DNA from: Pelotomaculum schinkii
Lineage (GTDB): Bacteria; Bacillota; Desulfotomaculia; Desulfotomaculales; Pelotomaculaceae
DNA length: 64,000 bases
Reading direction: 5' to 3'
NCBI RefSeq assembly: GCF_004369205.1
Contig: NZ_QFGA01000001.1
Span: forward strand, 2,046,001 to 2,110,000
The position numbers and the translations under genes are program-made. Shown in pieces: positions 1 to 64,000 of the stretch. The notes under the pieces were generated by a model. It was not told the DNA's origin and did no database searches. It worked only from the letters and a program-made list of their open reading frames with translations. How positions within the stretch are numbered: the first letter of the stretch is position 1; each line of letters opens with the position of its first letter.

Positions 1-724
1 GGTCGTTGATAATATGCGCTCCCGCCTCCAGCGCCTCCCTGGCTACCGCCGGCTTGGTCGTATCAATGGAGACGGGTACCGGCAACGAGCCTACAAGCCT
101 CCGCAGCACAGGGATGACCCGGGCCAGTTCTTCGCCCGCCTCAACCTTAACATAACCCGGCCTGGTGGATTCCCCACCCAGGTCAATGACGTCCGCCCCC
201 TCGTCCACCATCTGCGCCGCCCGCTCCAGCGCCAGGCCGGGGTCGTAGAAGCTGCCCCCATCGGAAAAGGAGTCGGGGGTTACGTTCAGGATACCCATCA
301 CCAGGGTTTTAACCCCCAGTTGCAGTATTTTGCCTCGACAATCCAGGCCACGGGGGCGCAACCCTTCCTGCCCTTCCAGGACTTCCCGGATACGGATGGC
401 AAGAGCCTTGAGGCCGAAGGGCTGCGCCTCGAGCTTGGCCAGAAAATCATCGTATTGCCGCAAAGTACCCATCAAGAGCACTTTGGTTTCAGACACCGAG
501 CAATCCACCACACCCCTGGAAACGGCCGCTTCACCGCCTTTTCCCAACAGTTCCTGCTTGATGATGTTGGCCTGCCTGGGCTGTACACCGTCCAGCATGA
601 CCAGCCGGTGGACAGCCTTGGGCGCCATCCACCGGCGCCCGGCGGGGTCCGCCCCCACCGAGGCAATTGCCTTGAAAGCCTCTTCTTTGTTGTCCACCAT
701 GATGCTGTATACAGTGATTGTCAA
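1..724 (-). CDS. folP: Dihydropteroate synthase, 3'-truncated by the window edge
   Basis: Makes dihydropteroate from p-aminobenzoate and hydroxymethyl-dihydropterin pyrophosphate in folate synthesis. The pterin-binding TIM-barrel begins about 125 codons in and shows GILNVTPDSFSDGG, then DLGGESTRPG and PVSIDTTKP, the classic DHPS motifs. The reading frame is open to base 1, so roughly the last third is missing. The start is a TTG at 722-724, preceded by GGGAGGG about 8 bases upstream; the in-frame ATG at 698-700 has no comparable ribosome site. Before the barrel lies an extra N-terminal region of about 120 residues that Bacillus and E. coli FolP lack. I do not recognise that region. The family assignment is certain and the start fairly sure. 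Confidence 0.9.
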   Translation of the reverse strand, partial: MTITVYSIMVDNKEEAFKAIASVGADPAGRRWMAPKAVHRLVMLDGVQPRQANIIKQELLGKGGEAAVSRGVVDCSVSETKVLLMGTLRQYDDFLAKLEAQPFGLKALAIRIREVLEGQEGLRPRGLDCRGKILQLGVKTLVMGILNVTPDSFSDGGSFYDPGLALERAAQMVDEGADVIDLGGESTRPGYVKVEAGEELARVIPVLRRLVGSLPVPVSIDTTKPAVAREALEAGAHIIND

Positions 725-847
725 GTTTTATTCCCTCCCGAAAGTGAAAGGCTTCCAATTGGAAAGATTATAAAACGGCTAATTCTAAAAAGCAAATTAA
801 AAGAAAAGGACCCGCTCTTGAAGCGAAAGTCCCTTCAGTTTCCTTCT

Positions 848-1303
848 CTAGTTGGCCGCGTGAATCAGAATTACCGGGCACGGCGCATTGCGGCTGACCT
901 TACTGCTGACGCTACCGCTCAGGAGCCCCGGTATTTTCCCCAGGCCCCTGCTACCCATGACAATTACATCATAGCCTTCAATCTTTGCTTTCTTACATAC
1001 CTCATGGGAAGGTTTTCCGGTCGCAACTGCTATGTCAATCTTAACGTCCGGGCTTGAAAAACTTCTCTTTATTTGGTCCAGCATCAACTTGGCCTTGTCC
1101 TTATTTTCTTTAATAGAATTGGTACGTTTAAAACCATCCGCTCCCCCCGCTTCACCATCGTCGGAAGGCGCTTCAGGCACCACATGAAATAATGTCATAG
1201 AAGCCTTGGCAGCTACTGCCATTTTGTAGGCATGCTGCACTGCTGAGTTTGACTGTGGGGTATTATTATAAGGAACCAGAATTTTGTGATACAGTCCTAT
1301 CAC
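848..1303 (-). CDS. Universal stress protein (UspA family), ATP-binding type
   Basis: A single-domain universal stress protein of 151 residues, the normal family length. The C-terminal half carries the ATP-binding signature G-2X-G-9X-G-S, seen as GSRG, nine residues, then GS, so nucleotide binding is likely. It begins IGLYHKILVPYNN, the usual first beta-strand of the fold. The open frame starts at a GTG with only a weak upstream ribosome site, so the true start could be a few codons later. It stands alone between folP and ndk, with about 170 bp of AT-rich DNA upstream that could hold its promoter. The cellular role cannot be deduced from sequence. Confidence 0.85.
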   Translation of the reverse strand: MIGLYHKILVPYNNTPQSNSAVQHAYKMAVAAKASMTLFHVVPEAPSDDGEAGGADGFKRTNSIKENKDKAKLMLDQIKRSFSSPDVKIDIAVATGKPSHEVCKKAKIEGYDVIVMGSRGLGKIPGLLSGSVSSKVSRNAPCPVILIHAAN

Positions 1304-1449
1304 CCCGCTGTGATAAGTAATCTACTAATTCTCTAATACTTTTACAGCGTTGCGGCTCAATCCTTCCCAATAATAATTATATACCAAAATGTTCTATTTA
1401 AAGAAGAATTATTTTAAAAAAACTTTCCCTGCTACTTTATCCGAGTATT

Positions 1450-1473
1450 AGAAAAAGGGCGGAATATCCGCCC
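1450..1473 (-). terminator. Rho-independent terminator of ndk
   Basis: GGGCGGA (1457-1463) and TCCGCCC (1467-1473) form a 7-bp GC-rich stem with a 3-base loop. On the minus strand it is followed by TTTTTC. It begins immediately after the ndk stop codon. Confidence 0.85.
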
Positions 1474-1923
1474 CTATTCATAAATCCACCTGTCAACATC
1501 GCGGTTGTATGAGAATAGCTCATCCTCTCTGAAAAAGAGGGAGATTTCCCGCGCGGCGCTCTCCGGAGAATCGGAACCGTGGATGATGTTTCTCCCGGTA
1601 TCTATGCCGTAGCTGCCCCTAATCGTGCCGGGCGCCGCCTTGAGAGGATTGGTCGCGCCCATCATTTCCCTCGCCGCGTTAATCACGCCGCTGCCTTCAA
1701 GGACCATGGCCACCACCGGGCCGGAGGTGATGAAATCCACCAATCCCGCAAAAAATGGTTTGCCGGCGTGTTCTCCGTAGTGTTTTTCCGCAATTGCACG
1801 GCTGATTTGCAGCATTTTCAGGCCAATAATCTTAAAACCCTTTTTCTCGAAGCGGGAAATAATTTCACCGGCCAGGCTGCGCTGCACACCGTCAGGTTTG
1901 ACCATAAGATATGTACGTTCCAT
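1474..1923 (-). CDS. ndk: Nucleoside diphosphate kinase
   Basis: Transfers the gamma-phosphate of ATP to nucleoside diphosphates through a phospho-histidine. The protein is 149 residues with the start [15 protein letters not shown], typical of Ndk. The active-site region [12 protein letters not shown] carries the catalytic histidine. An open frame extends 27 codons further upstream, but the ATG at 1921-1923 matches the family N-terminus and has a G-rich ribosome site, so I chose it. The gene is monocistronic, ending at a strong terminator and separated from ftsH by a 330-bp gap containing a dispersed repeat. Confidence 0.95.
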
Positions 1924-2011
1924 GTTTAGAACCCCCCCAAAAATTTTTCTCCTTCTTGTATTGTAACCTTTTATGAAAAGAATTACCTTTTGTATCACCA
2001 CCATCTCAAAA

Positions 2012-2112
2012 GGTCGTAGGGCGTAAGGCGTAGGGCGTATATTTATAGTCGTGGGTCGTGAGACGTGGGACGTGGGTATGCATTGTATTCCTATGGGGTC
2101 AAAGATTCTATG
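2012..2112. repeat. R1 degenerate repeat (GTAGGGCGTAAGG / GACGTGGGACGTG)
   Basis: In the ndk-ftsH gap (1924-2252). Short G/T-rich units (GTAGGGCGTAAGGCGTAGGG, then GTCGTGAGACGTGGGACGTG) are followed by TATTCCTATGGGGTCAAAG. Related arrays lie at 10816-10906, 13793-13850, 62088-62130 and 62852-62915. No reading frame is maintained in this copy. Confidence 0.7.
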
Positions 2113-2212
2113 AAGGATAATAGGAACGTTCTCACTGTCTGACCCAAAAGCAACAGTACGTGTAGAGCAGACAGCGGGAAGCGTCCCATTGCTTTGCCGG
2201 CGGTTTTTCGTG

Positions 2213-2247
2213 AAAACACCCGCGGCTTTTTAAGCTGCGGGTGTTTA
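2213..2247 (-). terminator. Hairpin terminator after ftsH
   Basis: AACACCCGC and GCGGGTGTT arms flank an A/T-rich centre, just downstream of the ftsH stop. The U-tract on the minus strand is short (TTTTC), so it is probably a terminator but not ideal. Confidence 0.6.
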
Positions 2248-2252
2248 AGAAA

Positions 2253-4082
2253 CTATTCGATGCGGTCCTTTCTTTCTTCCTCGCCGGCCTGCTTCATCAG
2301 TTCCGCAAATTCCCCAGCTTCTATGGTTTCCTTTTCAAACAACGTCTTGGCCACCAGGTGGAGTGTCGCCATGTGCTGTTCAAGAAGATCCTTGGCTTTA
2401 TTGTAAGACTGGTCGATGGTATTGCGCACCTCAATGTCGATGGCGTTGGCCACTTCTTCACTATAGTTGCGGTCCCTGGACAGGTCGCGGCCGAGGAAAG
2501 GCGTGTCTGTTTTGTGGCCGTAAGTCATCGGCCCCAGGCCGCTCATGCCGAATTCCATAACCATCTTGCGCACGATGTCGGTGGCGCGCTCCAGGTCGTT
2601 TTGGGCGCCGGTGCTGATCTCTTTAAGTACCAGCGCCTCGGATACCCGTCCGCCAAGAAGCATGGTTACCTGGTCCAGAAGCTGCGACTTGGTCGCATAA
2701 TAACGATCCTCTTTGGGAAGCAGCAAGGTGTACCCGCCGGCGCGGCCTCTGGGAATAATCGAGACCTTGTGGACGGGGTCGGTGTTCGGCAGGAGGTAGC
2801 CCACCACGGCGTGACCGCCTTCGTGGTAGCAAACCAGCCATTTCTCCTTTTCACTGATTACCTTTGATTTCTTTTCAGGACCTGCGATAACCCGCTCGAT
2901 GGAGTTTTCCATGTCGGCCATGGTAATCCTTTTGCGGTTCTGCCTGGCCGCCAGAAGCGCCGCCTCATTGGTCAGGTTGGCCAGGTCGGCCCCGGTAAAG
3001 CCCGGTGTGCGCCGGGCCAGGACATCAAGGCTTACCGCCTCCTCCAGAGGCTTGCCCCTGGTGTGGACTTTGAGTATTTCCTTGCGGCCGTTTACATCGG
3101 GGGCGTCCACGACGACCTGGCGGTCAAAGCGTCCCGGCCGGAGAAGCGCCGGGTCTAAAATATCCGGACGGTTGGTGGCTGCCAGGATGATGATCCCTTC
3201 GTTGGGCGCAAAGCCGTCCATTTCCACCAGCAGCTGGTTTAGTGTCTGCTCCCGCTCATCGTGGCCGCCACCCAGGCCTGCGCCGCGCTGGCGTCCAACG
3301 GCGTCAATCTCGTCGACGAAAACGATGCAGGGAGCATTTTTCTTGGCCTGTTCAAAAAGGTCGCGCACCCTTGAAGCGCCGACACCTACAAACATCTCTA
3401 CAAAATCCGAACCGCTGATGCTGAAGAAAGGCACACCCGCCTCACCCGCGACGGCTCTTGCCAGAAGTGTCTTGCCCGTCCCCGGAGCGCCGAACAGCAG
3501 CACCCCTTTAGGAATTTTAGCGCCAAGCTCCTGGAATTTCTTGGGATTCTTTAAAAATTCGACGACTTCCTCCAGTTCCTCTTTAACCTCATCGGCGCCG
3601 GCCACGTCGGAGAAGGTAACCTTCTTCTTTTCGTCGTTGTGGAGCCTCGCCCGGCTCTTGCCAAAGGACATAACCCGGTTGCCGCCGCCCTGGGTCTGCT
3701 GCATCAGGAAGAAGAACAGGACGATAAAGAGGATGATCGGCAGCAACGTAGTAAGCAGCCCGGTCCACCACCCCGGTTGCGGAGGCAGCTCGCTGTTCCA
3801 CTCAACTTTTTTCTCCTTTAACAGTTCATAGAGGGCGGAATCATTGGCAGGCCCCTTTGTTTCAAAACGGCCACCGTCAATTTTCTCCCCGCTGATGATA
3901 TTGGTCAGGCCCTCAGCTTGGATAACCACCTTCCTGACCTGCCCCTGCTCCACGTCATCATAAAATTGGTTGTAGGTTATCGGTGTGGGGATATCCTTGT
4001 TGGGCGTCGTATATTTAATCAAGGCAATGATAGCCAGAACAATCAGCAGATAAATACTAAGGTTTTTCACAACCTTATTCAA
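2253..4082 (-). CDS. ftsH: ATP-dependent zinc metalloprotease FtsH
   Basis: Membrane-anchored AAA protease that degrades membrane and regulatory proteins; in Bacillus it is needed for sporulation entry. At 609 residues it has the family layout: two N-terminal transmembrane helices (about residues 8-25 and 105-128), an AAA module with Walker A GAPGTGKT near residue 200 and Walker [10 protein letters not shown], and an M41 peptidase with the zinc site HEGGH near residue 420. The second glycine replaces the usual alanine of HEAGH, which should not affect zinc binding. A longer frame begins at a GTG (4091), but that codon touches the GGAGAGGAG ribosome site. The TTG at 4080-4082 has proper spacing and gives the family-typical [13 protein letters not shown]. 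Confidence 0.96.
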
Positions 4083-4173
4083 GCACGACACTCCTCTCCG
4101 GGGACTGGTCAGATCAAACCATAATGATTATTTTACCACATATTATAAGTCATTTCAATTTGGACGGAATTTG

Positions 4174-5583
4174 TCAAGGCTCAATTTTCAGGCGTAAAAT
4201 ACGTTTGGTCGTATGGTCAACTTTCCACCTTTCACCGGCCCGTAAGCCCGGCACCCACACAATAGCTTCAGGCGTCCCGACCAGTGGAAGGCGATCCCTT
4301 TGTGCTTGTGGAATTTTTTGTTTTATGAAAAAGTCCTTCAGCTTCATTCCCGCAGGCATCCCAAAAGGATGAAAGACATCTCCCGCCTTACGGCGGCGAA
4401 CGTAGAGCTGTTTAGGCAACTTATCCCAATCCAATACTGCTTCATTCGGCGGCAGCTTCTTGGGATCCGGCCGAAAATCAAAAGGGACAAGCTCCGCGTA
4501 CACAGTCCGGTCCAGTTCCGGAATATGGGTTGTGCCCGGGATGACGAGTGGATGCTGGTAGTAAGGCGCCCCCGTTCTCTCCTCTTCCCGCATTAATTCG
4601 AGAAACCGGTAGGAGCGAACAGCTTCCACACTGCCCGGCAGGATTGCGCTCGACCCTGTTCTGCCCCCTTCGATTAACCGGATGACATCCTCAACGTGTT
4701 GAAAGGAAAGGGTCCCTTCATGTCCTGCCAGCGCCGCCCAGGCCATGCGGATGACCCTGCGCCTGACAGCCAGGTCCACTCCGGCCAGGTCAGCCAGCCT
4801 GAGGGTCAAGCAGCCTTCAGACTCACCCGCCAGGGCGCCCAGGTAGGCCTGCCTGGCCCGGGTTTCAAAATAATCGTCTTCCTCCCGGCAGAGCTCGCCC
4901 AGTCTGAGCAGAGCCGGCACAAGAGCCGGATTGTATTCTTTTTCCAATAAAGGGATCAGTCTATGCCGTACCCGGTTCCGGAGGTGAACCTCCTTCATAT
5001 TTGATGAGTCGGTACGGAACTTGAGTCCGTTCTCGGCGCAGTAGCGCTCAATCTCAAAACGCCTGAGGGATAGCAGAGGCCTTACATACCCCCCCTGCCG
5101 AACGGGAGGGATACCTTTCAGGCCTGTTGTTCCAGAACCCCTTAGGAAATTAATTAAAATGGTCTCGGCCTGGTCGTCAGCCTGGTGAGCCAGGGCCACC
5201 CTTTTGGCGCCGCATTGACTGGCGACATCGCTGAGAAAACTGTAACGCACCTCCCTGGCAGCTGTCTCTACTGAATTTCGGCGCTGTTCGCGGTAAGCCA
5301 GCACATCGATCGACTGAACTGTTGACGGCAAACCATAGCTTTGCGCCAGGCCGGCTACAAAACGAGCGTCCTCTTCTGATTCCTCCCCACGCAGCATGTG
5401 ATTCAGGTGGGCGATATGCAGCGATATTTCCAGTTCATCTTTAAGCAGATATAACATGTGCAGAAGCGTAACCGAATCGGCCCCTCCGGAGACTGCAACC
5501 ACCACTTTAGATCCGGGTTCTGTCATCCGGTGGCGGGCCATGTCGTTACGAACCCTGTCAAGCAGGTCCATCTTCTCCACCAC
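4174..5583 (-). CDS. tilS: tRNA(Ile)-lysidine synthase
   Basis: Attaches lysine to C34 of the CAU-anticodon isoleucine tRNA, converting its decoding from AUG to AUA. The 469-residue protein has the N-type ATP pyrophosphatase loop VVAVSGGADS near residue 30, HLNHMLRGEES and AHQADDQAET in the catalytic domain, and the C-terminal TilS substrate-binding domain (RRRKAGDVFHPFGM onward). In Bacillus hprT separates tilS from ftsH. Here only about 90 bp lie between them, so the phosphoribosyltransferase is missing from this locus. Two GTGs and an ATG are possible starts within five codons, and no ribosome site clearly decides. Confidence 0.93.
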   Translation of the reverse strand: MVEKMDLLDRVRNDMARHRMTEPGSKVVVAVSGGADSVTLLHMLYLLKDELEISLHIAHLNHMLRGEESEEDARFVAGLAQSYGLPSTVQSIDVLAYREQRRNSVETAAREVRYSFLSDVASQCGAKRVALAHQADDQAETILINFLRGSGTTGLKGIPPVRQGGYVRPLLSLRRFEIERYCAENGLKFRTDSSNMKEVHLRNRVRHRLIPLLEKEYNPALVPALLRLGELCREEDDYFETRARQAYLGALAGESEGCLTLRLADLAGVDLAVRRRVIRMAWAALAGHEGTLSFQHVEDVIRLIEGGRTGSSAILPGSVEAVRSYRFLELMREEERTGAPYYQHPLVIPGTTHIPELDRTVYAELVPFDFRPDPKKLPPNEAVLDWDKLPKQLYVRRRKAGDVFHPFGMPAGMKLKDFFIKQKIPQAQRDRLPLVGTPEAIVWVPGLRAGERWKVDHTTKRILRLKIEP

Positions 5584-5763
5584 CTGCGGGAAGTTCCCGA
5601 ATAAGGCAGCTCCCCTCCTTTTATATCTATTCTAAAGCTGTTAAGCAGCTTTAATACATAGAGCCTATTTTTACCACTTGCTAAAACAAGATGTAATTCA
5701 ACAGCAGCAAAGTCTTTTCCTGCCCCAAGGTAAAATAAGTGTTCCCAAAACTGAGATAAACTA

Positions 5764-5790
5764 AAAGCCGGGAACTTTCCCGGCTAAATT
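5764..5790 (-). terminator. Terminator downstream of spoIIE
   Basis: AGCCGGGAA and TTCCCGGCT arms with a very short loop, followed on the minus strand by TTTAGTTT. It lies about 210 bp past the spoIIE stop, in the 418-bp spoIIE-tilS gap, which otherwise holds an R2 repeat fragment and AT-rich DNA. Confidence 0.6.
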
Positions 5791-5892
5791 TTGACCTAGC
5801 TGAAGTATCTAATTGTTAATAAACCCAACCATATGGAAGCTAATGCTGCATTTTTACGAAGTAGTTTCATGGACTTCTATAGAAACTGTTGC

Positions 5893-5990
5893 TGCATTCC
5901 TATGGGGTTAAGTGCGAATGAATTCGCACCTGCATCAAAAGGCCTGTCCGAGATGTTTTCACAGCAGTTTGTGCTTGCGCATTATGCCCG
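5893..5990. repeat. R2 intergenic repeat, partial copy
   Basis: Contains the module GCATTCCTATGGGGTTAAG followed by the hairpin GTGCGAAT-GA-ATTCGCAC (5912-5929) and CCTGCATC. It represents the right-hand end of the R2 repeat seen more fully at 13941, 38732 and 59122. Confidence 0.75.
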
Positions 5991-6001
5991 GTTCATGCAC
6001 G

Positions 6002-8467
6002 CTAATTCCGTTTGGGAGCTGTTTCCAACCTGGCCACCAGGACGGTCATGTCGTCGGGCGCCCTGGCGGTTCCTCCAGCGCTGGTATGCGCCAGCTTTAA
6101 GATTAGCTCAGCCATCTGTTGCGGCGCCATATGAGCCACATCCTCCAGGACCCCGGCCAACCAATCCTCACGCTCTTCCTGCCCCTGGTAGGCGTCCAGC
6201 ACACCGTCCGTGACCATCACCAGCACATCTCCAGGCTGCAATTTCTTGCTCATGGAGGCCACTTCGATATCCTCAACAATTCCGACCGGTAAGGAACTGG
6301 CCTTAATCATTCCTACCTCCCGCCCTCGCAGCACAAAGGTCGGCACGGCGCCGATTTTCACAAAATCCGCCTGGCCGGTATAGATGTTGACCACCGCCAG
6401 GTCCACCGTGGCGAAACTTTCTCCGGGTGAGCGAAGCGCCAAAATTGAATTGACCGTTTTAATGGCCAGATCCTGGCCAAAACCGGATTCCAGCAGGTTA
6501 CCCAACAGGGAGATGGTAATACCGCTTTCCAGGGCCGCGCGCGGACCCACCCCCATACCGTCGCTTAAGACCAGCGCCAATCGACCCCCTTTGAGGTTAA
6601 AAAAGGCATAACTATCCCCGGAAATCAAGCTGCCGTTCTTACCGCTCCGGGCGACCCCCAGAGCCAGGCGGCACCTCAAATCCGGGTAAAAACGCAAGGT
6701 GCAGACAGTATCCCCTTCCTGCGCCAGGCAGGCCGGGGTGGCCTTATTGACGGGCTGTTCCAGCAGGGAGGACAGCAGAGGCCCAATAACATTGGCGCAT
6801 TTCATCATCCCGCCGCAGGGGGCATGGGCAAGGACCACCTCACTGGCGCCGCTTTCCCTGGTGACAACTGACAGGCGCTCCGGTTGAATACCTGCTTCTT
6901 TTAGCCTCCTGCGCATACGCGGGGCGATCTCCCCGGCATCCAGGTCCAATTCCAATTCTCCAGGCAGGCTTGCCATTACCCCGGCAATACCCTTCAGTTG
7001 CTCCGAAACAATATCCCTGCTCTCCAGCAGGCGTTGCGACCAGTAGCGATTGAGATTGTAGGATTCATAGAGGCAGTTAAGGGTTATGGCCAATTCTTTG
7101 GTACGGGAGCAGCGCTTCTTCAACTCGGCGGAGAAGTTATCCGGGCTTATTTTGCCATAGATCTCAATATGGGCAATCAGATCCACCAAGCCCTGGTAGG
7201 TCTTGTAGAAATCCCTCTCCCAGCAGGTACGATGAAAAGTGCAGTCACTGCAGACCTTTTCACCGGTCAGGCGCAATAACTTCTGCAGGCTCTGCTCCTG
7301 TGGAGTATGACCGACCGTAGAGGAAACCTGCTCAAAGGAGCGCGACAGCTCATAGAACACACGCGACCAGTTTTTTATGCGCTCCTTAAACATTTCTTTG
7401 AGCTGGCTGCCCTCCTGCTGGTGCGGGCGAGACTGTTCCGAAATCCCGAGGGTAGTTTGTAGCTTCTCAATAGCAGTTGCAGGGAAGAGCAGGAACAGGA
7501 GCGCGGCAATCCCGCTTTCGGCGAGGACCGTGACCAGGCTGGTGTAATCCGTCAAATAAACTGAAAGGATAATATTACCCAGAACAAACCCGATGGCGAC
7601 ACCGGCCTTGCCGAAGCTTTTGCCAAGCCCCGCCAGCAACCCGGCAAAGGAATAAGCCCCTACCACGGCCGGGGCGACCACGTAGGCCAGGCCGGGGATA
7701 ATTCCCACCACCGCTCCCGCAGCCGCTCCGGCTCCCGCTCCCCCGGCCATGCCAGCCAGCAAGATGGTTAGACCGCTTAATACCCCCTTGACACTCACCA
7801 GACCGAGCTTGAGGTCACCGGTTCCGGACACGAGCCCTCCAAAAAGCAGGGCTGCGCAAAATATTTCTTCACCGGTAAGCGGTCGCCCGGAGCCGGCCTT
7901 TTTTTTCAGAGCAGCCAGAGCGTAGTTCATAACCCCGGTTAGCAGGGCGGCAAATATGGCTTCAAAAAGAACTGCGAAATAGAGGTAGGTAGATGCGGCG
8001 AAAAAAGCCAACAGGGTGGTCCTGACAATGACCGTAACAGCAAAGACCAGCGCCGGCAGGACCAGCCACGGACGCTTGACCTCCCCCGGTACGACGCTGG
8101 TTAACAGCCAGGTCCCGAGGACAGTCAGGCCCGTACCGGCCAGAGCCGGCCCCTGGCTGATCGTGGCCAGACCCAGGAGCACCGCCGGTACCGACAGGAT
8201 ACCGTTGCGGCCGAAAACACGGATAGAAGCCGCCACAAAAGATGCCGCGAAAGGAATTAAATCGCCCAGCAACACGGCCCGTCCCAGCAGGATACCGGCG
8301 GCGCCAATCGCCAGAGCCACCGGGGTAAAGCCTTCCCCGGTCCCGGCCTTAAAAAAGTGAGGCCTCTTATTTGGGTTTTTGGCCGGTCTCTCAGCCCGCT
8401 TTTTGTTCTGTTCTTTACCCGTACGACGGTAGGGATAAATGTCGATGTTTTCGAACAATTGCTCCAA
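6002..8467 (-). CDS. spoIIE: Stage II sporulation protein E, PP2C phosphatase
   Basis: Septum-bound phosphatase that dephosphorylates SpoIIAA-P in the forespore, activating sigma-F. The 821-residue protein has a basic N-terminal tail, about ten transmembrane helices (about residues 48-335), a central cysteine-bearing region, and a C-terminal PP2C domain with ISGDSYAFF, LVLSDGMGVGPRAA and LVMVTDGVLDAY, which hold the metal-binding aspartates. The frame opens at a TTG (8465-8467) with no good ribosome site, so the start may be one of the following codons. It stands alone; a possible -10 box lies about 30 bp upstream. Identity is certain. Confidence 0.95.
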   Translation of the reverse strand: MEQLFENIDIYPYRRTGKEQNKKRAERPAKNPNKRPHFFKAGTGEGFTPVALAIGAAGILLGRAVLLGDLIPFAASFVAASIRVFGRNGILSVPAVLLGLATISQGPALAGTGLTVLGTWLLTSVVPGEVKRPWLVLPALVFAVTVIVRTTLLAFFAASTYLYFAVLFEAIFAALLTGVMNYALAALKKKAGSGRPLTGEEIFCAALLFGGLVSGTGDLKLGLVSVKGVLSGLTILLAGMAGGAGAGAAAGAVVGIIPGLAYVVAPAVVGAYSFAGLLAGLGKSFGKAGVAIGFVLGNIILSVYLTDYTSLVTVLAESGIAALLFLLFPATAIEKLQTTLGISEQSRPHQQEGSQLKEMFKERIKNWSRVFYELSRSFEQVSSTVGHTPQEQSLQKLLRLTGEKVCSDCTFHRTCWERDFYKTYQGLVDLIAHIEIYGKISPDNFSAELKKRCSRTKELAITLNCLYESYNLNRYWSQRLLESRDIVSEQLKGIAGVMASLPGELELDLDAGEIAPRMRRRLKEAGIQPERLSVVTRESGASEVVLAHAPCGGMMKCANVIGPLLSSLLEQPVNKATPACLAQEGDTVCTLRFYPDLRCRLALGVARSGKNGSLISGDSYAFFNLKGGRLALVLSDGMGVGPRAALESGITISLLGNLLESGFGQDLAIKTVNSILALRSPGESFATVDLAVVNIYTGQADFVKIGAVPTFVLRGREVGMIKASSLPVGIVEDIEVASMSKKLQPGDVLVMVTDGVLDAYQGQEEREDWLAGVLEDVAHMAPQQMAELILKLAHTSAGGTARAPDDMTVLVARLETAPKRN

Positions 8468-8493
8468 CCCCTAATACCAAATCCATAAATATA

Positions 8494-8522
8494 ATTATAG
8501 CGTATAGGGTTGGAAATATTTG
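8494..8522 (-). promoter_or_regulatory. Possible spoIIE promoter
   Basis: On the minus strand TATAAT (8494-8499) lies about 27 bases before the spoIIE start, with no convincing -35 hexamer at 16-18 bp. That fits a Spo0A-activated promoter such as Bacillus spoIIE, but I could not identify a 0A box with confidence. Confidence 0.3.
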
Positions 8523-8542
8523 TAGTAAATGGTATATTTCAA

Positions 8543-9424
8543 CTACTTTCTTTCGACTTCTTCCAGGATCAGGCTATGAAGAAGATCCCACTCACTGACT
8601 GTCAGCCGGTCAACCCCCAGCCCTTCCATAACAACTTTAACAATAGTAACACCTGCTACAATAACGTCCGCCCGTCCCGGCTGCAGCCCTGCCACCTTCT
8701 TACGCTCAGCAAGCTCCATACCGGCAAGCCTTTCAAGAATTCCCGTTACATCAAGGATTGACAGACTAAAACCGTGTACCCGCTCCGGGTCGTATATGGC
8801 AAGTTCCTGTTGAATCGCCGCCAGAGTAGTAACCGTACCTCCCACACCCACGAGAACGGCAGCTCCGGCCTGGCGCGCCCTGTTTAAGTGCGGGTGGAAA
8901 GCGGCGGCAACCTCTGCCGGGGATAATCCACTCAAGGTCAGCCGCACGGACCCCATGTTTACACTGACTGTGTTGAGCCCTTGGGGCTCCATCCAGCTTA
9001 ATTCCGTACTGCCGCCACCAACGTCCAGCACAGCTGTTGATCGCTGTTCTATGGGCAGTCCGCTTACTACGCCCAAATAACTATAGGAGGCTTCCTCTGT
9101 CCCGCTCAATACCCTTATTTGCAAACCAGTTTTCTTCTTTACCAGTTCCAGGAAGTCCGCCCGGTTGGCTGCATCCCGTACCGCGCTGGTAGCAACTGCC
9201 ACCACCGTTTCGGCGCCCAGGCGTACCGCCTCATGAAAAAAACCGGCGACTGCGTCGGTCGTCCGGGCCATTGCGGGGGGCAGAAGCTCCCCGCTGCCGA
9301 TGCCTTCCCCCAATCTGGTTATGGCCAGATTGGTTGCTACAGTCCGCAGATGCCCGTCCGACTCTTCAGCAACCAGCAGTCTGGTAGAATTCGTTCCAAT
9401 ATCAATAGCTCCAACCCGTTTCAC
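8543..9424 (-). CDS. ppx: Exopolyphosphatase / pppGpp phosphohydrolase (Ppx/GppA family)
   Basis: An ASKHA-fold phosphatase of 293 residues acting on polyphosphate or pppGpp. It begins KRVGAIDIGTNSTRLL (phosphate-binding loop 1) and has AVLDVGGGSTELSW in the middle (second loop), both diagnostic. Only the two-domain catalytic core is present; the C-terminal HD-like extension of E. coli Ppx is absent. The GTG at 9422-9424 is chosen because CCGGAGG sits eight bases upstream, whereas the longer frame's GTG (9433) overlaps that site. The choice between exopolyphosphatase and guanosine pentaphosphatase cannot be made from sequence. It lies between yabR and spoIIE, a position occupied in several clostridia (family knowledge). 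Confidence 0.9.
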   Translation of the reverse strand: MKRVGAIDIGTNSTRLLVAEESDGHLRTVATNLAITRLGEGIGSGELLPPAMARTTDAVAGFFHEAVRLGAETVVAVATSAVRDAANRADFLELVKKKTGLQIRVLSGTEEASYSYLGVVSGLPIEQRSTAVLDVGGGSTELSWMEPQGLNTVSVNMGSVRLTLSGLSPAEVAAAFHPHLNRARQAGAAVLVGVGGTVTTLAAIQQELAIYDPERVHGFSLSILDVTGILERLAGMELAERKKVAGLQPGRADVIVAGVTIVKVVMEGLGVDRLTVSEWDLLHSLILEEVERK

Positions 9425-9476
9425 CTTCCACACCTCCGGAAAAAGAGTTGTTCGAAAAGCTTATTATTCAACAACA

Positions 9477-9503
9477 AAAGCAATTCCCCTGTTGAGAATT
9501 GCT
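9477..9503 (-). terminator. Terminator of the divIC-yabR unit
   Basis: AGCAATTC and GAATTGCT arms around a 9-base loop; on the minus strand TTTTG follows. It lies 28 bp after the yabR stop codon and just before ppx. Confidence 0.75.
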
Positions 9504-9530
9504 CCCTAGCTAAGTAAATATGGATGGGCT

Positions 9531-9914
9531 CTAATCTGCTTTCCGGCCTGAGCCGCGCCCTCCCCTTTTAGCTTCCGTGCTCCTTTTTAAAACCTGCAGC
9601 CGCTCTTCGCTATCCTTCATAAACTTGGCCAGCTTATCCTCAAAGGAAGCCTGGAATTTTTTCTTGGGCGCGCGTGCCGAAGGATTGGCCTGCTTGATGG
9701 AAAGCCCTATTTTACCCTTTGGATCAACCGAAATAACCTTTACCATTACCTTGTCGCCGGCTTTTAAAAAGTCGTGCACATCTTTTACATAAACTTCGGC
9801 AATCTCCGAAATGTGGACAAGTCCGGTCGCACCGCCAGGCAGTTCAATAAAAGCACCGAAATTGGTAATACCGGTAACAACGCCCTCTACGATGCTCCCC
9901 AACTCTATCGGCAT
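9531..9914 (-). CDS. yabR: S1 RNA-binding domain protein (YabR-like)
   Basis: A 127-residue protein. The first 75 residues form one S1 OB-fold (GSIVEGVVTGITNFGAFIEL, then GLVHISEIA and KIGLSIKQ). The rest is a basic, low-complexity tail (KKKF, KRGGRGSGRK). It resembles YabR of Bacillus and polynucleotide phosphorylase S1 domains, so it probably binds RNA or the ribosome; its role is not established. A textbook AGGAGGAAT ribosome site precedes the ATG. It lies between divIC and ppx as expected for this cluster. Confidence 0.88.
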   Translation of the reverse strand: MPIELGSIVEGVVTGITNFGAFIELPGGATGLVHISEIAEVYVKDVHDFLKAGDKVMVKVISVDPKGKIGLSIKQANPSARAPKKKFQASFEDKLAKFMKDSEERLQVLKRSTEAKRGGRGSGRKAD

Positions 9915-10012
9915 AACTGAGAATATTCCTCCTCTAAACCTACAAAAACCTAGTGTAATTATATGCGAGATTAATGGAGAGTGTCAAGAAACATCTAGGT
10001 TTAACGATGAAT

Positions 10013-10432
10013 TTAGTCTGCGGCGGGAGTGGGTCCGGATGGGACCTCAAGCTGTTGCAATTCTGTCCCAGGAGCTACCGTCAGCACCCTTGTTTCACCC
10101 TGCTTAACCAGCCCCAGCTTCTCCCTGGCAGTTTTTTCAACATAGGCGTCGGTCTGTACAGCCTGCAGTTCCTGACGCAGAGCCATGTTCCTCTGCTTGA
10201 GTTCCTCCACCTCCTGCTGAATGCTGAGCACATCCTTCTGCATGGTGGTAAGCTTGCTGAACTGGGCGCCGAAGGAGACCGCCAGGTAGCCCAGAACCAG
10301 GATAAAAACCAAGGAGGGGAACTTCGTTTTAGAGAGTTTTTTAGATTTCCGTCTGACCGTATGGCTATCCGGCGCCATCTTTTCCGGCCGGGGAAGGTAT
10401 GTCTCCTCTAATATTCTTGCCGACGCGTTCAT
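10013..10432 (-). CDS. divIC: Septum formation initiator, DivIC/FtsL type
   Basis: Bitopic division protein that, in Bacillus, forms a complex with FtsL and DivIB at the septum. The 139-residue protein has a basic cytoplasmic N-terminus, one transmembrane helix (about residues 41-58, LVFILVLGYLAVSFGAQF), then a coiled coil (about 60-100) with the family C-terminus YVEKTAREKLGLVKQGE. The ATG has a strong GAGGAGG site located inside the end of the upstream gene and overlaps that gene's stop as ATGA, so the two are translationally coupled. The 98-bp gap to yabR shows no hairpin. Confidence 0.87.
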   Translation of the reverse strand: MNASARILEETYLPRPEKMAPDSHTVRRKSKKLSKTKFPSLVFILVLGYLAVSFGAQFSKLTTMQKDVLSIQQEVEELKQRNMALRQELQAVQTDAYVEKTAREKLGLVKQGETRVLTVAPGTELQQLEVPSGPTPAAD

Positions 10433-10665
10433 GCTTTGTCCTCCTCTTCCTCATCTGACCCGAAGATGCCCAGGTTGTTGCCAGGGATAACGATTACCAC
10501 CTCATAGCCTTTGGTCCTGGCCCGGTTATACAGGGTGGCGACGGTACTCGGGCTCAAGCGGAGCTGTTTGGCAATGTGGTCTGCGGAATAACCCATTTCC
10601 TTTAAAGTTACAACCTGCCGCTCCCGGAAACTGAGCCTTTCCGCCCCTCTTATTTCAATCTGCAT
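10429..10665 (-). CDS. Small helix-turn-helix protein, sigma-70 region 4/LuxR-like
   Basis: A 78-residue protein whose residues 10-50 (LSFRERQVVTLKEMGYS, then DHIAKQLRLSPSTVATLYNR) have the sequence style of sigma region 4 or LuxR-type DNA-binding domains. There is no receiver or other sensor domain. The last third contains VIVIPGNNLGIFG and an acidic tail. It is coupled to divIC through a 4-bp ATGA overlap, so the two are co-transcribed. It may regulate division or sporulation genes, but nothing in the sequence identifies targets. I do not know a named Bacillus counterpart at this position. Confidence 0.75.
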   Translation of the reverse strand: MQIEIRGAERLSFRERQVVTLKEMGYSADHIAKQLRLSPSTVATLYNRARTKGYEVVIVIPGNNLGIFGSDEEEEDKA

Positions 10666-10815
10666 AACCCCTGATCCCTGCCCTCACCCTACGCTCATCC
10701 ACATAATGACTACAAAATTAGTACATACTTTCTACGCCGCCAAAAATATTCCTGCCCTGTGTATTTATTTTTTTATTTTTTATCCCAAAATGACTAATGC
10801 CGGATTGGGGCATTG

Positions 10816-10906
10816 TCCGGTCAGGCGTAGGGTGTAAGGTTATTAACAAAGGTAGGGGGATGCTGCCCTGCTATTATTTTTACGCCTTACGGCCTACGGC
10901 TATTTT
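10816..10906. repeat. R1-family repeat in the 389-bp gap 10666-11054
   Basis: GGCGTAGGGTGTAAGG and TTACGCCTTACGGCCTACGGC form an imperfect inverted pair about 70 bp apart, built from the same units as the R1 arrays elsewhere. The remainder of the gap holds AT-rich DNA with likely promoter sequence for the divIC unit, and one lone TTATCCACA. Confidence 0.5.
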
Positions 10907-10997
10907 TAACCCCAAGCCCGCAAGCCGGGGCTTTTCGAAAAATAGATTCCCAACACAAGCCCTCAGGCACTTATCCACACTTCATCAGAAAACAGTA

Positions 10998-11021
10998 AAG
11001 CCGGGGTGGTATCCCCGGCTT
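10998..11021 (-). terminator. Hairpin downstream of the SLH gene
   Basis: AAGCCGGGG and TCCCCGGCTT arms with a short loop, 33 bp after the SLH gene stop. There is no strong U-tract, so function as a terminator is probable only. Confidence 0.55.
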
Positions 11022-11054
11022 AACCAAGAAATATATTTTGTTTCGCTCCCAGGG

Positions 11055-12764
11055 TTATTCGGTAGTAAATCTCCAGTCACTGCCATTCAGCCCTGCAAAG
11101 TCCGCGCCGGTGTCTTCATCCTCCAGATAACCGGCTTTGATTGTTACCTCAAACGTGCTGTCTCCCTCCAGGGTGTCCTCCAGGGTAATGGTGAGGGTGT
11201 CCCCGTCAATTTCCACCTTGTCTATATCAACGTACACGCCATCGGTTTTGTTGTAAACCCTGACCGCCCCAAGCAGGCTCTTTCCTGATACGGCACTGAT
11301 ATCCCCGCTAAAGCTGGCCTTCAGAACATCGGTAAGGTCAACATCAGCCGCGCCGTTCCGGGGGGTTAGTTTCTCGATATAAAAGGAATCTACCGTGGTG
11401 AACTGCCATTCGCTGCCGCTTATTCCTACGAAGTTCTCTCCGGAATCCTCCGACTCGATAATCCCCGAACTGATGGCAACGCGGTAGGTTTTACCCTGCT
11501 CCAGCGAATCTTCCAGTGTGATTGTTAAAGTGCTGCCGCTAATCGCAACCGTATCGATGTCAATATATCTACCGTCGGTGATATTGCGCACGGAAATACC
11601 ATCCATGACGTCATCGAGGTCTTCGACCGCACATATGTCCTCATTAAACTCAACAGTCAACTCGTTGGTATCCGGGTCAACGCTATCGCTCCCCTTCCTG
11701 GGGTTAAGCGATTCGATTTCCAGGTCGGAAACGTCATCGTCTCCGGTGGCAAACTGCCAATTGCTGCCGCTTAAACCTGTAAAGTTTTCTCCGGATTCCT
11801 CCGACTCAATAATCCCTGAACTGATGGTGACACGGTAGGTTTGGCCTTGCTCCAGCGAATCTTCCAGTGTGATTGTTAAAGTACTGCCGCTAATTGCAAC
11901 CGTATCGATGTCAACATATTTCCCGTCGGTTATATTGCGCACGGCAATACCATCCATGACGTCATCGAGGTCTTCGACCGCTCTTATATCCTCATTAAAT
12001 TTAGCAGTCAACTGATAGGTGTCCGCGTCGATGCTATAGCTTCCATTCCTGGGGCTGAGCGTCACAAGCTGCAGGTCAAGGCTGTTATCATCATTGTCGC
12101 TGCCGTTGTCCTCGGCCAGCATAATCCGGTACAGCACCATGGCCAGTTCAGCCCTGGTCACCGCCTTGTTTGGTTGAAAGATGTTGCCGGGATAACCAAT
12201 CATGTAACTGTTCGCACACATCCCCCCGACATAAGGCCTGGCGTAAAAGGGGATCTCGTCCGTATCCTCAAACGCTAGCCGGTCATCCACCTCTAGTCCC
12301 ATAGCCCTTGAGGCCCAAACCGCCACCTGGTACCTTTTAGCCGCCTGATTGCCGTTTAGGTCATCAAGCTCGCTCTCTTCTATAATCCCCTCGTCAAGGG
12401 CAAAATCTATACAATCTTGCATCCAGAAAGGGAACCCGTCGTATGAAGACTGGCCTGACGTGGCTGTGGAAACTTCGAAGCCGGCGGCCCTGGAAATCAT
12501 CATGATAGCCTCATTGACGGAAACAGAAGAATTCGGCCGGAAAGTCTGGTCAGGGTAACCCAGGATGATGCCGTAGGAAGCCATCACTTCGATTGGCTGT
12601 TTGGCCCAGTGTGAACCGATATCCGTAACAGTGACAGGTTTGTAGTTTTTCTTTACAAAAAATTTCTTATTGTTTTTGTCCTTCCAGGGCGCCGCCTGGG
12701 AGGCAGTCGCAAAACCAAGTACCATTACAAGCGCAAGCAAAACCATCAAAACTTTTTTAAACAT
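11055..12764 (-). CDS. Secreted S-layer homology protein with three Ig-like (Big_5) repeats
   Basis: A 569-residue exported cell-surface protein. It has a signal peptide (residues 1-24, ending ATASQAAP), three SLH segments (about 45-100, 110-165, 170-225; for example GYPDQTFRPNSSVSVNEA and GYPGNIFQPNKAVTRAE) that typically bind pyruvylated wall polymer, an acidic linker, then three Big_5-like repeats (about 237-340, 345-450, 455-569). Each repeat contains ITLEDSLEQG or a close variant and ends W-x-F-x-T. Repeats 1 and 2 are almost identical even in DNA, pointing to recent duplication. The gene is monocistronic with a G-rich ribosome site. Ligand and function are unknown. Confidence 0.85.
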   Translation of the reverse strand: MFKKVLMVLLALVMVLGFATASQAAPWKDKNNKKFFVKKNYKPVTVTDIGSHWAKQPIEVMASYGIILGYPDQTFRPNSSVSVNEAIMMISRAAGFEVSTATSGQSSYDGFPFWMQDCIDFALDEGIIEESELDDLNGNQAAKRYQVAVWASRAMGLEVDDRLAFEDTDEIPFYARPYVGGMCANSYMIGYPGNIFQPNKAVTRAELAMVLYRIMLAEDNGSDNDDNSLDLQLVTLSPRNGSYSIDADTYQLTAKFNEDIRAVEDLDDVMDGIAVRNITDGKYVDIDTVAISGSTLTITLEDSLEQGQTYRVTISSGIIESEESGENFTGLSGSNWQFATGDDDVSDLEIESLNPRKGSDSVDPDTNELTVEFNEDICAVEDLDDVMDGISVRNITDGRYIDIDTVAISGSTLTITLEDSLEQGKTYRVAISSGIIESEDSGENFVGISGSEWQFTTVDSFYIEKLTPRNGAADVDLTDVLKASFSGDISAVSGKSLLGAVRVYNKTDGVYVDIDKVEIDGDTLTITLEDTLEGDSTFEVTIKAGYLEDEDTGADFAGLNGSDWRFTTE

Positions 12765-13017
12765 TATTAGAGCCCCCCTTAATTTTTTTAAGGAAAAAGT
12801 TATTTACACCACCGCAAAATACATGTTGCCCCCTTTCTTTCCAGTGTCTACATGTTAATACGGCTCCCTTCCAAATATTCAGGGGTTTGTTTAAAGCCTC
12901 CAGCGTGATTTATCCTGGTAAATTAAACCAGAAAATTATCGGATTGCGTAAGATTCCAACAGGTTCTGGTTATACTACAACCAGTCAACAATCTTTTTTA
13001 GTGATGAGGTGTGTGGT

Positions 13018-13785
13018 ATGCGGGCATTCAATATGAAATGGGTTTATAGAATACTGGCAGGCGGGCTAATACTGTCGGGATTGCTCTTTTACGTCAGCCT
13101 GCCTGCCGCAGTTTCTGAAACTTCCGTAGCAGGCGGCGGTTTCATTCGCCTGCACGTTTTAGCTAACAGCGACAGCGAGGCTGACCAGGCGCTCAAGCGT
13201 AAAGTCAGGGATGAAATCATCCAGGTTATGGCTCCGGAGTTTTTGGCCTCCGGGAATATCGAATCGGCCAGACTGACCGCACGGTCTAACCTTGACCGGA
13301 TTGAATTGATCGCCAGTCGCGTAATAAAGGCGGAGGGCAAGGATTACCCCGTTACTGCGGAACTGGACACTTTTCCTTTCCCCACCAAGCATTATGGCGC
13401 ATTCATTCTCCCCGCAGGTGATTACGAGGCGGTGCGGGTGGTTATCGGGAACGGAGAGGGAACAAATTGGTGGTGCGTCCTCTTCCCGCCTCTCTGCTTT
13501 GTGGATATGACCAGAAATGCAGCCATCGACACACCAGCAATGAGTTTTCCGTCCGTCCCTTCAAAACCTGATATTACCGTAAGCAAACAAACGTCTCAGA
13601 CCCTGGACGTTCAAATAGCCGGGGACACAAACGGCAAACCGGAAGCATATAGACCGGATGAACAGAAGATGGAAAATTACAATACTCAAGCAGCCGGGGA
13701 TGTAAATTTCAAGGCGGATAACGAAGAAGACGATTGTAAAGTGATCTTTTCGTTCAGATTAATAGAATGGCTTAAAAGGCTGTAG
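13018..13785 (+). CDS. spoIIR: Stage II sporulation protein R
   Basis: Secreted forespore signal that triggers SpoIIGA-dependent pro-sigma-E processing in the mother cell. The 255-residue protein has an N-terminal transmembrane/signal segment (about 8-30), then the family core FIRLHVLANSDSEADQALKR, KHYGAFILPAGDYEAVRV and NWWCVLFPPLCFVD. The C-terminal 80 residues are a variable hydrophilic tail. The longer frame opens at GTG 13009, but GATGAGGT lies exactly before the ATG at 13018, so that start is preferred. It is one of only four plus-strand genes in the window. In Bacillus it is sigma-F controlled; I could not see an unambiguous sigma-F site in the 250-bp upstream gap. Confidence 0.93.
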   Translation: MRAFNMKWVYRILAGGLILSGLLFYVSLPAAVSETSVAGGGFIRLHVLANSDSEADQALKRKVRDEIIQVMAPEFLASGNIESARLTARSNLDRIELIASRVIKAEGKDYPVTAELDTFPFPTKHYGAFILPAGDYEAVRVVIGNGEGTNWWCVLFPPLCFVDMTRNAAIDTPAMSFPSVPSKPDITVSKQTSQTLDVQIAGDTNGKPEAYRPDEQKMENYNTQAAGDVNFKADNEEDDCKVIFSFRLIEWLKRL

Positions 13786-13792
13786 GATTCAG

Positions 13793-13850
13793 TCGTCGGT
13801 CGTCAGACATCGGACGTCGGAATATACTGCATTACTTATAGGGTCAAAGA
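13793..13850. repeat. R1 repeat plus TGCATT...GGGTCAAAG module
   Basis: GTCGGTCGTCAGACATCGGACGTCGG followed by ATATACTGCATTACTTATAGGGTCAAAGA. This is the same order of modules as at 2012-2112 and 62852-62945. Confidence 0.6.
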
Positions 13851-13940
13851 CAATGCCCTTGCTGCCGATTGGTATCTGGGTCTTTAAGCAATGTACGTTT
13901 TTAGCCAAAACAAGGACTATTTTTCTGTAAGGTTCAACAA

Positions 13941-14072
13941 GCCGCTGTCGCGGCGCCGGCGGCGGATGAAAACTTAGCGCTGTGGATGTGATTTCAATCG
14001 CACACGGCGTGTTAGCGCCGAACTTGTTGGTACTAGTGTTACATTTGTGCGAATGAATTCGACCCACATTTG
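13941..14072. repeat. R2 composite intergenic repeat
   Basis: Contains CCGCTGTCGCGGCGCC, TTTCAATCGCACACGGCG, TTAGCGCCGAACTTGTTG and TTGTGCGAATGAATTCG in that order. The same order of modules occurs at 38732-38892 and 59122-59298. The two copies of the gap's repeats, with the terminator below, account for 13786-14276. Confidence 0.75.
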
Positions 14073-14098
14073 GGGGAATTGCTCCGTATGCTAATTAG

Positions 14099-14126
14099 GC
14101 CCGGGTTTTTAACGAACCCGGGCTTT
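14099..14126 (+). terminator. Plus-strand terminator upstream of cotJA
   Basis: GCCCGGGTT and AACCCGGGC arms around a 6-base loop, followed by TTTT. It lies about 310 bp after spoIIR and would isolate cotJABC from read-through. Confidence 0.7.
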
Positions 14127-14276
14127 TGACGTGCCCGCCGGTTAACGGACAATAACCTCAATATGTCTCCAATCCCGGTTTTCGCAAGAGCCAAAATTTC
14201 CCCTTGCCGGTCACAAGCCGCAAATACCATACATAAGCTGGAAGTGAGAAATCATGCCAATAAAGGAGGTCATTTC

Positions 14277-14528
14277 ATGCTGCCGCAGAACCCGCAGAGG
14301 CCGCCCGCCAGCCCGGCTCCCGCTGTCAAGGGCAAAGATAAAGCTGAAGCGCCGTTTGAAGTCAAAAGCCAAACAGCCGAAGACCTGCAGGCTGAAGGTT
14401 TGTATCCGACCGCCCGCCTGGCCCAGGCCTATGTGATCTGGCAAAAATACGGGCGAACATTTACTCCGGCCGAGGCATTGGAAAAAGGCACTCTTTTTCC
14501 AGACCTCTATAGACCTTATCCTTATTAA
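14277..14528 (+). CDS. cotJA: Spore coat-associated protein CotJA
   Basis: An 83-residue protein, first gene of a cotJABC operon. The first half is proline- and charge-rich. The second half carries the CotJA core LYPTARLAQAYVIWQKYGR, then FTPAEALEKGTLFPDLYRPY. In Bacillus cotJ is transcribed by sigma-E in the mother cell and the products associate with the coat. A longer open frame begins at 14163, but TAAAGGAGGT lies directly before this ATG with ideal spacing. Confidence 0.88.
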   Translation: MLPQNPQRPPASPAPAVKGKDKAEAPFEVKSQTAEDLQAEGLYPTARLAQAYVIWQKYGRTFTPAEALEKGTLFPDLYRPYPY

Positions 14529-14543
14529 CGAGGAGAGAGAAAG

Positions 14544-14801
14544 ATGGACGAAAGATTGGCCCTACTTAGGGAAATCCAGGAACTTGAATTTGTTTTAATT
14601 GAGCTGAATTTATTCCTGGACACGCACCCCCAGGATCGCGCGGCGCTCAGGGACTACGCCGCCGTACGCGATAAACTCCTGCCGGCTATCAAGCGGTATG
14701 AAGAAATTTATGGGCCCCTGACACTTTTAAGCACAAGTCCGGTTAAATGCCCCTGGCAATGGATCGAGGGGCCATGGCCGTGGGAAATTGAATACGCCTA
14801 A
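14544..14801 (+). CDS. cotJB: Spore coat protein CotJB
   Basis: An 85-residue helical protein with the CotJB pattern: IQELEFVLIELNLFLDTHP followed by YEEIYGPL and a tryptophan-rich end (CPWQWIEGPWPWE). It starts 15 bp after cotJA behind GAGGAGAG and lies 18 bp ahead of cotJC, so the three genes form one transcript. It is thought to associate with CotJC in the coat (family knowledge). Confidence 0.9.
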   Translation: MDERLALLREIQELEFVLIELNLFLDTHPQDRAALRDYAAVRDKLLPAIKRYEEIYGPLTLLSTSPVKCPWQWIEGPWPWEIEYA

Positions 14802-14819
14802 AGAAAGGACTAAAGAGCT

Positions 14820-15392
14820 ATGTGGATGTATGAAAAGAAACTGGAATACCCTGTCCGCGTATTAAAAAACGACATCGGGATGGCCAAGTTCCTGATGGCC
14901 CAGTACGGCGGGCCGGACAGTGAACTTTCTGCCGGGGTCAGGTATCTAACCCAGCGCTACTCCATGCCCACCAATATGGCCAAAGGGCTTTTGACCGATA
15001 TCGGCACCGAGGAACTGGCCCACTGGGAGATCATAGCCACCATGATCTACAAGCTGGTCAAGGGCGTGCCGGCCAAGCAGCTCAGGGAGGCCGGCTTAGG
15101 GGCGCATTTTGCCGAACACGACCGTGCCGTTTACCCGGCCGACGCCGCCGGCGTCCCCTGGACGGCCGCTTACGTCCAGGCTACCGGCGACCCGGTTACC
15201 GACCTGCATGAAGACATGGCGGCAGAGCAAAAAGCCAGGACCACCTACGAGCACCTGATCCAGCTCACCGACGATCCCGGCATAAAAGACACGCTTCGTT
15301 TTTTGAGAGAAAGAGAAGTGGTCCACTTCCAGCGGTTCGGAGAATGCTTAAACGACGTCCAGGCATGCCTGGAATCAAAGAAGTTTTTTTAG
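14820..15392 (+). CDS. cotJC: Manganese-catalase-like spore coat protein CotJC
   Basis: A 190-residue ferritin-fold protein of the Mn-catalase family. It begins MWMYEKKLEYPV and carries the metal-ligand segments TDIGTEELAHWEIIATMI and DMAAEQKARTTYEHL plus REREVVHFQRFGE, supplying the glutamates and histidines of the dinuclear site. Catalase activity in spores is inferred from family. It is the last gene of the operon. A decayed second copy of its 3' part lies at 28846-28970. Confidence 0.92.
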   Translation: MWMYEKKLEYPVRVLKNDIGMAKFLMAQYGGPDSELSAGVRYLTQRYSMPTNMAKGLLTDIGTEELAHWEIIATMIYKLVKGVPAKQLREAGLGAHFAEHDRAVYPADAAGVPWTAAYVQATGDPVTDLHEDMAAEQKARTTYEHLIQLTDDPGIKDTLRFLREREVVHFQRFGECLNDVQACLESKKFF

Positions 15393-15424
15393 CGTATACG
15401 GCGCCCAAAGCGGGGCCGTATGCT
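15393..15424 (+). terminator. Hairpin after cotJC
   Basis: The near-complementary arms AGCGTATACGGCGCCC and GGGGCCGTATGCT follow the cotJC stop. No U-run follows, so a terminator role is tentative. The rest of the 200-bp gap to the next gene shows nothing recognisable. Confidence 0.35.
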
Positions 15425-15592
15425 GCAAATGAGGCTGAGCTCTTCAACCAAAACAATCCTGACTATTACAAGAGTGATTTCACCTTATAGTGATGCGTGC
15501 GGTGATATGGGTCTAAAATGTACAAAGAAGTATACCTTAATTTAAATCTATCCCACCATGTCAATACTTGCAAAACGATATTTTTTAAAGCT

Positions 15593-16720
15593 TTAACTTT
15601 TTGCTATATTTCTCAAAGCGAAGATCGCCAAATCCACTTCTTCTATTGTATTAAAATAACCCATGCTGAACCTTACGCTTCCCATATCACCCGTACCAAT
15701 GGTTTCATGAGCGTAAGTCGCGCAATGCAGACCGGGACGAACTCCGATCTTATACCGCTTATCCAGTAACTCCGCAACTTCCTGTGGAGTTTTTTCCTTA
15801 ATGTTTAAGGACAAGATACCGACCTGCTTTTTTTCAGACAGCGGACCGTAAAGGACTATTCGTTCTATGCCTTGTAATCCTTCGATCAAACGTCGGGTAA
15901 GAATTTGCTCATGCATCCTGATTTTTTCGGGTGTTTCAGATAGGATAAAATCCACACCGGCTTTTAATCCGACAAGACCCGGTGCATTTAGCGTTCCGAT
16001 CTCATAGCGTTCGTAAAATAACCAACTGTTAATTTCCTCTTCCGGCACCCGACCTACATATGGGCGTATTTTGGCCTGCGGAGAAACATACAGCACTCCT
16101 GTTCCCTGCATACCATAAAGGCTTTTGTGACCGGAAGCTACCAACAAATCGATATTCATGGCCTGAACATCGATATCAAGAACGCCGGCGGCCTGGGAAG
16201 CATCAACCATAAACTGTATCCCCTTTTCCCGGCAAATCCGTCCGACCTCCTTAATAGGCATTACGGTTCCGGTTACGTTTGAAATTCCGGTCATACCAAT
16301 TAATTTTGTATTACGTTTGATCGCATCCCGAAGTTCATCGATATCCAGTTCGCCGGTACGAGTACATTTTACTGTTGTATAGCTTACCCCGGACCGCTCC
16401 ATTTCCTGAAGCGGGCGCAGCATCGCCTTATGCTCCATAGACGTTACGACCACATGATCCCCGGTCTGCAACAATCCGCCATATATTATCTTGATTGCTT
16501 CGGTTGCATTAAAACTGAATACTACCCGGTACGGATCATCGATGGAAAAAAGTCTGGCAATGCTTTGTCTGGTCTCAAACAGTTTTTGATTGATCTGACG
16601 GGCCATCATATGCCAGGAACGACCAGGATTGGCTCCGTATTGGGTCATACAACCGTTTATCGCTTTATAAACACATTCAGGCTTGGGAAAACTGGTAGAA
16701 GCATTATCAAAGTATATCAT
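15593..16720 (-). CDS. Cysteine-desulfurase-like class V aminotransferase
   Basis: A PLP enzyme of 375 residues, the length of the short NifS-like family that begins MIYFDNA-x-T/S-FPKPE (here [15 protein letters not shown]). The PLP lysine is in ASGHKSLYG, and a potential persulfide cysteine is in RPGLHCATYAHE. It probably releases sulfur (or selenium) from cysteine for Fe-S or cofactor assembly. It is the last gene of an eight-gene operon and overlaps the transporter ATPase gene by 14 bp, behind ACGGAGGT. Its genetic coupling to dehydratase-like Fe-S proteins and a transporter is unusual for a desulfurase. No IscU or SufU partner is adjacent. Confidence 0.82.
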   Translation of the reverse strand: MIYFDNASTSFPKPECVYKAINGCMTQYGANPGRSWHMMARQINQKLFETRQSIARLFSIDDPYRVVFSFNATEAIKIIYGGLLQTGDHVVVTSMEHKAMLRPLQEMERSGVSYTTVKCTRTGELDIDELRDAIKRNTKLIGMTGISNVTGTVMPIKEVGRICREKGIQFMVDASQAAGVLDIDVQAMNIDLLVASGHKSLYGMQGTGVLYVSPQAKIRPYVGRVPEEEINSWLFYERYEIGTLNAPGLVGLKAGVDFILSETPEKIRMHEQILTRRLIEGLQGIERIVLYGPLSEKKQVGILSLNIKEKTPQEVAELLDKRYKIGVRPGLHCATYAHETIGTGDMGSVRFSMGYFNTIEEVDLAIFALRNIAKS

Positions 16721-18479
16721 TTACAACCTCCGTAGGGAAAAAACAAGCGCACAGATTTCCGGACTCGTCTTCTTTTAATGTCGGTTCCGACAACATACAG
16801 TCATTTTTTCGCCGGCAGCATCTATGATAATACACACAGCCGGTAGCCGAAGATTCAGATTCGTTATTCAAACCCGTTGCTACAGGGCTAATAACATCTT
16901 CTTCCCTGTCCAATGAGCATACCGCGTTGAGCAATTCCTTCGTATAAGGGTGCCTGGCTTTGGTAAGAAGATCGCATCCGCGCAAGATTTCTACGATACA
17001 GCCGCGATACATGACGATGATCCGGTCGCTGATATGCCGTATCAGCGCAATATCATGACTGATAAAAATTGAAGTTAATTTATTTTCCTTATGTATATGC
17101 AAAATATCTTTAAGGATCTGCTTTTGAATCACCGTGTCCAGCGCAGATGTCGGCTCATCATATATGATGACTTCCGGCTGAATTTCAAGGCATCTGGCTA
17201 TTGATACTCTCTGCAGTTCGCCACCGCTCAGTTCATGCGGATATTTGTGTTGATATGATTCGGGTAACAGCATCTTTTGCAACGCTTCGTTGACCGCTTC
17301 AGGCAGTTCTTTTCTGTTTTTAATACCGAAATTACATAACGGCTCTTTGAGTACGGTTCCGATTTTCATCCGGGGACTGAAAGTCTCCATGGGAGATTGG
17401 AAGACTAGCTGAACCTTTCTTCTGAATTCCCGTTGCTGTGATAAAGACAGGAAAGCAATATCAATGTCATGAAAGAGCACCCGTCCATTATCCGGCTTTT
17501 CTAGTCCCAGCAGAGTTTTTGCTAACGTACTTTTGCCGCAACCGCTCTCGCCCACAATTCCGATGAATTCTCCCCGTTTTATTTCTATCGATACTTGATG
17601 CAATACACGGAGCGCTTTTCTGCCGTTTACCGTGGAATAGTATTTCGAAATATTTTCACCGGTAAAAATAGCATCCTCAGCCCGGTTAAAGCCGCCAAGG
17701 GATTCTTCATATAATTTGATATTGTTTCTGAGCAATTCTTTGGCATATTCCGTTTTTGGATTGCAGATCACTTCATCTGTAGCGTCATGCTCCAGCAGAG
17801 TACCGTCCAACATGATGCCGATTTTATCAGCAACCCTGGCGGCCACGTTGATATTATGGGTAACCAGAATAACCGAAGTACCAAACGTTTTTTTCAGATA
17901 ATGCAGTTCTTCAATGATCTGCGCTTGGGATACGGTATCAAGCGCACTGGTCGGCTCGTCGGCGATAATCAGATCGGGATTAAATATCATGGCCATCGCG
18001 ATCGCAACCCGCTGCTTCATTCCTCCGCTCAACTGTGAAGGATAAGAATTGAGGATCCGCTGACCGTCATGAAGACTTAATTTCCGCAGCATTTCTGATT
18101 CCATCATTTGAGCTTTTTTTCTGCCGATCTTGTCGTGACTGCGGATATATTCGGTAAACTGGCTGCCAATTTTGCGCACCGGATTCAGCGACGCTCCCGC
18201 GTCCTGAAAAATATACCCTATCCGCCGGCCGCGTATCTCCCGCCATTGACGGAGAGAAAATGAGGTAAGGTCTTGATCGGCAAAACGGATGGAGCCGTTT
18301 ATGATCCGCCCATTATCGGGAAGCAGGCCGATAATCGCATGAAGAAGCGTCGATTTTCCGCTGCCGCTTTCCCCGACAACGGCGAGAATTTCGCCGTTGT
18401 CTAGATGAAAGCTAAGGTCTTTTACAGATGGAACCTGTCCTTTATAGCAAACCGAAAGGTGACTTACATCCAGCAGCAT
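16707..18479 (-). CDS. Dipeptide/nickel-type ABC transporter, two fused ATPase domains
   Basis: A 590-residue protein equivalent to DppD and DppF joined in one chain. The first ABC domain (about 1-260) has GESGSGKST, the signature LSGGMKQRV and [11 protein letters not shown]. The second (about 275-545) has [18 protein letters not shown] and [11 protein letters not shown]. The C-terminus carries the oligopeptide-transporter cysteine motif region ([16 protein letters not shown]). It energises the DppB/DppC-like permeases upstream in the same operon. It begins one base after the binding-protein stop and overlaps the desulfurase gene, so it is clearly co-transcribed. Fused ATPases of this family are known but less common than separate ones. 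Confidence 0.92.
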
Positions 18480-18480
18480 T

Positions 18481-20022
18481 TTACTTAATATCTACGGTGT
18501 TGTTCATCAGATAGAAATCAATGGGGTAAGCTTCAACACCGGTTATATTGCTTTTACAGACCACGTTGTTATTTGTATAGGCCATAAACAGATAAGGACA
18601 GTCATCCAGTATCATCTGTTGTGCTTGGGCTGCTATATTACATCTGGTTTGGGTATCCATTTCGGTAGCGAGCTTACCGATCAGTGAATCCAACTCCGTA
18701 TTACTGTAGTGTCCGTAATTTTCGGAAGCGCCTCTCTTGAAATAAAGCTCCAGGAAGTACTGGGGATCGCCGGTCGTGCCGGTATTGATATTCCCTACGC
18801 CGATATCAAAGGCGACATTTTTATCGGCCATAGCGGCAAGGTTATCGTCAGCCATTTCAATAATTACCTTGAGGCCGATTTTGGCGAACACGGATTGCAG
18901 GTAAGAAGCCTCCGTACTGTTATCGGTACCCTTCTTGATCACAAGCTTCAGTTGAACATCCTTACCGTTTTTCTCAACATAACCATCGCCGTTTTTATCG
19001 ATTAAACCACTGTCGGCCATTAATTGTTTAGCCTTGTCCAAATTATAATCGTAAGCGGAGAGCTTGTCATTGCCAAAAGGCAGGGAAGACGAGAACGGCC
19101 CCGTAGCCGGAATACCGCCCAGGAGCGTACCGGACAGTTCCTCACGGTTCAAGCTGTAAGCAAGCGCTTTCCTGACGTTAATATCTGCCAGAATGGGGTT
19201 GCTAAAATTCAGCCAGATCAAAGCGGTGCGGGTGCTGGGGACTTTGGATATTGTATAATCAGGGTTGTTCTCAAAGAGGGAAAGCGAGCTTACATCAATG
19301 GCCTGCGCCACATCGACATCTCCGGATTGCAGTGCCGAGGTACGGGTATCGCCGTCCCGGATCAAAACATAGGTAACCTTGCCCAGAGGAGAGGCCCCGC
19401 CCCAGTAATTATCATAAGATTCAACTTCAATAGACTTATCGAGAGTATAGGAAACGGCTTTAAAAGGACCGGTGCAAACAGGCGCTGTGTTGACATTGGT
19501 CAGCTCAACCGAGGTATCGATGATCGTGAATAAAGGATCAGCGATGTTGCCTAACAATGCGCCGTAAGGTTCGGTTGTGGTAATCGTCAGATCCTGCCCG
19601 GAGGCGGTAATACTTTTTACCGGCAGAAGAGAAGTAGCGCGATCACAAAGTTTAAGCGCTCTTTCCAGAGAAGACTTTACCGCCTCTGCGGTCACAGGAT
19701 TGCCGTTCTGAAAGGTTACGCCATCGCGGATATGGATTTTCCAGGTGGCGGCGTCAACGTTTTCCCATCTGTCGGCAAGGACGCCGACGATCTTCGAATT
19801 GGCGTCAAGCTTGACGAGAGTCTCTCCGACGGCGGTTCTGGACAAAGTCCAGCCGTTCCAGCTTTGGGTGGGATCCAACCCATCGCCAAAGTACCACAAG
19901 CCGACCGTCAGGTGTTTGTTTGGGTCTGCCTGGCTTGTTGTGGGAGTAGATCCACAGGCGGTGAGGCTTGCTATCATGAATACCATCACCAAAAAAAGTG
20001 CTATGATTCTTTTTGTTTTCAT
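18481..20022 (-). CDS. Dipeptide/nickel-type solute-binding lipoprotein
   Basis: A family 5 extracellular solute-binding protein of 513 residues with a lipoprotein signal (LTACGS, cysteine near residue 23). It contains the family segments GDGLDPTQSWNGW, WKIHIRDGVTFQNG and ADINVRKALAYSLNREEL. Family 5 members bind peptides, nickel chelates, opines or sugars; sequence alone does not decide here. It follows the DppC-like gene after a 121-bp gap, has a strong GGGAGGG site, and probably belongs to the same operon. Confidence 0.88.
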   Translation of the reverse strand: MKTKRIIALFLVMVFMIASLTACGSTPTTSQADPNKHLTVGLWYFGDGLDPTQSWNGWTLSRTAVGETLVKLDANSKIVGVLADRWENVDAATWKIHIRDGVTFQNGNPVTAEAVKSSLERALKLCDRATSLLPVKSITASGQDLTITTTEPYGALLGNIADPLFTIIDTSVELTNVNTAPVCTGPFKAVSYTLDKSIEVESYDNYWGGASPLGKVTYVLIRDGDTRTSALQSGDVDVAQAIDVSSLSLFENNPDYTISKVPSTRTALIWLNFSNPILADINVRKALAYSLNREELSGTLLGGIPATGPFSSSLPFGNDKLSAYDYNLDKAKQLMADSGLIDKNGDGYVEKNGKDVQLKLVIKKGTDNSTEASYLQSVFAKIGLKVIIEMADDNLAAMADKNVAFDIGVGNINTGTTGDPQYFLELYFKRGASENYGHYSNTELDSLIGKLATEMDTQTRCNIAAQAQQMILDDCPYLFMAYTNNNVVCKSNITGVEAYPIDFYLMNNTVDIK

Positions 20023-20143
20023 TTTTCCCTCCCATTTTTCTCAAAAATATATCGATAACTTAGTTGTCTAAGTATATTGAACACCGAACAGTTATTTATG
20101 ACACGATCTGATTCAAGAATCCGGCAAGGATATTAATTCCTGT

Positions 20144-20992
20144 TTAAAACCTGTCGGGAATTGAGGACTGTTCTTTGGGATCAAACAAGTCGCGCAGAAA
20201 ATCACCCAAAAAGTTAAACAAACATACCGTGATAAAAATTGAGATACCGGGGAAAATGGTAAGCCACGGCGCCTGCTGCAGCATGCTTTTACCTTCATAG
20301 AGCATGTATCCCCATTCCGAAGTAGGAGGCTGAGCCCCAAGACCAAGAAACGACAAGCTTGCGACCGACAAAAGAAAACCTCCGATATCCACCGCCGCAA
20401 TCACAATGATTTGGGAAACAACATTGGGCAGCAAATACTTGACGATGATTTTACTCACACCGGCGCCGGACAGCTTGGCAGCAATGACATAGTTTTTATT
20501 CTTTTCCATGATGATCAATCCCCGCGTCAGACGAGCGTACTTGGTCCAACCCGTGGATATAATGGCAATTCCGGTGTTAAAAAGGCCGGGACCGAGGACT
20601 CCAGCCACTGCAATGGCCAGAACCAAATTGGGGAAAGCAAGAAAGACATCGGTAACACGCATAATGCAGGAATCGGCCAAACCGCCGGCATAGCCAGAAA
20701 TCAAACCGATGACGCTACCCAGAATAACCGCAATAAAAACCAACGTAAATGTGGTGATAAGGGACGTTGAGGCGCCGTATAATACTCTGGACATAACACA
20801 CCGGCCCAGCCGGTCGGTGCCGAACGGATAAGCGGCGCATGGTTGCTGCAAGGCAACGGGAACATTGACCGCGTTAGGATCATGGGGGGCTAAAGCCGGT
20901 AGAATAACCTGTATAAAAAAGATAAAAAACGCAAACCCCGCACCCAGAAACAGATAGATCCTGTTCAGAGAATTTGAATGAGCACATTTCAT
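20144..20992 (-). CDS. ABC transporter permease, DppC/NikC type
   Basis: Inner-membrane subunit of 282 residues with six predicted membrane segments and the N-terminal pattern LAPHDPNAVNV then YPFGTDRLGRCVMSR that marks DppC-like permeases. The cytoplasmic coupling segment is YVIAAKLSGAGVSKI. A longer frame begins inside dppB, but the ATG at 20990-20992 sits five bases after GAGG, only 7 bp beyond the dppB stop. It pairs with the DppB-like subunit and the fused ATPase. Confidence 0.9.
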   Translation of the reverse strand: MKCAHSNSLNRIYLFLGAGFAFFIFFIQVILPALAPHDPNAVNVPVALQQPCAAYPFGTDRLGRCVMSRVLYGASTSLITTFTLVFIAVILGSVIGLISGYAGGLADSCIMRVTDVFLAFPNLVLAIAVAGVLGPGLFNTGIAIISTGWTKYARLTRGLIIMEKNKNYVIAAKLSGAGVSKIIVKYLLPNVVSQIIVIAAVDIGGFLLSVASLSFLGLGAQPPTSEWGYMLYEGKSMLQQAPWLTIFPGISIFITVCLFNFLGDFLRDLFDPKEQSSIPDRF

Positions 20993-20999
20993 GATTTCC

Positions 21000-21929
21000 T
21001 CATTGCAGCTTGATCTCGTGATTAAACATCGTGTATATAATATCAACAATCAAATTTGTTAAGACATAAATCAGTGCCATCCAGATGACATAGCCTTGGA
21101 TCAACGGATAATCACGGTTGAAGATGGCGTCCACCACCATTTCCCCCACCCCGGGCCAGACAAAGATCGTTTCCACAATCGCCGCCCCGCCCAGCAACCC
21201 GCCGACCGACAAGCCTAGCATAGTGATGATTGGCACCAGAACATTGGGCAGAACATGAAAGAACAGTATTTTGTTGGCGCTGACACCGCGGGCATAAGCG
21301 CCCTGTACGTAATCCTTATGTATTTCTTCCAGAATAGCCGCTCTAAGCTGCCGGACATATTTTCCAACCATAGAAAAAGCAAGCGTAACCGCGGGCAGGA
21401 TGATACCGACGGCGGCTCCGTTACTGATGATCGGCAGCAGCTTGAGGCGATAGGTAAAAAAGTATATCAGAAGCAGGCCCAACCAAAAAGACGGCATAGA
21501 AATACCGAAGAGAGAAAAAATCCTGATCAGATAATCGGCAAGCTTGTTTTTATAAACGGAGGACAGAATTCCCAACGGCAAAGCCAGCAAAATCGTCAGA
21601 AGCATTGCTGCGCCGGCTAGTTTTAAGGTCGCCGGCAGTTTGGAGGTGATTACGTCAAAAACCGGATAATTATACTTGTATGAAGTCCCGAAATCTCCGT
21701 GGATTACTCCACCCAGCCAGTTGATATACTGCACAGGGACCGGTTGGGTAAGACCCATTTGCTCTCTTGTTTTTTCCAAAAGTTCCTGGGTAGGCGCAAT
21801 ACCCATTTGATTCAGCAGAATCTGCGCCGGGTCGCTGGGAGCAAGGTACGATAAAAAAAACGTCAGGATGCTAACCCCCAATAAGACCGGGATTAATTGC
21901 AGAATTCTTCTGATGACGTATCGCTTCAT
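21000..21929 (-). CDS. ABC transporter permease, DppB/NikB type
   Basis: A 309-residue membrane protein beginning MKRYVIRRILQLIPVLLGVS, typical of DppB. It has about six helices and the coupling loop DYVQGAYARGVSANKILFFH (EAA-like). It lies 15 bp downstream of the stand-alone activator gene and just ahead of dppC. Whether it moves a peptide, nickel or another small molecule is not visible from sequence. Confidence 0.9.
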   Translation of the reverse strand: MKRYVIRRILQLIPVLLGVSILTFFLSYLAPSDPAQILLNQMGIAPTQELLEKTREQMGLTQPVPVQYINWLGGVIHGDFGTSYKYNYPVFDVITSKLPATLKLAGAAMLLTILLALPLGILSSVYKNKLADYLIRIFSLFGISMPSFWLGLLLIYFFTYRLKLLPIISNGAAVGIILPAVTLAFSMVGKYVRQLRAAILEEIHKDYVQGAYARGVSANKILFFHVLPNVLVPIITMLGLSVGGLLGGAAIVETIFVWPGVGEMVVDAIFNRDYPLIQGYVIWMALIYVLTNLIVDIIYTMFNHEIKLQ

Positions 21930-21944
21930 ATAACCCGCGCTTTC

Positions 21945-22775
21945 CTATTGCGCCGCATAGATCGCCGCTCCCAAAGCGCCGGTGTATACAGCGTTAATCT
22001 CCGGAGAGAAAACTGGTTTGTCGAGAACGCTTTCGATCGCGTGTTTCATACCCTCGTTGTTGGATACCCCGCCGGAAAAGAAGATATCAGGAAAACACTG
22101 GATCCGCCGCGTCTGATTTTTGATACGTCTGGCGGTGGCGATATGTACGCCCGCCGCAATATTGGCTGCCGTCGAGCCGCTTGCCTTCAGCGAGATGATC
22201 TCCGATTCGGCGAATACGACGCATTGACTGCTGATCTCGCAGGGAGAATCGGCCTGCAGGGAAATCCGAGAAAACCGCTCCACCGGCATCTCCAAAAGAT
22301 AGGCCGCTTTTTCCAGAAACCGGCCGGTACCGGCAGCGCAGCGGTCATTCAGGATAAATTCCAGAACATTGCCGTTTCTTTCATCGATACTGATCGCTTT
22401 GGCGTCCTGACCCCCGATATCGATCACGGTCCGGGCCGTGGTTAAGAGACAGTGCGCTCCCTTGGCGTGGCAGGAAATCTCCGTCATGATATCGCTGGGA
22501 ATATCCCGCAGGGAAAGAGAAACATTACCATACCCGGTGCCGACCATCTTCCGGATCTGTTTTCTGGACACACCGGATTGCTTCATTAATGATCCGACTA
22601 ACAGTTCCCCCGTTTCATTGGCGGAAATCCCGGTGGGCGTTAGAGCGGCATAAAGCATATCCCGGTAGAGCATGACAGCTTTACCGGTGCGGGAACCTAG
22701 ATCGACGCCCACCCAACAATTTTGCCGGTCGATCGGGAAGTCCCATTTTGAACTTTCACATTGAAAGGTTTCCAT
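21945..22775 (-). CDS. 2-hydroxyacyl-CoA dehydratase-type activator ATPase (BcrA/HgdC family)
   Basis: A homodimeric ASKHA ATPase of 276 residues that couples ATP hydrolysis to very low-potential electron transfer. It shows VGVDLGSRTGKAV (phosphate loop), VIDIGGQDAKAI and the two cysteines that bridge the dimer's [4Fe-4S] cluster: NDRCAAGTGRF and SSQCVVFAESE. The open frame extends 125 codons upstream but there it overlaps the dehydratase gene in another frame. The ATG at 22773-22775 behind AAAGGATGG is the sensible start, giving a 20-bp overlap. It is a second activator, additional to the one fused in the gene at 23988. Confidence 0.9.
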   Translation of the reverse strand: METFQCESSKWDFPIDRQNCWVGVDLGSRTGKAVMLYRDMLYAALTPTGISANETGELLVGSLMKQSGVSRKQIRKMVGTGYGNVSLSLRDIPSDIMTEISCHAKGAHCLLTTARTVIDIGGQDAKAISIDERNGNVLEFILNDRCAAGTGRFLEKAAYLLEMPVERFSRISLQADSPCEISSQCVVFAESEIISLKASGSTAANIAAGVHIATARRIKNQTRRIQCFPDIFFSGGVSNNEGMKHAIESVLDKPVFSPEINAVYTGALGAAIYAAQ

Positions 22776-23985
22776 AACAACCATCCTTTTTTTGCTGTTC
22801 CAGCATCTCAATAAAGGCGCGCACTCTGGTTTGGGTTTGTCCCTGGGAAGGATCCGGTTGGAACGTGCCCTCCAGGCAGATGCAGGGAACACCTTTCTGC
22901 TGAAAATAGTCCTTGACGATCTCTCTGGGAACCGTTTCCAGAGAGCAGCCGGAATAACCGTAGATAATGATTCCTTTCGCGTTGACCGCTTCCACATGCT
23001 TTTCGACAGACTGTCGTAAATAAACCGCTGCGCCGGCGTTATGGCTGTCCAGAACAAAGCGGGCCAGAGATTCGACGGGAGGAATATCCTCGCGGTAAGT
23101 TTGGGAAACGGCCGAGACCACCCCCAGAATCGCCGCATCGGATTGGTCAAGGATTTCCAGAGTGCTGGAGTTTTGTCCCCAGCCCCCGCCCCAGACCAGA
23201 GGAATCACGCGCTCAAGATCTCTGTCGTCAGGTGATAGGCCCTCCATCTCCGCGATCAGGCCGTCCAAAACTGACTCGAAGTAATCCGGCCGCCCAAAAC
23301 AGCTTGTGATGCCGTCCTGCAGGCACATAACCCCAAAACCCTTGATATAAAAAGGGTTGTCCAACCTGAGAGATAAAATATGCTGGTATTTCGTGATCAG
23401 ACGGTTCCGCCTGCGAATCTCAAACGCAAGCCGTTCCTCGTTTAAAGGCTTGCCGTCGGATAAAAACTGCTGGAATTCCAGAATCTGCTTCTTAAAGAAT
23501 TCCAACAAGTGTTCATATCTGACACCGTTTGCTTTAGGCGCGCGATAGGCGCTATCCATAATAAAAACTTTAAACCCATACTGACGCAGGACTTCCAAGG
23601 CCATGTTGTATGGTTCACAGGAAGAGCCCATACCGAACAGTTTTTTGATCGGTCCGTTCCGGCGCATGTACCAATCTCCCAAGGAGGCTTTGACCATGGA
23701 ACAGGTTTCAGCCGGGATCTGGAAATGCGTCTCCGCTACCTCGACCGCTTTATAAATATCCCTGGTCCAGATTTCCGTATAAGGGATCGGTATGGCGTCG
23801 CAGGCAAAAATCAGCGCCTGCCACATCCCCATTACAAAAACAACGTTGCCCCCTTTTGCCGCATAATCCTCGGCATAAGTCAGATAGCCTTCGGTGAGAT
23901 TAAACAGCTTCTGCATAGCAGGCGAATACCGGTGCAGTTCCCGGTTTCGCAGCATAGTTTTTTTCCACTCTTTATTCTCATTCAT
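22756..23985 (-). CDS. 2-hydroxyacyl-CoA dehydratase / double-cubane cluster family protein (HgdB-like)
   Basis: A 409-residue member of the HgdB/BcrC/DCCP family, which bind Fe-S clusters and accept electrons from an ASKHA activator. Probable cluster cysteines lie in LIFACDAIPIPYTEIW (about residue 60), GMGSSCEPYNMALEV (about 125) and IYGYSGCSLETVPRE (about 345). Dehydratases normally act as an HgdA/HgdB pair with CoA-ester substrates, but no CoA-transferase or CoA ligase is nearby. That favours a double-cubane-cluster protein or an uncharacterised reductase. The gene begins 2 bp after the upstream fusion gene. Confidence 0.82.
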   Translation of the reverse strand: MNENKEWKKTMLRNRELHRYSPAMQKLFNLTEGYLTYAEDYAAKGGNVVFVMGMWQALIFACDAIPIPYTEIWTRDIYKAVEVAETHFQIPAETCSMVKASLGDWYMRRNGPIKKLFGMGSSCEPYNMALEVLRQYGFKVFIMDSAYRAPKANGVRYEHLLEFFKKQILEFQQFLSDGKPLNEERLAFEIRRRNRLITKYQHILSLRLDNPFYIKGFGVMCLQDGITSCFGRPDYFESVLDGLIAEMEGLSPDDRDLERVIPLVWGGGWGQNSSTLEILDQSDAAILGVVSAVSQTYREDIPPVESLARFVLDSHNAGAAVYLRQSVEKHVEAVNAKGIIIYGYSGCSLETVPREIVKDYFQQKGVPCICLEGTFQPDPSQGQTQTRVRAFIEMLEQQKKDGCYGNLSM

Positions 23986-23987
23986 TG

Positions 23988-25994
23988 TTATCTCTCCGGT
24001 CCGTTAATCATGTTAATAAACGTTTCCAGCCGCGTACGCAATTGTCCGTAATCGTTGCGGGAATAATCCAGACCGATATCAAGGACAGGAAAACCGGCTT
24101 TTTGAAAACGTTTGACGAATTCATTTTTAATCTGACCATAACACGGACAGAATTTAACATAGGCAAAGACCACCGCTTCCGCGTTGTACTCCTTAGCCAG
24201 TTCAACGGAGAAATCCAGGCTGTCTTCCAAAGGCTGCATCCGGGCGCAGGGCGCCTTATCCATATAAGCTTTGGCCAGAGCGGCATAAGGCTCCGCCGTT
24301 TCATCCGTCTCGTAGCATATTGCTCTAAGCCCGGTGCAATGATCTTCCGCAACGATCCGCGCGTTCAGCTCATTTTCCAGCAAATCTATCAGCCGCATAT
24401 CGCCGTCCGACTGCAGTCCACCGGAAAGGAAAATACGGGAGCCGTTATGTCCACTATCGACATTTGGCACGGAACGGCTTTGCCGTTGTTTCCAAAAGTC
24501 CTGACAAATTGATAAATATTGTTCAGGCTCCAGATAGAAATAACCGCGCATCAGATCATAAAATTCCCCGCCTGATAACAGCGGAGGATTCTGCTTGCGC
24601 AACCCGGAAATGTTCTTCAAGATGGTCCTGATTCTGTTATACAACCGGATGCTTTCCCGAAGCCTCCGGGGATCAATCCGCGTTCCCGTTAGTCCTTCCA
24701 GAGTTTGGGCAAAAAAATGCAGCTCATCGGCAAGGAATTGATAAGAATCCGGATTGTGGCGTTTTCTGGGCAGGACAAAGGTATCGGCGTCTTTAAAATA
24801 ATTCAGGATCGCCTCGCTGAGCCTTTTGGTACAGTCGCAGGTATAGAAGTTATAAACGCCGTCCAATGAGAGATATAAAGGGTCCTTTTCCCGGAACGCG
24901 CCGAGGATGCTCTTGATAAAATCACAGTAAAAGCTCCTGGTTATCTGTTCTCCCCCGGCAATCTCTTCCGCAGTACCGGCCTGAAAAAGACGTATGTAGG
25001 AAACATCGGCGGCGTGCATCAGTTCCATCGGGGTATAAGTGCAAAGATATCCAATTTTTTTACGGTTCTCCCCGCCGTCGATATAGGAATGCAGCTTTTG
25101 CTCTATTTTGTGATGCAAATCCTGAAAATCGGATTTAACGGATGCCAGTATTAGCTGCTTCTTGAGGGACTTTTCCTGTTTTAGATAGCGAAGAGCGAGC
25201 GCCGCCCCGCCGATCGCTCCGGCATAATAAGGATTGATCTCCGATTCCGCCAGACGGCACTGCAGAACATCCTCCAAAGCCTTGCGCATGCCGATATTCT
25301 GAGAAACGCCCCCGGTGAACATAATTTGCTGTTTCGGGTCAAGGCGGCGGCTCAAGCTTAACACCCGCTTTGTCACCGCTCGATGAATACCGGCTGCGAT
25401 ATCCGCCACGTATTCCCCGCGCGCCAGCATGGAAATGAGCTCCGATTCGGCGAAAACGCTGCACTGGTTACTGATATTCAGTAGCTTAGCACTTTGAAGC
25501 GAAACCTGTCCCAGTGCTTCCAAGGGAAGCGAGAGCATTTCCGCCGCTTTTTCCAGAAAACGACCAGTACCGGCGGCGCACTTATCATTCATAACGAAAT
25601 CCGTTACCTCGCCATCCGCATTGACGGTAATGACTTTGGAGTCTTGTCCGCCGATATCAATCACGGTTCTGACCTCAGGGTTGAGTACATGCGCGCCTAA
25701 GGCATGACAGAAAATCTCGGTTTGCATTTTTACCGGGAAACCACTGAAACTGAGCGCAACGCGTCCATATCCGGTTCCGACCAAATAAGAAATGTCCCGC
25801 GGCTCTATTTCAGCTTGTAATAAAAGATCGTGGAGCACTTCCTCTGCGGTCGTCTGCATATTTACTCCGGTGTACGCTGAAGACAGATATAACCGACCCT
25901 TATGAACCAGCGCACCTTTTGCCGCACGTGAACCGATATCGATCCCAACTGTTGTTTCATAAAAGCCGTATTGATCCGACTTAATAAATTGCAT
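23988..25994 (-). CDS. Fusion of activator ATPase and HgdB-like dehydratase domain
   Basis: A 668-residue two-part protein. Residues 1-270 form an ASKHA activator (TVGIDIGSRAAKGALV, VIDIGGQDSKVI, cluster cysteines in NDKCAAGTGRF and SNQCSVFAESE). Residues about 290-668 form an HgdB-like domain with cysteines in IGYLCTYTPMELMHAAD, FYTCDCTKR and VKFCPCYGQI, and the family ending DYGQLRTRLETFI. It probably passes electrons internally or to the next gene's product using ATP. It opens the eight-gene operon. Fusions of this kind are annotated as CoA-substrate-specific enzyme activases or methanogenesis-marker-like proteins, and their substrates are mostly unknown. Confidence 0.85.
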   Translation of the reverse strand: MQFIKSDQYGFYETTVGIDIGSRAAKGALVHKGRLYLSSAYTGVNMQTTAEEVLHDLLLQAEIEPRDISYLVGTGYGRVALSFSGFPVKMQTEIFCHALGAHVLNPEVRTVIDIGGQDSKVITVNADGEVTDFVMNDKCAAGTGRFLEKAAEMLSLPLEALGQVSLQSAKLLNISNQCSVFAESELISMLARGEYVADIAAGIHRAVTKRVLSLSRRLDPKQQIMFTGGVSQNIGMRKALEDVLQCRLAESEINPYYAGAIGGAALALRYLKQEKSLKKQLILASVKSDFQDLHHKIEQKLHSYIDGGENRKKIGYLCTYTPMELMHAADVSYIRLFQAGTAEEIAGGEQITRSFYCDFIKSILGAFREKDPLYLSLDGVYNFYTCDCTKRLSEAILNYFKDADTFVLPRKRHNPDSYQFLADELHFFAQTLEGLTGTRIDPRRLRESIRLYNRIRTILKNISGLRKQNPPLLSGGEFYDLMRGYFYLEPEQYLSICQDFWKQRQSRSVPNVDSGHNGSRIFLSGGLQSDGDMRLIDLLENELNARIVAEDHCTGLRAICYETDETAEPYAALAKAYMDKAPCARMQPLEDSLDFSVELAKEYNAEAVVFAYVKFCPCYGQIKNEFVKRFQKAGFPVLDIGLDYSRNDYGQLRTRLETFINMINGPER

Positions 25995-26126
25995 AGGAAT
26001 TCTCTCTCTCTTCTTTTATGAAAAGTGTGTCACAAGGTCGTACAAAAATTTCGAACGCAACAGCTCAACAACAAGCCTGCCCTCCAGCGTGAATCGATTC
26101 ATTTCCTGAAGACACTGCGCCGTTTA

Positions 26127-26372
26127 TTAAAATCCGGCGCCCGTTGGATGTGTCTCCCTGAGAGCCTGGCATTCAATGTCACTCAAAAGGCAGCTTTTTC
26201 CATCCCCAGTAGATCCAACAACGCTGATTATTTCACTGCGTTTCAATATCAGACCAGGCAGTTCAGGTTTTCCTGTCTTATGTTTTGTTCTCTTTTTAAA
26301 TGTAAAGGCACTTCGTATCCGGCTTTGACCATTTTTATATATTGTTATGCGTTGCAACATGCTGTTTTGTAC
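26127..26372 (-). other. Long untranslated leader of the dehydratase operon, with a P-loop-like fragment
   Basis: About 380 bases separate the predicted transcription start (about 26372) from the first gene. One minus-strand frame here reads ISVVGSTGDGKSCLL, a P-loop-like string, in a stretch that ends at 26127 without any recognisable domain. It may be the relic of a nucleotide-binding protein or chance coding. I see no known riboswitch. Confidence 0.3.
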
Positions 26373-26378
26373 TGTTTC

Positions 26379-26407
26379 ATAATATAATCGACAACAGCAC
26401 ATGTCAA
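26379..26407 (-). promoter_or_regulatory. Sigma-A-type promoter of the dehydratase/transporter operon
   Basis: On the minus strand TTGACA (26402-26407), a 17-base spacer, then TATTAT (26379-26384): near-consensus -35 and -10 boxes. It points at the gene starting at 25994, about 380 bp downstream. Confidence 0.75.
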
Positions 26408-26547
26408 TGAAAAATTGTGATCTTCTTTTCAAAATCCGGGATACTTGAACACCTCCTTAAAAAAAAGAAGACCCGGGGGGGTACTCGGCCTATCTTCAAT
26501 TTTAAAACAAAAAAAAGGAGCACTTCCGTCTCCTGCTTATATCCGCT

Positions 26548-26710
26548 TTATTCTGTTTTTTCCCATTTCTCTTCCGATATACCAGCCTGTCTCAATATTT
26601 CCTTAAGCAAAGTGCGCTGATATCTCCCTCGTACGTGAAAAAGGGCCTTTAAAACCCAATAAACTTAAGCGCCGGACCAGTTCGCGCCTGCTAATGGGCT
26701 TTATTTCCAT
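26548..26710 (-). pseudogene. HicA/YcfA-type mRNA interferase remnant
   Basis: From the ATG at 26708-26710 the frame reads MEIKPISRRELVRRLSLLGF, then KGPFS, the start of YcfA/HicA-type toxins. It then jumps frame, where VRGRYQRTLLKEILRQAGIS, then EEKWEKTE and a stop, match the family C-terminus. The middle, including the catalytic-histidine region (normally GG-x-H), appears deleted, so the toxin should be inactive. No HicB antitoxin gene is visible beside it. It lies just downstream of the AAA ATPase gene on the same strand. Confidence 0.6.
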
Positions 26711-26724
26711 CAGATCTTTAAGAA

Positions 26725-27846
26725 CTAACCATCCTGGTAGTTTCTAACTATATACTCTTTTAGCATCGGTTCAACAAATCTGTACTTGCCCCGACCTTCT
26801 TTTTCTATAACAGCAGTAAGCGTCAGTTGGTCGATAGCTCTTTTCACATCGTAAGGGTGATTTTTCTCCTTGTAAATGATGTCTCCTATCGCAAGTCTGT
26901 GAAGAACCTCGCGCACCAAGTGCTTTTTACTCAACTCGTCAAGCATTTCATCAAATACAGGCATTAAAGTGGCCATCGCCCTGTCAAAGGCGATCCTTAC
27001 AATGTCTAAAGACAGCTTAGTTTCTTCTACCTCCAACAAAGTGTAATAGGCTTCAGAACATATGAGCATGGTGTCTTGCGGGTGTCCTCCCGCCAATGAT
27101 ATTATTTCTTTAACGGCTTCACTGCTTGTCTCGATGTTTTTCCCCCTGAACTTGCGACTTATATAAAGCTCCCAATCACTCTCCCTTATCTGGGGTATTG
27201 GCAATACTGTAGCGAACCTGTAAAATGCCTGTTTTTTCCCACCGAAAAGGGATTGCATCATGCCTTCTTTGGAACCGAGGAAGAGATAAGACACGTTCCT
27301 TTGAAGTTGGAAAAAGGAGCGCATTTTTTTATATATATCTGAACCAGTAATTTGCCCCGCGTCCTGGAACTCATCGAACAGTACCACCATGCGCTTTTTA
27401 TCTTTTTCAGCGAGAAGTTCAGGTAAGCTAAATGCATACTCCATCAAAGTTTCATCGTCCATCTCTTTCCTAGGAAGGCCTATATTAAACTCCAGGTCTT
27501 TCATCTTCACGGCAATTTTAGCTGAACCGGCAAGTAATTTTGCCTGATCCCAGACAGCATCCAAAGTCCTGCGAATACCCGTCCTGTTTTCGAGACAACT
27601 ATTGATGATTGATTCGGCAATGTTTCTCTTACTCGACAAGCGAAAGAAATCTACCGACGCAACATACAAGCCTTGCTTTTTTAAACGTCTCAGTACTTCC
27701 TGTGCAAGTGAAGTTTTACCAATCCTTCTCGGACCCGCGAGCATTACACTATGCCCTTCTGCTAGGCGCATTTGAAGCGTGTCAATGAAGCTATCCCTAC
27801 CTATAATATCGTTTTCAGGAACTGGCCCTCCGAGCGGAAATAACAT
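26725..27846 (-). CDS. AAA family ATPase (P-loop, archaeal-type), function unknown
   Basis: A 373-residue ATPase with Walker A GPRRIGKTS (about residue 40), Walker B MVVLFDEFQD (about 155), and a C-terminal helical, probably winged-helix region ending KYRFVEPMLKEYIVRNYQ. It belongs to the group of single P-loop ATPases common in archaea and in prokaryotic mobile or defence contexts. Targets are unknown. The ATG at 27844-27846 behind AAGGGGG is preferred over a start 8 codons upstream. It is alone between two decayed genes, so it may be a survivor of an older mobile cassette. Confidence 0.75.
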   Translation of the reverse strand: MLFPLGGPVPENDIIGRDSFIDTLQMRLAEGHSVMLAGPRRIGKTSLAQEVLRRLKKQGLYVASVDFFRLSSKRNIAESIINSCLENRTGIRRTLDAVWDQAKLLAGSAKIAVKMKDLEFNIGLPRKEMDDETLMEYAFSLPELLAEKDKKRMVVLFDEFQDAGQITGSDIYKKMRSFFQLQRNVSYLFLGSKEGMMQSLFGGKKQAFYRFATVLPIPQIRESDWELYISRKFRGKNIETSSEAVKEIISLAGGHPQDTMLICSEAYYTLLEVEETKLSLDIVRIAFDRAMATLMPVFDEMLDELSKKHLVREVLHRLAIGDIIYKEKNHPYDVKRAIDQLTLTAVIEKEGRGKYRFVEPMLKEYIVRNYQDG

Positions 27847-28014
27847 AATATGCCCCCTTATGGTTATCAATATGTTTGCTATATAATATCACATATTTAT
27901 TGATAATACAAGGGGGGGCTATTCACAATTTATATAAAAATAAGCCCTTCTGCTTTTCTAAGTGTGCATAAAATAGCTTTATAGACCAATCAGACCTTTC
28001 CGACCTTGCACAGT

Positions 28015-28260
28015 TCAACGAACTTCAAAGTCGTTGATGTTTCCATTATATAGCTTTTCGGCCAGCTTCAGAGTTCCTTCACAGGTAAAGCCGTGTCCGG
28101 GAAAGTCTATTAGAACAACTTTATAATCCTTTGAAAAAGACTCCATTACATCTAAAAACATATTTAAAGAAGCAGTATTACCATGCAAGAAAAGCAGAGG
28201 GATTCCTTCTCCATGTTCCTCATAGTAACATGATTTATTTTTATATTTAAAAAACGGCAT
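28015..28260 (-). pseudogene. Alpha/beta hydrolase, truncated
   Basis: Encodes 81 residues: the first strands of an alpha/beta hydrolase, with the oxyanion motif LLFLHGNTAS and VVLIDFPGHGFT. It then departs abruptly into KLAEKLYNGNINDFEVR and a stop. The nucleophile elbow, acid and histidine of the catalytic triad are missing, so it cannot be a working hydrolase. A good GGAGGAT ribosome site remains. It is probably a recent internal deletion. Confidence 0.65.
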
Positions 28261-28340
28261 TGATATCCTCCATTCATTTTTTATAGATTATTAAACATTC
28301 TCACGATCATCACGCCCTTTCACAATATATAAGAAAACCT

Positions 28341-28718
28341 TTACCCACCGAGTATCTCCTTTTGCACTTTCTTCGGGAGTTTCTCAAATACCAGCTTGTA
28401 GGACATATCACACATATCCTTCAAGATTTCGTCGGGCATGGCACCGTCGAGGTAGACCGAATTCCAGCAGCGCTTGTCGCAGTAGAAGCCCGGCACCACG
28501 TCCGGATACTCCTTCCGGAACAGTTCGGCAAGCAACGGATCGCATTTCAGAATGACCATGCTCCGCCCGTTGTGCGGCTTATACTTCGGGTCCGGGGTAC
28601 AGGTGGCCGCGAACATCTTACCCCAGACGAGATAGCGCTCCCACTGCCATTCAATCTTGAAATCATGCTCCGCGCCCGCTTTTCCCAACAGATACGCGTC
28701 AAGCCATTCATATTTCAT
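28341..28718 (-). CDS. MmcQ/YjbR family protein
   Basis: A 125-residue protein of the MmcQ/YjbR (CyaY-like fold, DUF419) family: MKYEWLDAYLLGKAGAEHDF at the start, then MFAATC, LAELFRKEYPDVVPGFYCDK and W-NSVYLDG, the usual conserved core. Some members bind DNA; the cellular role is unknown. An upstream GTG (28742) is also in frame. I chose the ATG that matches the family start, though its ribosome site is weak. Confidence 0.8.
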   Translation of the reverse strand: MKYEWLDAYLLGKAGAEHDFKIEWQWERYLVWGKMFAATCTPDPKYKPHNGRSMVILKCDPLLAELFRKEYPDVVPGFYCDKRCWNSVYLDGAMPDEILKDMCDMSYKLVFEKLPKKVQKEILGG

Positions 28719-28845
28719 TACTGGTTCACCCATAAACGTCACATTTTTTCCAATTCTATCACACTATTGATAAACAAAGGAAGATGAGGTTTCCCCCAGC
28801 TGTCTTCAGGCTAGAATCTTTTTTTCTTAAAAATACCTCATCACC

Positions 28846-28970
28846 GAGCTGCATGGAGACCCGGCAGCCGAACAAAAAGCCAGGACACCCATGAGCAGAT
28901 TGCTTCAGCTCACCGGTGATCCCGGCAATAAAGACATTTTATGATTTTTGTCCATCGAGCACTTCCAGAG
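28846..28970 (+). pseudogene. Decayed fragment of a cotJC / Mn-catalase gene
   Basis: The plus strand aligns with the 3' part of cotJC at 15207-15335: GAGCTGCATGGAGACCCGGC, GAACAAAAAGCCAGGAC, CTTCAGCTCACC, GATCCCGGCA, TAAAGACA and GAGCACTTCCAG occur in the same order, with small indels that break the frame. It is a relic of a second copy. It sits in the 327-bp gap between the MmcQ gene and the hydroxylase operon. Confidence 0.7.
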
Positions 28971-29045
28971 GATACCCCTTGGACTATGAAGGAACTGGAA
29001 CAGCAGCAGGTCAACGATGGTCATTCATCTGCTCGACCTCAGGGA

Positions 29046-31373
29046 TTAAACCCGCTGCTTTAAGGCTTTGTAAACCTTTTCTTCGGTCAGAGGTATCTCG
29101 TAAAAGCGAATCCCTGTGGCGTTATAAACCGCATTGGCAATAGCCCCCGCAGTCGGCACCAAACCTGTCTCACCCACACCCTTGGCGCCGTAAGGGCCGG
29201 TCGGGTCGTTGGCCTCTACCACAATGGCGTCTATTTCAGGCGCATCCTCCGCTGTGGGCAGCATGTATTTATGCAGGCTGTTGTGCAGTTGTTTTCCTTT
29301 AGCGTCATAGAGGATTTCCTCACTGATGGCGTAACCCACGCCCATCAGGACACCACCCTCGATTTGCCCTTCCACAATAAGCGGGTTGATGGCCTTGCCC
29401 ACGTCGTGCGCCGCGGCAATCTTTAATACCTTGACCTGGCCGGTTTCCGTGTCCACTTCGACCTCAGCGAAATGGGCGTGCCAGGGAGGGGCGTTCCCCG
29501 GAACAATCCGGCCCACCCCGATAAACTGTTTATTGCGCAGGTGCGCGTGGTAAGCCAACTCCCGCAGGCTTACACTATTTCTGTTTTCACCGGTTTGACA
29601 CACGCCGGTTCCCGCGCACTGCCCGCCCAATTCCCGGCCGGTGATATAGATAACAGAATCCTTGAGATCCAGTCTTTCCGGCGGGACATTTAAAAAATCA
29701 CCGGCATATTCGAGGATCTGCCTGCGGGCGTCATTAGCCGCTGCCACTACAGCTGTTCCGGCGGCATAACAGGTCCGGCTGGCGTGACTGCCGATGTCAA
29801 AGGGCGTGGTTGCGGTATCGGCAAAAGTCAGGCTTACTTCGCCGAGTCCTACGCCGAGCGCTTCGGCGGCCAATTGCGGCAGGGTGGTGCTGGTCCCGGT
29901 GCCGATGTCGGGAACTCCGGCGGCTAAGTGAATGGACCCGTCCTGCTGCACAGTGACATAAGCGTTATCATAGTCCACACAAAATGGCCAGGCGTTGCTC
30001 ACGTGGGTACCTACTCCAACACCTATTCCCTTGAGCTTCATGGCTCCGGGCTGGTTTAAGCTATTCCTTTTTTCCCAACCAATGCTTAACGCTCCCTTTT
30101 CAATACACTCGGCCAAACCGGTCGATTGGCAGGGATAAGGCAAACACCAGGGGTCTCCGGCCTGCATAATATTTTTCAAGCGCAGCTCCAACGGGTCCAT
30201 CTCCAGTTTTTCGGCGATCATGTCCACCGCCGACTCAATGGCAAACATGGCCTGGGGGTTGCCGAAACCGCGCATGGCTCCCGCGGGGGTGGTATTGGTG
30301 TAAACGCTGTGGCCATAATAGGACTGATTGGGGACGCGGTAAACAGCCAGCCCCATCGCTCCCAGCACGCCAGGCGTTTCACAGCTAAAGCTGCAGTAAG
30401 CTCCGGAATTCAAAATCCCCTTCAGCTCCATTGCATGGAAGGTCCCGTCTTGCTTGGCTCCCAGCTTGATGCTCACATATCCTCCATGCCGTGTATCTGA
30501 GGCGATAAAATCCTCTTCCCTGGAATAAACAACCTTGACCGGTTTCCCGGCCAGCTTGGCCAGCGCCACAGCAATAGGTTCGGCTTTCGCGCTCAAACCG
30601 ATGCGCACACCGAAGCCGCCTCCTACATAAGGCGGGTTCAATACCCTGACCTTGCTTTCGGGGACCCCAAAAACCTTGGCCAGGATGATCCGGGAGGGGT
30701 GCGGTGTTTGAGTAGTCGACCAGACCGTGATTTTTCCGTCAACACCGACCTGCGCCACAGCCGCCTGTGTTTCCAGCTGGGCCTGCTTCTGAACAGGCAA
30801 TTGAAAACGTCCTTCGAATACTACATCGCTTTCTTTAAAACCCTTGTCTACGTCGCCAAAAGGGATCTTGACTATTTCTCCGGGGATATTTTTACCGGCG
30901 CCGCAGTTAGGGTGGATATCGGGCGCTTCCGGCTCCATTGCTTCCAGCGGATCAAATACAGCCGGCAGTTCCTTGTACTCTACCTTAATCAATTTCAGCG
31001 CTTCCTCAGCCGCCTTTTCACTGACTGCCGCCACAGCCGCCACCTCGTCACCCACGTAGCGCACTATGTTGTCAAATATATACTGGTCCAGGACCGGTTC
31101 AAGCGCCGGCACGGTAAAAGTCATTGTGGCGGAGGTGTTGAAAATTTCCCTGGAGGTGTTTTGATAGGTAGCCACCGCCTTAACCCCGGGAAATTTTTCA
31201 GCTTCAGTTGTGTCAATACTGATAATCCGGGCATGGGGATAGGGGCTGCGCAGCACCTTCCCGTACAGCATGCCGGGCAAGTAGAAATCGGTGGAAAAGG
31301 TGGCTGTTCCGGTGGCCTTTTCAGCGGCATCCAGCCTGCGAACATTTCTGCCAACGACATTATTTTTTTTCAT
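29046..31373 (-). CDS. Molybdenum hydroxylase, large (Mo-cofactor) subunit
   Basis: Xanthine dehydrogenase/aldehyde oxidase family large subunit, 775 residues. It starts VVGRNVRRLDAAEKATGTA and contains GGFGVRIG, AMRGFGNPQAMFAIE and the C-terminal PYGAKGVGETGLVPTA with the catalytic glutamate. Such enzymes hydroxylate N-heterocycles, aldehydes or aromatic CoA-thioesters; the substrate cannot be read from the sequence. It is the last gene of an operon that starts with an Nfn-like pair, 13 bp after the [2Fe-2S] subunit gene. Maturation genes for the Mo hydroxylase are not adjacent. Confidence 0.9.
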   Translation of the reverse strand: MKKNNVVGRNVRRLDAAEKATGTATFSTDFYLPGMLYGKVLRSPYPHARIISIDTTEAEKFPGVKAVATYQNTSREIFNTSATMTFTVPALEPVLDQYIFDNIVRYVGDEVAAVAAVSEKAAEEALKLIKVEYKELPAVFDPLEAMEPEAPDIHPNCGAGKNIPGEIVKIPFGDVDKGFKESDVVFEGRFQLPVQKQAQLETQAAVAQVGVDGKITVWSTTQTPHPSRIILAKVFGVPESKVRVLNPPYVGGGFGVRIGLSAKAEPIAVALAKLAGKPVKVVYSREEDFIASDTRHGGYVSIKLGAKQDGTFHAMELKGILNSGAYCSFSCETPGVLGAMGLAVYRVPNQSYYGHSVYTNTTPAGAMRGFGNPQAMFAIESAVDMIAEKLEMDPLELRLKNIMQAGDPWCLPYPCQSTGLAECIEKGALSIGWEKRNSLNQPGAMKLKGIGVGVGTHVSNAWPFCVDYDNAYVTVQQDGSIHLAAGVPDIGTGTSTTLPQLAAEALGVGLGEVSLTFADTATTPFDIGSHASRTCYAAGTAVVAAANDARRQILEYAGDFLNVPPERLDLKDSVIYITGRELGGQCAGTGVCQTGENRNSVSLRELAYHAHLRNKQFIGVGRIVPGNAPPWHAHFAEVEVDTETGQVKVLKIAAAHDVGKAINPLIVEGQIEGGVLMGVGYAISEEILYDAKGKQLHNSLHKYMLPTAEDAPEIDAIVVEANDPTGPYGAKGVGETGLVPTAGAIANAVYNATGIRFYEIPLTEEKVYKALKQRV

Positions 31374-31386
31374 TACGGTGCCTCCT

Positions 31387-31866
31387 TTACCGGCTTTCTC
31401 TGATTTGTTTCGCGGCAGCCGACACCGCTGTTTCTATTTTGACGTAACCCGTGCAGCGGCAGATATTCCCTGATACAGCTTCCCTGATATCTTCCCGGCT
31501 GGGTGCCGGGTTTTTATCGAGCAGGGCTTTTGACGACATGATCATCCCCGGGGTACAGAAACCGCACTGTATGGCTCCGTGATCCATGAAGCTTTCCTGC
31601 AGCGGGTGCAATTTATCCGGACGCCCGATCCCTTCGATTGTTTCCACCACCGCGCCCTCGGCTTTTAAGGCGGGAACCATACAGGAGTTGACAGCCTCCC
31701 CGTTTATAATCACCGTACAAGCCCCGCATTCCCCTTTACCGCAACCTTTCTTGGTTCCGGTCAGGAGCAGTTTATCCCTCAAAACGTCAACCAGCATATC
31801 GGAAGGAGCGACTTCCACTACAGTTTTTTCCCCGTTGAGAATAAAAGACAGCATTTTGACGCCCAT
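31387..31866 (-). CDS. Molybdenum hydroxylase, [2Fe-2S] subunit
   Basis: A 159-residue electron-transfer subunit with two [2Fe-2S] clusters. The plant-type cluster has CGKGECGAC and a following cysteine (NSCMVP). The alpha-helical cluster has QCGFCTPGM and NICRCTGY. It shuttles electrons from the Mo centre to the FAD subunit. The ribosome site AAGGAGG is ideal. It lies between the FAD and Mo subunit genes. Confidence 0.93.
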   Translation of the reverse strand: MGVKMLSFILNGEKTVVEVAPSDMLVDVLRDKLLLTGTKKGCGKGECGACTVIINGEAVNSCMVPALKAEGAVVETIEGIGRPDKLHPLQESFMDHGAIQCGFCTPGMIMSSKALLDKNPAPSREDIREAVSGNICRCTGYVKIETAVSAAAKQIRESR

Positions 31867-31887
31867 GATCTGACCTCCTTATTATAA

Positions 31888-32760
31888 TTAAGAGTTGGCT
31901 TTCGCTTGAGCAACGGCCGACTCCAGGGCGCGTCTGACCAGAACCGGCAGGACCTCCAGGCGGTATTCCCGTGAACCTCTGAGCGCGCTGTCCCTGGGGT
32001 TGGCCTGGGCAATAGCCGCACCGGCCGCCTTTTCAATTATCTCCGAAGTTACCCTGGCGCCTGTTAATATTGCTTCCGACCCGGTCGCGCGCACCGGTTT
32101 TGTCCCGACCGGAGCCATGACGATGCGGGCCCACTCAAACTGCTCACCGGACAGGGAAACCACCACCGCCACATTGAGCATGGGCAGGGCCAGCGCCTTA
32201 CGTTGTTCCAACCGTTCAAAAGCTGAGCCCTGATTCGTTGACAAGGCGGGAAATTGAACCATGGTCAACAGTTGGGAGGCGCTGTCCACAGCGCTTTTTC
32301 CGAGACCGGCATACAGGTCTTCCACCGGCAGGTTCTCCTTTGCCGCCGGCGACAGGATTTCAGCAACCGCGCCCAGCGCTGTCAGGGCTACCGCCGTGTC
32401 GGCGGCAGGCTGCGCATTCAGCACATTCCCAACCACTGTGCCGGAATTACGGATTTGCAGGGAACCCACCGATCTGGCCGCCTGGGCCAGGACGGAAGCC
32501 TTGTCCCTGATGATATCAGATTTGGCGACCTGGTTATGGGTTACAGCAGCGCCAATCCGCACGAAGCCATTTTCCACCGTGATCATTTGCAATCCGGGAA
32601 TTTTAGTAATGTCGACCAAAATCCCGGCTTCTTTCTTGCCCTCCTTTAGATCCAGGAGCAGGTCCGTACCCCCTGCGATGATCCTGGCTTTCCCTTTGTT
32701 TTCCTGCAAATGTGACAGCGCCTGTTCGACTGTTTCCGGAACAAGGTAGTCTTGTAGCAT
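31888..32760 (-). CDS. Molybdenum hydroxylase, FAD-binding subunit
   Basis: A 290-residue medium subunit of the xanthine dehydrogenase type. FAD-binding motifs are IIAGGTDLLLDLK (about residue 28) and TVVGNVLNAQPAADT (about 108), followed by a C-terminal CO-dehydrogenase-flavoprotein domain. It starts behind AAGGAGG, 24 bp after the NfnB-like gene. The subunit would pass electrons to NAD+ or, given its neighbours, to the Nfn-like complex. Confidence 0.92.
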   Translation of the reverse strand: MLQDYLVPETVEQALSHLQENKGKARIIAGGTDLLLDLKEGKKEAGILVDITKIPGLQMITVENGFVRIGAAVTHNQVAKSDIIRDKASVLAQAARSVGSLQIRNSGTVVGNVLNAQPAADTAVALTALGAVAEILSPAAKENLPVEDLYAGLGKSAVDSASQLLTMVQFPALSTNQGSAFERLEQRKALALPMLNVAVVVSLSGEQFEWARIVMAPVGTKPVRATGSEAILTGARVTSEIIEKAAGAAIAQANPRDSALRGSREYRLEVLPVLVRRALESAVAQAKANS

Positions 32761-32784
32761 AAAAGTACCTCCTTAAAATGAGAT

Positions 32785-34269
32785 TCATTTGGACATCGCT
32801 TCGTTAACACGTACCTGGCTGGCTTCTCTCACCTCCAATAAGGAACCCGATAAAAACTTATTGTTTGACAGGAGATAATTATTGATGGACTTGGCTGCGG
32901 CGCGCCCCGCACCCATGGCCAGGATGACCGTGGCGGAACCGGTAACCACATCGCCGCCGGCGTAGACCCCCGGCTTGGAAGTTGCTCCGGTTTCCAGGTC
33001 GGCTGTGATATTGCCTCTCTTGTTTACCGCAAGGTCGGGCGTGGTCTTGGAAATAAGCGGATTGAGCCCCGTGCCGATAGCCACCACCACCGTGTCCACC
33101 TCGAGGATAAATTCGGAGCCTTTAACCGGCACCGGACTGCGCCGGCCGGAAGCGTCCGGCTCGCCCAACTCATAGCGCAGGCATTCCATACCGGTTACCC
33201 AGTAGTCATCGTTATAGAGGATCCTGGTCGGGTTGGTGAGGAATTGAAATTTAACGCCTTCTTCCTCGGCGTGCTCAACTTCTTCAATTCGCGCCGGCAG
33301 TTCAACCCTGGAACGCCGGTAAACGATCCAGGACTCCTCCGCGCCCAGGCGCAGGGCCGTGCGGGCGGCGTCCATGGCCACGTTGCCGCCGCCCAGTACG
33401 GCCACCCTTTTACCGGCAAAGATGGGGGTGTCCGTTTCCGGGAAGCGGTAAGCCTGCATCAGGTTGGAGCGGGTCAGAAATTCATTGGCCGAGTACACCC
33501 CGCAGGCGTTTTCGCCGGGTATCCGCATAAAGTTGGGAAGGCCGGCGCCGGTACCGAGAAAGACAGCGTCATAGCCGCTCTCCATCAGTTCATCTATAGT
33601 GGAAAACTTGCCGACAATAGCGTTGACCTGAATATCGACCCCCAATTTCTTGAGGTTGTCGATTTCCGCCTGGACGACTGACTTGGGCAGGCGGAACTCG
33701 GGAATGCCGTACATCAGTACCCCGCCCGCGATATGCAGGGCTTCAAAGATGGTTACCTGGTGGCCGAGCTTGGCCAGATCGGCGGCGCAGGTCAGCCCGG
33801 CCGGGCCGGAACCCACGATGGCTACCTTCTTGCCGGTAGGAGCCGCTGTTTGCGGGATCTTCACACCTGTAGCCAGTTCCCAGTCAGCCAGATAGCGTTC
33901 AATCCGGCCGATGCCCACGGGCTCATATTTCTTGCCCAGAGTACAGTACTTTTCACACTGGCTTTCCTGGGGACAAACCCGCCCGCAGACTGCCGGCAGG
34001 GCGTTGGTTTCCTTGAGCTTTTGGGCACCCCCGGCAAAGTCCCGTTCGGCAACCTTTTTGATAAAAGCCGGGATGTCTATATCAACCGGACATCCCTGCC
34101 GGCAGGGGGCGTTTTTACACTGGATGCAGCGCTCCGCCTCGGCGACAACGGCCTCTTCACTGTAACCTAAGGCAACCTCGTTAAAGTTCCCGGCTCTAAT
34201 CACGGGGTCCTGAGCCGGCATGGGGTTCTTTTTGGGGATAATAGCTTTTTTTGTGTTTTCCGCAGCCAT
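32785..34269 (-). CDS. NfnB/GltD-like NADPH-binding flavoprotein
   Basis: A 494-residue glutamate-synthase-small-chain-like protein. The N-terminal Fe-S domain has CIQCKNAPCRQGCPV and CGRVCPQESQCEKYC. Two nucleotide-binding folds follow: VAIVGSGPAGLTCAADLAK (about residue 150) for FAD and VAVLGGGNVAMDAARTALR (about 290) for NADPH. Paired with the adjacent NfnA-like gene it matches NADH-dependent ferredoxin:NADP+ oxidoreductase, an electron-bifurcating transhydrogenase. A related sulfide-dehydrogenase role is the alternative. The start overlaps the upstream stop as TAATG, so the two are tightly coupled. Confidence 0.88.
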   Translation of the reverse strand: MAAENTKKAIIPKKNPMPAQDPVIRAGNFNEVALGYSEEAVVAEAERCIQCKNAPCRQGCPVDIDIPAFIKKVAERDFAGGAQKLKETNALPAVCGRVCPQESQCEKYCTLGKKYEPVGIGRIERYLADWELATGVKIPQTAAPTGKKVAIVGSGPAGLTCAADLAKLGHQVTIFEALHIAGGVLMYGIPEFRLPKSVVQAEIDNLKKLGVDIQVNAIVGKFSTIDELMESGYDAVFLGTGAGLPNFMRIPGENACGVYSANEFLTRSNLMQAYRFPETDTPIFAGKRVAVLGGGNVAMDAARTALRLGAEESWIVYRRSRVELPARIEEVEHAEEEGVKFQFLTNPTRILYNDDYWVTGMECLRYELGEPDASGRRSPVPVKGSEFILEVDTVVVAIGTGLNPLISKTTPDLAVNKRGNITADLETGATSKPGVYAGGDVVTGSATVILAMGAGRAAAKSINNYLLSNNKFLSGSLLEVREASQVRVNEAMSK

Positions 34270-35132
34270 TACTCTTCACCCCCGCATCTGCACTGATGAT
34301 GATGCCTGGTACCTTTTTCCTCATACAGGTCCAGGGAAACTTTTTCCTGGTGCTTATAGATCACGGAACGGCGGGCCATTTCAGCAAAATCGACCTGGTG
34401 GCCGTCAAACTCCGGGCCATCGACACAGGCGAATTTGGTTTCTCCACCTACGGTTACCCGGCAGCAACCGCACATACCCGTCCCGTCAACCATCAGGGGA
34501 TTGAGACTGACCACGGTCTTGATCCCGTAATTTTTGGTCAGGTCACATACCGCCCGCATCATGGGCAGGGGTCCGATGGCCAGACAAAAGTCTATCCCTT
34601 CTTCCTCGATCAGCTCCTTGAGCAAGTCGGTCACGAAGCCCTTGCGTAAGTAAGAACCATCGTCGGTGGTCACTCTCAGTTCACTCGATGCGGCTCCCAT
34701 GCGGTCTTCCCAGAAAATGAGGTCTTTATTACGGGCCCCGATAATGCTGATCACTTCATTACCGGCTTCTTTAAGTGCCCTGGCTATGGGATGAACGGGC
34801 GCTACGCCCACTCCACCGCCGACACAGGCAACCCGGCCGTAATTCTCAATGTGGGAAGGGACACCCAGGGGGCCGACAAAATCCTTGAGACATTCCCCTT
34901 CTGTAAAGGTCGCCAGTTCTTTGGTTGTCCTGCCCACCTCCTGGAAAACACAGGTAATGGTTCCTTTCTTCCGGTCAAAATCCGCTATGGTTACGGGAAT
35001 CCGCTCACCCTCGTCATGGATGCGCAGGATAACGAACTGACCGGCCAATGCTTTTCTGGCTACCAGTGGCGCATGAATTTCAATCAGGTTGAGCGTTGGC
35101 GCCAGTACTTCTTTTTTTACGATCCTGTACAT
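34269..35132 (-). CDS. NfnA/SudB-like FAD and [2Fe-2S] subunit
   Basis: A 287-residue ferredoxin-NADP reductase family protein. It has a flavin domain (about 1-100), NAD-binding segments GGGVGVAPVHPIARAL and IIGARNKDLIFW, and a cysteine cluster GTGMCGCCRVTV plus KFACVDGPEF that binds [2Fe-2S] in NfnA. The unusual C-terminus HHHQCRCGGEE could bind a metal. It is the first gene of a five-gene operon (nfnA, nfnB, FAD, [2Fe-2S], Mo subunits), with a sigma-54 promoter 36 bp ahead of its ATG. Confidence 0.87.
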   Translation of the reverse strand: MYRIVKKEVLAPTLNLIEIHAPLVARKALAGQFVILRIHDEGERIPVTIADFDRKKGTITCVFQEVGRTTKELATFTEGECLKDFVGPLGVPSHIENYGRVACVGGGVGVAPVHPIARALKEAGNEVISIIGARNKDLIFWEDRMGAASSELRVTTDDGSYLRKGFVTDLLKELIEEEGIDFCLAIGPLPMMRAVCDLTKNYGIKTVVSLNPLMVDGTGMCGCCRVTVGGETKFACVDGPEFDGHQVDFAEMARRSVIYKHQEKVSLDLYEEKGTRHHHQCRCGGEE

Positions 35133-35167
35133 GAAACATTAACCCCCCTTTGCTAATGCTTTTTAAG

Positions 35168-35184
35168 TGCAAAGATCATGCCAG
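35168..35184 (-). promoter_or_regulatory. Sigma-54 promoter of the Nfn/Mo-hydroxylase operon
   Basis: The minus strand reads CTGGCATGATCTTTGCA, agreeing with the consensus YTGGCACGRNNNTTGCW at all but one fixed position, with GG and GC exactly 10 bases apart. It lies 36 bases upstream of the nfnA-like ATG and next to the gene for an NtrC-type activator. Confidence 0.85.
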
Positions 35185-35203
35185 GTTTTGTGAATATTCG
35201 CAC

Positions 35204-35237
35204 AATATAAGGCCTCTCCAGTGAGAGGCCTTATATT
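35204..35237. other. Perfect 15-bp-arm palindrome upstream of the sigma-54 promoter
   Basis: AATATAAGGCCTCTC, a CAGT loop, then its exact complement. It lies 20 bp beyond the -24 element. It could be a terminator-like hairpin or an activator-binding site. The upstream regulator gene already has its own terminator at 35320-35359. Confidence 0.55.
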
Positions 35238-35319
35238 ACTGCATTTTCCTGTTATTGAGAAGTGTCTTAATTTATAAAATTCTTTTCGTTAAAGTACTAC
35301 AACACATCAATCAGCGACG

Positions 35320-35359
35320 AAAAAACGGCAGCCGGACGTAAAATCGGCCGGCTGCCGTT
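35320..35359 (-). terminator. Terminator of the two-component operon
   Basis: ACGGCAGCCGG and CCGGCTGCCGT form an 11-bp GC-rich stem, followed on the minus strand by TTTTTTC. It begins 8 bp after the regulator stop codon. Confidence 0.9.
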
Positions 35360-35366
35360 AAGGAAC

Positions 35367-36830
35367 TTACTCTCTGCTCTTTTCATTTCGGTGGTAGCGC
35401 AAAACCCTGGGAGTGATATTAAGCGCTTTTGCAGCTTCAGTCCGGTTATTGCCGGTCTTGACCAGGGTTTCTTCGATAACCCGTCTGGACACCCAGGCGG
35501 CCTCTTGTTCCAGCTTCTTCTCAAGCTCCAGAAAATCTATGCTCCCTTTGCTTAATATTACCTTGAGAAGCCTCTGGCTCCAGTCTCTTAGCGCCTCGTC
35601 AATGTTGGTCTTCGTACCCAAATGCTCTGCGAGAAAATCCTCCTCCCCGTAGAGAACAACATGCCTGGGCAGACACTCCGGTCCAAGCAGGTCGCTATCC
35701 CTGAGAGCCAGGGAACGAGCCACCACATTTGACAGTTCCCTGAGGTTGCCCGGCCAGAAATAGCTCTGCAAAAGGTTCCTTGCCTCGTTATTAAACCTGA
35801 CAGTTAAATGCTTCTCTTCTTCCGGCAGGTTTTTTTCGATAAAATAGTCGACCAGAGGCAAAATATCCATACGTCTTTCACGTAAAGGCGGAATATGCAA
35901 GTTGACTACATCAAGGCGATAAAGCAGATCCTCCCGAAAAAGTTTATCTTTTACGGCATCCCGCAGGTTTTTATTGGTGGCAGCCAGCACCCTTACATCG
36001 GTTTTCAGCGGTTTTTCACCGCCAACTCTGTAAAATTCGCCGCTCTCCAAAACACGCAGCAATTTCACCTGGATTGAAGGCGAGGCCTCACCGATCTCAT
36101 CAAGAAAAAGTGTTCCCTTGTTTGCTAATTCAAAAATACCATGCCGGACTCCCTGGGACCCGGTAAAGGACCCTTTTTCATGTCCGAAAAGTTCGCTTTC
36201 CAAGAGCGATTCGGTAAGCGCCCCGCAGTTAACACTTATAAAGGGACTGCCGGAACGGAGACTGTTGGCATGGATAAACCTGGCCAGGACCTCTTTACCA
36301 GTTCCGGTTTCGCCTTCAATTAAAATAGAAATCTTGCGGGTGGCTACTTTTTTACTCAGGAGCAACAGGTCCTTTAAAGGACTATCAGCAGCCACGACAA
36401 TGCCGAATTCGGTAGCTAATTTGTGCAGTTCATCGCTGATAAACCATGTTTTATTATAAATAGACTGCAGCGCCCGCTCCAGCAGTATGTCCAGTTCCTC
36501 CAGCTCATCAAAAGGCTTGTCGATATAATCAAAGGCTCCCAGCTTCATAGCGTCTACAGCGGATTTGACCGTGCTGTACCCGGTCATAATGATTACCACA
36601 CAGCCGGGATTATTATCCTTGATTTCTTTGAGTAAGGTAATACCGTCCGTATCCGGCAGCTTTAAATCCACCAGAGCAAGATCAAAGGATTTTTTAGATA
36701 GAAAGGCTCTGGCTTCTGAACCGGAGTTAGCCACCGCCACCGGATAGCCTTTTTCTTCCTGAAAGTAATAATGAAAAAAAGCGCCGACTTCAATCTCATC
36801 ATCAATCACCAGGATCTCCGGCTTCTTCAT
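35367..36830 (-). CDS. NtrC-type sigma-54-dependent response regulator
   Basis: A 487-residue regulator with a receiver domain (about 1-120; DDE acidic pocket, phospho-acceptor in LALVDLKLPDTDG, KPF switch lysine), a sigma-54 AAA+ domain (about 145-370; GETGTGKE Walker A, LFLDEIGEA Walker B) and a Fis-type helix-turn-helix (RTEAAKALNITPRVLRYH). The sigma-54 contact loop reads GSFTGS rather than the usual GAFTGA, a variation tolerated in some activators. It is co-transcribed with the kinase upstream and probably drives the sigma-54 promoter at 35168. The ATG at 36828-36830 follows GGGGTGA. Confidence 0.92.
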   Translation of the reverse strand: MKKPEILVIDDEIEVGAFFHYYFQEEKGYPVAVANSGSEARAFLSKKSFDLALVDLKLPDTDGITLLKEIKDNNPGCVVIIMTGYSTVKSAVDAMKLGAFDYIDKPFDELEELDILLERALQSIYNKTWFISDELHKLATEFGIVVAADSPLKDLLLLSKKVATRKISILIEGETGTGKEVLARFIHANSLRSGSPFISVNCGALTESLLESELFGHEKGSFTGSQGVRHGIFELANKGTLFLDEIGEASPSIQVKLLRVLESGEFYRVGGEKPLKTDVRVLAATNKNLRDAVKDKLFREDLLYRLDVVNLHIPPLRERRMDILPLVDYFIEKNLPEEEKHLTVRFNNEARNLLQSYFWPGNLRELSNVVARSLALRDSDLLGPECLPRHVVLYGEEDFLAEHLGTKTNIDEALRDWSQRLLKVILSKGSIDFLELEKKLEQEAAWVSRRVIEETLVKTGNNRTEAAKALNITPRVLRYHRNEKSRE

Positions 36831-36862
36831 GGCTGTCACCCCAAATCTCGTTGAATATATTG

Positions 36863-38560
36863 TTACACCGGAATAATCAAGGAAAAGACGCTGCCCCTGT
36901 CAACCTCGCTGGAAACCTCGATCCTGCCGCCGTGGGTTTGGGCAATACCCAGGCTGACCGAAAGGCCTAATCCGGTGCCCCTGGTTTTCTCCTTGGTTGT
37001 AAAAAAGGGGTTAAAAATCTGGTCGATGATACTCTCGGGGATTCCCTTTCCATTATCCGCTACCTGTGTTTCAACCACCGTGCAGCCTGCTTCCGCGTCC
37101 TCTCTCATGTCGGTGCTGATTTCAATCCTGCCGTCAACCAAACCCTCTAAAGCATCCCTGGCATTAAGCAAGAAGTTGATAACAACCTGCTCCAACTGCT
37201 GCTTGTTGCCTATAATCAGGGGGATGCGGGGGTTAAGGTTCTTCTTAATTGTTATCTTGTTTTTCTCGATTTGATAAGAAACAAGGTATAAACTGGTTTC
37301 CACAATATTATTGATGGAAACCTGGGCGAAGGAATAGCTGTCCTGTCTGGAAAAAGTAAGGAGATTTTGGATTATGCGCTTGCTCCTCTGCCCGCAGGAT
37401 TTAATATCCTCCAGCAGTTTTATATGCTTGTCACCAAGTGACGCATTCCTTAAAATTAAACCTGTATTACCGATAATGGCGGTAAGGGGACTATTCAGCT
37501 CGTGAGCTACCCCTGCGGCCATTTCACCTATAGCTGCAAGCTTAGCCGACTGAAACAGCTGCGCCTCCATTTTTCTCTTATTAGTTACATCATGAACGTA
37601 TACAGTCATGCCGTAGAGCTCGTTTTTTTCGTTATAAACCGGGTAGGCGGATATATTATAAATGTTTTTGGTAACGGTATGGGTAAACTCTCCGACACTG
37701 GCTTTACCCGTTCGGAAAGCCTCCACGGTAGGGCAAAGCTGGCACTGCTCTCCGATGCAGGTGAAGGCTTTATAGCATTTAAAGTCACCGTCTACTTCTT
37801 TTATAAAGTCCTGGCTGTTGGAACGAAGTACATTGTAAGAGCGGTCAATGAGAAACAGCCCGTCAGGAACCGCCTTGAAGGTTTCCTCCCATTCTCTCTT
37901 ACTTTTTAAAACCTCGCCATAAAGGCGCGAATTGTTTATACAGACCGCCAGTTGATCGGCCATCTGCTGGACAAATATAAAATCATTTTCCGAGTAGACG
38001 TAGGTTTCTTTACTCCCGAAATTAAGGGCGCCGATAACCTCATTATTCACCAGGAGCGGCGCCATAATGGCGGATTTGATCCCTAATTTACGGAGATCAT
38101 CGTCTTCCTGGTATTTATGAGTATCGTTCCAGATGTCCTGTCTTAAGAAGCAATGTTTGTCAGTAATGGCCTTCCAGGGAGCCGAATTGTAGTAATCCAG
38201 AACACAACCGACATCAAGGATTATTTGTCCCTTGGGCACTCCGGATTTAATTATGAGTTGATCATTTTCTATCAAACAAAAACTGAGCAGGTCGTACGGC
38301 AGGACACCGCGCAGGGGCTCCGCCACCTCATCGATGATATCCTCATAGGACATCTCAATGTTAATCCTTTTGGCAATCTGCTGGATTATGGCCATGCGTG
38401 TATTTTGCCTGGTCAGTTCCTCGATAACATCCTTGCACTGCTCCAAATCACAGCAAATGCTCGTATTTGGCCTGGACAGTTCCTTGATAACGTCCTTTAC
38501 TTCTGCAGAAGTTTGGATTTTATCTTTGTTGATAGCCGGGGTCTCGCTGTCTAAAACCAT
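36863..38560 (-). CDS. GAF-PAS sensor histidine kinase
   Basis: A soluble 565-residue kinase. It has an N-terminal helical segment, a GAF domain (about 65-210), a PAS domain (about 225-330; GLFLIDRSYNVLRSN), a HisKA domain with the phospho-histidine in GEMAAGVAHELNSPL, and an HATPase domain (VINFLLNARDAL, DNGKGIPESI, TRGTGLGLSV). There are no membrane segments, so it senses a cytoplasmic signal. PAS cysteines in YKAFTCIGEQCQLCPTVEA might hold a cluster or sense redox state (inference). It precedes the NtrC-type regulator by 32 bp and is its likely partner. Confidence 0.92.
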   Translation of the reverse strand: MVLDSETPAINKDKIQTSAEVKDVIKELSRPNTSICCDLEQCKDVIEELTRQNTRMAIIQQIAKRINIEMSYEDIIDEVAEPLRGVLPYDLLSFCLIENDQLIIKSGVPKGQIILDVGCVLDYYNSAPWKAITDKHCFLRQDIWNDTHKYQEDDDLRKLGIKSAIMAPLLVNNEVIGALNFGSKETYVYSENDFIFVQQMADQLAVCINNSRLYGEVLKSKREWEETFKAVPDGLFLIDRSYNVLRSNSQDFIKEVDGDFKCYKAFTCIGEQCQLCPTVEAFRTGKASVGEFTHTVTKNIYNISAYPVYNEKNELYGMTVYVHDVTNKRKMEAQLFQSAKLAAIGEMAAGVAHELNSPLTAIIGNTGLILRNASLGDKHIKLLEDIKSCGQRSKRIIQNLLTFSRQDSYSFAQVSINNIVETSLYLVSYQIEKNKITIKKNLNPRIPLIIGNKQQLEQVVINFLLNARDALEGLVDGRIEISTDMREDAEAGCTVVETQVADNGKGIPESIIDQIFNPFFTTKEKTRGTGLGLSVSLGIAQTHGGRIEVSSEVDRGSVFSLIIPV

Positions 38561-38731
38561 ATGCTACCCCCTTCTAAGCAGTAATTTGTTGACTGATAAA
38601 ATGGGCCGTCCAGAAAATATTGTCGAAAAATTTTATATTTTACTCAAGCAAATTTTAATCCTTTTAAGTGTTTTATTCAACTAAAAATAGTCTGATTCAT
38701 ATGGCTTCCGTCTTAGACGTACATGAAGCTA

Positions 38732-38892
38732 ACACGGCGCCAGCAGAAGATGAAAATCATTGATGCAGGTGCGATTTTAATCGCACACGGCGCGCCAGCG
38801 CCGCACTTATATGGCTAGTGTGACATTGTGCGAATGAATTCGCACCTACATTTGAGCTACATTGTAGCGGCCGAAATGTTTTCAGGATAGGT
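38732..38892. repeat. R2 composite intergenic repeat, near-complete copy
   Basis: Contains AACACGGCGCC, the hairpin GTGCGATT-TT-AATCGCAC, CGCGCCAGCGCCGCACTT, and the hairpin GTGCGAAT-GA-ATTCGCAC followed by CTACATTTGAGC and TTTTCAGGATAGG. It fills much of the 454-bp gap 38561-39014; the rest is AT-rich and holds the terminator below. Confidence 0.8.
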
Positions 38893-38940
38893 TTCTAGTA
38901 AATAAATGGCATACTCTTGTTCACCCCTGCTTATAATAAA

Positions 38941-38985
38941 AAATTGTATAATTGACGAGATCTTTATCCGCCAATTATACAATTT
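38941..38985 (-). terminator. Terminator of the NuoEFG-like operon
   Basis: AAATTGTATAATTG and its exact complement CAATTATACAATTT, 14-bp arms around 17 bases, followed on the minus strand by TTTATT. It lies 30 bp past the stop of the last gene. Confidence 0.7.
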
Positions 38986-39014
38986 CAGTAACAACCATTT
39001 TCCAAAAGCATGCC

Positions 39015-39785
39015 TTAACGGACATATCTTTTACTCACAGTGACATTGGCGTAGGTTTCTCCCAACCGTTTTCCGGCTATCATCCTTTTACAGGTTTCGC
39101 AAATGATTTCAGCCATTGGCTGGTCCATGCTGCTTTTAAGGTAGGCGACTTGCTCCGGGGTAATGAAAGGCTTTCCGCATACCGTACAGGCAAGCAGCTC
39201 AAATTCCTTGTTCCAGATTTTTCTTTTACCGTGACCTTCCGTTACCCTGATAGCCCCGGTAGGACATACAGCGGCGCAGGCAGCGCATCCAATGCAGGTT
39301 TTTGACGGTTCATCAAAGGGGGTCGCTACTTTTTTGGTAATGCCCCTGTTGACGGTAGCAATGGAGTTGGCGCCCATCTTCTCGCAGGCGCTGACACAAA
39401 GGCCGCACATTACACAGTGCTCGTCCTTATCCCCTTTAAAACGCTTTGGTGGCGCTACCCCGTATTCCTGCATCAATTTGCGGATATAATCATTTTGCTG
39501 GGCCCTTGCCCCCAGGAGCATGAGCAGCGTTCTTCTCATCCGGATGATTTTCTCCGAGCCGGTAACCACTTCGATCTCGCTGGTAATGGGGTAAACACAG
39601 GAAGCTACCACTTTACTCCAGGCGCCTTCAACAACCTCCACCATGCACAACCGGCAGCTCGCCAGTCCCGGCAGCGCAGCGTTGTGACAAAGGGCCGGTA
39701 TATGAATTCCATTCTTAAGTGCAACATCCAGTATAAACTCCCCGCGGGATGCTTCACACTGTTGACCATCGATGGTGATTTTCAA
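39015..39785 (-). CDS. NuoG/HydA-like ferredoxin subunit without a catalytic domain
   Basis: A 256-residue Fe-S protein resembling the N-terminal part of NuoG or of [FeFe]-hydrogenase. It has a [2Fe-2S] domain (LCHNAALPGLASCRLC and VASCVYP), then two [4Fe-4S] motifs (CVMCGLCVSACEK and CIGCAACAAVCPTGA) and extra cysteine pairs CTVCGK and CETCKR. There is no H-cluster domain. It begins at a TTG behind GGGAGGG. It would wire the NuoF-like flavoprotein to a separate oxidoreductase, perhaps the AOR encoded upstream. Confidence 0.85.
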   Translation of the reverse strand: MKITIDGQQCEASRGEFILDVALKNGIHIPALCHNAALPGLASCRLCMVEVVEGAWSKVVASCVYPITSEIEVVTGSEKIIRMRRTLLMLLGARAQQNDYIRKLMQEYGVAPPKRFKGDKDEHCVMCGLCVSACEKMGANSIATVNRGITKKVATPFDEPSKTCIGCAACAAVCPTGAIRVTEGHGKRKIWNKEFELLACTVCGKPFITPEQVAYLKSSMDQPMAEIICETCKRMIAGKRLGETYANVTVSKRYVR

Positions 39786-39798
39786 TTCCTGACCCTCC

Positions 39799-41604
39799 CT
39801 AGACGACTTTTATCGCATGGAACTGACAGCTGTCAATACAGTTGCCGCATTTGATACACTGGCCCTGGTTAATGCTGTGAACGGACTTGCGCTCTCCCGA
39901 AACAGCGCCGGCCGGGCAAAGCTTTTGGCAAAGCCCGCAACCCTTGCAGGTATCCGGATCAATGACAAAGGTGGTTAGTTCCGGGCATACCCCGGCCGGA
40001 CACCTTTTATCCCGGATATGCGCCAGGTATTCATCCTTGAAGTACTGGATGGTGGTAATCACCGGGATGGGGGCGCTCTTGCCCAGACCGCAGAGAGAAG
40101 CCTCTTTGACCGCATCACAAATTTCCAATAGAAGTTCCATATCCCCTGCCTGGCCTCTACCCCTGTAGATATCGTTTAAAATCTCCAGCATTCTTTTGAT
40201 GCCTTCCCGGCAGGGCACACACTTGCCGCAGGACTCCTCGGCAAGAAAGTTCAGGTAATACCTGGCCACGTCCACCATGCAGGTCCGGTCGTCCATAACG
40301 ATCATGCCGCCCGAGCCCATAATTGAACCAGCCTTAGCCAAAGAGTCAAAATCCACCGGCAGGTCTAAAAGCTCCCCGGGAATACAACCTCCCGACGGCC
40401 CGCCGGTCTGGACGGCCTTGAATTGTCTGCCGCCGTCAATACCACCGCCGATATCAAAGATTAGTTCCCGCAGGGTGATGCCCATCGGCACTTCTACGAG
40501 GCCGGTATTCTTCACCTTGCCGACTAAGGAAAACACTTTTGTCCCGGTGCTTTTAGGCATGCCGATGCCGCTGAACCAAGCTCCGCCCCTGTTGATGATC
40601 ACCGGTATATTAGCCCAGGTTTCCACATTATTAAGTACTGTAGGCTGTCCCCAGAGGCCTCTTTCCACCGAGCGGATATATTTTGCCCTGGGTTCCCCCA
40701 CTTTTCCTTCGATTGAGGACATCAGCGCGGTTGATTCACCGCAAACGAACGCGCCGCCGCCCCGGACGATTTGAATATCGAAAGAAAAACCGCTGCCTAA
40801 GATATTTTCGCCCAGAAATCCGGCCTCTCTGGCTTTCATAAGGGCGTCGGACATCGTTTTGACGGCCAGATCGTATTCATCCCGGATATAGGCGAACCCG
40901 GTATGTGAGTCTAGGGCATAGGCGCAAATGACCATGCCCTCAATGACACTGTGCGGGTCACCCTCCATGATGCTCCGGTCCATAAAAGCCCCCGGATCTC
41001 CTTCGTCACCGTTGCAGAGGACATACCTGGGGGTATTCTGGTAACCTGCGCACTGTTTCCACTTGCGCCCGGTTGGGAAACCAGCCCCGCCCCGGCCTCT
41101 TAATCCTGATTGCACCACTTCTTCGATGATTTCTTGCGGGGTCATGTCAAAAAGTGCTTTCTTCAAGGCTGTATAGCCGCCCCGTTCGAGGTAATCGGAA
41201 AGCTTGTCCGGATCAATCACTCCGACGTTGCGCAGGGCAATCTTCATTTGCCGCTTGTAAAATTCATTGTCTTTAGGTGACTTAATACGCCGGCCGGTGA
41301 CAGCGTCACGAGGCAGCAGCCGTTCGATAATCTTGTTTTGCAAAATGGTTTTTTCAACTATTTCTTCGACATCGCTCTCTTTAACCTGATAGTAGGCAAC
41401 ATCTTCAGGCAGGATCTTTATTACCGGCCCTTTGGCGCATAAACCGTCACAACCGGTTTTTTTAACGAGCGTTTCCACGGTTAGGTCAGCATTTATTTTA
41501 GCTATTATTTCACGGAGTTTATGATAAAGCGCCAGACTGTTGTTGGCCAGACACCCCGGCCCGCAGCAAACCTGGATCGTCTTTTTCCGGTCATTCTCAC
41601 GCAC
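39799..41604 (-). CDS. NuoF/HydB-like NADH-binding flavoprotein
   Basis: A 601-residue subunit. It has an N-terminal thioredoxin-like [2Fe-2S] domain (CCGPGCLANNS, GCDGLCAKGP), the NuoF core with NADH/FMN motifs (GRGGAGFPTGRKW, NGDEGDPGAFMDR), a [4Fe-4S] site (ESCGKCVPCREG) and a C-terminal two-cluster ferredoxin (CKGCGLCQKLCPAGA, CIKCGNCIDSCQ). This layout matches the NAD-linked subunit of bifurcating hydrogenases and formate dehydrogenases. The GTG at 41602-41604 behind GGGGG is preferred and overlaps the nuoE-like stop by 8 bp. Confidence 0.92.
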   Translation of the reverse strand: MRENDRKKTIQVCCGPGCLANNSLALYHKLREIIAKINADLTVETLVKKTGCDGLCAKGPVIKILPEDVAYYQVKESDVEEIVEKTILQNKIIERLLPRDAVTGRRIKSPKDNEFYKRQMKIALRNVGVIDPDKLSDYLERGGYTALKKALFDMTPQEIIEEVVQSGLRGRGGAGFPTGRKWKQCAGYQNTPRYVLCNGDEGDPGAFMDRSIMEGDPHSVIEGMVICAYALDSHTGFAYIRDEYDLAVKTMSDALMKAREAGFLGENILGSGFSFDIQIVRGGGAFVCGESTALMSSIEGKVGEPRAKYIRSVERGLWGQPTVLNNVETWANIPVIINRGGAWFSGIGMPKSTGTKVFSLVGKVKNTGLVEVPMGITLRELIFDIGGGIDGGRQFKAVQTGGPSGGCIPGELLDLPVDFDSLAKAGSIMGSGGMIVMDDRTCMVDVARYYLNFLAEESCGKCVPCREGIKRMLEILNDIYRGRGQAGDMELLLEICDAVKEASLCGLGKSAPIPVITTIQYFKDEYLAHIRDKRCPAGVCPELTTFVIDPDTCKGCGLCQKLCPAGAVSGERKSVHSINQGQCIKCGNCIDSCQFHAIKVV

Positions 41605-42085
41605 AGCCCGCACCCCCGTATTCGTTCAATATGTCCCGGACTTTGGCGGGAGTAACCTTGCCGTAATATGTTTCGTCGATAACCATGGCCGGGGCCATGG
41701 CGCAGGAACCGAGACAGTTTACCGTTTCAAGTGAGAACTTGCCGTCACCGGTGGTTTCCCCGGGTTTAATTTTAAGGATCTTGGCTATTTCATCAACAAT
41801 AACCATGGAGGACCGGATATGGCAGGCCGTGCCGTCACAAACCCTGATCACGTGTTCCCCCTTGGGCTGCAAACTCAAGGCTTTATAAAAGGTGGCCATA
41901 CTGTAAAGCTTGCTGAGAGGCATACCAAGGTAGACTGAAAGCAGGGTGAGTGACTCCCTGGGAATATACTTAAATTCTTTTTGAATGTCCTGGAGCATGG
42001 CCAGCGTGAATCGCTGCTCCTTCGGGTAGCCGGCTATGACCTCACGGGTATATGAAAAAATATTTTCGGCTTTCTCCGCTGCCAT
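41597..42085 (-). CDS. NuoE/HydC-like [2Fe-2S] subunit
   Basis: A 162-residue thioredoxin-like subunit with the four-cysteine [2Fe-2S] motif split between CDGTACHIR and NCLGSCAMAPAM. It partners the NuoF-like flavoprotein. The open frame continues 35 codons upstream, but only the ATG at 42083-42085 has a spaced AAGGATG site and gives the family start. An R2 repeat containing a possible sigma-54 promoter lies immediately upstream. Confidence 0.9.
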   Translation of the reverse strand: MAAEKAENIFSYTREVIAGYPKEQRFTLAMLQDIQKEFKYIPRESLTLLSVYLGMPLSKLYSMATFYKALSLQPKGEHVIRVCDGTACHIRSSMVIVDEIAKILKIKPGETTGDGKFSLETVNCLGSCAMAPAMVIDETYYGKVTPAKVRDILNEYGGAGCA

Positions 42086-42119
42086 CGTTTTCATCCTTTC
42101 GTTAAAGGCGCAGTGTAGT

Positions 42120-42262
42120 TGTCCATGCCGCTGTCGCGGCGTCACATATAATAAAAATATACTGAGCAATGTGGGCGCCATTTCAATCACACAGAAACTG
42201 CAAATCAGTTTCAGGATCTTCTACTGCATTTCTCTGGGGCTGTGCGAATGAATTTGCCGTCA
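42120..42262. repeat. R2 repeat, diverged copy
   Basis: CATGCCGCTGTCGCGGCGTC, GGGCGCCATTTCAATCACAC, then ACTGCATTTCTCTGGGG and TGTGCGAATGAATTTGCCG. Modules are in the same order as other copies but more diverged. It ends at the MoaD-like gene's stop and fills the gap 42086-42259. Confidence 0.6.
42165..42181 (-). promoter_or_regulatory. Candidate sigma-54 promoter before the NuoEFG-like genes
   Basis: The minus strand reads ATGGCGCCCACATTGCT: GG and GC are 10 bases apart, with TTGC at the -12. It lies within the R2 repeat, 80 bp upstream of the nuoE-like start. The match is weaker than the one at 35168. Confidence 0.4.
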
Positions 42263-42529
42263 ACCTCCTGCGACTACTGGAAAAATCGAGATTTCGTCAT
42301 TCTCGTTAAGCTGTGTGGCCAAGCCGTCCAAGTGCGCTACGTGCCTTCCGTTGACCAAGACAATGATCTCCGGGCCAAGATTTTCCCCCTGGAACACCTT
42401 GGCCCGGAACTTTTTACCGTACTGATTGGACAGCTTCTCCAACAGCTCTTTAAGAGTTTGACAGCGCTCGCAATGGATTTCTTTCGTCCCGGTGTATTCC
42501 CTGATGTAGGCGAAAAACCTGACCTTCAC
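42260..42529 (-). CDS. MoaD/ThiS-family sulfur carrier protein
   Basis: An 89-residue ubiquitin-fold protein beginning KVRFFAYIREYTG and ending in VVAGG, the C-terminal diglycine that is adenylated and thiocarboxylated. It probably supplies dithiolene sulfur for the pterin cofactor of the neighbouring tungsten AOR. The ATG at 42535 lies only two bases after GAGG, while the GTG at 42527-42529 is properly spaced, so I chose the GTG. It lies between the AOR gene and the NuoEFG-like genes. Confidence 0.82.
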   Translation of the reverse strand: MKVRFFAYIREYTGTKEIHCERCQTLKELLEKLSNQYGKKFRAKVFQGENLGPEIIVLVNGRHVAHLDGLATQLNENDEISIFPVVAGG

Positions 42530-42620
42530 TAGCATCACCTCAACTATTAACGGAAAATAACCAAAGTTTTCAATTGGACACTGTGCAATGACAATGAGGG
42601 TACATATGTCTCGTCTTCTG

Positions 42621-42852
42621 CTCGAAAAAAAGGCTTGACTTGCGGGCATGGGGTTATCCGGAGCGAACGTAGCACCTGGGTGCGGTCCTTAGCGCGTGCG
42701 TAGCTTAAAGTCAAAGCTTAAATAGCGCGTAGCTGCCGGATGGCTGTCTGTAGATGCGGTTGGCATGACGCTCTTTTTGTACAAATGGAGAATTGCGAAG
42801 AGAGCGGAGGATAACCCCATGCCCACTACCCCAAAGTGTTTTTTGAGAACCA
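42621..42852. repeat. R3 element, copy A
   Basis: About 230 bp sharing with copies B and C: AGGCTTGACTTGCGGGCA, GGGGTTATCCGGAGCGA, AGCACCTGG, CCTTAGCGCGTGCG, GCTTAAATAGCGCGTA, CGGATGGCTGTCTG, AGAATTGCGAAG, GCGGAGGATAACCCC and CCCACTACCCC. GGGGTTATCC near the left end is complementary to GGATAACCCC near the right end. It lies in the 403-bp gap between the MoaD and AOR genes. Confidence 0.85.
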
Positions 42853-42874
42853 GTTAACAATAACGATAACTAAT

Positions 42875-42913
42875 CTGCAAGCTGCCGGCAGGTTTTCCCC
42901 AGGCAGCTTGCAG
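42875..42913 (-). terminator. Hairpin after the first AOR gene
   Basis: CTGCAAGCTGCC and its exact complement form 12-bp arms, 20 bp after the AOR stop. There is no U-tract, so termination is uncertain. It separates the AOR gene from R3 copy A. Confidence 0.5.
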
Positions 42914-42932
42914 GTCAAATAAAACATGTTAT

Positions 42933-44735
42933 TTAACTGATGGAAAGTTCCTTTAATTTCTCCTCAGCCGGCACGCCCTCAGCGTCCCAACCTCTTAGAG
43001 TGTAATATTCGGGCAGCATGACATCCAGCTCGGCGACTTTCCCTTTTGCCGGTCCATCTTTCACCGGTTCTTTCAACAGCCTGTCGGGCAGGGTGTCGTC
43101 TGCTTTGGTGAAACCGGCCTTGAGGTTGAATAGCTTCTCAAGGTTCCAAATCCGCTCGCCGGCTTTTAAGATTTCCTCGTCGGAGTAATCCCAGCCCACA
43201 GCCGTCCTGAGCATTGAGGAGATTTCCGGCAGCCCGATGGCAAAGCTGGTGAACAGACAGATCCCTGCTGAATCGATAACAGCCGTTAAATCCTGGAATA
43301 TTTTAAGCCACATGGCTTTGTCCGCGGTTGCCAGCGGGTCGAGTTTCTCCGGTATCCCCAATATTTCAGGAGAAGTAAGGTAACCTCTGACATGACAGCC
43401 GCCCCGGTTGGACGTGGCATATTCCAGGCCCATGCCCTGCACGCCCCTGCCGTCATAAGCCGGCATTTCCTGCTTTTTCACAGTCATGGACAATTCCGGG
43501 TGCCCGTACAGCGAAGCCATCCTAAAGGAGCCTTCGGCCATTTTGTCGCCAAAGCCTTCTCTCAATCCGGTCATTCTGGTGAATTCCACGATGCCTTCGG
43601 CATCACCAAAATCCAGATCTCTACCCAGCTCTTCTTTCGTCAGGATGCCCTTACTATACATTTCCATAGCGCAGGCAATCGTCGAGCCCATGGTAATAGG
43701 GTCAAAACCCAGCTCGTTGCAAATGAAGTTGGCTTTACAAATGGCCGCGAGGTCTTGTACCCCGCAGTCAGCGCCGTAAGACCAGCCTGCTTCATATTCG
43801 GGGCCTTCCCCGAAACCTTTAAATTTGCCGTCCGGGATCCTGGTCACCCGGCCGCAGCCGATAGAACAGCCATAGCAACCCTTATTGCGCACGAGGTATT
43901 TTTCGGCCAATGCCTCGCCGCTAGTTTCATCGGCAGCTGCAAAAGAGCTTTCCTGCCAGTTTTTAGTAGGAAGAGCGCCAGACTGGTTTAAAATGTTAAC
44001 AAGTATCTGGGTTCCATAAGTCCCTAGGCCAACGCCCGTGACGGGGTGCTCTTTGAGCTTTCTCCTGGCGTCCCAACAAGCCTTTTTAAATTCCCCGGGG
44101 TCGGCTACCTGAATGGACTTGGTTCCCCGCACCACCACCGCTTTGAGGTTCTTCGAACCCATGACGGCGCCAAGGCCGGACCTTCCCGCCGCCCGGTGCT
44201 TGTCATTCATGACGGTGGCAAACTTGACCAGTCTTTCTCCCGCAGGACCGATACAGGCAACCCTGGCGTCCCCGGAAGTCCTGTTAATCAGTTCATCCGT
44301 TGTTTCAAAAACGGTTTTCCCCCACAGGCTCTCAGCACTATTTAATGTCACTTCATCATCATTGATACTTAAGTATACCGGCTTTTCCGCCCTGCCTTCA
44401 AAAATAATACCGTCGTAACCTGCAAACTTTAATTCGGGTCCGAAATGACCGCCGGAATTGGATGCGCCGATAGTACCGGTTAACGGCGCTTTGGAGATTA
44501 CCTCATATCTGCCGGGGCATGCGGCCATGGTCCCGGTCAGCGGGCCGGCTAAAAAAATAAGCTTGTTTTCCGGGCTAAAGGGCTCTACTTTAGGATCGAC
44601 CTCATCCATCATAATTTTGGCGCCCAAGCCGCGCGCTCCCAGATAAAGGTCGGCGTCACGCTTATTTAACGTTTCTTTTTTAATTGTTCCATCAGTTAAA
44701 TTGACGCGAAGCAATGTACCTGCCCAGCCAAACAT
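42933..44735 (-). CDS. Tungsten aldehyde:ferredoxin oxidoreductase (AOR family), copy 1
   Basis: Oxidises aldehydes to acids, or runs in reverse, using a tungsto-bispterin and a [4Fe-4S] cluster. The 600-residue protein starts [16 protein letters not shown]. It contains the domain-1 segments [16 protein letters not shown] and [16 protein letters not shown], the cluster cysteines [11 protein letters not shown] (about residue 286) and a distal cysteine in SAGICLFT (about 478). Its ATG overlaps the upstream ferredoxin gene's stop, so the two proteins very likely form a complex. Substrate range is unknown. A second AOR is encoded at 51636. Confidence 0.95.
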
Positions 44736-45214
44736 TATTCAGTCACCTCCCCGAATACTTCCTTGAACTTTTCGGCGATAATCTTCTTTTTATTTAGGTT
44801 GGTAGAGGTAGCTTCCTTGTATTGAATGGCTCCCGAGGGACAAATATAAGCGCATTTCGGTACTCCGCCACAAAGATCACACTTCACCATTTTTCTCTCT
44901 TTGGCGTTGAAGATGATGTTTCCCATCGGGCAAGCGCTTACGCACATCTTGCACCCGATACATTTATCGTCGTTAATCACTACAGCGCCTGTGTCCTTGA
45001 ACTCTACCGCGCCAACAGGGCATACCTTCATGCAGGAAGGGTTTTCACACTGCATACACATCATTGGTACGGCGATAGCAGCCTCCTCATAAGCCAAAAC
45101 CGTAACAGCCGCATGCTTGGGGTTGAATTCGTTGGTCTTTTCAAATGAACAGATTATCTCACAACTTCTGCAGCCAATACACTTTTCCGGTGATATCATC
45201 AGGATTTTGCTCAT
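44735..45214 (-). CDS. Four-cluster ferredoxin subunit of AOR
   Basis: A 159-residue protein with four [4Fe-4S] motifs: [37 protein letters not shown] and [15 protein letters not shown], the pattern of DmsB/HycB-like electron-transfer subunits. It is translationally coupled to the AOR gene (TAATG overlap), matching AorA-type partners of multi-subunit AORs. A longer frame exists, but the ATG at 45212-45214 next to AGGGAGG fits better. It is the first gene of this AOR unit. Confidence 0.9.
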
Positions 45215-45630
45215 GACCTCCCTGGACGCCGTATTTAAGCGGCGCCAGTTACACCTCCTTCGTGTACTTTTTGTCTTTGCCCCCATTCCGGGAGGGCGTC
45301 TTTATTTATTTGTCCATGCAAAAGCGCGCTTCCCCCCCTTTTTCATGAAATACCGGCTTGTTTTTTAGCTTTGCGTTTACAGTCATCAAAAACATGTATA
45401 TGTACACTTAACGATTGGTTTCCATACTATTGGAAAAAGTTATTTATAGTTAACTTATGAAAATATTCTATAAAAATTGATATATACCTTCATTAATCCC
45501 GTACAATTATACAAATGGTAATAAATTTTGTAATTTATATATACCTCATTGCCGAACTGTACAAAGACCAGCCTGCCCGTAAAAACCCTGGACCTTGGCG
45601 CCGCTATTGCGGCATATGAAGTAATGCTGT

Positions 45631-45683
45631 AAAAAAAGGGCTCTGGAAGCCCAATTTTTTTGGATTTCCAAAAGCCCTTTTTC
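45631..45683 (-). terminator. Terminator of the second AOR/Liv operon
   Basis: AAAAAAAGGGCT..TGGAA and TTTCCA..AAGCCCTTTTT form a long hairpin flanked by A and T runs, so it may act in both directions. It lies about 75 bp after livF in the 542-bp gap 45215-45756. The rest of that gap is very AT-rich and probably contains the promoter of the first AOR unit; I found no clean sigma-54 match there. Confidence 0.75.
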
Positions 45684-45756
45684 TTGTGTTCTATTCGGGT
45701 TTGTCAACAGACCTTCTTTGAACTCACCGTATCACCATAATTTCCCTTGGACACTA

Positions 45757-46467
45757 CTACAGCCCCAGGTAAGCTTTTTTGATATGCGGGTTATTCAACA
45801 GTTCAGATGCAGGACCGGTCAGCCCGACCGTGCCGTTTTCCAGGACGTAACCCCTGTGGCAAAGCTCAAGGGCATTTTGCACGTTTTGCTCCACCAGCAG
45901 CACGGTGACTCCCTGGGCCGCGATGCTTTGGATTAATTCCAGCACCTGTGTTACCAGTTTGGGCGCCAGGCCGAGAGACGGTTCATCAAACATCAAAAGT
46001 TTGGGCTCCGACATCAAAGCTCTGCCGATCGCCAGCATCTGCTGTTCGCCGCCGCTCATCGTCCTGGCAATTTGTTTTTTCCGTTCAGCAAGGCGCGGCA
46101 AAAGGTCAAATACTTTATCAAGGTTGGCCGCGCGGTTTTTGCGGGTGGCAGGCGCATAGGAGCCCAGCAGCAGGTTTTCCTCCACGGACATGTTGGGAAA
46201 CAGCCTGCGCCCCTCCGGAACCTGGATGACGCCCCTTTCAACCACTTGGTGGGCCTCAAGCCGGCTGATCTCCTCTCCGGCAAAACTGATCGAGCCGGTC
46301 TTGGGCTTTAAAATACCGGAGATCGTGTTGATCAGCGTGCTTTTACCCGCGCCGTTGGCTCCAACGATAGAAACAATTTCGCCTTCCTCCACACTGGCTG
46401 AAACATCCCTCAACGCGCACATCTCACCATAAAAAACACTAATTTTTTCAATCGTTAACAGCGCCAT
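45757..46467 (-). CDS. livF: Branched-chain/amide-type ABC transporter ATPase LivF
   Basis: A 236-residue ATPase with Walker A GANGAGKST, signature MSGGEQQMLAIGRALM and Walker B LLMFDEPSLGLAP, plus the LivF-specific N-terminus LLTIEKISVFYGEMCALRDV. It is the last gene of the livKHMGF block and overlaps livG by 20 bp. The ATG at 46465-46467 behind GGGTGAT is preferred over one three codons earlier. Confidence 0.92.
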   Translation of the reverse strand: MALLTIEKISVFYGEMCALRDVSASVEEGEIVSIVGANGAGKSTLINTISGILKPKTGSISFAGEEISRLEAHQVVERGVIQVPEGRRLFPNMSVEENLLLGSYAPATRKNRAANLDKVFDLLPRLAERKKQIARTMSGGEQQMLAIGRALMSEPKLLMFDEPSLGLAPKLVTQVLELIQSIAAQGVTVLLVEQNVQNALELCHRGYVLENGTVGLTGPASELLNNPHIKKAYLGL

Positions 46468-47185
46468 ATTTATCACCCAGATATGCTTTAATTACCTCCG
46501 GATTGCTGGTAACCTCCTGAGGGGTACCCTCAGCGATTTTCTTGCCGTAGTCCAGTACCATAATCCTGTGCGACAGGGCCATAGCGGCCTGCAGGACATG
46601 CTCAATCAACAGGATGGAAACGCCGGTCCGGTGAATATTTCTAATCAGTGCTACCGCTTCTTCGACTTCGGTGGGGTTGAGGCCGGCCAGGACTTCGTCC
46701 AGCAAAAGCAATTTCGGCTCCGTGGCCAGGGCTTTGGCTACTTCAAGCCTTTTCCTGTCAACAATGGTCAGGTTCTTGGACAGGACATCCCTTTTATCAT
46801 ACAGACCCACCTGTTCCAACACAGCCAGAGCCTTCTCCCTGCACTTTCCCCTGTCACCGGTCCGCAAAAAAGCACCAACCATGACGTTATACAAAACACT
46901 TTTATTGGCAAAGGGTTTGACCACCTGAAAGGTCCTGCCGATGCCCTTCTCACAAACCTGATAGGGCTTCAATCCGGTGATGTCCTCATTGCGGAAGATC
47001 ACTTCCCCGCCGGTAGGCTTGTACACCCCGCTGATTAAATTGAAAACCGTCGTTTTACCGGCCCCGTTGGGGCCAATCAAGCCGGCAATTTCTCCTTCCT
47101 GGAGGGTAAAGTTGAGCTCACTCAAGGCGGTCAGGCCACCGAACTTAATGGTCAGATTCTTTAACTCCAGCATCTTCCCGGCCAC
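46448..47185 (-). CDS. livG: Branched-chain/amide-type ABC transporter ATPase LivG
   Basis: A 245-residue ATPase with LELKNLTIKFGGLTAL, Walker A GPNGAGKTT, the LivG motif GIGRTFQVVKPFAN and Walker B LLLLDEVLAGLNP. The usual LSGG signature is altered to the KNLTIVDRKRLEVAKAL region. The change of LSYGQQRRLE-type signature to LTIVDRKRLE also occurs in a subset of Liv transporters. The GTG at 47183-47185 behind GGGGGG is chosen. It overlaps the end of livM by about 40 bp. Confidence 0.9.
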   Translation of the reverse strand: MAGKMLELKNLTIKFGGLTALSELNFTLQEGEIAGLIGPNGAGKTTVFNLISGVYKPTGGEVIFRNEDITGLKPYQVCEKGIGRTFQVVKPFANKSVLYNVMVGAFLRTGDRGKCREKALAVLEQVGLYDKRDVLSKNLTIVDRKRLEVAKALATEPKLLLLDEVLAGLNPTEVEEAVALIRNIHRTGVSILLIEHVLQAAMALSHRIMVLDYGKKIAEGTPQEVTSNPEVIKAYLGDKYGAVND

Positions 47186-48203
47186 GCTTTTCCCCCCCTT
47201 CCCCCAGAAGGCGAAGTAATCTACCGTAGGCATTTTCGCAAAACTCGATAACACCCCTGGGCTTGAATATAACGAATAATACCACGATCAGGCCGTAGAG
47301 AAAAAGGTGCAGTCCCATGACCTGGCCGAAGAAAATCCTGGTAATCTCGCCCACCACCGTCAGGAGAACACCGCCGATCGCCGGCCCCAGTACTGAACCC
47401 TTGCCGCCCACGATGGCCAGAAAGACAATCTGGTTGGACATCATGGGGCCGGAAATGGCGCTGGGTTCCAGGTAACGGATCAACTGCGCGTAATAGACTC
47501 CGCCCACACCGGTAAAAAAGGCGCTTAATGTGGCTGCAATAAGCTTGGTCCGGGCGGTATTAATCCCCAGCGCCAGGGCGGCGTCTTCGTCCTCACGCAG
47601 CGCGGTGAGGTAATACCCCAGCTTCGACCTGTCGATCCAGACGCAGAACCCGATGATCATCAACACAAGAGCCAACGCGATGTAGTAATAGGGCACCTTG
47701 GACATGAACTGCATATACTGCGGAGCGTTACCCATCAGGGGCACCAGAAAGCCCTGGGCCCCACCGGTATCCCAACTGCCGATTTTTTCGGTGCTGATCA
47801 GGATGACCCGGAAGCCTTCGGCAAAACCCACCGTGGCCAGGGCGTAGTAAGCCCCTTTCAGGCGCAGGGTCGGGTAGCCGACAATAAAGCCCAAGAGCGC
47901 CGCCGCCGCACCGCCGATAAACATGCCGATCCAGGGGGAAAGGCCGGTATTTGCAAAAAGCATGGAGGATACATAGGCGCCGGTAGCGACGTAGACACCG
48001 TGACCCAGGGACAACTGGCCAGCAAAACCGCCCACAATGTTCCAGGCGCTGGCCAGGTAGGCCCAGAAGAGGATGATCGCCAGGATGTGCAGGTTATAGG
48101 GATTTTTTATAAACAGGGGCAAGAGCGCTAAAACCAGCAGCGCCAGGGCAGGGAGATATACGCGGGGACTTGCGAAGTTCCTCAATTTTTCATCACCTAC
48201 CAT
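47145..48203 (-). CDS. livM: Branched-chain/amide-type ABC permease LivM
   Basis: A 352-residue membrane protein with about nine helices and the conserved LivM segments WNIVGGFAGQLSLGHGVY and LREDEDAALALGINTARTK, the cytoplasmic coupling loop. The C-terminal tail is short and basic. Its first codons overlap the end of livH, so the permease pair is co-translated. Confidence 0.92.
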   Translation of the reverse strand: MVGDEKLRNFASPRVYLPALALLVLALLPLFIKNPYNLHILAIILFWAYLASAWNIVGGFAGQLSLGHGVYVATGAYVSSMLFANTGLSPWIGMFIGGAAAALLGFIVGYPTLRLKGAYYALATVGFAEGFRVILISTEKIGSWDTGGAQGFLVPLMGNAPQYMQFMSKVPYYYIALALVLMIIGFCVWIDRSKLGYYLTALREDEDAALALGINTARTKLIAATLSAFFTGVGGVYYAQLIRYLEPSAISGPMMSNQIVFLAIVGGKGSVLGPAIGGVLLTVVGEITRIFFGQVMGLHLFLYGLIVVLFVIFKPRGVIEFCENAYGRLLRLLGEGGEKRGREDAGVKESDH

Positions 48204-49078
48204 TCGTACCGGGAGCCGAACAATCCTGAAGGCCTGACCAGGAGCACTACCAGGAAGGCGAAATAAACCAGGATCGCTGTCCAGGTGGCCGTCATGTAAA
48301 TGGCCGCCACCGATTCAATCAATCCGATAATAAGCCCGCCTACCAGCGCTCCGGGGACACTGCCCAGGCCCCCCAGCACGACAATAATAAAAGCTTTGGT
48401 CAAAAAGACCTCTCCCACGGAAGTGTGGGCGTAATAGAAAGGAATCAAAAGGACGCCGGCCAACCCGGACAGGGCCGTGCCGATCCCGAAGGCGACACTG
48501 TAAATACGGGTAACATTAATCCCCATCAACTGGGCGGCGTTGCGGTCCTGCCCGGTCGCCCGCATCGCCCGGCCTGTTTCTGTTTTGTTTAAGAACTGGT
48601 AAAAAGCAATGGTTATAGCCAGGGTGGCAACAAAAGCATAGAAGCGGGGCGCGCTGACCAGAAGGCCCGACAGGTTGAACGTCACGCCCGAGTAACTGGT
48701 TTTTGCTACCAGATAGTCCGCGCCAAACACCATCAGCATGAAGTTTTCAATGACCACGGCCAAGCCCGCCGTCAGCAAGAGGGCGCTGACGGGTTCCCGG
48801 ACGTCCTTATCAGCATTGAGAACAGGTCTGATCAAACCTTTCTGGCAGTAGTAACCCAGGAAAAACATCAAGGGGAAAATAATGATTGCGAGCAGGTAAG
48901 GATCCAGACCTGAAAGGTACCACAGCCAGTACGACGCCAGCATGGAAACCATCAAAAAAGCGCCGTGGGCAAAGTTGATAATTTTCATAATTCCGAAAAT
49001 AAGGGTAAGGCCTAAGGCAATTAGCCCGTATACCCCTCCCATCAGGAGCCCGTTGGTTATTGAGGAAAGCAAGCCCAT
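48197..49078 (-). CDS. livH: Branched-chain/amide-type ABC permease LivH
   Basis: A 293-residue membrane protein, about eight helices, with the family start TNGLLMGGVYGLIALGLTL and IINFAHGAF, and the coupling loop MRATGQDRNAAQLMGINV. The ribosome site GGAGGT lies eight bases before the ATG. It partners LivM. Confidence 0.93.
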   Translation of the reverse strand: MGLLSSITNGLLMGGVYGLIALGLTLIFGIMKIINFAHGAFLMVSMLASYWLWYLSGLDPYLLAIIIFPLMFFLGYYCQKGLIRPVLNADKDVREPVSALLLTAGLAVVIENFMLMVFGADYLVAKTSYSGVTFNLSGLLVSAPRFYAFVATLAITIAFYQFLNKTETGRAMRATGQDRNAAQLMGINVTRIYSVAFGIGTALSGLAGVLLIPFYYAHTSVGEVFLTKAFIIVVLGGLGSVPGALVGGLIIGLIESVAAIYMTATWTAILVYFAFLVVLLVRPSGLFGSRYEW

Positions 49079-49146
49079 ATTTTAGACCTCCAGGGAGAAC
49101 TGGGGGGGTAGTCAACCGGCTACCCCCTATTCTCATTTCAGTTTAC

Positions 49147-50412
49147 TTAATTCCAGCCCTGGAACGGCCAGACCGGTTCCCAATCAGGCCGCGCGTCTTT
49201 GGCCGGCCAAACGGTTACCCGTTCCATTTTGCCGTCTACCTTGCGGAACTGGGATATAATCAGCGGCGCGTTGACCATCTGTCCGCTTTCATCAAAAACT
49301 ATTTCCGAAGCGTACATCTGGGTAACGCCTTCGCTCAGCTTCGTCTCGGACAAAGCCTTGCGAATTGCTTCCGGATCGACAGACGCCGCCCGTTCCAGGG
49401 CATCTTTAATGACATACATTGTAGTGTAAGCCTTGACAGCCTCAGCATTCATGCCATAGCCGTATTTCTCCGTGAATTTCTTGTTTACTTCCTGGGAGAA
49501 GGGGCGGTTCACGTCCGGTTCCCAGGTGGAGATATCGTAGAAGTATTCGCAGTTATCGCCGGTGGTCTTAAAGTAGACCGGATCCGCAAAACCGCCGCTG
49601 GTGCCGATGAAGGCAAGTGGTTTAACCTTGTGTTCGGCAAAGGTGTTGGTCAAGAGGGCGGCGTCCGACACGTAGGAAACCATGAATACAACGTCCGGGT
49701 TAGCCTGTTTTACTTTCAGGACTATCGGGGTGAGGTCCGAGGAGTTGGTCGGATATGGCTCCTTGAGAATGACCTCAATGCCTGTCCCTTCAAGGTACTT
49801 TTCCCAGCCTTTGACGGCGCCCTGGCCCCAGGCGGTGTTTTCATAAATAAAGGCCACGGTTTTAACCGGCGTACCGAATTGCTTGCCCATATCCTGGATA
49901 AACGTGATCTGGTCCCTGTTGCGCCAGGTTGTCTTCTCAGCCTGCCTGAAGACGTATTTGAAACCGCGCTCCGTGATGATATCCTCCGAGGGGACCGGAC
50001 AATAGAAGGGTACTTGATAGCGCTCAGCTACCTCTGTGGCAGGCAGGGCCACACCGCTCTGGTAGGTCCCAGTGAGAAGCGCCACTTTTTCCTGGGTGAT
50101 CAGGCGCTCCGACTCCGATACGCCCGTAGCCGGGTCACCTTTGCTGTCGGCGTAAACCATCTTTATTTTAGCTCCACCCAGTGATTTAATTCCTCCCTGG
50201 GCGTTGATTTCTTCCACAGCCAGATCCCTGGCCTGCTGGCTGACCTTGCCGACCGGGGCAACCGACCCGGACAAGGGCAGGATATTGCCAATCTTAACCT
50301 CAGTGACCTTTTTGGCCTGGTCACCGCCGCCGCACCCGGCAACCGTGAACGAAACCGCGAGAAGCAGCGCAATTACCAGCAAGGAAAGCATGAACTTATT
50401 TTTTTTGATCAT
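49147..50412 (-). CDS. livK: Liv-type substrate-binding lipoprotein
   Basis: A type I periplasmic-binding-fold receptor, 421 residues, with a lipoprotein signal (TVAGCGGG, cysteine near residue 27), so it is anchored outside the membrane. Family segments are IGNILPLSGSVAPVGK, GLT-like ALLTGTYQSGVALP and FIYENTAWGQG. The Liv family takes up amino acids, but many anaerobe members bind short-chain or aromatic carboxylates. The operon here, AOR and alcohol dehydrogenase, suggests a carboxylate or aldehyde-related ligand (inference). Confidence 0.9.
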   Translation of the reverse strand: MIKKNKFMLSLLVIALLLAVSFTVAGCGGGDQAKKVTEVKIGNILPLSGSVAPVGKVSQQARDLAVEEINAQGGIKSLGGAKIKMVYADSKGDPATGVSESERLITQEKVALLTGTYQSGVALPATEVAERYQVPFYCPVPSEDIITERGFKYVFRQAEKTTWRNRDQITFIQDMGKQFGTPVKTVAFIYENTAWGQGAVKGWEKYLEGTGIEVILKEPYPTNSSDLTPIVLKVKQANPDVVFMVSYVSDAALLTNTFAEHKVKPLAFIGTSGGFADPVYFKTTGDNCEYFYDISTWEPDVNRPFSQEVNKKFTEKYGYGMNAEAVKAYTTMYVIKDALERAASVDPEAIRKALSETKLSEGVTQMYASEIVFDESGQMVNAPLIISQFRKVDGKMERVTVWPAKDARPDWEPVWPFQGWN

Positions 50413-50457
50413 GAGAGAACCCCCTTTCGTGAGTCAAACAGGATACACTGTTATGTC

Positions 50458-51609
50458 TTACAAAGTTTTTCTGTAGATGCTTTCAATATCTTTCCTCGTC
50501 ATCAGCCTTGGGTTGTTGGTTAACAGGCGGGTTTGTTTTTCCGCGCTCACGGTTAAGAACTCAATATCTTCTTCTGCGACGCCAACTTCACGCAGGGAAT
50601 TGGGAATCCCCACGTCAGCGACCAGCTCCTTGACCGCCCGCACTGCCAGCAGGGCCGCTTCCCTGGGCGATTTCCCGGCGACCGGCTGGCCCATGGCCTC
50701 TGCTACACAGGCAAACTTACCAAGGTTGCCGACACAGTTGAATTCCATGACCGGAGCAAAGAGCAGCGCGTTGGATACACCGTGGCTGACGTGGAATTTG
50801 CCGCCCAGCGGGTACGCCAGAGCATGGACTGCTCCTACACCCGCGTTGGCCAGCGACACTCCCGCGAAGAAAGAACCGACGGACATCTTTTCCCTGGCCG
50901 CCAGGTCCTGCCCGTTGGATACGGCAGTCCTGATACTTTCTGAGATCAGCCTGATCGCTTCCAGGGCATAAATATCGGTTTGCAGAGTGGCCTTTAAGGC
51001 GGTATAGGATTCCACAGCATGCACCAGGGCGTCAACACCGGTCGCGGCAGTAACACGCGGGGGACAGGAAAGGGTTAGCGCCGGATCTACTATGGCCACC
51101 CGCGGCAGCAGGTACGAACTGACAATACCTTTTTTGACCTGTTCCTCCTTGAAAGCAAAGATGGCATTCTGGGTAACCTCTGAACCGGTACCTGCCGTGG
51201 TGGGGATTAGAATCGTAGGCACGCCTTTTTCGGGGAACAATTCTATACCCACGTAGTCTTTGATGCTGCCGCCATTTACAGCCAGTACGGCAGAAGCCTT
51301 GGCAACATCCATGGGGCTGCCGCCACCCAGGCCAACCAGCAGGTTGTAGCCGTTTTCCCGGACAAACTTAGCAACGCTGTCCACCGTATCTGTACTTGGT
51401 TCGGCATCAATTTCTGCAAATATGTCTACCTGCGCACCACCCTCCTCAATACAAGTTCTCACCAATTTGTCCATTCCGGCAGCCTGAACCCCTTTATCAG
51501 TAATCAAAAGGACCTTATCTGCCTTGAACTTTTTGACTTCCCCACTTAGATGCTCCAATGCTCCTTGACCTAAATAGACTACTTCAGGCAATCTAAACGG
51601 AAATACCAT
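50458..51609 (-). CDS. Iron-containing alcohol dehydrogenase
   Basis: A 383-residue group III alcohol dehydrogenase. NAD(P) binds at LVGLGGGSPMDVAKA (about residue 93). Metal ligands lie in GVDALVHAVESY (Asp and His region) and in YPLGGKFHVSHGVSNALL (His). The protein resembles ethanol/butanol dehydrogenases of clostridia. It lies between the second AOR gene and livK. An AOR with an alcohol dehydrogenase allows carboxylate-aldehyde-alcohol interconversion. The ribosome site is GGGAGGGAG. Confidence 0.92.
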   Translation of the reverse strand: MVFPFRLPEVVYLGQGALEHLSGEVKKFKADKVLLITDKGVQAAGMDKLVRTCIEEGGAQVDIFAEIDAEPSTDTVDSVAKFVRENGYNLLVGLGGGSPMDVAKASAVLAVNGGSIKDYVGIELFPEKGVPTILIPTTAGTGSEVTQNAIFAFKEEQVKKGIVSSYLLPRVAIVDPALTLSCPPRVTAATGVDALVHAVESYTALKATLQTDIYALEAIRLISESIRTAVSNGQDLAAREKMSVGSFFAGVSLANAGVGAVHALAYPLGGKFHVSHGVSNALLFAPVMEFNCVGNLGKFACVAEAMGQPVAGKSPREAALLAVRAVKELVADVGIPNSLREVGVAEEDIEFLTVSAEKQTRLLTNNPRLMTRKDIESIYRKTL

Positions 51610-51635
51610 TTTGAAACTCCCTCCCGAATTTTTAG

Positions 51636-53531
51636 TTAATTCTTATCAACCAGCCAATCAAGGCCAAGTTCATACAGCTTGGCTGCTTTCGGCCTGCCGG
51701 TGCTTACCTCCCAACCAGCCATTTCATAAAACAGTCTAACTGCCAGGTCAAAAACTTTCCGGTCCAGTCCTGGTTTGCCATCAAGCGGCCCGCCGCTGAA
51801 AGCTTCATAAAACTTTTCCGGCAACCGGTCGTCTTTAATCGTAAAGCCCATGCGCCAGTTATATTCTTTTGCCATGGCCAGGTACAGTTCACCGGCTTTT
51901 AAGAGTTCCCACCAGGAGGTTTCCCAGCCGGTCACCGCTTTAACCAGGTTTAAGAGCATTTCCAGTGAAGTTAAGCTTCTCGCCGTGTAGCCAAAGATAC
52001 AGACTCCAAGCATGTCATACAGTCCATTGAGGTAACTGGTGTAGAGCACCTGCTTCACTTTATTGGGGCCAAGGTCCTCAGCCCCTACCGGCCGGCTTAA
52101 GCCTATAATTGCAGCGCCCCGGGTACCAAAAGACTCCTTGCCGGTGAAGAAGGGGTCGTGCTGGGCAAACCAGTGGTCGGCTCCGTTAAACGACAAGGCG
52201 TACTGGAGACCCACGCCGCTTTTGACCCTCGGATCATGCATCGGGACCTCCTGGCCTTTGACCTCAATCAGGAAGCGCTCGCTTCTTTGGCCAAACCTGG
52301 CTGCCGCTATCCTGCTGCCGTCCGCCAGAGTATCTCCGAAGCCTTCTCTTCTAGCAATTTTTTCAATTAAAGGAAGTAAGACTTCCTCGTTGCCGAAATT
52401 CAACGCAAGCCCGCCGGTGATGTCCTTGCCGATGATTCCCTCTTCATAACATTTCATGGCAAAGGATATGGTCATACCCAAAGAAATAGTGTCTAAACCA
52501 TAGCGGTTGCATAATTCGTTGGCTTTGAGCAAAAGTTTTAAATTCCCAATGCCGCAATTGGACCCCAGCGCGGCCAGGGTCTCATATTCCGGCCCGCCAT
52601 ATTTTTTATCTACGATGAAGTCCCCGTCCTGCACTTCCACCACTCTCTTGCAGTTAATAGGACAGGAATAACACCCGCCGCGCCTGAGCAGAATTTCATT
52701 TAATTTTTCGGAACCAATTTCATTAGCCTGCGCAAAAAACCCGGTCTCCCAGTTATTGGTCGGCAATACTCCTCCAGCATTGTTGCCTGTAATCCCCATT
52801 GGCGTACCATGTTCATGCAGGGCGGCGCTCAGAGGGTGATCTTTAAAATTCTTGGCAACCCAACGCAGGGTATCCATGATCACTGACTGGTCTTTAACTT
52901 CTACTGACTTTGTACCTCTAACGGCAATGGCCTTTAAGTTTTTGGACCCCATAACAGCGCCCAGACCGTTGCGGCCGTTAAAATGCACCAGGTTATTGGA
53001 TATGCCCGCAATCCTGGAAAGGTTTTCCCCGGCAGGACCGATCTGGGCGATCTGAACCCTGTTGTCATCCAGTTCACGCCGAATTTCCTGTTGCGCCTCA
53101 CCGGTTTCCATACCCCACAGGCGCCCTGCGTCTTTTATCTCGGCCTCACCGTCTTTGATCCAGATGTACACCGGGTGTTCGGCGCGCCCCTCAATGACCA
53201 CCGCGTCAAAGCCAGCCTTTTTAAGTTCCGGTCCCCACCAGCCGCCTGCTTCAGCCTTCCCCAGCGCGCCTGTCAGCGGGGACCTGGCCACCACCGTGTA
53301 ACGCGGCACACAGGGAGCGTTTGCTCCGGTCAAGAGTCCCGGCGCAAACACCATGATATTGTCCGGTCCAAGCGGGTCAATATTGACTTTGTTGCTTTTT
53401 AACAGGTAGTAAAGACCTATTCCCTGGCCACCAAGGTACTGCCTGTAAAACTCTTCCGCGGGTTCCTGTACTAAGACTTCAGACTTACTCAGGTTAATCA
53501 GGAGAATTTTTCCATTATAACCGAATCCCAT
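51636..53531 (-). CDS. Tungsten aldehyde:ferredoxin oxidoreductase (AOR family), copy 2
   Basis: A 631-residue AOR, somewhat longer than copy 1. It has domain-1 segments GLLTGANAPCVPRYTVVARS and [16 protein letters not shown], cluster cysteines GCYSCPINCKR (about residue 290) and the distal cysteine in DMLGVCIFGY. It starts MGFGYNGKILLINLSKS behind AGGAAGG. It is the first gene of an operon with an alcohol dehydrogenase and livKHMGF, and has a candidate sigma-54 promoter 116 bp upstream. No dedicated ferredoxin subunit gene adjoins it, so free ferredoxin is the probable partner. Confidence 0.94.
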   Translation of the reverse strand: MGFGYNGKILLINLSKSEVLVQEPAEEFYRQYLGGQGIGLYYLLKSNKVNIDPLGPDNIMVFAPGLLTGANAPCVPRYTVVARSPLTGALGKAEAGGWWGPELKKAGFDAVVIEGRAEHPVYIWIKDGEAEIKDAGRLWGMETGEAQQEIRRELDDNRVQIAQIGPAGENLSRIAGISNNLVHFNGRNGLGAVMGSKNLKAIAVRGTKSVEVKDQSVIMDTLRWVAKNFKDHPLSAALHEHGTPMGITGNNAGGVLPTNNWETGFFAQANEIGSEKLNEILLRRGGCYSCPINCKRVVEVQDGDFIVDKKYGGPEYETLAALGSNCGIGNLKLLLKANELCNRYGLDTISLGMTISFAMKCYEEGIIGKDITGGLALNFGNEEVLLPLIEKIARREGFGDTLADGSRIAAARFGQRSERFLIEVKGQEVPMHDPRVKSGVGLQYALSFNGADHWFAQHDPFFTGKESFGTRGAAIIGLSRPVGAEDLGPNKVKQVLYTSYLNGLYDMLGVCIFGYTARSLTSLEMLLNLVKAVTGWETSWWELLKAGELYLAMAKEYNWRMGFTIKDDRLPEKFYEAFSGGPLDGKPGLDRKVFDLAVRLFYEMAGWEVSTGRPKAAKLYELGLDWLVDKN

Positions 53532-53646
53532 TTTCGCACCTTCCTAAGCTTTTTAACAAGTTGCCGTTTCTTTTCCCATTAACCGGCCTTTTTTACTTGT
53601 TATGTGTAATTCTCCACCTGGCCGGGACCAGTTCAATATTCATATT

Positions 53647-53663
53647 TGCAAAAATTATTCCAA
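53647..53663 (-). promoter_or_regulatory. Candidate sigma-54 promoter of the AOR-2/ADH/Liv operon
   Basis: The minus strand reads TTGGAATAATTTTTGCA: GG and GC are 10 bases apart and TTGCA forms the -12 box, but the CAC of the -24 box is not conserved. It lies 116 bp before the AOR gene and downstream of an AcoR-like sigma-54 activator gene. Confidence 0.6.
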
Positions 53664-53715
53664 TCGTCCTCTATTTCAGAAATTTTTCATACTGACATAA
53701 GTTACAGTAGACCCC

Positions 53716-53832
53716 CATGCCGCCTGTGGCCGCGCCACGTATCATGAAAATATCAGCCGATGCAGGTGCGATTGAAAACGGCGCCCGCATGGCCAAGTTT
53801 TTGTCCGCTGCCGGCATGTGACAGCGGCATGG
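53716..53832. repeat. R2 repeat, partial copy
   Basis: Contains CATGCCGCCTGTGGCCGCGCC, CACGTATCATGAAAATATCAG and GATGCAGGTGCGATTGAAAA, matching the left part of the R2 copy at 59122. The right-hand GTGCGAAT hairpin is missing. It occupies part of the 417-bp gap 53532-53948. Confidence 0.6.
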
Positions 53833-53875
53833 CAACTACTCTGATAGCTTATTGGAGCAAATCATCGGATACAGA

Positions 53876-53928
53876 TGTGCATACAAATGACCCACTCCGA
53901 AACAAGAAGTGGGTCATTTGTATGCACA
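53876..53928. repeat. Perfect 21-bp inverted repeat after the AcoR-like gene
   Basis: TGTGCATACAAATGACCCAC and one further base at 53876-53896, then an 11-base loop, then the exact complement at 53908-53928. It lies 20 bp beyond the regulator's stop. There is no U-tract on either strand. It could be a terminator without a tail or a regulator-binding site. Confidence 0.7.
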
Positions 53929-53948
53929 CAGATATTACGTATATAAAA

Positions 53949-56015
53949 CTATGCCCTCAAGGCATGCTTATTCATTTTCCTGTAAAGGGTTTTCCTGGTT
54001 ATGCCTAAAAGCTTTGCCGCTCTGGTAATGTTGCCGTTCGTTTGGTTCAGAACCTCTTTGATGATATCCTTTTCCATGGCCTTTAAATTGCTTCCATCGG
54101 ACAGCAAAGGCTCTGCTGACGGCTCCGGCCTGTTGCCCAAAGCTTTTCTAATCCCCGGATAGCTTAATAAATCCTGTTCATTGGCGCAGCTGTCCGAACG
54201 GCTGAAGGCCAATACCGCGCAACGCTCAATAACGTTTTCCAATTCACGGACATTCCCGGGCCAGTGGTATTCTTTCATTATCTCCAAAGCCCGTTCGGAA
54301 ATATTAAAATTAAAGTTTAGTTTTTTGGCATGCTTCCGGCAAAAATGTTCAATCAAATCGGCAAGTTCATCTTTGCGCTCTCTCAACGGGGGAATTTCGA
54401 TAGTTATGACGTTTAACCGGTAAAAAAGGTCCTCCCTGAAATTGCCGCAGCTTACCTCGTCCCACAGGTCGCTGTTGGAAGCGGCAATTATGCGGGCTTG
54501 CAGGGCAATCTCATTCATTCCGCCGATCCGCGTAAACCTCAAGTTTTGCAGCACCCTCAACAACTTTGCCTGCATCGTAACAGACATAGCGTTTACTTCG
54601 TCCAGAAACAGCGTGCCTCCCGCGGCCAACTGGAACTTGCCCTGTTGCCCCTCGCGCCTGGCGCCCGTAAAAGAACCGCCCTCGTAGCCAAACAACTCAC
54701 TTTCAATCAACTCCGCAGGTATAGCCGCGCAGTTAATTCCTACAAAAGGCCCGCTATTTACACTGCTGGCGTTATGGATTGCCTGGGCAAACATCTCTTT
54801 ACCCGTACCGCTTTCTCCCAGTATTAGAATATTGGAAGGCAAGGGCGCCGCCTGGCGGGCCAGATTTATCACCTGGTTGAAATGGGCGCCGTTACCCTTT
54901 AAATCTTCAAAATTAAAATATGCTTTAAAGCCCGCCATGTTTTTAACCAGTCCCCTGGCGTGGCTTAAGCCCTTGAACACTGCCAGGACGCCGTTAACCT
55001 TGTTGTTGTCGGTAATCGGAACCACATTGCCGAACACAATTTTCTGCTTGTTTCGTTTGTTTAAGATCAGTTCCTTGTTCAGGTAAGTTTCCCCTGTCCT
55101 TAAAGCCTCAACAATGCTGGACTGGCTGCCCAACACCAGTTCAGCGGGCTGGTTGACAACCTCCTGGGGTTTAACCTCCAAAATCTCGCCGGCAGTACGG
55201 TTAATAAAAGTAATCAGGCCCTGTCCATCAAGCGCAATCATCCCGTCAAAAATAGAGTTGATCATGCGCTCAACATATTTGCCGGCCAGTTCTTTTTCTT
55301 TACGAAGTTGATTCTGGCGCAAACTGAATTCAATGGCCTTGCCCAGAGCAGTAGTCATGCCCAGCGTATGCTGGTGCACTTTCAGGTAATGCCCGGCAAT
55401 ATTTACAACTCCCAGCATCACCCCGTTCGGATCAAAAATTGGAGTGGCCGAACAGGTCCAGTATTGAAGCTGGGCGTTGTAATGTTCCGGTCCCGCCAAC
55501 TGTACCGGCCGGCCTAAAACAGCTGCCAAATTGATAGCATTGCACCCGGTATTCTGCTCACTTCTGCTGACACCTGGGTAAGATTTCTGCTTGCGTGCCG
55601 TTTCCAACACTTCCGGCTCGCCAAATTGTTTTAGTATATATAAGTCCTTATCCAGTAAATCCACCCGGAAACCGGAACCTTCCAGGTTTAAAGTTAAAGC
55701 GTCCAGAAAAGGTGAAGCTATGTCTATAAACTCTTTGTTCTCCGCAAGCCTTAGTTCCAGGTTCTTTGCAGTCAGTGAAACCGGATACAATTTATAAGGG
55801 TCGATACCGCGTTTCATGGATCTTTTCCAACCACTCAGCACTTCCGTCCGTACATGCCTGATTTTGCCCATTTTACCGGTGTGAATAAATATCTCCCAAT
55901 CCTCTTTGATCTTGGCCAATGTATCCAGAAAGGTCTTGTATTCCGCCAGCTGCTTTTCTAAAAGTTCCTCGTCTTCACAAGTCCATCGCGGGGTCAGCTC
56001 GTCCTTGTTATGCAT
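53949..56015 (-). CDS. AcoR-like sigma-54-dependent activator (GAF-PAS-AAA-Fis)
   Basis: A 688-residue one-component regulator. The N-terminal region (about 60-230) resembles the AcoR GAF-like sensor (LSGWKRSMKRGIDPY, QYWTCSATPIFDPNG). A PAS domain follows (about 240-350; IFDGMIALDGQGLITFIN), then the sigma-54 AAA+ domain (GESGTGKE, GSFTGARREG, LFLDEVNAM) and a C-terminal Fis helix-turn-helix (ITRAAKLLGITRKTLYRK). It has no phospho-acceptor domain, so a small molecule or protein should bind the sensor region. It probably controls the AOR-2/ADH/Liv operon just downstream. The start is the ATG behind AAAGGGGC. Confidence 0.92.
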   Translation of the reverse strand: MHNKDELTPRWTCEDEELLEKQLAEYKTFLDTLAKIKEDWEIFIHTGKMGKIRHVRTEVLSGWKRSMKRGIDPYKLYPVSLTAKNLELRLAENKEFIDIASPFLDALTLNLEGSGFRVDLLDKDLYILKQFGEPEVLETARKQKSYPGVSRSEQNTGCNAINLAAVLGRPVQLAGPEHYNAQLQYWTCSATPIFDPNGVMLGVVNIAGHYLKVHQHTLGMTTALGKAIEFSLRQNQLRKEKELAGKYVERMINSIFDGMIALDGQGLITFINRTAGEILEVKPQEVVNQPAELVLGSQSSIVEALRTGETYLNKELILNKRNKQKIVFGNVVPITDNNKVNGVLAVFKGLSHARGLVKNMAGFKAYFNFEDLKGNGAHFNQVINLARQAAPLPSNILILGESGTGKEMFAQAIHNASSVNSGPFVGINCAAIPAELIESELFGYEGGSFTGARREGQQGKFQLAAGGTLFLDEVNAMSVTMQAKLLRVLQNLRFTRIGGMNEIALQARIIAASNSDLWDEVSCGNFREDLFYRLNVITIEIPPLRERKDELADLIEHFCRKHAKKLNFNFNISERALEIMKEYHWPGNVRELENVIERCAVLAFSRSDSCANEQDLLSYPGIRKALGNRPEPSAEPLLSDGSNLKAMEKDIIKEVLNQTNGNITRAAKLLGITRKTLYRKMNKHALRA

Positions 56016-56088
56016 ATTTGAGTTACGCCCCTTTAACAATTCTTATAGATTCTACAAAGGTAAAAAAACCGAGAAATTGGTAATTTTC

Positions 56089-56319
56089 TTACCCGCCTCC
56101 AAAGATAGGATAAAACTCAACGATGTCCCCCCGGTTTAATACATCATAATTCTTTGCATGCTTTCCGTTAATCAGGATAAACCCTACTTCAGCTATTTGT
56201 ATTTTTAAAAGCTCCCTTAACTTTTCTACCGTTAATCCATGTTCATATTGTATTTGGATGTAACCTTTAACTTTGGACTCTGTTTTTTGCAATGCAGGGT
56301 GTAGCTTAACCTTAATCAC
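56089..56319 (-). CDS. ThiS/MoaD-like sulfur carrier protein, second copy
   Basis: A 76-residue ubiquitin-fold protein ending FYPIFGGG, the C-terminal diglycine needed for thiocarboxylation. The core is LTVEKLRELLKI, then GFILINGKHAKNYD and GDIVEFYP. It lies 73 bp before the AcoR-like gene and is likely to serve tungstopterin synthesis for the second AOR. Start GTG follows GGGGGATG. It differs considerably from the copy at 42260, so each AOR operon seems to carry its own carrier. Confidence 0.8.
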   Translation of the reverse strand: MIKVKLHPALQKTESKVKGYIQIQYEHGLTVEKLRELLKIQIAEVGFILINGKHAKNYDVLNRGDIVEFYPIFGGG

Positions 56320-56427
56320 GGCAACATCCCCCTACGCAGGTATTTGTCGATTGAGTATTATAGCATGTAATAAGTGTTAAACAAATTTTAATCCTTTTCA
56401 GACAGTTGTACAACTAATAAAAGTACC

Positions 56428-56449
56428 CAAAAAAACCCCTGGCGGGGCT
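56428..56449 (-). terminator. Terminator of the yabPQ transcript
   Basis: GCCCCGCCAGGGG followed by TTTTTTT on the minus strand. The stem is short (4-5 bp) but GC-rich, and lies directly behind the yabQ stop. The rest of the gap 56320-56452 shows no gene. Confidence 0.6.
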
Positions 56450-56452
56450 TCC

Positions 56453-57019
56453 TTAATCATCCTTTTTTTTCCTCCAAAATACCAGGCGGGAGAGCCGCCT
56501 TCTCAATCCGCCCAGGCCCCGCTCAACTCTCCTGCCAACCAGCCGGTACCAGGCAGTTTTAAATCCCCCGCCCGTTTTGTTCACAATACTTCCCAATAGC
56601 CTGTACGGGTAAGAAAGGCTAAACAGCAGCAATCGCACCGGGTAAGTAACAACCATCCACAGCCAGTGCACCGTCCACAGCAATAAAGCCCAGGTCCGGT
56701 GAATGATGTAAAACTTCAACCGGAACACGCGGTAGGCGGCGCGGCTGAACAGGTGAAAGTATAAAAGCGCGCCCAGGCCGATGCCGATGAATACATAAAG
56801 GCGCAATTCCCCCCAGGTCCCCCACAGCAGCATGCCAAAAACCATGGCCGTGGTAACCAGCCAGTAGACCACGTCACCAATAAAAGTCCCAATTTTCCTT
56901 AGCTTGTAAGCCGCCCTGACCGCGCGGTAATAGTCATATAATAGACCTGCGGACATGCCTATGACGATGGTAGAGGTGAAAGCTCCCGCCTGGTTGATAA
57001 GCATATCCAATAAGAACAC
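56453..57019 (-). CDS. yabQ: Spore cortex biosynthesis protein YabQ
   Basis: Membrane protein needed for spore cortex formation in Bacillus. The 188-residue protein has about five hydrophobic helices (about 10-28, 45-63, 70-90, 105-130) and a long basic C-terminal tail (RRVERGLGGLRRRL). It contains GLLYDYYRAVRAAYKLRK, typical of YabQ. The start is ambiguous between GTG 57017-57019 and a TTG three codons later. In Bacillus divIC follows directly; here it is 46 kb away. Confidence 0.87.
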   Translation of the reverse strand: MFLLDMLINQAGAFTSTIVIGMSAGLLYDYYRAVRAAYKLRKIGTFIGDVVYWLVTTAMVFGMLLWGTWGELRLYVFIGIGLGALLYFHLFSRAAYRVFRLKFYIIHRTWALLLWTVHWLWMVVTYPVRLLLFSLSYPYRLLGSIVNKTGGGFKTAWYRLVGRRVERGLGGLRRRLSRLVFWRKKKDD

Positions 57020-57062
57020 CGCCCCTGCTAAAAAAGCGCCTTAAGCGCTTTTATAATTGTCC

Positions 57063-57335
57063 TTATTTTAAAATCTTGCTTAATAATCCCTTGCCCTTGC
57101 CTTTGCTCTTGCTTTCCATGTACTGAAAAGAGGTGAAGTACCCTTCCGCAGTCAGGCTGCCTGTTTCCAGGCTGAGTTGGGTAATATGCAGCCCCTCGCC
57201 TTTGAGGCTCAGGACGCCCAGATTGGTTTCCAGGTTAATCTCGGCCTCATCAAAGCTGTCGACGCGCAGCACCCCCTGCAGGACCAACTGCTTTCGCCCG
57301 CTGACCACCAGGCTGTGCGTGACGTGTTCCTCCAC
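57063..57335 (-). CDS. yabP: Sporulation protein YabP
   Basis: A 90-residue protein of the YabP/YqfC family, involved with spore coat and cortex. It shows HSLVVSGRKQLVLQGVLRVD, SFDEAEINLETNLGVLSLKG and a basic C-terminus. A frame extends five codons upstream, but the GTG at 57333-57335 follows GGGGGG with the right spacing and is preferred. It is co-transcribed with yabQ across a 43-bp gap. A diguanylate cyclase gene, not rqcP, precedes it. Confidence 0.88.
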   Translation of the reverse strand: MEEHVTHSLVVSGRKQLVLQGVLRVDSFDEAEINLETNLGVLSLKGEGLHITQLSLETGSLTAEGYFTSFQYMESKSKGKGKGLLSKILK

Positions 57336-57460
57336 ACGATCACCCCCCACAGGTACCCTTTCAAAGACCCCTCTAAATTACTGCCTAACTCATCCTATGC
57401 TCCGGGGTTATTATTAATGCTAAAAAAAGAGATGATGGTCAATGAGAACCGTCTTTATTG

Positions 57461-59017
57461 CTAATTCAAAAACCGCCGCCGTACACAGTTTCTGCCTGCT
57501 TCTTTAGCCTCATATAAAGCCTCATCCGCATTTTTCAACAGTTCATCCAGCTCTATATCGCCGGCTTTATCCGCGCTGGCGACACCAAAGCTGGCGGTTA
57601 CGGTTATTGAGCCGTCATCCAGCTCTATCCTGGTAACGGCTATATTTTGACGGAGGCGTTCGGCTATCTGAAATGCTTCTTCAGATGATGTCTCCGGCAA
57701 AAAAGCCACAAATTCCTCTCCTCCGTAACGGCCAAAGAGGTCTGTAACCCGAAGGTTATTACTGCAAACCGCGGTAACCGTTGTAATTACAATATCACCC
57801 GCTTTATGCCCGTAGGTATCGTTGATTTGCTTGAAATGATCAAGGTCCATCAGGATCAAAGATATTGATGTTCCGGACTGTTTCGCGTGACAGAGCTCAT
57901 CATTGCTTAAATCCAGAAAATGCCTGCGGTTAAAGATATTTGTAAGCGCATCCAGGGTAGCCAGTTTACTAAGTTTTTCATGCAGCAACACCTGTTGGGT
58001 TATATCATTGAGTACAATTGTCTTACCGATTAATTTGTTTTTGTCATTCATTACAGGTGTAACGCGGGAATTATAGTAATAAGACACTCCCCCTTGAGAT
58101 GTTTGAAGGTTATTTTGCTCATTATTATTTACGGAAAGTTGCTTCAACAGCTCAGGATAGTCCGCCAAAACTTCTTTCGCAGGCCGGCCAATATCCTTTT
58201 TCGATAGTTTTTTTACAATTAGTTGGGCGGTTGGGTTAAAATCTACGATTCTGTCGCTGGTATCCACAACCAGTACACCGTCACGCATACTGTCGAACAC
58301 TTTGTCACGCGCAACCGGAATAAGATCAAATAACCGGTATTGGAACAAACCCCAGGCAGTTATTAAACCTGTACATGTGAATGTAAAAGGGGTTAAATCC
58401 AAGTCCCAGGGACTTCTTCCCGTTTGGTAGATAATTAAGCCCGCCCACGGAGCCAGCGAAGCAATCAGGATGATAGCCGCCTGCCTGCTATATGAGGGCG
58501 CGGATCGCCGCCACATGTCCAAAAGCATGATATTGCCGCAAAGGATGGACAGGTTGGTAAAAGCCACATGGACCCAATACCAGGGCCCCTTGGTAAAAAC
58601 AAGCAGGGGAAAGGGGCTATTTAGATTTACACTTACCGAACTATAATACAAATGATGGTAACTATCCGTTAAGTGCAAAATAAAAGTCGTAAATGGAATT
58701 ATAAATATAGCAATCAGTACAGGACGAGTCAGCCACCTGTCTTTCCCGGTCATCTGAATTACCATAATGATCCATAGAGCTGGTATGATCGAGATGCCCA
58801 GATACTGGAATTTTGACCAAAAAAGCATACCCGACAGGGTTGAACAGGCAAGTTCAAAGGCATATCCCAAAGAGTAAACGCTCGTAGACAGCATGAGATA
58901 CGCCAAAACTACTGCGCCTGTCTTTGTACGTCGAATAAATAGAAATAATGCCATTAACAGGGAAATGACACTTGCAATTAATAAGGCGACAATATACGCT
59001 AAATATCCATGCAGCAT
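57461..59017 (-). CDS. Membrane diguanylate cyclase (7TM-PAS-GGDEF)
   Basis: A 518-residue enzyme predicted to make cyclic di-GMP. It has seven N-terminal helices of the histidine-kinase-like 7TM type (about 1-215), a PAS domain (about 225-340; DGVLVVDTSDRIVDFN) and a GGDEF domain with DALTNIFNRRHFLDL and the active-site loop GRYGGEEFVAFLP (GGEEF variant, active in known enzymes). No RxxD inhibitory site is obvious. The start is the ATG at 59015-59017 behind AAAGGATG; a frame opening 19 codons earlier is unlikely. It interrupts the sporulation cluster between the SpoIID-type gene and yabP. Confidence 0.9.
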   Translation of the reverse strand: MLHGYLAYIVALLIASVISLLMALFLFIRRTKTGAVVLAYLMLSTSVYSLGYAFELACSTLSGMLFWSKFQYLGISIIPALWIIMVIQMTGKDRWLTRPVLIAIFIIPFTTFILHLTDSYHHLYYSSVSVNLNSPFPLLVFTKGPWYWVHVAFTNLSILCGNIMLLDMWRRSAPSYSRQAAIILIASLAPWAGLIIYQTGRSPWDLDLTPFTFTCTGLITAWGLFQYRLFDLIPVARDKVFDSMRDGVLVVDTSDRIVDFNPTAQLIVKKLSKKDIGRPAKEVLADYPELLKQLSVNNNEQNNLQTSQGGVSYYYNSRVTPVMNDKNKLIGKTIVLNDITQQVLLHEKLSKLATLDALTNIFNRRHFLDLSNDELCHAKQSGTSISLILMDLDHFKQINDTYGHKAGDIVITTVTAVCSNNLRVTDLFGRYGGEEFVAFLPETSSEEAFQIAERLRQNIAVTRIELDDGSITVTASFGVASADKAGDIELDELLKNADEALYEAKEAGRNCVRRRFLN

Positions 59018-59121
59018 CACTATTACATCCTTTTTGACCAACAGCAGAAAAGCCCTGTTGGCGCTCGTCATCATTTATTTAGATTCTACCACTTTCTGAA
59101 CAACTTTACCGGGTAGTTTCA

Positions 59122-59298
59122 TACGCCGCTATCGCGGCGCCACGTATCATGAAAATACCAGCCGATGCAGGCGCCATTTCAATCGCACACGGCGCGTCAG
59201 CGCTGAACTTGTTGTAGCTGATGCAACATTTGTGCGAATGAATTCGCACCTACATTCGACCAATGTAGCAGAGGCCGTAATGGATTTTCAGGAAGGTA
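59122..59298. repeat. R2 composite intergenic repeat, fullest copy
   Basis: ACGCCGCTATCGCGGCGCCA, CGTATCATGAAAATACCAGC, GATGCAGGCGCCATTTCAAT, CGCACACGGCGCGTCAGCGC, AACTTGTTGTAGCTGATGC, then GTGCGAAT-GA-ATTCGCAC, CTACATTCGACC and GGATTTTCAGGAAGG. This order defines the R2 family. It lies in the 445-bp gap 59018-59462. Confidence 0.85.
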
Positions 59299-59341
59299 TC
59301 TTTTTTAATAGAATTATATTCTCTATAGGCGTTAGAATAAC

Positions 59342-59374
59342 AAGGGGCTATCGCAACGTAAGCGATAGCCCCTT
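59342..59374 (-). terminator. Hairpin after the SpoIID-type gene
   Basis: AAGGGGCTATCGC and its exact complement, 13-bp arms with a 7-base loop, about 90 bp after the stop codon. The U-tract is weak on the minus strand. Confidence 0.6.
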
Positions 59375-59462
59375 AAGCGCTTATGCGCATTTTTCATTGG
59401 TAGTTTCTGCAGTCGCCCGCATTGCCAATTTAACATCAGCTCACGTCCTGCGATTTATACTG

Positions 59463-60413
59463 CTACTTCCACTTCTTTTGTATGTCCACGTTTTGATAAT
59501 AGAACTTGACGATATCCTCGGGTGACTTTCCCTGCTCGGCCATTAACCTGGCGCCCCACTGGCACATGCCCACGCCGTGGCCAAAGCCTTTTCCCTTGAG
59601 GACCAGCTGGCCGCCTTCGACCCGCAGGTCTGTGAGCAACATGGAACGCACTTTTTCACTGCCCAGGGCCAACCTCAATTCCGGCCCTCCGACACTGACA
59701 GCGCCTACCTTAATCTGCTCGGCGCGGCCAGACGGCCCTTTCTTTTCAATAGAAACCGAGGTTATAGCCCCGGGATCCTTTCCGGTAGTCCTCTGCACAG
59801 CAGCTCTTACCTGTTCAACCGGGATCCTGGCTTCCCACGCTTTGTTCCTGGGTTTGGTTATGGCAAGGCAGCCGTCCTGCGCCCCGGCCTTGATATAGGG
59901 GGTAGGGTCTTTGGTGTAGGCCAGCCCTTCTTCGGCGCTGGCCGAAATCCCGCCGCAACAGGCCGAAAACCAGGCATGGACGGGATTATTGTTGACTGTA
60001 ATTACCTCGCCCCTGGTCTGCTCCACCGCCTTCTTGACATTGTCGTTAATTTTAGACGGGTCGTAGGCCTGAAACTCCTCGACACTGGTGGAGGCGTCGG
60101 TGCCGCGCAGCTGTTTAACCCGGCCTGAGTTTATATTCTCCAGGGTAAAGGTCCTGGCCAGGATAGCCTGGGCTGCCAGCGCGTTCACCGGCGACTTGGT
60201 GTCCATCTCCGCAGCCACCACACCCTGGATATATTCTTCCATCTTTAAGTTCTTCTTCTCTCCTGTTTTATTGATAAATAGTGAAATAGTCGGCTCGTCT
60301 TCCAGGGGCTGCGCCGGCTTGGGCGCAGGAGCCTGCTTCCTGGTACAACCTGCCGCCAGTAAGCAACCCACCAGCAGGAGCACTACCGTTCTGAGCATAA
60401 TGTGCCGGAACAT
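59463..60413 (-). CDS. SpoIID/LytB-domain lipoprotein
   Basis: A 316-residue predicted lipoprotein (LLAAGCTRK, cysteine near residue 23) with the SpoIID domain: LKMEEYIQGVVAAEM, ALAAQAILARTFTL, HAWFSACCGGISA and GKGFGHGVGMCQWGA. SpoIID-type proteins are lytic transglycosylases that cleave denuded glycans during engulfment. This gene is probably a paralogue, not the canonical spoIID of the atp/spoIIID neighbourhood. It lies between rqcP and the diguanylate cyclase gene. The ribosome site GGGAGGGG is strong. Confidence 0.88.
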   Translation of the reverse strand: MFRHIMLRTVVLLLVGCLLAAGCTRKQAPAPKPAQPLEDEPTISLFINKTGEKKNLKMEEYIQGVVAAEMDTKSPVNALAAQAILARTFTLENINSGRVKQLRGTDASTSVEEFQAYDPSKINDNVKKAVEQTRGEVITVNNNPVHAWFSACCGGISASAEEGLAYTKDPTPYIKAGAQDGCLAITKPRNKAWEARIPVEQVRAAVQRTTGKDPGAITSVSIEKKGPSGRAEQIKVGAVSVGGPELRLALGSEKVRSMLLTDLRVEGGQLVLKGKGFGHGVGMCQWGARLMAEQGKSPEDIVKFYYQNVDIQKKWK

Positions 60414-60464
60414 AAAAACAACCCCTCCCGCGTTTTCTTTTATTGTGAGCAGGAGAGGTTTTAT

Positions 60465-60716
60465 TTATGTAGTTTCCTCTAGCACTTTATACAGTTCGGC
60501 CGCAAGTTTGGCCGGAACATTATCGCGGACATCAACAACCTCCAGCTTAAGCATCCGGTGACCAAAACGAACCTCCAGGATATCACCCGGCTTAATTTCT
60601 AATCCCGCTTTAGCCACCCTGCCGTTGACTGAAACATGACCCTGGTCGCACACTTCATTGGCCAGGGTGCGCCGCTTGATCACCCTTGAAACTTTAAGGA
60701 ATTTATCAAGCCGCAA
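60465..60716 (-). CDS. rqcP: S4-domain ribosome quality-control protein (YabO)
   Basis: An 83-residue S4 RNA-binding protein (MRLDKFLKVSRVIKRRTLAN, then SVNGRVAKAGLEIKPGDILE). RqcP binds obstructed 50S subunits and helps RqcH add alanine tails. The position between the HU gene and the SpoIID-type gene matches Bacillus yabO next to yabN. The start is TTG at 60714-60716 with GGTGG upstream. Confidence 0.92.
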   Translation of the reverse strand: MRLDKFLKVSRVIKRRTLANEVCDQGHVSVNGRVAKAGLEIKPGDILEVRFGHRMLKLEVVDVRDNVPAKLAAELYKVLEETT

Positions 60717-60759
60717 ATATCACGCCACCATTCCGGTAAATATTGAAAAAGAAGTGGAC

Positions 60760-61035
60760 TTATTTGCCCACTGCATCCCTGAGCGCTTTACCTGCTTTAA
60801 AAACAGGAACCCTGGCGGCGTCAATATTAATTTCTTCGCCGGTCTGAGGATTTCTGCCTTTACGGGCAGCTCTTTCTCTGATTTCAAAGGTTCCGAAACC
60901 TACCAATTGGACCTTGTCACTCTTGGACAAAGCCTCACCAATGGTGTCCAGAACTGCAGTGACAGCCTTTTCAGCGTCTTTCTTGGTCAGTTCCGTTCTT
61001 TCGGCAACATTTGAGATCAATTCTGCCTTATTCAT
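60760..61035 (-). CDS. hup: DNA-binding protein HU
   Basis: A 91-residue nucleoid protein: [40 protein letters not shown] and the [12 protein letters not shown] end, all standard HU. The open frame extends 40 codons upstream, but AGGAGG lies ideally before the ATG at 61033-61035. It sits between mazG and rqcP, where Bacillus has no HU gene. Confidence 0.96.
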
Positions 61036-61118
61036 ATCATCCCTCCTAAAATAATAGATATTAGTCCCAGTACTATTCGCGAAAATTCTTTCAGTTCCTT
61101 CCATCAAGAAAATGTTTC

Positions 61119-62810
61119 CTATATTTTTTCTACTTTTTTTGCCTCCTCCCACCATTCATCCTTTTCGGCGAGAGTAAAATGGGAGAGATCTTTACCTTTT
61201 GTCCGGGCCATATTTTCGACATATTCGAAGCGTCTAATAAATTTTGCCGAAGTTTTGGAAAGCGCCCCCTCAGGTTCTATCCCCAGTAGTCTCGCCAGGT
61301 TAACGGTAGAAAAGATGAGATCGCCAACCTCCTCCTCAATCTCCAGCCGGTCCCCGGCTATAATAGCCGATTTCAGCTCGCTCAGTTCCTCCTGTGTCTT
61401 GTCATAAGCCCCCTGATAATCCGGCCAGTCGAACCCGACGCGGGCTGCCGCTTTCTGCAGCTTGTTTGCCCTCATAAGCGCCGGCAGGGCTGACGGGATA
61501 GAAACCAAAAGGCTCTTAGGGGCGCCCCCCTCCCTTTCCTTGGCCTTGATCTTCTCCCAGTTAACCAATACCTCGCGACTGTCCCTGGCGTTAACAGAGC
61601 CAAAAACATGCGGGTGCCTGCGGATCAATTTTTCATTGATTCCGGCAATAACATCGTTGATGTCAAACTGCCGGTTTTCCTTGGCAATCTGCGCGTGAAA
61701 AACGATTTGTAGTAATAAGTCTCCCAATTCTTCACATATTTTATACATATCTTCCTCGTCCAGCGCCTCTAAAACTTCATACGCTTCCTCGATAAGATAG
61801 GGCTTAAGGCTTTGGTGGTCCTGCTCCCGGTCCCACGGGCACCCGCCTTCACCGCGCAGGCGGGCCATGATGTTCACCAACGGGTCAAGAGGAAAGCGGC
61901 TCTGAGTTTCGTCTTCATACGTTGGCTCCCGAAGCTCGTCCCCGTCCCAACCGGCTTGCTCATCATCCTCAATTACCTCGACAACCTCAATTTCTCCGTC
62001 TTTCTCCTCAGCCTGCCCGCCGCCTGCTTGTCCAGGTGTTTCGTAGGATATATCTTTGCCGTATGAACTCCCTGTGGTTATGCCACGTAGTTCATCTGAC
62101 TTCTCACGTCCCACGTCCCACGACTCATTTCCCAATTCGGGTATGTAAACGCTGGTAAGATGGTCCACCCAGTCCAGCCTGTCAATTTCAAAAAGCGGGT
62201 GTGTCTCGATCCTTTCTTCACCTGTTATACCTGCGGCCCTAACCACCGTCACCGGGTGTTCGGGCGGATAAATTTCCATGAGATAAAGCTTTACATCCGA
62301 TGCCACGAGGCGGCTGTAAACCTGGGTGATTACCGCGGGCCTGGCCGGCAAGGGAGGCCTGTCCTCGAGCCGCAAACCGTCTACAACCTGAAGTCCCCGG
62401 CCCGGGTCCAACCGCAGGGAGGTGTAAATCGCGTCAAGGAAGCTGACTGCAGGCAGTACCGCTACCTCCAGCCCCTCCTCTTCCGCCTTCTCAATAATCA
62501 GGCGCACCGATTCTTCAGCCACCAGGGGGTGCCCCGGTACAGCGTACAACACATGAGCGCGACGGGCTTCTTCTATCACCTGCCCGGCAATACGCTCATA
62601 GACCTCGCCAAACGAAGCGGCTTCATCGTAAAAACCGTCAAAGGTTTGGAAGTTAATCCCCTGGTTGCGGAGCCATTCTACAACCGGGTGCTTTCCCGTG
62701 CGGAGATAGATGCAAGTGGAGCCCCTCAACGCTTCCCAAACACCCATAGTAAGGCCGGAAGAAGCCCCGGCACCAAGTCCGGCGATAGTTATCCTTGCAT
62801 GGCTGGGCAT
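61119..62810 (-). CDS. mazG: Fused tetrapyrrole-methylase-like / MazG pyrophosphohydrolase (YabN)
   Basis: A 563-residue two-domain protein. Residues 1-225 form an SAM-dependent TP-methylase-like domain ([36 protein letters not shown]). Residues about 310-563 hold MazG NTP pyrophosphohydrolase ([44 protein letters not shown], with acidic Mg sites). YabN of Bacillus is about 490 residues. The extra length here is mostly the 85-residue linker, part of which is encoded by an R1 repeat. The ATG at 62808-62810 follows GGGAGG; an upstream open frame of 50 codons is translated R1/R2 repeat, not a real N-terminus. Confidence 0.93.
62088..62130 (-). repeat. R1 repeat inside the mazG linker coding sequence
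   Basis: TTCTCACGTCCCACGTCCCA then CGACTC on the plus strand, the same units as the intergenic arrays at 2012-2112 (in reverse) and 62852-62915. It is in frame within mazG, encoding the linker segment [15 protein letters not shown]. Confidence 0.7.
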
Positions 62811-62851
62811 AAAAATAAGCCTCCCTTGAATATTAGTGAGCCTATGCCCAG

Positions 62852-62980
62852 GTCGTAAGGCGTAGGGCGTAGGGCGTAAGAATTGGACGTGAGACGTGCG
62901 ACGTGAGACGTGAGTATATACTGCATTCCTTATTGGTCTCATGTGCGAATGAATTCGCACCTACATTTTGGCTGCGTTAA
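62852..62980. repeat. R1 repeat joined to an R2 end upstream of mazG
   Basis: GTCGTAAGGCGTAGGGCGTA, then GACGTGAGACGTGCGACGTG, then ATATACTGCATTCCTTATTG and the R2 hairpin GTGCGAAT-GA-ATTCGCAC with CTACATTTTGGC. It occupies the first part of the 918-bp gap 62811-63728. Confidence 0.75.
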
Positions 62981-63035
62981 ATAGCAATGGGGATAGTTCC
63001 CACTATCTACATCTGTCTAAGTTAAGCAATGAGAA

Positions 63036-63320
63036 GCAATAAGAACCGTCTTGTCCCACCTGGCTCAAAAAGCATGCTCGAAAAGGCTTGACTTGCGGGC
63101 ACGGGGTTATCCGGAGCGAGCGGAGCACCTGGATGCGTTCCTTAGCGCGTGCGTTGCTTGCAGAAAAGCTTAAATAGCGCGTAACCAACGGATGGCTGTC
63201 TGCGACTCGCGGTCGGTATAATTTTGCTTTAATCAAACGTAGAATTGCGAAGCGAGCGGAGGATAACCCCAGGCCCACTACCCCAGAGGCTTTTCGAAAA
63301 CCATTTTACAATGATCTTTA
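63036..63320. repeat. R3 element, copy B
   Basis: The core, 63075-63302, matches copy C closely and copy A more loosely. Shared flanking sequence (AATAAGAACC, CCACCTG, CTCAAAAAGCATGC on the left; AACCA-TTACA-TGATCTTT on the right) extends beyond the core in copies B and C. The complementary ends GGGGTTATCC and GGATAACCCC are at 63103-63112 and about 63261-63270. Confidence 0.88.
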
Positions 63321-63349
63321 TCATTACGTCGGTATAATTTTGCTTTAAT

Positions 63350-63637
63350 CAATAAGAACCTTCCACTGTTCCACCTGTCCTCAAAAAGTATGCTTCGAAA
63401 AGGCTTGACTTGCGGGCACGGGGTTATCCGGAGCGAGCGGAGCACCTGGATGCGTTCCTTAGCGCGTGCGTTGCTTGCAGAAAAGCTTAAATAGCGCGTA
63501 ACTAACGGATGGCTGTCTGTAAGGCGCGGTCGGTATAATTTTGCTTAAATCAAGCGTAGAATTGCGAAGCGAGCGGAGGATAACCCCGTGACCACTACCC
63601 CAAAGGCTTTTCGAGAACCAAATTACATTGATCTTTT
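63350..63637. repeat. R3 element, copy C
   Basis: The core, 63391-63619, is offset by about 317 bp from copy B in the same orientation, forming a direct tandem pair. It contains CTTGACTTGCGGGCACGGGG, GGAGCGAGCGGAGCACCTGG, CCTTAGCGCGTGCGTTGCTT and GCGAAGCGAGCGGAGGATAA, identical or nearly identical to copy B. It lies beside spoVT. Confidence 0.88.
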
Positions 63638-63691
63638 CGCTTCGAACACATTTGCATCCATATAGCGTACTGGTATTTTTATGTATTGTCA

Positions 63692-63727
63692 ATTAAAAAA
63701 ATAAAGTGGCCGTTTAGAGGCCACTTT
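63692..63727 (-). terminator. Terminator of spoVT
   Basis: AAAGTGGCC and GGCCACTTT arms with a 7-base loop, followed on the minus strand by ATTTTTTT, immediately after the spoVT stop codon. Confidence 0.9.
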
Positions 63728-63728
63728 G

Positions 63729-64000
63729 TTACTGTTCCATCTGTTTGGCAAGAAAACCGGCTGCGGTCTCGGCCAGTTTCAGCTCCATCTCACCCATTTT
63801 AGTTTCCGATTCCCTGGAGGCCAAAATCACAGCCCCGATGGGATCTCCTTCGGCAATAATTGGAGCGATAACTTCGGAAGAATATTTACATTCACCGTCT
63901 TCTATGATCATACAATCCTTACAGGAGGGATCTTCACCCGGGTTGTTAATGACCACTGCCTTGCGGTCTTCCATTACTTTCTCAATAGCCGGCCCAATCG
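63729..64000 (-). CDS. spoVT: Stage V sporulation protein T, C-terminal GAF domain, 5'-truncated by the window edge
   Basis: The last 90 codons of a SpoVT-type forespore transcription regulator. The visible part is the GAF domain: AIEKVMEDRKAVVIN, CKDCMIIEDGECKYSSEVIA and GDPIGAVILAS. The N-terminal AbrB-like DNA-binding domain lies outside the window. In Bacillus spoVT is transcribed by sigma-G and tunes late forespore genes. Its position, upstream of mazG/rqcP/yabP on the same strand, matches the Bacillus cluster. The cysteine pair in the GAF is a feature I note without known role. Confidence 0.87.
   Translation of the reverse strand, partial: IGPAIEKVMEDRKAVVINNPGEDPSCKDCMIIEDGECKYSSEVIAPIIAEGDPIGAVILASRESETKMGEMELKLAETAAGFLAKQMEQ

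Follow-up and report, generated by a model that had tools for sequence, protein, structure and literature searches.

R3, an intergenic repeat of Pelotomaculum schinkii and its relatives, is probably a MITE-like mobile element with a folded core

The question raised by this locus is what kind of element R3 is, a unit of 229 bp that occurs three times in the window (by which we mean the whole stretch of 64,000 nucleotides analyzed). A sequence-only reading of the window had offered a structured RNA or a MITE-like element as alternatives, and our analysis supports both at once: R3 is probably a non-autonomous, MITE-like mobile element whose conserved core, judging from sequence comparison, acts in folded single-stranded form, probably as RNA. 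We call R3 MITE-like because of the terminal inverted repeats (TIR) and 6-bp target duplications of one relative (G055), its absence at three tested loci from another (G001), its high copy number, and its intergenic placement, and we regard the core as structured because different families retain its fold, which shows compensatory changes and a strand polarity. The three copies proved to lie where they had been placed before, and they are listed here with the parts of the third copy.

42621..42852, + strand: R3 copy 1, single (blastn match G000:C1:2088628-2088851)
63075..63302, + strand: R3 copy 2, first of the tandem pair (window comparison and blastn)
63303..63390, no strand: spacer of the tandem copies, with an extra 25-nt element match at 63328-63352
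63391..63619, + strand: R3 copy 3, second of the tandem pair and blastn query
63395..63404, + strand: outer end TCGAAAAGGC, left TIR side, present too in Pelotomaculum terephthalicicum copies
63414..63429, + strand: P1 5' arm GGGCACGGGGTTATCC of copy 3 (equivalents 63097-63112 and 42644-42659)
63442..63453, + strand: hairpin P2, GCA..TGC, copy 3 (paired in 98.9% of cells, without double change)
63462..63465, + strand: P3 5' arm GCGC inside TAGCGCGTGC, copy 3 (GCCC in 19 of the 32 sequences compared)
63494..63497, + strand: P3 3' arm GCGC of copy 3 (32-sequence alignment)
63578..63593, + strand: P1 3' arm GGATAACCCCGTGACC of copy 3 (equivalents 63261-63276 and 42809-42824)
63606..63614, + strand: outer end GCTTTTCGA, right TIR side (window sequence)

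The tandem pair (63075 and 63391) is 94% identical over 242 nt at a spacing of 317 bp, and the blocks of the remaining copy (42621) are 85-93% identical, which bears out the earlier description of conserved blocks with varying bases between them. The ends that had been reported to pair, GGGGTTATCC and GGATAACCCC, make up the inner portion of a stem of 16 positions. The two bases that separate GGGC from GGGG in this stem co-vary with their partners among copies (AC/GT, AT/AT, TT/AA, AG/CT, and TG/CA); in the 63075 copy, the pairing of these two bases is broken, with AC facing AG. By eye, the indels between copies are not multiples of three, in agreement with the earlier view that the frames are not conserved as protein.

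A blastn search with the 63391 copy returned 65 R3 matches in the window's own genome (G000; 4.44 Mb in 8 contigs), some of them being pieces of one copy. Thirty-five of the 65 reached E<=5.6e-39, among which 31 covered at least positions 9-221 of the 229, three covered 52-229, and one was truncated. The copy number of R3 in this genome is far above chance, and the earlier count of three copies, right within the window, is too low genome-wide because only one window was visible to its reader. Further copies occur in relatives, with seven of 41 genomes (own included) matching by blastn, and an exact scan of named genomes for the outer end CGAAAAGGCTTGACTYGCSGG gave 16 stretches, from records that carry the label Pelotomaculum or Desulfotomaculaceae bacterium.

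A covariance model (R1), built from the 47-sequence core alignment A1, matched 17 of the 113 genomes of the class, again including the window's own, at E<=0.01, leaving 96 with no match at this threshold under strict filters. These matches, whose per-genome numbers are minima since no more than 23 candidates were scored per genome, fall in families f1 (seven genomes besides the window's own, of which G020 has a fragment and G023 a weak match), f16 (G048, G050, and G052-G055), f11 (G092, and G085 with one hit), and f18 (G111). A second model (R2), made from 32 diverse sequences and applied to 398 genomes from the phylum with six candidates scored in each, matched 10 of them at E<=1e-3, the matches being strong and multicopy in G000, G200, and G234. 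The latter two lie outside the class and have at least five and at least six R2 matches, respectively, one of the six in G234 being a weak fragment; G136, G159, G169, G216, G352, G469, and G492, each with a single weak R2 hit (E 1.7e-4 to 9.9e-4), were not counted as members. Most full-length model hits, from one family to another, are 184-190 nt long. Searches of phages and plasmids gave no R3 match at E<=1e-5, and viral contigs gave no match to two exact core patterns.

Blocks and a fold that are conserved across families would fit a host RNA multiplied by duplication, either a non-coding RNA gene in many copies or a cis-regulatory RNA, and the genomic context of R3 bears on this explanation. 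We compiled a context set of 40 copies (30 from G000 and 10 from five relatives, with tandem copies counted separately), of which 38 are clear of genes predicted by a home-made codon score. Among the 36 copies with both neighbors, 16 lie on the genes' strand, 13 on the opposite strand, seven between convergent genes, and none between divergent genes, all counts that stand without a genome-wide baseline. R3 thus has no strand preference with respect to genes (16 same versus 13 opposite), which speaks against a riboregulator acting in cis, and the target duplications of G055, described below, together with the patchy occurrence in the class (96 of 113 genomes with no match), further make a host RNA improbable. 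The empty divergent gaps suggest avoidance of promoters.

R3 comes in several forms. The long form of the window measures 229 nt, with other copies truncated at one end or the other, and the short form consists of ~90-nt hairpins that lack the core (L054, L065, and L067); a further short form, L047:3137-3224, has an inverted apical loop. In variant long forms of G000 (L047, L048, L049, and L052), ~19 nt (TTATCCGGAGCGAGCGGAG) are swapped for a GCCGTAAGGCGTAAGG-rich repeat, and a sequence like this repeat was seen by eye at window positions 62858-62950. Arrays of two or three tandem copies have periods of 268-272, or of 314 and 317. The flanks are of two types, one of which, in several copies, continues for ~88 nt on the upstream and 74 nt on the downstream side, and the element therefore often lies inside a larger composite repeat. 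Another family of intergenic repeats, marked by a TGTGCGAATGAATTCGCACCTACATT palindrome and a ATTTCAATCGCACACGGCG block, occurs in the window at 13970-14061, 38753-38878, 53724-53780, 59129-59282, and 62941-62993, and several R3 copies appear by eye to be nested in longer versions of it. The window also contains two 300-nt direct repeats, 86% identical, at 11389-12039, within a predicted 569-aa gene.

Within the window's genus, G001 is without the element at all three loci tested (the window locus, L010, and L006), where it has 46, 15, and 22 bp versus about 825, 303, and 270 bp, respectively, in G000. G002, of the same genus, was uninformative at the three loci because of an N gap or contig ends. 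The absence from G001 is consistent with mobility in the genus; it could also reflect loss, with part of the usual flank still being present at L010. At nine other loci, R3 sequence is common to G000 and a relative. G000 and a relative carry the element in opposite orientations at two orthologous places (L032/L048 and L037/L003), as would result from either inversion in place or independent insertion. The flanks of 47 copies (42 from the window's genus and 5 from the next genus) revealed no consistent target duplication; the highest flank-repeat counts, 13 and 8 of the 47, coincide with the element's own ends and are taken for its palindrome rather than for a target duplication. The G001/G000 junctions likewise showed no clean duplication.

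The marks of transposition come from G055, a genome of the order in which 148 sites match the TIR GATTTNNCTGCAAAAAC with at most two mismatches, versus 8 for a reversed-pattern control. We assembled 29 TIR-bounded stretches from loci picked partly for two ends lying close together, a set that retains spurious pairs (one of 1875 bp and probably one of 44 bp), and 19 of these stretches are 246-248 bp long. Exact 6-bp target duplications border 14 of the 29 (shuffled mean 0.6, maximum 5 in 10000), and 7-bp target duplications border two more. The transposon part of our reading is thereby well supported in this one genome. Two core-less derivatives of 59-60 bp in G055 also bear 6-bp duplications, and the core may accordingly be dispensable for insertion, or it may have been lost later. 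As a separate observation, what appears to be one GGGGACAYACCTC hairpin is found at about the same core site in three genera (G053, G054, and G055, at L153, L187, L213, L216, and L217), and the three G055 copies with this hairpin bear 6-7-bp target duplications.

A transposase with matching ends, which the sequence-only reading had proposed as a thing to look for, was found neither in the G055 TIR stretches nor at the Y1_Tnp matches of G000. No autonomous transposon sharing the R3-family ends appeared among the ~100 of the 148 G055 TIR sites that were listed, and 28 of the 29 stretches span 44-310 bp, too short for a transposase. The 1875-bp stretch (L213) was rejected as an autonomous element, as it is a chance pairing of a mateless left end, one gene, and a separate 307-bp element; we take this gene to resemble prolipoprotein diacylglyceryl transferase. 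G000 has six matches to Y1_Tnp, one of them a short fragment, and within ~1.5 kb of these neither R3 ends (by exact short patterns) nor an R2 hit (at E<=10) turned up, a result that lends no support to Y1 transposases as R3 movers.

These results also bear on the view that a RAYT (Y1) transposase mobilizes R3 as a repeat of the REPIN/BIME type, a type with which R3 shares intergenic, palindromic copies in mosaic and, in places, tandem arrangements. Some R3 flanks or inserts even carry GGGGACGG repeats, of the kind that flanks a RAYT-like gene at L140; the flanks of that gene, however, are GGGACGG palindromes and not R3. Moreover, the G055 copies have 6-bp target duplications, whereas none would be expected from Y1 enzymes, which are not known to leave target duplications. 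R3 further differs from REPINs and BIMEs in being much longer and in having a conserved inner domain, and a link to RAYT was not found, so that we consider this explanation very improbable. The L140 gene itself (1339-2264) encodes a RAYT-like Y1 transposase and is flanked by inverted palindromes containing GGGACGGTTCTTTTGC.

The copies have in common a core of ~185 nt, which comprises a closing stem P1, a hairpin P2, an inner stem P3, and near-invariant blocks. In an alignment of 32 sequences chosen for diversity from 103 (A4), 90.1% of the 714 cells of P1, P2, and P3 are paired, a count that omits a helix in the P3 loop and the two outermost column pairs of an earlier alignment. The compensatory changes that had been proposed as a check are present: 12 of the 23 pairs changed on both sides, in 80 such cells, all located in P1 and P3, with P2 having no double change. 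The covariation score on A4 was 0.331 versus 0.133 for shuffled alignments (0 of 500 shuffles as high), and slid controls reached no more than 0.099. One P3 pair is G-C in 13 and C-G in 19 of the 32 sequences, and P3 reads GCGC/GCGC in the clade of the window, in the next genus, and in five G092 copies, and GCCC/GGGC in most others. A tree-based test on 102 sequences, with a null in which Fitch substitutions were redistributed on a FastTree tree in 30 simulations, gave nothing significant (the best was a P1 pair with E=0.1, and the next had E=0.8); the covariation therefore depends on rather few independent events. An extra helix in the P3 loop is plausible outside the window's clade, where 46 of 51 sequences fit the search pattern and five were dropped, and it aligns badly with the window's clade.

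The core also has a strand polarity. With G-U forbidden in the prediction, the window's + strand shows 52 G-U versus 19 A-C cells, and the - strand 14 versus 40; this excess treats related copies as separate cells, and per pair column the + strand stands at 30 to 15. The polarity fits a folded single strand with the + sense of the window better than it fits a symmetric DNA cruciform, and it may also be compatible with single-stranded DNA rather than RNA. Clade-wise consensus energies favored the + strand in five of seven groups, with G111 folding better on the reverse strand (-106.0 versus -99.3) and G048/G050 having equal energies on both strands; in the window-centered alignment, the + strand was favored (-112.9 versus -104.3). 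The folding z-scores of two window copies were -2.56 and -4.89, with the minus strand of the first at -1.67, and that of a G055 copy was -3.60.

Fold and polarity together bear on the ordinary MITE, in which (i) the fold would be that of palindromic DNA, (ii) arms would be corrected against each other in replication, and (iii) the core would be alike by descent and horizontal transfer. R3 resembles bacterial MITEs in being short (<600 bp) and ORF-less, with TIR, many intergenic copies, internal-deletion derivatives, and, in G055, target duplications. The TIR, the target duplications, and the short core-less derivatives would all follow from this explanation; the inverted apical loop of L047:3137-3224 shows that arm recombination is possible, and the non-significant tree-based covariation points the same way. 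However, P3, with its G-C to C-G change, lies inside the core and not in the arms, the length of most full-length model hits stays within 184-190 nt across families, and an excess of G-U over A-C on one strand only is not expected from arm correction. We therefore consider the ordinary MITE rather unlikely. R3 also differs from bacterial MITEs in that different families, and two genomes beyond the class, preserve both the fold and the length of its ~185-nt core, in that a partner transposase was not found, and in that no target duplications were seen in the window's genus.

For the reading that we prefer, a MITE-like element with a folded core, we envisage that a transposase acting in trans would recognize the R3 ends and move the DNA, that the core would be retained because it folds in single-stranded form, in one sense and most likely as RNA, and that the element would need this fold either for protein recruitment or for tolerance of read-through transcription. 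The action of the core as RNA is what we infer from its conservation, compensation, and polarity. More tentatively, R3 might be a mobile structured RNA of a new class, whose ~185-nt core would itself belong to the machinery of mobility; it might, for instance, bind or guide the transposase, the terminal repeats being its counterpart at the DNA level. MITEs are usually regarded as decayed transposons with a meaningless interior; a fold and a length that survive sequence drift, across families and past the class, suggest that the interior of R3 is functional.

HEARO, itself a mobile structured element, is today recognized as IscB's guide RNA, and the R3 family supplies many natural variants per genome. 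An ORF-less HEARO or omega-RNA element, of the IscB or IsrB type, would be similar to R3 in size, in being mobile, structured, and rich in hairpins, and in its many ORF-less copies, and the order of the R3 hosts includes Desulfovirgula, from which a studied IsrB comes. However, the HEARO model (RF02033), which hit an IscB-type locus in G055 with 136 bits as a positive control, hit no R3 copy; R2 gave no match at that locus; and an IscB-type protein (RRXRR) was found in two of the nine R3-bearing genomes tested (one a fragment, and none in G000), the other seven being without it. A HEARO or omega-RNA identity was rejected on these grounds, and with the 6-bp target duplications of G055 as a further difference, we regard it as extremely improbable. 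IsrB is treated in PMC9581776.

The sequence-only reading could match R3 to no RNA family with certainty, and none of the 4227 Rfam models hit an R3 copy at E<=1 or E<=10, the searches returning only hits away from the copies, or none. Among the titles listed from open-licence PubMed Central (including PMC3116915, PMC3733652, and PMC2817692), in searches partly aimed at HEARO/IsrB, there was no description of the R3 family. As far as Rfam and this literature go, R3 is new as a family. Two HEARO RNAs adjoin the IscB-type gene in G055 (L253:1-184 and 1247-1466), and a TwoAYGGAY RNA, with a match of 58 bits that exceeds the gathering score, lies on the minus strand at L235:1229-1385 in G234, directly upstream of an R3-family copy.
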